Below are positions 1 through 23,120 of a stretch of DNA of 23,120 nt, one piece after another. This DNA is from a virus. The first letter of the stretch is position 1; every line of letters begins with the position of its first letter. The stretch covers positions 1 through 23,120 of the IMG/VR virus record IMGVR_UViG_3300008107_000828. One strand, 5' to 3'. Position numbers and translations under genes: made by a program. The notes below the pieces were generated by a model, which worked only from the letters and a program-made list of their open reading frames with translations, had not been told where the DNA came from and made no database searches.

Positions 1-108
1 GATAACGAAGAACGTGCTGATAAATATCAAGTAACTTCTCGTTTCGGTTTTGGTGCCCAACGTGTTGATACACTTGGTGTTATTTTAACTAGCGGTTCTA
101 CATACTAA
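1..108 (+). CDS. Probable major capsid protein, C-terminal end only
   Basis: Only the last 35 codons are in the window; the frame is open at the left edge and stops with TAA at 106-108. The residues include SRFGFGAQRVDTLGVIL, a C-terminal pattern I associate with coat proteins of podoviruses. The position fits: a decoration-like protein follows after 10 bases, then head-tail connector and tail genes, as in T7, where gene 10 precedes genes 11 and 12. The fragment is too short for a firm assignment; another head protein is possible. Confidence 0.55.
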   Translation, partial: DNEERADKYQVTSRFGFGAQRVDTLGVILTSGSTY

Positions 109-118
109 GGAGAATAAC

Positions 119-610
119 ATGGGTTTTGAAATCGACGGTAAAAGAGGCGTAGCTAATTACTACGGTGTTCGTACTACAAACGGTAAGTTTGGTGGTCAAC
201 AATCAACAAAGAACGGTATTATCAAGTCAGCTGTATGGGATTTTGATTACAATGATCTTCCTTCACAAGGAAGTAATGGTCTTCAACTTTCTATCCCAGC
301 TAACGCAACTATCGTTTCAGCTAAATTATATGTTGACGTAGCATTTACTTCAACATCTACTACTACTGATTTAGACGTAGGTCTCTATCAAGCTGGTGGT
401 ACTGTAATTGATGCTGATGGTCTAATTACTGTATCTGAGGCAACTCAAACAGCAATTGGTACTGCTGGTAACGTAGTTACTGGTGCAGGTGCTCTAGTTG
501 GTAAAACAATTGGTGCTGCAGCTGGTGAATTAAAAGTTACTCCTTCAGTTGATGACTTAACAGCTGGTGCTGGTCGCATCGTTGTTGAGTATATCTACAA
601 CAAGGACTAA
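119..610 (+). CDS. Virion structural protein, decoration-like (function unproven)
   Basis: This 163-aa protein starts at an ATG preceded by AAGGAG at good spacing. It is rich in Gly, Ala, Thr, Ser and Val with few charged residues, consistent with a beta-sandwich capsid surface protein. The N-terminus (KRGVANYYGVRTTNGKFGGQ) and C-terminus (DDLTAGAGRIVVEYI) match a conserved pattern I recall from proteins encoded right after the coat gene in marine podoviruses. No signal peptide, membrane segment or catalytic motif is visible. The closeness to the capsid gene suggests high co-expression as a head component. The decoration or cement role is inferred from location and composition only. Confidence 0.6.
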   Translation: MGFEIDGKRGVANYYGVRTTNGKFGGQQSTKNGIIKSAVWDFDYNDLPSQGSNGLQLSIPANATIVSAKLYVDVAFTSTSTTTDLDVGLYQAGGTVIDADGLITVSEATQTAIGTAGNVVTGAGALVGKTIGAAAGELKVTPSVDDLTAGAGRIVVEYIYNKD

Positions 611-626
611 GTAATAAACTGGGTAT

Positions 627-660
627 GGCCTTTACATTAGTAAGGGCCCTCCCTTTCTTT
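627..660 (+). terminator. Hairpin with pyrimidine-rich tail, possible intrinsic terminator
   Basis: In the 62-base gap after the decoration-like gene, GGCCTTTA (627-634) and TAAGGGCC (641-648) form an 8-bp stem with one G-T wobble and a 6-base loop. CTCCCTTTCTTT follows, so the tail is rich in T but interrupted by C. T7 has its main late terminator just after the capsid gene, so a partial terminator here would raise capsid output over tail genes. The imperfect tail makes partial read-through likely. Confidence 0.5.
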
Positions 661-672
661 AAGGAATTCTAA

Positions 673-1242
673 ATGACTATTCAACATAAACTAATTGCAG
701 ACGCAGACTTACATGAACCAAAAGGCATAGCTTCTGCCGTATCAGGCAAAGTTTATGTATCCAATGGAACAGGATCAGGATCTTGGGTATATCCATCTGG
801 TAAAGTGCACGGAGAAATCTATATAGATGCTGGAGCAACTGCCCAGACTCTTAGTGCAGGGTCAGCATATGCTAAATTAAATCCAGGAACAGAGTGGACA
901 TCTGGTATTTCCAGTGTTCTTACTCTTACTCCTGCAAGTGGTACAATTACTCTTTCCGAAGCAGGAGATTATTTAGTTAACTTTTGGGCTCAGTTTACTT
1001 GTGCAGCTTTAGCATCAGGTACTTTATATAACTTTAAATATAATCTTGATGGTACAAGTAGTGGTAGAACATTAACTGTTTCTAAATTTAGTAACGGTGC
1101 TGATAAATTACATATTTCAGCTATGGGATTAGTAACCGCTACTGCTGGGCAACTTTTATCTATGTATGTTGCAGGGGATGCTACATCATCTGGTACAGCT
1201 ATAACAGTTCTTGAAGCTGGTTTAACAGCAGTTAAACTCTAG
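673..1242 (+). CDS. Fiber-like virion protein with C1q/TNF-like beta-sandwich
   Basis: The 189-aa product starts at ATG 673 after AAGGA with 8-base spacing. Residues 5-40 (HKLIADADLHEPKGIASAVS, then KVYVSNGTGSGSW) match a short N-terminal module I recall from many phage fiber or head-fiber proteins, probably a virion anchor. Residues about 45-189 look like one compact beta domain: GEIYIDAGATAQTL, LSEAGDYLVNFWAQFTC, LYNFKYNLDG and a hydrophobic C-terminal strand, the pattern of C1q/TNF-like trimeric jelly rolls. It lies between the capsid and adaptor genes. Surface display or receptor contact is likely, but whether it sits on head or tail cannot be told from sequence. Confidence 0.55.
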   Translation: MTIQHKLIADADLHEPKGIASAVSGKVYVSNGTGSGSWVYPSGKVHGEIYIDAGATAQTLSAGSAYAKLNPGTEWTSGISSVLTLTPASGTITLSEAGDYLVNFWAQFTCAALASGTLYNFKYNLDGTSSGRTLTVSKFSNGADKLHISAMGLVTATAGQLLSMYVAGDATSSGTAITVLEAGLTAVKL

Positions 1243-1250
1243 GAATAATC

Positions 1251-2021
1251 ATGGCTAAAATGACGCTACTCAATATGGTACAAGATATCTTATCTGACAT
1301 GAATTCAGATGAGGTCAACTCCATTAACGATAGTACTGAAGCTCTTCAAGTAGCACAGATTATTAAAACATCTTATTACAATATCATTGATGGTAAAGAC
1401 TATCCTTGGTTAAAAGAGCTATTCCAGTTAGATGGTAATGGTACAGCAACTAAACCTACTCATATGGCAATGCCAGAAACAATTATTGATCTAGAGTGGA
1501 TTAAGTATGATTGTAAAAAAGATGGAGAAACTCGTAATCGATATAATACTATTGAGTATAAAACTCCTGAAGACTTCTTAGATATTACTTATAAACGCTT
1601 AAGTACTGACTCTAATATTACTGTTGTTACTGACGCTACTAGTGTTAAGTTAAACATTTATAATGATCGTGCTCCACAATACTTTACTTCATTTGATGAT
1701 AATACACTCGTATTTGACGCATATGACTCTGATGTAGAGTCTACTCTTATGACTTCTAAAACTCAATGTTTTGGTAAACGATCAGTAGCATTTACTCTTA
1801 ATGATTCCTTTACTCCTGACTTACCAGTTCAAATGTTTAGTTATCTTCTTAATGAAGCTAAATCTACTTCATTCTTAGTATTAAAACAAATGCCTAATCC
1901 TAAGGCAGAACAGATTGCTATGTCTCAAAAGCGTAAGATGAGTCAAGAATCATGGAAAATTCAGAATGGTATTACCTATCCTAATTATGGACGTAAACAA
2001 AACTCAACAGGACGTTACTAA
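1251..2021 (+). CDS. Head-tail adaptor / tail tubular protein A-like (T7 gp11-like)
   Basis: The 256-aa protein starts after AGGA with 7-base spacing. The N-terminal helical part (LLNMVQDILSDMNSDEVNSI, then STEALQVAQIIKTSYYNII) is the pattern of the gp11-type adaptor ring that docks between portal and nozzle. The middle (residues about 90-185) is beta-rich and the C-terminal third helical (FSYLLNEAKSTSFLVLKQMPNPKAEQ). Position supports the call: after the capsid genes and a few small genes before the 752-aa nozzle-like gene, the gp11-gp12 order of T7. The stop overlaps the next start as TAATG. Size is a little above T7 gp11 (196 aa). Confidence 0.75.
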   Translation: MAKMTLLNMVQDILSDMNSDEVNSINDSTEALQVAQIIKTSYYNIIDGKDYPWLKELFQLDGNGTATKPTHMAMPETIIDLEWIKYDCKKDGETRNRYNTIEYKTPEDFLDITYKRLSTDSNITVVTDATSVKLNIYNDRAPQYFTSFDDNTLVFDAYDSDVESTLMTSKTQCFGKRSVAFTLNDSFTPDLPVQMFSYLLNEAKSTSFLVLKQMPNPKAEQIAMSQKRKMSQESWKIQNGITYPNYGRKQNSTGRY

Positions 2022-2167
2022 TGTCAATGCTTACTAGTAATACTCCAGCATTTATTAACGCTGAACAATATGGAAAGAAAGGAAAAAAGAATGGCAGAAA
2101 AGTGGATTCAAAAGGCAATAAAAAAGCCAGGAGCATTAAGAAAGTCCCTAGGGGTAAAAGAGGGTAA
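2021..2167 (+). CDS. Very basic 48-aa protein, overlapping the next gene
   Basis: This ORF starts at the ATG inside TAATG, sharing one base with the adaptor stop, a junction used repeatedly in this block. It reads MSMLTSNTPAFINAEQYGKK and continues as an almost purely Lys/Arg/Gly tail ending PRGKRG. It overlaps the following 60-aa gene by 77 bases in another frame. Small Lys-rich proteins are common between the two tail-tube genes in related podoviruses, so a DNA-binding or packaged role is possible. Caution: the purine-rich DNA here gives Lys and Arg in every forward frame, so part of the basic character could be incidental. Confidence 0.5.
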   Translation: MSMLTSNTPAFINAEQYGKKGKKNGRKVDSKGNKKARSIKKVPRGKRG

Positions 2168-2273
2168 AACAATTCCAGCAGGTATGTTAGCCAAAGCTGC
2201 TAAGAAACCTGGTAAAATGGGTCAACGTGCACGTCTTGCACAAACTTTAAAGAAAATGAATAAGGGTAAATAA
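2091..2273 (+). CDS. Conserved basic 60-aa phage protein (KWIQKAIKKPGALRK type)
   Basis: The preferred start is the ATG at 2091, with AAGGA 8 bases upstream; the frame also has an ATG at 2070 with a poorer site. The product begins MAEKWIQKAIKKPGALRK and ends TLKKMNKGK, with about one third Lys or Arg and predicted helices. The KWIQKAIKKPGALR motif recurs in small proteins of many tailed phages; I know of no assigned function. Its place between connector and nozzle genes suggests a virion or assembly role. Its first part overlaps the 48-aa basic ORF in another frame. Confidence 0.7.
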   Translation: MAEKWIQKAIKKPGALRKSLGVKEGKTIPAGMLAKAAKKPGKMGQRARLAQTLKKMNKGK

Positions 2274-2274
2274 T

Positions 2275-2553
2275 ATGTCTACTATGCCAATCCAAAAGAA
2301 AAAAAAGCTACCTCCTGGTAGTATTGTTCCTGATACAGATGATGTTCCTGCAGAAGTTGTTCAAAGAATGAAGGATGAGAAAGAAACTGAAAAGTATCTT
2401 AAAGCTAATCCAGATGTAGCTCCTGCACCCTCAGCATATAAGAATAATGATGAGTATCTAAAAGAGAATGAAGCTAATAAAGAACGTATGAAACGTTCAA
2501 TGCGTTACTCAGAAACTCTTAAAGAACTTGAAAACCCAAAGAAAAAGAAATAA
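2275..2553 (+). CDS. Small charged protein of unknown function
   Basis: The 92-aa product starts one base after the preceding stop. It is highly charged and probably poorly ordered: a Lys run near the N-terminus (QKKKKLPPG), an acidic stretch (PDTDDVPAEVV), then Lys/Glu-rich helix-forming sequence with EKYLKANPD and DEYLKENEANKE, and a KKKK end. There is no membrane segment or catalytic motif. Its stop overlaps the next start by one base (TAATG), so it belongs to the translationally coupled late run. I do not recognise a family. Confidence 0.65.
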   Translation: MSTMPIQKKKKLPPGSIVPDTDDVPAEVVQRMKDEKETEKYLKANPDVAPAPSAYKNNDEYLKENEANKERMKRSMRYSETLKELENPKKKK

Positions 2554-2765
2554 TGACTACATATAAAACACCTAATGGTAAAGAAATACAGATCTATAGA
2601 GATAAAGTATCTGCTCAATATAAGATTCAGTTTACTTCAGGAGGAGAATTACCTGAGGAGTTAACTGGTATTTTTACTAATGAGACTTTTGCTACTACAG
2701 CAATTAATAAGTATTTAGAAAAACAAGAAACTAAAAAGACTAAAGCTGAATCTAAGGAAGATTAA
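2553..2765 (+). CDS. Small hypothetical protein
   Basis: The 70-aa product is linked to both neighbours by TAATG one-base overlaps, which argues that it is real. Residues 1-52 look like a small beta-beta-alpha unit (YKTPNGKEIQIYRDK, YKIQFTSGGELPEELTGIF, then an AINKYLEK helix). The C-terminus is a charged tail (KKTKAESKED). No known domain is recognised. It sits directly before the nozzle gene, so a tail assembly or virion role is possible but unproven. Confidence 0.65.
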   Translation: MTTYKTPNGKEIQIYRDKVSAQYKIQFTSGGELPEELTGIFTNETFATTAINKYLEKQETKKTKAESKED

Positions 2766-5023
2766 TGGCTAAAGGTACCGAGAAGCTCTATAGGACATTT
2801 GTTAAGGGGATCGTTACTGAAGCCTCTCCTTTAACTTATCCTGAAAATGCTTCTATAGATGAAGATAACTTTGTATTAAATAGAGATGGTTCTAGATCTA
2901 GACGTTTAGGTGTAGACTATGAACTTGACTACTATTTAAAAGCTACAGGATTAGGCTCATCTACTATTACTACAGGAAAGCAGTCATTCCATAGGTGGGA
3001 ATCCCCTGGTGGAGATACTTCTGTTTCTATTGGAGTTATTCGTATTGCTGATAGACTTTGGTTTATTGACTTACTTACAACTAATCCTAGTAACAACTTC
3101 CTTAATAGTGGTAATTATATTACGCTTACAGGTTTAAACAAAGCGGATATTGATACTGCCGTAATTAATAATAGTTTAATTGTTTCTTCTTCTGATCTAG
3201 ATGCTCCGATTCTTCTTACCTATAATGTTACTGCTCAAACAATTTCTCAACAAGAAATTACTCTTAAAGTTAGAGATATCTGGGGAGTAGATGATGGTTT
3301 AGAGTTAACTGAAAGACCTTCTTCTTTAAGTGATACTCATAAGTACAACCTTAGAAATCAAGGTTGGAGTTCTAACATAACTAATGATAATGATACTAAA
3401 GATGCTTTACCTTATCTTTTTGCAGGAAAATCCTATTATCCAAGTAACTCTGACTTATGGACTTTAGGTAAAGAAACAAATATAAGTTCTTCAGATTATG
3501 ATAAATTTGATAGAAATTTATTTGATCGTTCTGCTGTTTATACTGGATTAGCTCCTAAAGGTTCTTTTATTATAGATGCTTTTACTAGAGGAAACTCTAG
3601 AATGACATCATCCGATGTTACTACAGGATTACCTACTGATCAAGAATCTGGTAATATTAGTACTGTAGCTGCTTATGCAGGTCGTATATTTTACTCAGGT
3701 GTTACTTCTAGTGTATTAGATCCTGATGGTAGATCTCCTAATTATAGTGGATATGTATTTTTTAGTCAAGTTATTACTGAAAATTCTAAACTAGGTTTTT
3801 GTTACCAAGATGCAGATCCAACTAATCCAGATATTAGTGATCTAATAGATACAGATGGAGGTACTATACAGATTCCAGAGTGCTCTAGAATTGTTAAAAT
3901 TATTCCATCAAGAACTTCTTTACTTGTATTTGCAGAAAATGGTGTATGGGAAATCTTTGGAGATACTAATGGATTCGTAGCTACTTCCTTTCAAGTGAGT
4001 AAGATTACTACCTTTGGTACAAGTAATGCAAAATCAGTTGTAAATGCAGGTGGTAACTTTGTATACTGGGCAAAAGCAGGTATAGTTTTACTAAAACAAG
4101 ATGATGTATCTGGTAGATATATTGCTCAAAACTTATCACTAACAACTATTCAAACTCTCTACTTAGGTATTTCTGAATTAGGTAAACAATACTGTAAAGG
4201 ATTCTTTGATGAAAGAGAAAATAGAATTCGTTGGTTATATAATAGTACTGATACTTATAGTACAGAAAATTCTATTAATAGATATAATAGAGAACTAATA
4301 TATGATATTACTTTAGGATCTTTTTATACTAATACTATATCAAATTTAGTAAGTAATTCACCTTATGTAGTAGACTATATAGATATTCCTGGATACTCTG
4401 TAGCAACTGCAGATACTGAAGTTGTTGTAGGTAGTGATACTGTTATTATTACCTCTGGTACTCCTGTAGTTATTACTGAAGCACAAGTACAAAATAGAAC
4501 ATCACAATTTAGTTTTTTAACAATGAATGGTACTTCTTTTACTTTATCTAAATATAGAAATACTACATTTTATGACTGGGTTACTGCTAGTGGTAGTATT
4601 GGAATAAACTACTCTAGTTACTTAGTGACTGGTTACGAGTTATTTCAGGATCTTCTTAGAGAAAAAACAGTGCCTTATATTTTCTTTTACTTTAGACGTA
4701 CAGAAAATGGATTTGAAACAGATGGTAGTGGTAATCTAATTTATACGGATCCTTCTGCATGTTTAGTACAATCTCAATGGAGTTGGGCTAACTCTGCTGC
4801 TAGTGGTAAATGGGGTACTCAGTTTCAAGCTTATAGACTTTTAAGAAATTATATCCCTACAGGTGCTGAAGATGAATTTGATTATGGTGAATCTGTTATT
4901 GTAACTAAAAACAAACTAAGAGGTTCTGGTAAATGTTTAAGTCTTAAGTTTAACTCAGAAGCGGGTAAAGATATTAAAATCCTTGGATGGGGTGTTACTG
5001 GAACAGCACTGAATAATCCTTAA
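2765..5023 (+). CDS. Tail nozzle / tail tubular protein B-like (T7 gp12-like)
   Basis: The 752-aa protein has the N-terminal signature of podovirus nozzle proteins: YRTFVKGIVTEASPLTYPEN, then NFVLNRDGSRSRRLGVDYE (residues about 10-55). In T7, six gp12 copies form the tail nozzle below the gp11 adaptor. The long middle is beta-rich with repeated aromatic-ended strands (IGVIRIADRLWFIDLL, SRTSLLVFAENGVWEIFG, GGNFVYWAKAGIVLL), as in the beta-propeller of this family. Length is close to T7 gp12 (794 aa). TAATG junctions at both ends couple it to its neighbours. A nozzle assignment is well supported by motif, size and order. Confidence 0.82.
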   Translation: MAKGTEKLYRTFVKGIVTEASPLTYPENASIDEDNFVLNRDGSRSRRLGVDYELDYYLKATGLGSSTITTGKQSFHRWESPGGDTSVSIGVIRIADRLWFIDLLTTNPSNNFLNSGNYITLTGLNKADIDTAVINNSLIVSSSDLDAPILLTYNVTAQTISQQEITLKVRDIWGVDDGLELTERPSSLSDTHKYNLRNQGWSSNITNDNDTKDALPYLFAGKSYYPSNSDLWTLGKETNISSSDYDKFDRNLFDRSAVYTGLAPKGSFIIDAFTRGNSRMTSSDVTTGLPTDQESGNISTVAAYAGRIFYSGVTSSVLDPDGRSPNYSGYVFFSQVITENSKLGFCYQDADPTNPDISDLIDTDGGTIQIPECSRIVKIIPSRTSLLVFAENGVWEIFGDTNGFVATSFQVSKITTFGTSNAKSVVNAGGNFVYWAKAGIVLLKQDDVSGRYIAQNLSLTTIQTLYLGISELGKQYCKGFFDERENRIRWLYNSTDTYSTENSINRYNRELIYDITLGSFYTNTISNLVSNSPYVVDYIDIPGYSVATADTEVVVGSDTVIITSGTPVVITEAQVQNRTSQFSFLTMNGTSFTLSKYRNTTFYDWVTASGSIGINYSSYLVTGYELFQDLLREKTVPYIFFYFRRTENGFETDGSGNLIYTDPSACLVQSQWSWANSAASGKWGTQFQAYRLLRNYIPTGAEDEFDYGESVIVTKNKLRGSGKCLSLKFNSEAGKDIKILGWGVTGTALNNP

Positions 5024-5349
5024 TGTTTAGAAATAGAATGGAGATACTCTACGAAGAACAAGGTAGAGGGTATGTTGGATTAAGTTTTGAACCTTTTTTG
5101 AATCAATGGGTTCTACATGTTAAATTTGAACCTAGTTTCTGGACAGAGGTTTATACAATGATTAAGTACTGTTTAAATGTATTTGAAAGTATTTTAAATG
5201 AGTTAAGAAGTAGAGGTATTACAGAAGTATTAGCCCTTTGTGGTACTGAAAAAGAAGCAAAGTTTGATAGAATTTTTGGATTTAAAGACACAGGTTTAAT
5301 GGCAGTTACGCAAGAAGGTTACAAATATATATTAAAACTCGAGGTATAA
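5023..5349 (+). CDS. GNAT-like small virion-associated protein (T7 gp13 position)
   Basis: The 108-aa product has the layout of a small acetyltransferase-like fold: an early beta strand (YVGLSFEPFLNQWVLHVKFE), a long helix, then LRSRGITEVLALCGTEKEAKF followed by the IFGFKDTGL segment typical of GNAT proteins. T7 gp13, encoded right after the nozzle gene, belongs to DUF2833, a remote GNAT relative needed for core assembly; this gene has the same place. A canonical acetyl-CoA loop (R/QxxGxG/A) is not evident, so catalysis is doubtful. It starts by a TAATG overlap. Confidence 0.6.
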   Translation: MFRNRMEILYEEQGRGYVGLSFEPFLNQWVLHVKFEPSFWTEVYTMIKYCLNVFESILNELRSRGITEVLALCGTEKEAKFDRIFGFKDTGLMAVTQEGYKYILKLEV

Positions 5350-5350
5350 T

Positions 5351-5851
5351 ATGAAACATAAAAATGTAAGAAAAGTAGGTTATGGCCCAGTATTTTCAGC
5401 TGTAAGTGCTATAGTTGGTGTTGCTAGTTTCTTTAAACAACAAGAAGCAGCAGACGATGCAGCAGAAGCCCAAGAAAAACAACGTCAAATGCAAGAAAGA
5501 ATTAATTCCCGTAATGCTCAAAGACAAAGAGTTCAAGCATTAAGAGAAGAACGTATTAGCCGAGCTAGTATTCTTTCTAATGTTGCTCCTTCTGGTATAG
5601 TTGCTGGAGGTACCTCTGCAGTTATAGGAGGTGCTGGTTCAGTAACTTCTCAATTTGGATCTAATATTAGTAATATTAATACTAATTTATCAGGTGCAAC
5701 TGCTATGGGTGATGCTATGACTGACTACTATAATGCTACTGGTGCTATGCAGCAATGGTCAAGTATTGGATCTGCAGCAGGTACTATTTTTTCAAACGCT
5801 GATGCTATAGGTAGTGGTTTTACTAAATTAAAAAACTGGGCAACTAGCTAA
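5351..5851 (+). CDS. Small ejection protein (T7 gp14-like internal virion protein)
   Basis: The 166-aa product starts one base after the preceding stop with GAGGT 5 bases upstream. Residues 12-28 (FSAVSAIVGVASFFKQQ) are a membrane-compatible helix; 30-75 form an Ala/Glu/Gln/Arg coiled coil (DDAAEAQEKQRQMQERI); the rest is Gly/Ala/Ser-rich with small residues (GIVAGGTSAVIGGAGSV). This three-part pattern and the place before the giant virion protein match gp14, which enters the outer membrane during T7 DNA ejection. Sequence identity to gp14 is not expected; the call rests on architecture and order. Confidence 0.65.
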   Translation: MKHKNVRKVGYGPVFSAVSAIVGVASFFKQQEAADDAAEAQEKQRQMQERINSRNAQRQRVQALREERISRASILSNVAPSGIVAGGTSAVIGGAGSVTSQFGSNISNINTNLSGATAMGDAMTDYYNATGAMQQWSSIGSAAGTIFSNADAIGSGFTKLKNWATS

Positions 5852-8800
5852 TGTTAGAAAACTTGCAAGATCAAGTACAGACATCTCCTTTAAGAGAAGA
5901 AGAACCTATTTCAGTAACTCCTAACTATCAAGAGTTAAGTTCTGAATTAAGTCTTCCACCAATTGAAGAGGATAAAAAGTTACCACGTGCAAAAGATGCA
6001 TATGAAGATGCTTTTTATGCTGTAGGTTCTTTTAGTAATACTCCTATTGAAGATCTAAAAAAAGCTGCAGATGATCTTCTAGAAACAGGGTATTCAGATC
6101 TTGTAAGTACTGCTAAACAACGTTGGGCTACAGAACAAGACCCAGCAATTAAAAAAACTATTGAAGGTATCATAGCTGATCCTACTATTCCTAGAGATAA
6201 AAAGACTGATGTACTCTATACGTATTCTATTGGTGGTTATGTATCTACTGACTTAAAAGATAAGTATATTCAACGTACAGCTAGTGCAGTATTACCTAGC
6301 CATCTAGATGATCAGATTGCTCAAGAAAAAAACATTACAACTCTTCCAGAGAAGTTAGAGTTATCTATTAGTAAGAAACAAACTAAGGTTCTTAAAGATT
6401 TAAGTAATAGTATATCTGATACCGTTATTAAAAACTCTAAAGATATTGACTTTAAGGTACCTTCTCAAGTTTACGCTCACTCTCTTAAAAGCTTAGACCT
6501 AATGAAAGATACCATTCTAGATGGTATTAAGTTTGCTAATGGTACTTTAAAAGGCTACAAACAAAGCGGTGCTGAAGCAATAGCTCTTGAAAATTTATTA
6601 TTTGAATCTGTGCCTTGGTTAGCAGACTTTACAGGTCGAACTTTATCTCTTGGTATTCAAGCAGGACAACTTAAAAAACCTAGTTTTAAAGAAGCTGCCG
6701 ACATTGGTGGAACAATGAAGAAAGAGCTTGGTCTTGTCTATAGTCCTATTGTAGAGAGTTTTATTGAAGGTCAAACTAAATTATTTGGAGTTGAAAAAGA
6801 ATATAAAGAAAGCTCTATTAGTAAAGGTTTAGCTAAACTTGGAGAAAAGATTGATAACGCTGCTACTCTAGTTGAAAAGAAAACTAATGGTGAAGTTTCA
6901 AAAGAAGCTTTTATTTATGGTGTTGATCTATTCTCTATCTTTGCTCCTCATCTATTAGGTAAAGGCTATAACAAACTTAAGAAAGCTTATAAAGATAGAC
7001 AACCTAAAGAAGGTGAGATACTTCCTCCTGAAGATCAAGGTCCTGCTGGTCCTGGCTTAGAAAAAGGTTTAAGTGAGGCTATTGAAGGAGAATACACAAA
7101 AACTTATGACCCAGTTACTGGTCAAGAAGTAGATATTGCTAAAACTAAAGTACAAGCTCAAAGAGAAGCTAACTTAAATAAAGCAGAAACTATTGACTCA
7201 GAGACAGGTAAAGTTGTTACTTCTACCGTTGATCTAGACTTAGGAATTCCTCCGGATAGTCCTATAGATGTAACAAATCAAACTAACCCACTAATTGGTT
7301 CAGATGTTAGTATATTAGCTATTACTGATATGACAGGTCAATCTGCTGAAAGACTTGGCACTACTCGTGCTTCTATTTTCTTTAGCTCTATTCTACCTAG
7401 TTTAGAAAGAAGATCAATTGACTTAACTAATAATCCAGACTTAAGAGCGAAACTTAGAGCTCTTGAAACTGATTTACAAAGTAACCTTGATTATGCTTTA
7501 TTTGATCCTAATGCATTAGATATCTATGAATATTATGGAGATAGACTTGCTATTGATCGAGTTATTAATGAGGCTGCCCTACCCTATTTAAAACTAAATG
7601 ACTCTTTAGTTAATCAAACTAATTTCTCATTTAAAGGTTCCTTACTCTTTACTCGTAATGAACATTTCTACTTTGATACAAAAGAACAAGTCATAGATGC
7701 TTATAATAACCTAGTTAACTCCTTAGAGCATTTACCAGAGTCTGAAAGTAAAATAGCAATCTATGATAAGAAGACAGGTCAAAGATTAACCTTTGATGAG
7801 TTTGTTAAATCTAAGAAGTATGACACTAAAGATACACTAGTTCCAACAGAAGCTAATGAGTTAGCTATTGAATGGAACTTTAATAAAGAGTATGATGCTC
7901 TTGCTTCATTTATCAATGGCCTTGCTCATCACCAAGTTAAACTACACAAGGCTTTTGGTGGCTTTGATGTAACTAAACTAGCTATGTCTAAGTTTGGTTC
8001 AGAGAACCTATTCTGGACTGCTAAGTTCCCTAATTGGGTACAAAAACAATATGCAAGACAAGCAGAAAGAGCTGCCTTTGTTTCTTCTAAAGCTTTAATT
8101 ACTGCTCAGGACTTGATTGCTAAATCTAAGAATCCAGCAGAATTGAATAAACTTATTCTTGACGCTAATGATTTAGGTTTAGATTTAGTACCATTACACT
8201 CAGGTGTTAACCAAGTAACTGGTAGATTTGAACGAGGTATAAGTGATCTATTCCCAGACCTATCTGATAAACAACATAAAGCTTTGTTTGCAGAGTTAGC
8301 TCAGTGGAGAGTACTTAACAATCATTTCTATGAAACAGCTAACATAGCTGCTAGATATGACTTAGTAGATCGTGGATTTACTTCAAGTATTTATAGTAAT
8401 GGTAAGTATCTTGGTGCTGTTAAGACTGAATTCCCTCTCTTTACTGAAACACAAGAGATTCCTAAGTTTGTATACGACCTTGAGTCTAAACAAGCTGTAC
8501 CCTTTAAGAAGTATCAAGGAGAACCAGTTAAACCTGGAAACTATGATATTACTGGTAGACAATTAGTTCAACTAGAAAAACCTATAAGTAATACTATTGA
8601 GTACCAAAGCTATAATCCTGATGGTTCTTTAGGCCCTATTAAACAAGTTACTAGTATCTATAACTTTGCACTAGCAGGAACAAAGGTAATAGTAAGGGAT
8701 GCTCTACCAAATAAAGTTCTTCCTAAGATCCCTGGACATGCTCCTGTTCTAAATAAGGGTCTTTATATTGTTATGATAGAACCTAAGGAGTTAACAGTTA

Positions 8801-11157
8801 ATGGTTTCTACATTCCAGATACTGAAGAGTTCCTTAAAACTAGAACTAATTATAGACAAGCTGTTGGTATTGCTCAAACTAAAAAAGAACTCAAGGCTCT
8901 TAAAGTAGAGTTAGCAGCTAAATACCCTGACCATAAGATTCTTGAACGTGAAACTACTGATAGCATTAAAGATGTTACTGATAGAATGCAAATTCATAAA
9001 GAACGTTTAGCTAGGTCTAAGATTCGTGGAGAAAGACTAGTAGGTCTTCATGGAGTACGCCCTCCTGTAGAAGAACCTTTAGGTGCAGCTATTGAAAGCT
9101 ACAAAAATACAGTAAGAACTTTAACTATAAACGATGCTGATTATGCTCTTAAACGAGAGTTTATGAGAGAGTATGGTCATATGGTTCCAAAGGGAACTTT
9201 CCCAGATGTTGTTGAAGATATAGCTTATAGTTCTAATTACTCTGCAGAGGAGCGTTTAAAGTACTCTAAGGCTGTTGCATTGTTTAACTATAGACAAAGT
9301 TTAGAGTTACTTGGTAACTGGGATACTCTTGATAACTTATGGCAACAAACTTTTCATGGCATTGCTGACATCTTAGAAAATGTGAAAGTTTCACCAGAAA
9401 TATTTAAAGAGTTAGGTAATAAAGGTATTCCAGTTGGTGCTCAAATGCGTAGACTTGCTTCAACATTAAGTATTGCATTGAATCCTCCTAAACAATGGTT
9501 TGTCCAAACAACACAGTTAGTAGAATCTTTAGGCATTGCTCCAACTAATGCTATTGCAAATGTAAGACAAGCTCTTGCTGTTAGAGCAGCTGCTATGGAA
9601 GACTCTTTCTTATTCAAACAACCTGGTCATAAACAAGCTCTTAGACACCTTGCTTGGAAGAGTTTACAAGGTTTTAATGACATTACAGAAGTAGAGTTTA
9701 ATGTTTTAGTAGATGAGTTTAAGAAGTTAATTCCTAGTGCTGATCTAAACTTACTTGTTGCTGATATGTTTAGTGATGCTACTAAAAAGATGGATCCTAC
9801 TGCTTTTGAGAAAGTTACAGGTGCTATTCCTGGAGCAACTGGTGCGGTAGTAGATGCCTTTAAACGAGTTGGCTTTACTAATGCTACTCTTTGGAATAGA
9901 TTAAATCTTTACATTTTTGCAATGAAGGATTTTAAAGCTAAAAACCCAGGTCAAAACTGGATGGTTCCTGCTATTAAAGAAAAGATTGCTTATGATTCTT
10001 GGCAACTTGAAGGTGGTATGACTAAACCAGGTGCTTTAAAATGGCAATCTGAGGGTGCTGCTGCTTTTGTTTTACAGTTCGTAGCTAACAGCTGGAAAAT
10101 GAATATGAATATGTTAGTTAAAGATGCTACTATTTTAACTCCTAAACAAACTGCTAAACTATTTGCAAGTAAACTAGCTTGGTGGGGTAAATATGCAGTA
10201 CCTGGTGGTGCTATTATGTTTAACCACTTACTAGATAATGTAGAAGATCCTAATGCTAGAAAAGCCCTTACAACCTTGTTTGATGGTATTGAGAATTTAA
10301 TTTGGAATAGTATCTTTAGACTAGTTACTGGTGCTAAATATTCTGATATAGATTTTGCAAGTCAATTAAGTTCTGCTGACTTACATCTTTTAGATGCTGC
10401 TAAAAATGTTTACTATGCCTTTGATGCTGATCCAGGAACAGAAGCTCGTTTCCCAATCACTCAAGGTGTGTCAGCTATTTTTGATACGTTCAGAGCTTTA
10501 AATAACTTCTATTCTTTAAAGAAGAACTTAACTCCTGAACAAAAAGATATGGCATACACTCATTTATTTATGGATCTAGCTAATACTGTTAGAGGTTTTG
10601 ATAACACAGCTAAAGCAATTACGGCATGGACATTACGAGATATCAGAAATAAAGATGGTGTTCGTTATGGTATTAATATGTCAGAAGCAGATGCGTTAGG
10701 TAAATTCTTTGGTATGCCTAATGCAGAAGAAAAGAATATTATTGAGTTTAACTTAGCTAAAACAGATCGTAATAAAGCTATTGATGCTCTAGCTAAAAAC
10801 TGGCATAGATATCTTATTAAAGAAGTAGGTAAAGAAAATCCTTCTGATATTAAAATTAAATTTCAAAAGCTTGCTTTATATGAAAACTTTAAACTTGCTA
10901 TGATTGACAGTGGTAAATGGGATCTAGAAGAAGTTGTAACTCTTGATAAGAAATTCCAACAACTTGATAACTATTCTCAGTCTGCTATGAAAGATAGCAT
11001 CTTTAAATTTGTGTATGATCATCAAAACAATTTAAAAACAGAAGAACAAAAGAAAGCTATTCGTATTGTGGAAGACTGGTTAGTTACTCCTAAAGAATTA
11101 AAACCTGAGCAAATTGACTCAATTAAAGATGTACTTGATCAAATTAAATCTAAATAA
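5851..11157 (+). CDS. Giant ejection / internal virion protein, 1768 aa (gp16-like role)
   Basis: This single frame fills 5.3 kb and starts by a TAATG overlap with the gp14-like gene. It is mainly helical and soluble with a Pro/Glu-rich linker near residues 385-415 (PPEDQGPAGPGLEKG). The C-terminal third carries segments typical of large podovirus core proteins: GFTNATLWNRLNLYIFAMKDF, then AAAFVLQFVANSWKMNMNML and a weakly hydrophobic stretch (KYAVPGGAIMFNHLL). T7 gp16 is 1318 aa and carries a transglycosylase domain at its N-terminus; I see no such domain here, and that function is in a separate gene at 13125. The likely role is the internal core that is ejected and spans the host envelope. 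Confidence 0.7.
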   Translation: MLENLQDQVQTSPLREEEPISVTPNYQELSSELSLPPIEEDKKLPRAKDAYEDAFYAVGSFSNTPIEDLKKAADDLLETGYSDLVSTAKQRWATEQDPAIKKTIEGIIADPTIPRDKKTDVLYTYSIGGYVSTDLKDKYIQRTASAVLPSHLDDQIAQEKNITTLPEKLELSISKKQTKVLKDLSNSISDTVIKNSKDIDFKVPSQVYAHSLKSLDLMKDTILDGIKFANGTLKGYKQSGAEAIALENLLFESVPWLADFTGRTLSLGIQAGQLKKPSFKEAADIGGTMKKELGLVYSPIVESFIEGQTKLFGVEKEYKESSISKGLAKLGEKIDNAATLVEKKTNGEVSKEAFIYGVDLFSIFAPHLLGKGYNKLKKAYKDRQPKEGEILPPEDQGPAGPGLEKGLSEAIEGEYTKTYDPVTGQEVDIAKTKVQAQREANLNKAETIDSETGKVVTSTVDLDLGIPPDSPIDVTNQTNPLIGSDVSILAITDMTGQSAERLGTTRASIFFSSILPSLERRSIDLTNNPDLRAKLRALETDLQSNLDYALFDPNALDIYEYYGDRLAIDRVINEAALPYLKLNDSLVNQTNFSFKGSLLFTRNEHFYFDTKEQVIDAYNNLVNSLEHLPESESKIAIYDKKTGQRLTFDEFVKSKKYDTKDTLVPTEANELAIEWNFNKEYDALASFINGLAHHQVKLHKAFGGFDVTKLAMSKFGSENLFWTAKFPNWVQKQYARQAERAAFVSSKALITAQDLIAKSKNPAELNKLILDANDLGLDLVPLHSGVNQVTGRFERGISDLFPDLSDKQHKALFAELAQWRVLNNHFYETANIAARYDLVDRGFTSSIYSNGKYLGAVKTEFPLFTETQEIPKFVYDLESKQAVPFKKYQGEPVKPGNYDITGRQLVQLEKPISNTIEYQSYNPDGSLGPIKQVTSIYNFALAGTKVIVRDALPNKVLPKIPGHAPVLNKGLYIVMIEPKELTVNGFYIPDTEEFLKTRTNYRQAVGIAQTKKELKALKVELAAKYPDHKILERETTDSIKDVTDRMQIHKERLARSKIRGERLVGLHGVRPPVEEPLGAAIESYKNTVRTLTINDADYALKREFMREYGHMVPKGTFPDVVEDIAYSSNYSAEERLKYSKAVALFNYRQSLELLGNWDTLDNLWQQTFHGIADILENVKVSPEIFKELGNKGIPVGAQMRRLASTLSIALNPPKQWFVQTTQLVESLGIAPTNAIANVRQALAVRAAAMEDSFLFKQPGHKQALRHLAWKSLQGFNDITEVEFNVLVDEFKKLIPSADLNLLVADMFSDATKKMDPTAFEKVTGAIPGATGAVVDAFKRVGFTNATLWNRLNLYIFAMKDFKAKNPGQNWMVPAIKEKIAYDSWQLEGGMTKPGALKWQSEGAAAFVLQFVANSWKMNMNMLVKDATILTPKQTAKLFASKLAWWGKYAVPGGAIMFNHLLDNVEDPNARKALTTLFDGIENLIWNSIFRLVTGAKYSDIDFASQLSSADLHLLDAAKNVYYAFDADPGTEARFPITQGVSAIFDTFRALNNFYSLKKNLTPEQKDMAYTHLFMDLANTVRGFDNTAKAITAWTLRDIRNKDGVRYGINMSEADALGKFFGMPNAEEKNIIEFNLAKTDRNKAIDALAKNWHRYLIKEVGKENPSDIKIKFQKLALYENFKLAMIDSGKWDLEEVVTLDKKFQQLDNYSQSAMKDSIFKFVYDHQNNLKTEEQKKAIRIVEDWLVTPKELKPEQIDSIKDVLDQIKSK

Positions 11158-11168
11158 AGGATAAAATA

Positions 11169-13124
11169 ATGGCAACACCCTCTTTTTCTAAACAACTAAA
11201 TATTGTAGATCCTCAGTTTACTCCTCCAGTGAGTAAAGCAGGACTTATAGAAGGTGAAAAGTATAGTAATCTAGCAAATACTCTTAAGATGGGTGTTGAA
11301 TTTGCTACTGACTATTCAAAAAAGTCTACTCTTAAAGAGTTAGAGTCTGATTTATCAACAGAATCTGAAAAGTATATTGCACAGAGCCCTTCTTATCAAG
11401 GTCTTTTAAAGAATAATATTGAAAGTCTTGAAGCTGAACTAACTCAAACTAAAGGCAATCCTAATTTAGCTCCTGATGCTATTGATGTTAAAGTTAAAGA
11501 GATTCAATCACAACTTAATACAGAAACTCAAAGATTAACTAATGCTAGAGATCAAGGTACTATTACCCCTTTAGAATTAGAGACTCGTTTAGATCGTATT
11601 ACTCGTGATAAAGTAGCTCAGAATCCTATGTTTAGGAAAGAGATTATTGCTCATGGAGCACAAACTAAAGATTTATTAGGTATTTCTGGTATTGTTAAAC
11701 AAGACATAGACTACTACAATAAACTAGATCAAGCTAGAAAAGAAAGAGAAACTCGTATCTATAAGTTAGCAGAAGATTACAAATTAGATATTGTAAACGA
11801 CCCTCAATTTAGAAACTTAGATGGTACTACAAACTTACTAGCTGTAGAAGCTGAAGGTAATAAACGAAGAGGCTACATGGGTGTCAAACAAATGGGAGAT
11901 ACTCTAGCTGGTATGAAAGATATTGAGACTAAACTTAAAAAAGAAGATATTCTTAATAATGATTTACCTAATAAGTTTTTACAAGGTAATATACTAACTC
12001 TTCAAAATGAAGTAAATACTTTATTTAATATGCCTATTACTGAAGCTAACTATACTGAAAGACTCCGTTCATTAGAAGATGCCATTCAAAGAGGAAAAAT
12101 GTCTATAAACGGAATGACAGGTAGATACCGTAATGATAAAGATATTGCTTGGATTGCTGATGAATATAATAATATGGCAGATCGTTTACGAACTAACTTT
12201 AAAGATATTAAGAGTGGTAAAGAGTTAAATGATTTCTTTACTAATCAGTATAGTGCTATTGACTCTAAACAGAAGCTAGGTTTATCTCAAATGGTTAATA
12301 TGGCCGAACATAATTGGAGAATGAACATTATTGAGAAAGCAGGCCCTACACTATCTGCTACTGAGAAAACTAACTTAATGTCTACTACACTGGTACTAGC
12401 TAATCAATTTAGTTTAGGTCAAGCCTCTAGAAATATACAACTTTCTGATCAAGTTTTAACTGATACCTTTGGTAAAAAACTAACTAGTGGTCAAACTCAA
12501 GGTGATATTTTAGTTAAACAAACAACTGATTTGATATTAAAAACAGATGTAAAGGATCCTTCTTTTGAGTATAACTCTAATACTCTTGGTAATCTTTTAA
12601 AATCTCAACATATATTCATTAACTCAGGAACTATTTCTAGTAATGAAAAACTTAAAGAGTCAGATAAAGTAATGTTAACCTTAGGTAACTCTAAACTTAG
12701 AGCTAAGAATATTCAGTTCTCAGAAGATGTAAAAGGTGATATTACTGACTTAATTCAAACTTATGCTAAAGATGTAGATACAGAAATTACAAAACTCAAA
12801 GGTAGACCTGATGGTATAACAGTTAGTTCTTCACCTGATGGTACACTTGTTGCAGTAAAAGATCCTAGTGTTAAAGTAGCTAATGAAATGGATCAAAGAA
12901 ACTACATTAATAAGTTTAATGGTGTTATCATTAATCGTATTAATAATAGTTTAAAAGCCTATGCTACTTTATACAATATGGATACTAAAACAGCAGCTCC
13001 TGAGTTCCTAAGTAAGTTCTATGGTAGTACTTTTAGTAACTTACAATCTGTAAAAGATCAAGTAGACACAACTCCTGGTCTAACAGATAAGCAAAAAGAA
13101 GCTAACAAAATCCTAGGAATGTAA
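11169..13124 (+). CDS. Ejection / internal virion protein, 651 aa (gp15-like role)
   Basis: The product starts at ATG 11169 after AAGGA with 8-base spacing and is predicted mostly helical, with long coiled-coil stretches in residues 55-200 (LKNNIESLEAELTQTKG, EIQSQLNTETQRLTNARDQG). There is no signal peptide or membrane segment. Its size is near that of T7 gp15 (747 aa) and it lies within the core-protein set between the giant protein and the transglycosylase. The order here (14-like, giant 16-like, 15-like) differs from T7 (14, 15, 16). The assignment rests on size, helical character and position. Confidence 0.6.
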   Translation: MATPSFSKQLNIVDPQFTPPVSKAGLIEGEKYSNLANTLKMGVEFATDYSKKSTLKELESDLSTESEKYIAQSPSYQGLLKNNIESLEAELTQTKGNPNLAPDAIDVKVKEIQSQLNTETQRLTNARDQGTITPLELETRLDRITRDKVAQNPMFRKEIIAHGAQTKDLLGISGIVKQDIDYYNKLDQARKERETRIYKLAEDYKLDIVNDPQFRNLDGTTNLLAVEAEGNKRRGYMGVKQMGDTLAGMKDIETKLKKEDILNNDLPNKFLQGNILTLQNEVNTLFNMPITEANYTERLRSLEDAIQRGKMSINGMTGRYRNDKDIAWIADEYNNMADRLRTNFKDIKSGKELNDFFTNQYSAIDSKQKLGLSQMVNMAEHNWRMNIIEKAGPTLSATEKTNLMSTTLVLANQFSLGQASRNIQLSDQVLTDTFGKKLTSGQTQGDILVKQTTDLILKTDVKDPSFEYNSNTLGNLLKSQHIFINSGTISSNEKLKESDKVMLTLGNSKLRAKNIQFSEDVKGDITDLIQTYAKDVDTEITKLKGRPDGITVSSSPDGTLVAVKDPSVKVANEMDQRNYINKFNGVIINRINNSLKAYATLYNMDTKTAAPEFLSKFYGSTFSNLQSVKDQVDTTPGLTDKQKEANKILGM

Positions 13125-13784
13125 ATGGATAAAAATAGTTTAGCCAATATGTATGCTGATTGGATCGTTAAAAACTCCAATAAAAAAGGAACATCTGAGT
13201 TTAACACTGTAGCTGATGCTTATAAAGAGACGCTACAATTAATAAGGGGAGGACCTTCAAATGATGAAAAAACTATTCCTAGCACTAGTGTTTCTAGTGT
13301 TGATGACATCAGCAAAAAAACCGAACAAGAGGTTTCAAATGTAGAACCTACAAAGGTTAGTATGTTAGGGAAGTTACCTAAGTTTATTTCTGATGCTAAT
13401 GCGGGTGAGGTTGACAAGAACCTTATGCCTAAATTAAAGAAACAAGAAACAGGTAATAGACATATTGATCCAACAACAATGCAATTGATTAAATCTTCTA
13501 AAGGAGCTGAGGGAGTTACTCAAGTAATGCCTGCTACTGGTATAGATCCAGGGTATGGAGTTAAACCTTTACAGAATAACTCTGAACAAGAGTTTACTCG
13601 TTTCTCTACAGACTATATTAAAGCTATGTTAAAAGAGTTTGATGGTGATACAGAGAAGGCTTTAGCGGCTTATAATTGGGGACCTGTAGTACTTAAGGCT
13701 CATATTAAGAAGCATGGAGATAAATGGAAAGAGAAGCTACCTAGTGAAACAAAGAACTATGTAGCCTCTATTATGGGGAACTAG
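13125..13784 (+). CDS. Lytic transglycosylase (SLT-type) virion protein
   Basis: The 219-aa protein cleaves peptidoglycan glycan strands, probably to open the cell wall during DNA ejection. Residues 103-190 hold the SLT motifs: KKQETGNRH with catalytic Glu108, KGAEGVTQVMPATG (127-139), and ALAAYNWGP (179-187). Residues 9-37 (YADWIVKNSNKKGTSEFNTV, then DAYK) match a short motif common in phage core proteins. Residues 42-95 are a low-complexity linker. The start directly abuts the previous stop, with AGGA 6 bases upstream. There is no signal peptide in this frame, but a second frame inside the linker encodes one (see 13261). Its stop shares CTAG with the opposing gene. Confidence 0.85.
   Translation: MDKNSLANMYADWIVKNSNKKGTSEFNTVADAYKETLQLIRGGPSNDEKTIPSTSVSSVDDISKKTEQEVSNVEPTKVSMLGKLPKFISDANAGEVDKNLMPKLKKQETGNRHIDPTTMQLIKSSKGAEGVTQVMPATGIDPGYGVKPLQNNSEQEFTRFSTDYIKAMLKEFDGDTEKALAAYNWGPVVLKAHIKKHGDKWKEKLPSETKNYVASIMGN
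13261..13344 (+). CDS. Nested signal-peptide-like ORF inside the transglycosylase gene
   Basis: In the +1 frame relative to the transglycosylase, an ATG at 13261 follows AGGGGAGGA (13245-13253) at ideal spacing. The 27-aa ORF begins MMKKLFLALVFLVLMTSA and continues KKPNKRFQM before TAG. This is a textbook N-terminal Sec signal: basic n-region, a hydrophobic core of about 12 residues and a plausible cleavage site after TSA. The strong ribosome binding site plus such a peptide is unlikely by chance. It may be a small membrane peptide in its own right, the start of an exported transglycosylase made by frameshifting at the A7 run at 13314-13320, or the remnant of a gene altered by an indel. Confidence 0.5.
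   Translation: MMKKLFLALVFLVLMTSAKKPNKRFQM
13314..13320 (+). other. A7 run matching a -1 frameshift heptamer (A_AAA_AAA)
   Basis: In the frame of the nested signal peptide the codons are GCA AAA AAA, so the heptamer A AAA AAA has the X XXY YYZ phasing of -1 slippery sites. After a -1 slip the next codon is ACC at 13320, exactly the transglycosylase frame at Thr66. The fused product would be 174 aa: 20 residues of signal region plus transglycosylase residues 66-219. A weak stem, AGGTT/AACCT (13330-13349), lies 9 bases downstream. Use of the site is inference. Confidence 0.35.
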
Positions 13785-14152
13785 ATAGATTTAATTACCA
13801 TTACTGGTATACCTCTCTTTTGAGAGTACTTAATCGAGTACTCTGTTCCCTTACTCTTCCCGTCCCAAATAGCTAAGACTTTATCAGCATTGTCTATGAT
13901 CTGTTTAGACCTAATGAAGAAGTATTTACTACTAAATTCTGCACTAGGATCTAACAAATGGTATGGCAAAAACTCTATGAAGTCATATCCATGAGTCTTT
14001 GCATACTCTTTTGATATCTGATCAACTCCTTTAGCCCCACCTGAGATAAATACAGGGGTTCCTACGACCTGTTCTTTAATAAACTTGTCTATAATAGGAA
14101 TGACTATCTCAGGTTTATCGAGACTTCTACTACCTACAATGCAAATTTTCAT
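13781..14152 (-). CDS. SLOG / DUF2493-like Rossmann-fold nucleotide-binding protein
   Basis: The 123-aa protein has the signature of the YspA/DUF2493 branch of the SLOG superfamily: MKICIVGSRSLDKPE at the start, VFISGGAKGVDQISKEYAK (residues about 44-62), IDNADKVLAIWDGKSKGTEY (about 86-105) and a final beta strand IPVMVIKSI. The family binds nucleotides or nucleotide derivatives; its phage role is not established. It is the last gene of the - strand block, starts by an ATGA overlap with a 42-aa ORF, and its stop codon pairs with the transglycosylase stop inside one CTAG. Proximity to the reductase suggests a link with nucleotide metabolism, but that is only inference. Confidence 0.75.
   Translation of the reverse strand: MKICIVGSRSLDKPEIVIPIIDKFIKEQVVGTPVFISGGAKGVDQISKEYAKTHGYDFIEFLPYHLLDPSAEFSSKYFFIRSKQIIDNADKVLAIWDGKSKGTEYSIKYSQKRGIPVMVIKSI
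13823..13844. repeat. Perfect 8-bp inverted repeat near the convergent gene ends
   Basis: AGAGTACT (13823-13830) and AGTACTCT (13837-13844) flank a 6-base loop inside the SLOG gene, about 40 bases from the convergent stop codons. A second possible hairpin, CTCTC-TTTT-GAGAG (13813-13826), shares one arm with it. Neither is followed by a T run on either strand, so they are not classical intrinsic terminators, though the transcripts could fold here. Confidence 0.35.
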
Positions 14153-14277
14153 TGCTTCTCTAAAGAGAATTGTAACCTTAGAATGAGTAAGTCAATGAGG
14201 AAATAACTAAAGTATTCATCTTCTACATACTCAAATCCTACGTTTAAACCTGTAATAAATTCCATATCAAATAACAT
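14149..14277 (-). CDS. 42-aa conserved-type acidic/hydrophobic phage protein
   Basis: Between the reductase and SLOG genes an ORF starts at ATG 14277 with a strong AAGGAG 6 bases upstream that overlaps the reductase stop, and ends in an ATGA overlap with the SLOG gene. The product begins MLFDMEFITGLNVGFEYVED and ends LILRLQFSLEKQ. The pattern GLxVGFEY, then an acidic patch, then YFLIDLLILRL, matches a small protein I recall from many aquatic podoviruses. The function is unknown. Strong ribosome site and exact fit in the gap make it very likely real. Confidence 0.72.
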   Translation of the reverse strand: MLFDMEFITGLNVGFEYVEDEYFSYFLIDLLILRLQFSLEKQ

Positions 14278-14286
14278 AATATCTCC

Positions 14287-15894
14287 TTAAATTTCACAAG
14301 AACCAGCAGTACATGCTAGTGTTTGTTGGCCTGTTGTATTATCTTCTACTTCTAAGAAGTCTGCCCAATCTATACGACTAGGAGTCTTAGCAAGAAGTTC
14401 CTTGTATTGCTCTTCAGTACAATCTTCGTAAGGAGCTTGTTGATATGTATGATTAGAATGTGGTAAGAAAGATACACCACTAATCTCATCAAAATGTTTC
14501 CATACCCAAGCACCTACTTCAGGCCACTCTTCATCCTTAACTGAGATAGTTACAGATGGTTTATGCTCACACCAATGACGCTGATATACTAACCATATTT
14601 CTAATTGCTCTATAGCAGTCTTATCGTTCCTAAGGATAGCACCTTTAGGGGCTTTCATAGGGAAACTAAATACTGCAGTACTGTCAGGACGGAATACTTC
14701 ATCCTCTACTGTGACTCCCATTGCCTTGAGGTAATCGTAGATCGGATCCTTTTTATCCATGCGTATGCGTCTAGTATAAAAGTCGTTGTGACGAGCGTGG
14801 ATACCACTAGCGGAATCAACCAACTGTGACACAGTACCTGAAGGTTTAACGCAAGTAATAGAAGCAGAAGGTGCGATATCAAATTTCTTCGCATATTCCA
14901 GGATAATCTCTGAGCATGGATTGGTTCCGTAGCTGAGAGTCGGATCGCGTCTTCCCCACTTATTTGCTTGATTCTGAGCAGCAACACGATTAAAGATTCC
15001 TCGTTCACCTGATTTTGACTTAACCAAACTGAGCCACTCTTCCATGAAAGTTTCGCTATCGGGTTTTTCTGTATAGGCGACAGAGTTATTGGCAAGTCCT
15101 CTATGTGAATTATCATTGTACCATGCTCCTGTTTTAGCATCTCTCATACGTTTATCAGTAAGATTTGAGAGTGAAATAAGAGCAGAGCGTCTTACTCCTC
15201 CTACAACTACAATCTCACCTATCATACACATAATATCGTGTACTTCAATTGAATTTAACTTACGACCCTTAGCCTTTTTAAATGACTCTACTACAAAGTC
15301 AAAGAGTTTCTTGAGTGGTTCAGGGCCACTGGCACGACCTCCAAATACTTTAAGTCTTGCTCCCGCAGGTCTTACTTTAGAGAAGTCAAATGTAGGTATA
15401 TCACCTTCCCATAAAGAAGATAAGAGTTTCTTAAAGGCTTTAGCCCACCCTAGTTTACTATCCTCAACAAAGATAACATCATCTACATATTTTAATTCAG
15501 AAGGTACTTCAGGAAGTTTGTCTATCTCTTGACGTTCACAAGAGAATCCAACTCCTGTTCCGTTCATGAGTATATATAAAGCTTCACTAAAAGCACGTTT
15601 ATTATTAACAGCAAGATAGCTACAATTATAAGCAGCGATATTATCTCTTTCACAGGCTTCCCCAGCAGTCATGAGTAAACGCATAGAAGGCATAACTTCT
15701 AGGTTTAAGACTGAGTTATGTAAGTCAGCCCACTCTGTTGTATCTAATTCAACTTTAGTTTTAAGATATTCAGTTAAACGGGTTACTGTTTCTTCCCAAT
15801 TTTCTCTACGTTTCTTTTCAGGCATATATCGAGCATACCTGCTCATTGCTATTACTTCTTGGTATACACTTGGTAAACTACTCATAAGTATCAT
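14287..15894 (-). CDS. Class II (adenosylcobalamin-dependent) ribonucleotide reductase, internally shortened
   Basis: This enzyme converts ribonucleotides to deoxyribonucleotides for phage DNA synthesis. Visible parts are AAYNCSYLAV with Cys91 (equivalent to C119 of the Lactobacillus leichmannii enzyme), YGTNPCSEIIL with the thiyl-radical Cys327 and Glu329, SITCVKPSGTVSQLVDSASG (345-364), WCEHKPSVTISV, and the C-terminal redox pair in LACTAGSCEI (Cys528, Cys533). At 535 aa it is far shorter than the 739-aa monomeric model. NPCSEIILE runs directly into YAKKFDIAPSA, so the segment with the second catalytic cysteine (C419 equivalent) seems absent. Start: ATG 15894 or the ATG at 15885; AGAGGA precedes both. 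Confidence 0.85.
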   Translation of the reverse strand: MILMSSLPSVYQEVIAMSRYARYMPEKKRRENWEETVTRLTEYLKTKVELDTTEWADLHNSVLNLEVMPSMRLLMTAGEACERDNIAAYNCSYLAVNNKRAFSEALYILMNGTGVGFSCERQEIDKLPEVPSELKYVDDVIFVEDSKLGWAKAFKKLLSSLWEGDIPTFDFSKVRPAGARLKVFGGRASGPEPLKKLFDFVVESFKKAKGRKLNSIEVHDIMCMIGEIVVVGGVRRSALISLSNLTDKRMRDAKTGAWYNDNSHRGLANNSVAYTEKPDSETFMEEWLSLVKSKSGERGIFNRVAAQNQANKWGRRDPTLSYGTNPCSEIILEYAKKFDIAPSASITCVKPSGTVSQLVDSASGIHARHNDFYTRRIRMDKKDPIYDYLKAMGVTVEDEVFRPDSTAVFSFPMKAPKGAILRNDKTAIEQLEIWLVYQRHWCEHKPSVTISVKDEEWPEVGAWVWKHFDEISGVSFLPHSNHTYQQAPYEDCTEEQYKELLAKTPSRIDWADFLEVEDNTTGQQTLACTAGSCEI

Positions 15895-15964
15895 ATTCCT
15901 CTAATTCGTTATCGGTTTCTTTTAGTAATCTATCTAGATTCTCTTCAATTTTATCTTGAAACAT
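15878..15964 (-). CDS. Possible 28-aa acidic ORF between DUF3310 and reductase genes
   Basis: A short ORF starts at ATG 15964, eleven bases after the DUF3310 stop, and ends by overlapping the reductase start. It reads MFQDKIEENLDRLLKETDNE and ends with YDTYE. It fills the only gap between these genes. The ribosome site is weak (GGTG directly upstream). It could be a coupling leader for the reductase rather than a functional protein, or just spacer sequence. Confidence 0.35.
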   Translation of the reverse strand: MFQDKIEENLDRLLKETDNELEEYDTYE

Positions 15965-15975
15965 CACCAGTAGAT

Positions 15976-16323
15976 TTATTTAATTCGTACTCTGTCATAT
16001 CCTGTGTACTCAACTTCTGTTCCTTTATTCGTTTTCCAAAAATACGATCCCAATTTTCTTGCCCCTCTTTTGAGAGAGTCTTTGATACTAGTCTCGCACC
16101 TGTTATTTCGTTCTGACTTGCCACTTTCTACCTCCTTAAGCAGTTCCACATAGTGAATGACCTTATCTAAGTCATCCACTCCACCTTTATCACGCCATCT
16201 ACTGATATATTTGATGATATTACCCTCAATATATGGTATATTATTAGCCGTAATATATTGAATTGGTTGAATTTTAAAGCCTTTATAGTGCTGGCCACCA
16301 ATTTGTTTATCTAATGCACTCAT
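15976..16323 (-). CDS. DUF3310 phage protein (SaV-like)
   Basis: The 115-aa product begins with the DUF3310 signature: QIGGQHYKGFKIQPIQYI (residues 7-24), NNIPYIEGNIIKYISRWRDK (27-46) and VDDLDKVIHYVELLKE (49-64). This compact domain is widespread in phages, usually near nucleotide and DNA metabolism genes; it is sometimes labelled a nucleotide kinase, but no kinase P-loop is visible here. Residues 65-115 are a basic extension without a recognised motif. The start is supported by AAGGAG 8 bases upstream. It is the first gene after the consensus promoter at 16345-16373, so it probably heads a transcription unit with the reductase, the 42-aa gene and the SLOG gene. Confidence 0.82.
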   Translation of the reverse strand: MSALDKQIGGQHYKGFKIQPIQYITANNIPYIEGNIIKYISRWRDKGGVDDLDKVIHYVELLKEVESGKSERNNRCETSIKDSLKRGARKLGSYFWKTNKGTEVEYTGYDRVRIK

Positions 16324-16344
16324 TAAGTTATCTCCTTAGCTATT

Positions 16345-16373
16345 ATTATAACATTTTATTATATACTTGTCAA
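16345..16373 (-). promoter_or_regulatory. Perfect-consensus sigma70 promoter
   Basis: On the - strand TTGACA (16373-16368) and TATAAT (16350-16345) are separated by exactly 17 bp, the bacterial housekeeping consensus. Transcription would begin near 16338, giving a leader of about 15 bases before the DUF3310 ATG at 16323, with AAGGAG in between. The TGA stop of the SprT-like gene lies inside the -35 hexamer. The surrounding DNA is AT-rich, but an exact match at both hexamers with ideal spacing is unlikely by chance. Confidence 0.82.
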
Positions 16374-16726
16374 ACAAAATGTTCACGACTTATTAATAAA
16401 ATCTCACATATTTCATCTGACATATCTTTGAACTTTTTTCTATGTTGATCATAATCTTTATGATGATTATAGTAAAAATACACATGTACCATCTCATGTA
16501 GCATAGTTTCAGCAATTTGGTAGAAGGTTTCGTTTAAGGTACTGATTTGTATACGCATTGGTTCAGGAATAAATAGACCCATATAGTCTTCAGCGTCTGT
16601 TACCTCAAAAGTAATTTTACGACTAGGAGGCATACGTAACTCGTTGAATGGTGGAAGATCTTTAAAGCACTCGTATAGTTTACGAAGATACCTTTTATGT
16701 AGTATTGTTTTTTTAGAGACCACCAT
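16370..16726 (-). CDS. SprT-like zinc metalloprotein
   Basis: The 118-aa protein holds the zinc-binding helix AETMLHEMVHVYFYY with HExxH at residues 77-81, followed by a third candidate ligand in DYDQHRKKF (His95), the spacing of the SprT-like family (HEMVH...H..KF). The N-terminus has a predicted helix and then a beta region (RKITFEVTD...MGLFIPEPMRIQIS) in the usual order. SprT relatives include proteases acting on DNA-protein crosslinks; a role during phage replication is possible but unproven. Length is short, near a minimal domain. It overlaps the upstream gene by 14 bases. Confidence 0.8.
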   Translation of the reverse strand: MVVSKKTILHKRYLRKLYECFKDLPPFNELRMPPSRKITFEVTDAEDYMGLFIPEPMRIQISTLNETFYQIAETMLHEMVHVYFYYNHHKDYDQHRKKFKDMSDEICEILLISREHFV

Positions 16727-16943
16727 GAGCCTCCGCTAACTTCTTAGCATCATACTTTTTAGTATTATTAACACGTTTAATGTTCTTTTCATCAGGAATC
16801 AATGGTATAATCTCTAGGTTATGTTGTTTATTCTTAAGGTCTTTAAGCCAACTAAGTTCAGTAGGCTCACTCATAAGTAAACCATACCAAACTAAATTAC
16901 CTTTGCTATCAAACTCTTTAATTAGCCAGGCACTAGGTATCAT
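16713..16943 (-). CDS. Hypothetical protein, 76 aa
   Basis: The frame overlaps both neighbours slightly (11 bases upstream, 14 downstream), as is common in this block. The product has a small beta start (SAWLIKEFDSKGNLVWYGLL), a middle with SWLKDLKNKQHNLEIIPLIP, and a Lys-rich helical C-terminus (KKYDAKKLAEAHGGL). It has no signal peptide, membrane segment or catalytic motif. I do not recognise a family with confidence. Its place between replication-associated small genes suggests early expression. Confidence 0.6.
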   Translation of the reverse strand: MIPSAWLIKEFDSKGNLVWYGLLMSEPTELSWLKDLKNKQHNLEIIPLIPDEKNIKRVNNTKKYDAKKLAEAHGGL

Positions 16944-17163
16944 TTTTAAAATCCTCTTCTGTTAATACAGGTCTGTCTTTCTTTGCATCTGTAAGCATCA
17001 TTTCTAACCTATTAATGATTTCTTCTTTGTTGTCACCCATAACCTCATCACGTTCGCAATAACCTCTTGGTTTACCATCATCATGATAATAAACCTCATT
17101 GAGTGTATAGTAAAATTCCCCTGTCCTAGGGCATTTACTTTTCATGATTCTATAGTTCCACAT
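16933..17163 (-). CDS. Conserved-type small phage protein, 76 aa
   Basis: The protein begins MWNYRIMKSKCPRTGEFYYT and continues with EVYYHDDGKPRGYC, then a helix (KEEIINRLEMMLTDAKKD) and a PVLTEEDF end. The pattern WNYRIM, GE-YYTLNEVYY-DDG and a final PVL--EDF is one I recall from small phage proteins near replication genes; no function is known. The start shares one base with the stop of the nuclease gene (TAATG). There is no sign of secretion or membrane insertion. Confidence 0.68.
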   Translation of the reverse strand: MWNYRIMKSKCPRTGEFYYTLNEVYYHDDGKPRGYCERDEVMGDNKEEIINRLEMMLTDAKKDRPVLTEEDFKNDT

Positions 17164-17909
17164 TATATATTTACCAACTTTTGAGAACCTTTTTCCTTAA
17201 GATTAGTACCATCTCTAAACCAATTACCACACGTACGGCATTGATATCGTTGATATTTGCCTGTAGAAGTGAGGTTATAGCCTCTTTTCTGGAAAGATTT
17301 AGATGTACATGTAGGGCAACATAGTCCACTATTCTCAAGGACATTATGATTAAGGTGATTCCTAATCCAAGGTTTAAAGCGTTCATAGACCTTTTCTAAA
17401 AGAATAACGTCATTCTTGTTATATTCTTCCATAAGTTTCCATGCTTTAGGGATACCTGCCATACACTGTACCCATAACTCATGGCCACTGTGTTCAGTTT
17501 TCTTACCTAAACCTAATGACTGGGCAACGTAATCTAGTTTGTTAGATACAAATCTAAATCTACCCTTGGCCACAGTCAATAAGTCTATTTCCTTAAATGG
17601 TGCTGGAGGAAACATATTATGTAATAAGAATTCTTTATTAAGAGAAGGGATGTCAAAACGTTTACCATTGTAATGGATAACAGCATCGGCTTCATCTAAG
17701 AGTTTATGGATACCCGCAAGCATCTTTTTATCTCCAGACTTCTTAACAGAATCAAACATCATCTTCTTATCACCAAGCCACTTAGCTGCATAACACATGA
17801 CATACGAAGACTCTCGTAGTTGGTTAAGACCAATGTTCTGATCCCAAATACCCCATACGTGAGCCACGTTAGGTGCCATCTCTATATCTAATAAAAGAAT
17901 CTTACTCAT
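17163..17909 (-). CDS. DnaQ/RNase H-like nuclease with C-terminal zinc ribbon
   Basis: Starting at ATG 17909 (the frame extends upstream to a TTG without good signals), the 248-aa product has a 3'-5' exonuclease-like core: LLLDIEMAPN (Asp8, Glu10), VIHYNGKRFDIPSLNKEF (Asp86) and EEYNKNDVILLEKVYERF (Tyr163, Asp167). Residues 198-227 form a zinc ribbon with two CxxC knuckles (CPTC, CRTC). AAAGG lies 9 bases before the start. It resembles the predicted RNase H-like proteins of aquatic podoviruses. Since the phage polymerase's own exonuclease looks damaged, this protein could matter for proofreading or DNA processing, but that is inference. Confidence 0.72.
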   Translation of the reverse strand: MSKILLLDIEMAPNVAHVWGIWDQNIGLNQLRESSYVMCYAAKWLGDKKMMFDSVKKSGDKKMLAGIHKLLDEADAVIHYNGKRFDIPSLNKEFLLHNMFPPAPFKEIDLLTVAKGRFRFVSNKLDYVAQSLGLGKKTEHSGHELWVQCMAGIPKAWKLMEEYNKNDVILLEKVYERFKPWIRNHLNHNVLENSGLCCPTCTSKSFQKRGYNLTSTGKYQRYQCRTCGNWFRDGTNLKEKGSQKLVNI

Positions 17910-17910
17910 A

Positions 17911-18024
17911 TTATTGTACCTTTGTAGTAACTGCTTTCCATCTAGTTGCAAACAATATAAAGTTACGTCTATACTGTAAGAGTAAAGGGCTATTACCTTC
18001 TTTCAAATATCTTAACTGAATCAT
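17911..18024 (-). CDS. 37-aa small phage protein filling an intergenic gap
   Basis: The ORF starts by an ATGA overlap with the stop of the 64-aa gene and ends two bases before the nuclease ATG. It reads MIQLRYLKEGNSPLLLQYRR and ends WKAVTTKVQ. The arrangement (LQYR, variable middle, W-x-V--V end) is similar to a family of tiny phage proteins I recall with the order LQYR...WxxW..V. Function is unknown. Its exact fit between genes is the main support. Confidence 0.6.
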   Translation of the reverse strand: MIQLRYLKEGNSPLLLQYRRNFILFATRWKAVTTKVQ

Positions 18025-18215
18025 TGAACACTTCCTCCTAGTTCTTTGTGTAGTTCAAACTCTTGTTCTGCTTGACCAAGGTTTACATTAATAATACCAT
18101 GATGAATTAGATCTTTAATTGCATGATCCATCAGAAATGCTGCTTCTCCTGGATCTACATGGAAATCAAAATCATAACTCCCATCTTCATTTGCGACACA
18201 ATTGCTTATAAGCAT
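18021..18215 (-). CDS. Small acidic phage protein, 64 aa
   Basis: The product starts at ATG 18215 with AAAGGA 8 bases upstream and overlaps the endonuclease gene by 29 bases. The core DGSYDFDFHVDPGEAAFLMD, then HAIKDLIHHGIINV, is a pattern I recall from small phage proteins near replication genes. It is acidic, with a short beta hairpin and one long helix predicted. No enzymatic motif is visible and no function is known. Confidence 0.68.
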   Translation of the reverse strand: MLISNCVANEDGSYDFDFHVDPGEAAFLMDHAIKDLIHHGIINVNLGQAEQEFELHKELGGSVQ

Positions 18216-18594
18216 TTAACCAATCCTTTCTAAAGTCTAGCCATTCAAAACCATTGTCAGTGGCCCACATAGCATAGGTTGTTTTACTTCGTTTAGTTAT
18301 CTTGTTATCAGGGTTCATGAATAAAAAGATAATACGGACAGTAGGATTAGAATCTCTAAACCAAACCATCTTCTTTCGTGTTTCTAAATCAAGCTTGCCT
18401 TTAGCTTCAATGAATACATTACTTCTTCCTGTTTTAAAGTCAGGAATATAAGTTCTTTCTACTTCAGGTTGTATGAATTTAAACCTTTGAGGTTCATACT
18501 TTACCGTTGGAAATTCTTTTTTTAATACTGACCATACCTTTTCTTCTAACTTACTCTTGAATGAGGGCACTAAACCTATCCTTCCAGTTATCAT
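18187..18594 (-). CDS. Endonuclease I, Holliday-junction resolvase (T7 gp3-like)
   Basis: The 135-aa enzyme matches the T7 endonuclease I active site: SKLEEKV (Glu17), TYIPDF (Asp52) and FIEAKGK (Glu63, Lys65). Spacings of 35, 11 and 2 residues compare with 35, 10 and 2 in T7 (E20, D55, E65, K67). The family cuts branched DNA, resolving recombination intermediates and helping degrade host DNA. The start is ambiguous: ATG 18594 overlaps the exonuclease gene by 44 bases, while a GTG at 18570 has AAGGA 8 bases upstream and keeps all catalytic residues. It lies between the exonuclease and small-protein genes. Confidence 0.87.
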   Translation of the reverse strand: MITGRIGLVPSFKSKLEEKVWSVLKKEFPTVKYEPQRFKFIQPEVERTYIPDFKTGRSNVFIEAKGKLDLETRKKMVWFRDSNPTVRIIFLFMNPDNKITKRSKTTYAMWATDNGFEWLDFRKDWLNAYKQLCRK

Positions 18595-19249
18595 CTAAGG
18601 ATCTTAAAATCCATAACACACTTGCATTCATGATAAACTCATCATCATTTCCATACAAATCTCTTACTTGGTTAAACATTTGGATATGGCTACTGCAATC
18701 AGCAAGTAACTTACTAGCTTTCTTCTCACCCAACCCTTCAATACCTTTAACATTATCTGAAGTATCTCCTTTAAGACATTGTTTATAAAAGAGTCTTAGT
18801 CCTTCTAACTCTGTTTGTTCTATGAATGTATCAGGTCTAGTCCAACCTTTACCATTAATTTCCCAGGAAAAATGTTTACCTGGTACTTGTAATAAGTCTT
18901 TATCTAAAGAACAAATAATTGTATCATCAGTTTGATAGATAGCTAAAGCATCATCAGCTTCAAGAGTTTCAGGTGCATACTCAGCACTTAATTTCTCAAT
19001 ACTATATTCTTGCAAATCTCTTAGATGCTTAGGTTTGGGTGCTACTCTATTAGCTTTATACTCAGGGTATATTTGTTTTCTAAAATTATTAGGGCCAGTT
19101 AAGAATGCTCTATAACTGGTGGCTTGTGTCTTATTAAGAATGTTATCTAGTAGTTCGTCTATTCTATATAAGGCAATGTTAAGATCATCATTCTCAGCAC
19201 TAGCTGCACATCTATAACATAATAAGTCTTGATCAATAAGGGCTTGCAT
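18551..19249 (-). CDS. 5'-3' exonuclease, FEN family (T7 gp6-like role)
   Basis: The 232-aa protein carries the acidic metal sites of the flap/5' nuclease family: ALIDQDLLCYR (Asp6, Asp8), NNFRKQIYPEYKANR (54-68), TLEADDALAIY (Glu97, Asp99, Asp100), SLDKDLLQVPGKHF (Asp116, Asp118) and LKGDTSDNVKGIEGLGEKKA (Asp162, Asp165, then the helix-hairpin-helix). It would remove RNA primers and degrade host DNA. It is somewhat shorter than T7 gp6 (300 aa), mainly at the C-terminus. It starts through a TAATG overlap with the membrane-protein gene. Confidence 0.87.
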   Translation of the reverse strand: MQALIDQDLLCYRCAASAENDDLNIALYRIDELLDNILNKTQATSYRAFLTGPNNFRKQIYPEYKANRVAPKPKHLRDLQEYSIEKLSAEYAPETLEADDALAIYQTDDTIICSLDKDLLQVPGKHFSWEINGKGWTRPDTFIEQTELEGLRLFYKQCLKGDTSDNVKGIEGLGEKKASKLLADCSSHIQMFNQVRDLYGNDDEFIMNASVLWILRSLDDNWKDRFSALIQE

Positions 19250-19623
19250 TATAGACTAGGTTCTACTTTCTTATAAGTTTTATCTTGATTAGGATCTACC
19301 AAGAATACATTGGCGGGGAAAGTTGAAGTATCACCTTTATACCATTGGATAACAATATTCTCTCCCTCACCTTTGTAACATGCAATCATTCTATTACCAT
19401 CTACTCGTGTAGCAATTGCAGCCCAGGGATATAAATTTTTAATCTCAGGGATCATACAATCTACATTAGATAAGGTAATAACTACATTATCATTGTATCT
19501 ATAGTGTAGATACTTTAACTCTTTAGCGTTAAGTCTGGAAAAGAACATTGACCATGAAAGTAAACATAGTATAATTCCAGAAGCTAGTAGTGTTCTTATA
19601 ACCCAGACTTCCCACTTTTTCAT
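19249..19623 (-). CDS. Membrane-anchored small protein with extracytoplasmic domain
   Basis: The 124-aa product has a basic N-terminus and one hydrophobic segment at residues 7-28 (WVIRTLLASGIILCLLSWSM), so it is probably a single-pass inner-membrane protein. The remaining 95 residues are soluble, with two cysteines (DCMIPEIKNLYPWAAIATR and MIACYKGEG) that could pair, and an aromatic strand region (NIVIQWYKGDTSTFPANVFL). The YPWAA...GNR, IVIQWYKGD and FPANVF pattern recalls small phage inner-membrane proteins near replication genes. No holin or spanin signature is clear. Exclusion or anchoring of replication are both possible. Confidence 0.6.
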   Translation of the reverse strand: MKKWEVWVIRTLLASGIILCLLSWSMFFSRLNAKELKYLHYRYNDNVVITLSNVDCMIPEIKNLYPWAAIATRVDGNRMIACYKGEGENIVIQWYKGDTSTFPANVFLVDPNQDKTYKKVEPSL

Positions 19624-19631
19624 ATTAAATC

Positions 19632-20141
19632 CTAGACTGGAATATCATCTTGAAGTTCATTAATAGCATCTACACCTTCAGCTTTAGAGAATACATAAGC
19701 TTCAAATTGTTTAGCTACTCTAATAACTTCGTCAACTGATTTACCTTGACCCAGTAATTCAACTGCAGTAGAGAGTGAAGACTGACGAATGATAAACACT
19801 TGTCGTGCTGCTCTTTCTTCTTTAGTTTCATAGTTAGATCCAGTTACTCTAGCACCTGTTGATGCACTTGCTGGTTTAGTTTCTGCCACTGCTCCATCTC
19901 CTTCTAAGCCTACCCAATCCCAGTAGCCTGTCTTTTCATTTTTAACTGTAGTAACATTTACTACATCACCTTTAACCCATTCTTTAGCAGCCTTGTATAC
20001 ATTAGGGTTGCTGAATGAAATGAGTTTCTTTAACTGAGGTTGACCTTGTTCATTCTTATAAGCCACTTCTAGCTGTTGAAAAGTTCTACCACTCTCAGAT
20101 TTCTTTGTATTTTCTGTTACATCAATCACTGTAATTTGCAT
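19632..20141 (-). CDS. Single-stranded DNA-binding protein (phage type)
   Basis: The 169-aa product has an OB-fold-like N-terminal part (residues 1-82: MQITVIDVTENTKKSESG, QQLEVAYKN, GDVVNVTTVKNEKTGYWDWV), a Thr/Ala/Ser linker (83-103), and a conserved block YETKEERAARQVFIIRQSSL (104-123) that I recall from SSB-like proteins of aquatic podoviruses. It ends ELQDDIPV, close to the DDDIPF tail by which bacterial SSB recruits partners. GGAG lies 7 bases before the start, which overlaps the polymerase C-terminal gene by 20 bases. It would coat single-stranded DNA during replication. Confidence 0.72.
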   Translation of the reverse strand: MQITVIDVTENTKKSESGRTFQQLEVAYKNEQGQPQLKKLISFSNPNVYKAAKEWVKGDVVNVTTVKNEKTGYWDWVGLEGDGAVAETKPASASTGARVTGSNYETKEERAARQVFIIRQSSLSTAVELLGQGKSVDEVIRVAKQFEAYVFSKAEGVDAINELQDDIPV

Positions 20142-20847
20142 TTATAATCTCCATATTTCCCCATGTGGATCCTACTTGGCATTCCACTCTCATGGGTAGG
20201 TTAAAGTCTTTACCAAATAATTTTTTAAAATTACCTGGTATATCGTTGAAACACTTATCTACTAAATTTACTATACTAATATTATCCCATACTTTGGAAT
20301 CAAAGTCAAGTATTATTGAATCATGTACAGTATTAACAAGTTTTACTCCTTCCTTATTTAATAATCTATTTCTTAAACTTACCCTTGCAATAGCCATAAG
20401 GTCCGCTCCAAGTCCTTGCACTGGATAGTTAAGGATCTTGGTGCGTGGCCATTCTACTTTATTATACTTAACTTCAGGTTCATAGTAATAAGTTCTACCA
20501 GTAGGCATAACTAGTTTTCTATCACGTTTAGCGTCATTAAGAATCCTAGTATGCCAGTCTCGTAAACCTTTATACTTATCATAGAACTGATCTATAACTC
20601 CTTGCCAGAATCTTTCGTTGCCAATATCTTTAAAGTTTGGATCATTCGCATAAGAGTATGCAGATCCTCCGTAGATAAGTCTGAATACGAATGTTTTAGC
20701 AATAAGTCTACTTGGTAACCCAAATCGTTTTTGGTTGTCTGAATGTTGATCAACACTATCCCATATCTCCTTTAATGCAGTCTGATCCTGAGATAAATAA
20801 GTAGCACCAACCCATTCCAATTGCTTAGCATCTGCTTGTAATAGCAT
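20122..20847 (-). CDS. DNA polymerase family A, C-terminal (palm/fingers) part
   Basis: The 241-aa product holds the polymerase active site: motif A LLQADAKQLEWVG (Asp6, Glu11), motif B RLIAKTFVFRLIYGG (Arg47, Lys51, Phe55, Tyr59, the same spacing as T7 R518, K522, Y526, Y530), NYPVQGLGADLM (140-151) and motif C TVHDSIIL (His175, Asp176, Ser177). The T7 Y526 position is Phe, as in E. coli Pol I, and the usual HDE is HDS. The start shares one base with the stop of the N-terminal half (TAATG), with AAGG 8 bases upstream. Together the halves total 572 aa, against 704 for T7 polymerase. Confidence 0.88.
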   Translation of the reverse strand: MLLQADAKQLEWVGATYLSQDQTALKEIWDSVDQHSDNQKRFGLPSRLIAKTFVFRLIYGGSAYSYANDPNFKDIGNERFWQGVIDQFYDKYKGLRDWHTRILNDAKRDRKLVMPTGRTYYYEPEVKYNKVEWPRTKILNYPVQGLGADLMAIARVSLRNRLLNKEGVKLVNTVHDSIILDFDSKVWDNISIVNLVDKCFNDIPGNFKKLFGKDFNLPMRVECQVGSTWGNMEIINANYSD

Positions 20848-21842
20848 TAGTTATACCTTGAAGTAAATAATGATTTGATTTCTCCATCAAAGTTTTGTAG
20901 GTTAGGTTTACTAGATGATAGTCTTCCTGTCCTAGCTACACATTGATTAAGTTGTCCGTATATCATTCCTTCATCCCAGTTAAGTTGCTTAATTAAATTA
21001 ACTAATCCTTCATAATATGTTGACAATCTTTTCTCTAGTGTAGAGCGAAAGAGTAGAGTCTCAATTATTTCTTTAGCTTGTTTAGAACCTCGTAACGACT
21101 TAAGAGTATTCTCATCTGTAGAGTATAACCCTTCTTTCATTAACTCAGATCCTTTTAAAGGATTTACGAGTCTTGGGAAAGAGACTGTGTAATCTTCCCA
21201 TCGTTCCTTTGGTTGACCCACTCTACTGCCTGTCTTAAAAGTACCGATAACCACTCGACGCTTAAGGCTGATGTCCCCACCATATAAGAAAGCACTAAGA
21301 TGATCAGTGCTGTTAGGGTTAAACTGAGGACAAGTATGGTGTTGATAAAGTGATTCGTCAATCTTATCAATGTATGTAGCAAGTTTTTCTCCTTCATTAA
21401 TACTCTGTTTAGTATCATATAGAAGACCATTAAACTCCATCTCTTGTAAGACTAACAGATCTTGATTATGTAAGCTGATCAGTCTTTTTAAATGAGGTAC
21501 AGTTTCTATCTGTTCTAGTTGTTTAAGATATACTTGTTCAGTTAGTTTGATATCTTGTGCTAGATATTCCACCAATTGGCAGTCCCATATCCTTTTGTCA
21601 GTAAAGTCTATTTGATATCGTTTGAGCCAGTGTAGGTCGAATTTAATATTGAATCCAACCAGAAGTTCGCATATATTAATTTGATCCTGGATCGTATCAA
21701 GTTTAGTTTTGTACGGAGCATCATCGTATTCAATACTGTATAAGCCATCTGTAGTTCCTACATAACAAAGTTTATTAGTTCTATCAAAGGGATTACCTTT
21801 GTTAGATATTGTTGTTTCAACGTCAAGAGTTAAGTAGCGCAT
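20847..21842 (-). CDS. DNA polymerase family A, N-terminal (exonuclease/thumb) part
   Basis: The 331-aa product covers the 3'-5' exonuclease and thumb. Exo I is LTLDVET (Asp7, Glu9), Exo II LVGFNIKFDLHWL (Asp69) and Exo III EYLAQDIKLTEQVY (Asp97). Later parts look complete: FNPNSTDHLSAFLYGG (174-189), RSTLEKRLSTYYEGL (266-280) and GQLNQCVARTGRLSSSKPNL (296-315), ending LFTSRYN just before where motif A should begin. Exo II to Exo III is only 28 residues; in T7 (D65, D174) it is 109 and in Klenow (D424, D501) 77, so about 50 or more residues seem lost. Proofreading may be impaired. Confidence 0.85.
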   Translation of the reverse strand: MRYLTLDVETTISNKGNPFDRTNKLCYVGTTDGLYSIEYDDAPYKTKLDTIQDQINICELLVGFNIKFDLHWLKRYQIDFTDKRIWDCQLVEYLAQDIKLTEQVYLKQLEQIETVPHLKRLISLHNQDLLVLQEMEFNGLLYDTKQSINEGEKLATYIDKIDESLYQHHTCPQFNPNSTDHLSAFLYGGDISLKRRVVIGTFKTGSRVGQPKERWEDYTVSFPRLVNPLKGSELMKEGLYSTDENTLKSLRGSKQAKEIIETLLFRSTLEKRLSTYYEGLVNLIKQLNWDEGMIYGQLNQCVARTGRLSSSKPNLQNFDGEIKSLFTSRYN

Positions 21843-21991
21843 TCTCCGCGAGGTTCTCCATAAAATTTATCTATTGCTTCTTCTATTGTATCATCTTCAT
21901 TAGAAAAAAGCAAGAGATCTTCTGCTTCTTCAACAGATAAACTATCATCAAATTCTAAAATGTCTTGGACTGTTGCATTATAAATCTTCAT
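21830..21991 (-). CDS. Acidic 53-aa protein between helicase and polymerase
   Basis: The ORF starts at ATG 21991 with GGAGG 9 bases upstream, overlapping the helicase stop by 14 bases, and ends 13 bases inside the polymerase N-terminal gene. It begins MKIYNATVQDILEFDDSLSV, is strongly acidic in the middle (EEAEDLLLFSNEDD, TIEEAIDKFYG) and ends EPRGECAT. It fills the only gap between helicase and polymerase. The ending FYGEPRGECA resembles small phage proteins I recall in this position. A role as a replisome accessory is possible but unproven. Confidence 0.7.
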   Translation of the reverse strand: MKIYNATVQDILEFDDSLSVEEAEDLLLFSNEDDTIEEAIDKFYGEPRGECAT

Positions 21992-23120
21992 ATCGAGCTA
22001 CCTCCGGTTTAATTAATACTTGTACTGATCCATGTCTAAGCTCTGGTAATGTATCTGCATCTCCTAGTAGTTTATTCTTAGTGATATTTAAATATCTATA
22101 ACGACTAGTGTTATCTTGTTCTTTACCAATACCTAGAATCCAGTCAGCTTCTCCTTGCTTAGCAGTTTTACTACTATCAACCATGTCCATGGTCAACCAT
22201 AGTTTACCTTCTGCTTCACCACCAGCTTGGGATATAGCTATAACTGGTGCATATGTCTTAGCTATTTCACGAGCCCATTGATAGATTGCCTTTAGTTCCA
22301 AGTCATTACGATCTCCTTTAAATCCTTTAATCTTATCTATCTGGTCAAAGATAATCAAGGCAGGATTAGCTTCTTTAAGTATAGCTTCAATCCTATTAGC
22401 TCTTGATGAATCTTCAAAGTCATAGATTTTAATTCGTTTACCTGTTTTCATTTCAAACAAAGCTTGGTTTCTTTCTATATCACCAAAGAGCGATTCGGCT
22501 GTTACCCCAAGCACTGCTTGGTAACAACGAATAGCGACTTTATTACCTTGCTCTTCATTGTTAAACCAAATGATATCACCTTCAGTTTGCTCAACCATAT
22601 GTGATATTTCACTTGCTAAGAATGTAGTCTTACCAGTCTCAGGTCTAGCAAAAACAAATCCAAAGTCACCTTTGCGTAATGAACCAAGACTCTTATTAAG
22701 AAACTCTAATCTCCATCTAAGTCCTGGTGTTGCAACTTGTGATTGATGTAAGTCTGCTAAGTTTAGTTCAATTGAAGTAGGTTGATCTGCTTGTACTTCT
22801 TGATGTTCAAACTCATTAAACTTATCCATCAATTCTTTTACATCTGATTTACCATCTTCTACATCAAGGGCAAGTCTTGCTAAGTCTCCAGCAAGGCAGC
22901 GTCTACGATGCTCCTCAAGCAGAGTAACGACTGCATCAGGGTTAGATAGTTCAGAGTTTAAAACACGATCTAACAGATCGGATAGTTCTTTTCGTTCAGA
23001 GTCCTTTAGTAAATAATTACTATTGTAGGCTAACTCTAATTCTTCTTTAGTTATATTATTATTATTATTATATTTGTTATAGTAATACTCTATTACTATA
23101 AACAATTTATATATATTACT
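21978..23120 (-). CDS. Replicative helicase, DnaB/T7 gp4 C-terminal type (open at the right edge)
   Basis: The frame has no stop up to the window edge, so the true start probably lies outside; the TTG at 23105 is only the first possible start inside. Counting from it, residues 145-330 form the RecA-like motor: Walker A FARPETGKTTFLA (152-164), FNNEEQGNK with Glu184, Walker B LIIFDQID (250-257), AISQAGGE (290-297), then ITKNKLLG. Residues 20-120 resemble the N-terminal helical domain of DnaB-like phage helicases. No primase or zinc domain is visible here; it may lie upstream. It would unwind DNA ahead of the split polymerase. An AAT-repeat-encoded run of five Asn lies near residue 13. Confidence 0.85.
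   Translation of the reverse strand, partial: SNIYKLFIVIEYYYNKYNNNNNITKEELELAYNSNYLLKDSERKELSDLLDRVLNSELSNPDAVVTLLEEHRRRCLAGDLARLALDVEDGKSDVKELMDKFNEFEHQEVQADQPTSIELNLADLHQSQVATPGLRWRLEFLNKSLGSLRKGDFGFVFARPETGKTTFLASEISHMVEQTEGDIIWFNNEEQGNKVAIRCYQAVLGVTAESLFGDIERNQALFEMKTGKRIKIYDFEDSSRANRIEAILKEANPALIIFDQIDKIKGFKGDRNDLELKAIYQWAREIAKTYAPVIAISQAGGEAEGKLWLTMDMVDSSKTAKQGEADWILGIGKEQDNTSRYRYLNITKNKLLGDADTLPELRHGSVQVLIKPEVARYEDL
23055..23070. repeat. ATT trinucleotide repeat in the helicase N-terminal region
   Basis: ATT is repeated five times plus one A. On the - strand it encodes five consecutive Asn residues next to a Tyr-rich stretch (EYYYNKYNNNNN) in an extremely AT-rich segment. Repeats of this kind can gain or lose units in frame by slippage. 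Confidence 0.7.

Follow-up and report, generated by a model that had tools for sequence, protein, structure and literature searches.

An out-of-frame leader ahead of a slippery heptamer may give a phage transglycosylase both a virion-borne and an exported form

Introduction

How might a single phage gene send the same muralytic enzyme to two destinations? Programmed frameshifts in bacteria and phages are known mostly to vary the C-terminus of a protein, and −1 programmed frameshifting, overlapping lysis genes and endolysins made in two forms are each already known. The question is raised by a gene for an SLT lytic transglycosylase in a 23,120-nt stretch of viral DNA (IMG/VR record IMGVR_UViG_3300008107_000828; hereafter the window). 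An earlier note, made from the sequence of this stretch, had proposed that the locus may give a virion form of the enzyme in frame 0 and an exported lysis form by way of a second reading frame and a −1 slip.

Results

The transglycosylase gene and its surroundings

The features of the locus are collected in Table 1.

Table 1. Coordinates of the features at the transglycosylase locus of the window
Feature	Position	Strand	Basis and remarks
651-aa ejection-protein-like protein	11169..13124	+	Counterpart fused to SLT in L025-L035 and L132-L148
219-aa SLT lytic transglycosylase ORF, frame 0	13125..13784	+	ORF list, Pfam, PHROG; presumed virion/ejection form
N-terminal module YADWI..N..KKGT.EF.TVA.AYK	13125..13244	+	Matches L012-L016
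Ribosome binding site AGGGGAGGA of the +1 ORF	13245..13253	+	Read directly
Overlapping +1-frame leader ORF MMKKLFLALVFLVLMTSAKKPNKRFQM, then stop	13261..13344	+	Read directly; conserved in L003, L004 and L073
LFLALVFLVLM, the leader's hydrophobic core, preceded by n-region MMKK	13273..13305	+	Hydropathy KD15 2.2
A_AAA_AAA slippery heptamer in leader phase	13314..13320	+	Codons GCA AAA AAA at 13312-13320
Predicted 174-aa leader-SLT fusion	13261..13784 (13261-13320, then 13320-13784)	+	−1 slip
Catalytic glutamate E108 (KQETG) of the SLT domain	13446..13448	+	Alignment and SLT-family comparison; conserved in relatives

The 219-aa protein matches the Pfam SLT family (PF01464; 1.7e-7, 31.3 bits against a cut-off of 21.3) and solved SLT enzymes, and the PHROG families that it matches are virion structural, internal virion protein and endolysin families. 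The phage is a Zobellviridae-like podovirus, and within its structural cluster the gene comes after those for the 651-aa protein and for one of 1768 aa. As in internal virion proteins, the SLT stands beside ejection proteins here and is fused to one in relatives, and this family context suggests that the frame-0 form is present in the virion. Residues 1-40 constitute a module that also stands at the N-terminus of large, otherwise dissimilar proteins of other phages (L012-L016), which are probably virion proteins; the module is possibly a packaging or core-docking motif.

Judged by the tail protein, the closest cultured relatives are the Methylophilales phages MEP401/402; MEP402 and ctOsX528 carry other genes at the place of the SLT and are uninformative on the leader. 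A search of plasmids and genome contigs for the SLT returned distant SLT proteins only. A comparison with the nearly identical L001/G001 revealed three pieces missing from the window: 276 nt (a multiple of three) at 14899/14900 inside the ribonucleotide reductase gene, approximately 180 nt at about 15956-15964 near the start of that gene, and 150 nt at 21570/21571 near the start of the DNA polymerase gene. These represent either strain variation or assembly, and the SLT region is identical.

A leader ORF that runs into a slippery heptamer

The second frame is present exactly as the earlier note had read it at 13245-13344: a Shine-Dalgarno (SD) sequence, a start codon at 13261-13263 (with a second ATG at 13264) and a +1-frame leader. 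The leader has an n-region and a hydrophobic core, and a plausible cleavage site lies between MTSA and KK in the window; the signal-peptidase site is poor in the leaders of L004 and L073. An N-terminal transmembrane segment is predicted in the leader-SLT fusion only, not in the frame-0 form.

The A-run is a heptamer of the X_XXY_YYZ type in the phase of the incoming frame, as in known −1 frameshift sites. A −1 slip would re-read A13320 and go on at ACC, Thr66 of the frame-0 ORF, and the predicted fusion of 20 + 154 = 174 aa would retain the catalytic E108; the frames and lengths proposed earlier are borne out by the sequence. The unshifted frame has 27 codons and, as had also been noted, stops at 13342, 22 nt past the slip site. 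The sole other SD-led, strongly hydrophobic +1 ORF of the window (MKEKIEFVGYIIVLILIVQKILLIDIIEN, 4209-4298) lies inside a tail gene and is without a slippery heptamer.

Conservation of the leader in relatives

The amino acid sequence of the SLT is identical to that of the window in L001 and L002, 90% identical in L003, 67% in L004 and about 60% in L073. In L003, L004 and L073, which also have the split gene, the SD, an MKKL start followed by a hydrophobic stretch, the in-phase heptamer and a nearby stop are all kept, with the heptamer reading A_AAA_AAG in L004 and L073. Despite this conservation, the frame-0 linker has strongly diverged across window/L003, L004 and L073. Moreover, the window and L003 differ by three substitutions within the leader ORF, all of which change the amino acid in frame 0 and are silent or conservative in the +1 frame. 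The alignment of homologues that the earlier note had proposed as a check therefore came out in its favour: the signal frame, SD and heptamer are kept together and the frame-0 linker is not.

Wider relatives have the SLT joined to the C-terminal end of the ejection protein (L025-L035, L132-L148). The 758-aa fused clade (L132-L148) has the SD AAGGAG, a leader beginning MK(P/H)LLLSIILAV and an A_AAA_AAA heptamer. L099, in which the fusion to the ejection protein is made by a different linker, has the leader MKTKLKYLLLLLILFPPSLEVEQ followed by ACA AAA AAA (full ORF MKTKLKYLLLLLILFPPSLEVEQTKKQI, then stop). In the 880-aa clade (L025-L035, L083), a hydrophobic +1 ORF has ATA AAA AAG at its end, and a clean SD-ATG was not found for it.

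We scanned all three frames of 31 loci for leaders by strict requirements (SD, start, hydrophobic segment and N-terminal K/R). Such leaders were found only in the window, L004, L073, L099, L132, L134, L141 and L145, invariably in the +1 frame and invariably passing through an in-phase A_AAA_AAR heptamer, at a distance of 57-64 codons from leader start to catalytic Glu. As in the window, an SD precedes the leader in the other seven and in L003. Many more distant SLT loci among the 31 were without a leader; that of L125 has poor SD spacing, fails the strict test and serves as a lead only.

Other arrangements around the enzyme

In L126 (911-1435), a 175-aa SLT has its own SD-ATG-MKTLMLTIMSVATITST leader in the SLT frame, overlapping the end of the upstream virion gene. 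Although this leader is below the strict hydropathy threshold, the SD, the ATG and the leader all lie in the SLT frame, and from its sequence L126 apparently encodes an exported SLT that would need no shift.

Another arrangement is seen in L118, L136 and L138-L140, where there is no ATG, GTG or TTG in the SLT frame ahead of the catalytic Glu. The SLT is therefore reachable only by a shift at the A7 run from the frame of the ejection protein, which implies that, in at least part of the family, heptamers next to the SLT serve for shifting. The slip site of these loci is CCA AAA AAA, preceded at 10 nt by an SD-like motif and accompanied by a 12-bp stem-loop; such an arrangement would yield an ejection protein-SLT fusion through a −1 slip. 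A hydrophobic ORF is also present in L118 and L136; its frame is not one that a −1 slip would connect to the SLT.

In two oyster phages, PQ867852 (L064:2165-2318) and PQ867841 (L065:2183-2336), the frame annotated as lysozyme can be prolonged upstream across the final part of the virion gene and then takes in a hydrophobic stretch, and the annotated start may be too late. We rejected these phages as support, given that the extension is without a convincing SD or start.

Frameshift stimulators

Every clade examined outside that of the window (880, 759, 758 and L118/L136) has an SD-like motif upstream of the heptamer, at a distance of 9-10 nt and against a background of 4-7%. Two of them, 758 and L118/L136, also have a stem-loop (z −2.4 to −5.1) located 3-7 nt downstream of the heptamer. 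In the 758-aa clade, its stem is GTCTAYAG/CTRTAGAC, with one pair occurring in C-G, U-G and U-A versions; in L136, L138 and L118, the sequence differences within the 12-bp stem likewise preserve pairing. The window, L003, L004 and L073 were searched for the upstream motif and for a stable stem-loop, and neither was found; the shift efficiency of this clade may be low. At −1 frameshift sites a stimulator is usual but not obligatory, whether an SD-like motif about 10 nt upstream, a stem-loop 5-8 nt downstream or both. In Escherichia coli, A_AAA_AAA is reported to be much less shift-prone than A_AAA_AAG (PMC5009743), V_VVA_AAR heptamers are among the most efficient shifters, and roughly 61% of heptamers show some shifting even when a stimulator is absent (PMC4066793).

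Chance expectation and selection on the overlap

Chance was assessed by synonymous shuffling with the frame-0 protein fixed, by the genome background and by scans of the synonymous rate. An SD-led +1 ORF of equal hydrophobicity arose in 6% of shuffles for the window and 0.7% for L004; one that also crossed an in-phase heptamer arose in 6.6% (window), 1.3% (L004), 0.26% (L073), 8% (L099) and 0.08% (L134). Across 81,535 codon-frame positions in 14 contigs there were 14 such ORFs, five of them at the SLT site, where five of the six that cross an in-phase heptamer are also located. Taken on its own, the leader ORF of the window is not significant and could be due to chance; given the sequences of its relatives, a chance origin is unlikely.

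Selection was measured as pairwise synonymous divergence, corrected for amino acid, with P values from column permutation; these are approximate because the permutation ignores local rate variation and the clades comprise only 4-6 sequences. In the window clade, the observed/expected ratio across 38 codons was 0.35, the third lowest of 187 windows (P=5e-5), and this was unchanged without L003. The ratio at the overlap was 0.38 in the 880-aa clade (the lowest of 859 windows, P=9e-4) and 0.51 in the 758-aa clade (P=3e-3), in which the pair of 21-codon windows with the smallest ratios in the whole gene lie at the SD and start (0.11) and at the slip site and stem-loop (0.20). The heptamer is thus conserved and synonymous change around it is reduced, as in known −1 frameshift sites.

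Discussion

What do these elements do together? We think it quite likely that the locus is dual-coding, with an internal +1 leader joined to the SLT by a −1 slip. Translation in frame 0 would give the 219-aa transglycosylase with its virion-type N-terminal module. A second ribosome entry (SD 13245-13253, ATG 13261) would start the Sec-type leader MMKKLFLALVFLVLM, and at A_AAA_AAA (13314-13320) a fraction of the leader ribosomes would slip by −1 and rejoin frame 0 at Thr66. In the resulting 174-aa product, the virion module would be swapped for an export signal or a membrane anchor; ribosomes that do not slip would stop 22 nt further on and release a 27-aa peptide. One locus would in this way probably supply the enzyme in two forms, one borne by the virion and the other exported.

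Our best guess for the role of the exported SLT is cleavage of glycan strands from the periplasmic side, assisting rather than replacing an M15 endolysin at lysis. In the near-identical contig G001 (L017:5309-6280), genes for a 56-aa and a 121-aa membrane protein are followed by one for an M15 peptidase endolysin, approximately 20 kb upstream of the SLT; these three genes are likely the lysis cassette, and the M15 endolysin is also found in G004, G005 and G011. Because this endolysin lies elsewhere in near-identical and sister contigs, it is unlikely that the exported SLT is the sole lysin. Of the two forms proposed by the earlier note, the exported one keeps the support of its conserved leader elements, but its casting as the lysis enzyme is doubtful beside a separate M15 endolysin.

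In the main rival reading, the +1 ORF would be a separate gene, embedded in another as phiX174 E and lambda Rz1 are, for a membrane peptide of 27-30 aa such as a small holin, antiholin or lysis regulator, and the A-run would merely encode Lys-Lys. The SD, start, hydrophobic segment and stop do form a complete small ORF in every member, the window clade is without frameshift stimulators, and synonymous suppression indicates coding constraint and is uninformative on whether a shift occurs. However, the tail after KK is unconserved, with 0-9 residues (none, QI, PLSLQ, PNKRFQM, KYLNRSLKM), whereas the heptamer and the entry into the SLT are conserved, and the distance to the catalytic Glu is nearly constant. 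In addition, sister clades carry stem-loops and SD-like motifs at the slip site, and the leader of L126 is placed directly in the SLT frame. We therefore regard a stand-alone peptide as unlikely.

It is also conceivable that the ORF has no function and arose by chance, its hydrophobicity following from a frame-0 linker that is rich in Ser/Thr and uses NNT codons: where such codons abound in a genome, +1 frames easily turn out hydrophobic, and 6-7% of the synonymous shuffles of the window gene yield an equally good ORF. Against this, equivalent ORFs are far rarer in the shuffles of L004, L073 and L134 (1.3%, 0.26% and 0.08%), synonymous change is suppressed in three clades, and strict leaders occur solely at the SLT site, each running through an in-phase heptamer; we consider this origin very unlikely. 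A further possibility is that slippage on the A-run takes place during transcription, in place of a ribosomal frameshift, and joins the leader to the enzyme with the same protein product; the A7-A8 runs of the window, L132-L145 and L118/L136 could slip. We judge this to be very unlikely, because SD-like motifs and stem-loops at fixed distances act on ribosomes, and the run in L004, L073 and the 880-aa clade stops at A6 before a G, which is shorter than the nine-base runs considered for slippage in bacteria (PMC5009743). Finally, although homopolymers are error-prone in principle, the one-base indel that the earlier note had offered as an alternative, by which an assembly error merged or split two overlapping genes, is practically negligible, because the run at 13314-13320 reads A7 in all three assemblies of this phage (the window, L001 and L002) as well as in L003, and L004 and L073 keep the architecture with a different run composition.

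Returning to a leader that is joined to the SLT by a slip, it seems rather probable that this Zobellviridae-like family reverses the usual logic of frameshifting, in that an out-of-frame export start would lead, by way of a slip, into the enzyme of the host gene and so yield virion-borne and exported forms. The arrangement appears to have been re-wired several times (a leader with a slip, a leader in frame, and an ejection protein with a slip to a startless SLT), with the slip site staying beside the SLT. If this is true, a shift that exchanges the N-terminus would send the same enzyme from one gene to two destinations, and annotation pipelines would wholly miss the second form. It would become directly testable whether virion muralysins of phages also act from inside the cell. 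Furthermore, an out-of-frame, SD-led leader running into an in-phase A_AAA_AAR ahead of an enzyme domain is a signature that can be searched for in other genomes. In the open-access literature searched, we found no description of a −1 shift that exchanges the N-terminus, and hence the destination, of an enzyme; to our knowledge, such a shift is new.

How does this locus compare with known systems? The class and phase of the heptamer (A_AAA_AAG type) are like those of −1 frameshifting in dnaX and the IS3 family. The layout of dnaX, with an SD-like motif upstream and a stem-loop downstream, is matched by the 758 and L118/L136 clades but not by the window. Whereas the dnaX and IS products have a common N-terminus and different C-termini, the products predicted here have a common C-terminal enzyme and different N-termini. 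In Sec-exported or signal-arrest-release endolysins of the P1 Lyz and R21 type, a muralytic enzyme bears an N-terminal hydrophobic signal or anchor. The hydrophobic N-terminus is alike here, but the signal is in another frame and would be joined by a shift, and a separate M15 endolysin is present. The lysis genes phiX174 E, lambda Rz1 and MS2 L each overlap another gene in a different frame; they resemble the leader in being overlapping hydrophobic ORFs but stand alone, whereas the leader runs into the enzyme domain of the host gene. In SLT ejection proteins of the T7 gp16 type, the SLT is likewise attached to or beside ejection proteins (PMC8954989); in contrast to that type, the SLT here is C-terminal or a separate gene, and an alternative exported form is predicted. 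Two enzyme forms are made from one gene through an internal in-frame start in Ms6 lysA (PMC3111421) and LysIME-EF1 (PMC7098653). In those endolysins the second start removes the N-terminus, whereas at the locus described here an out-of-frame start would supply a new one.
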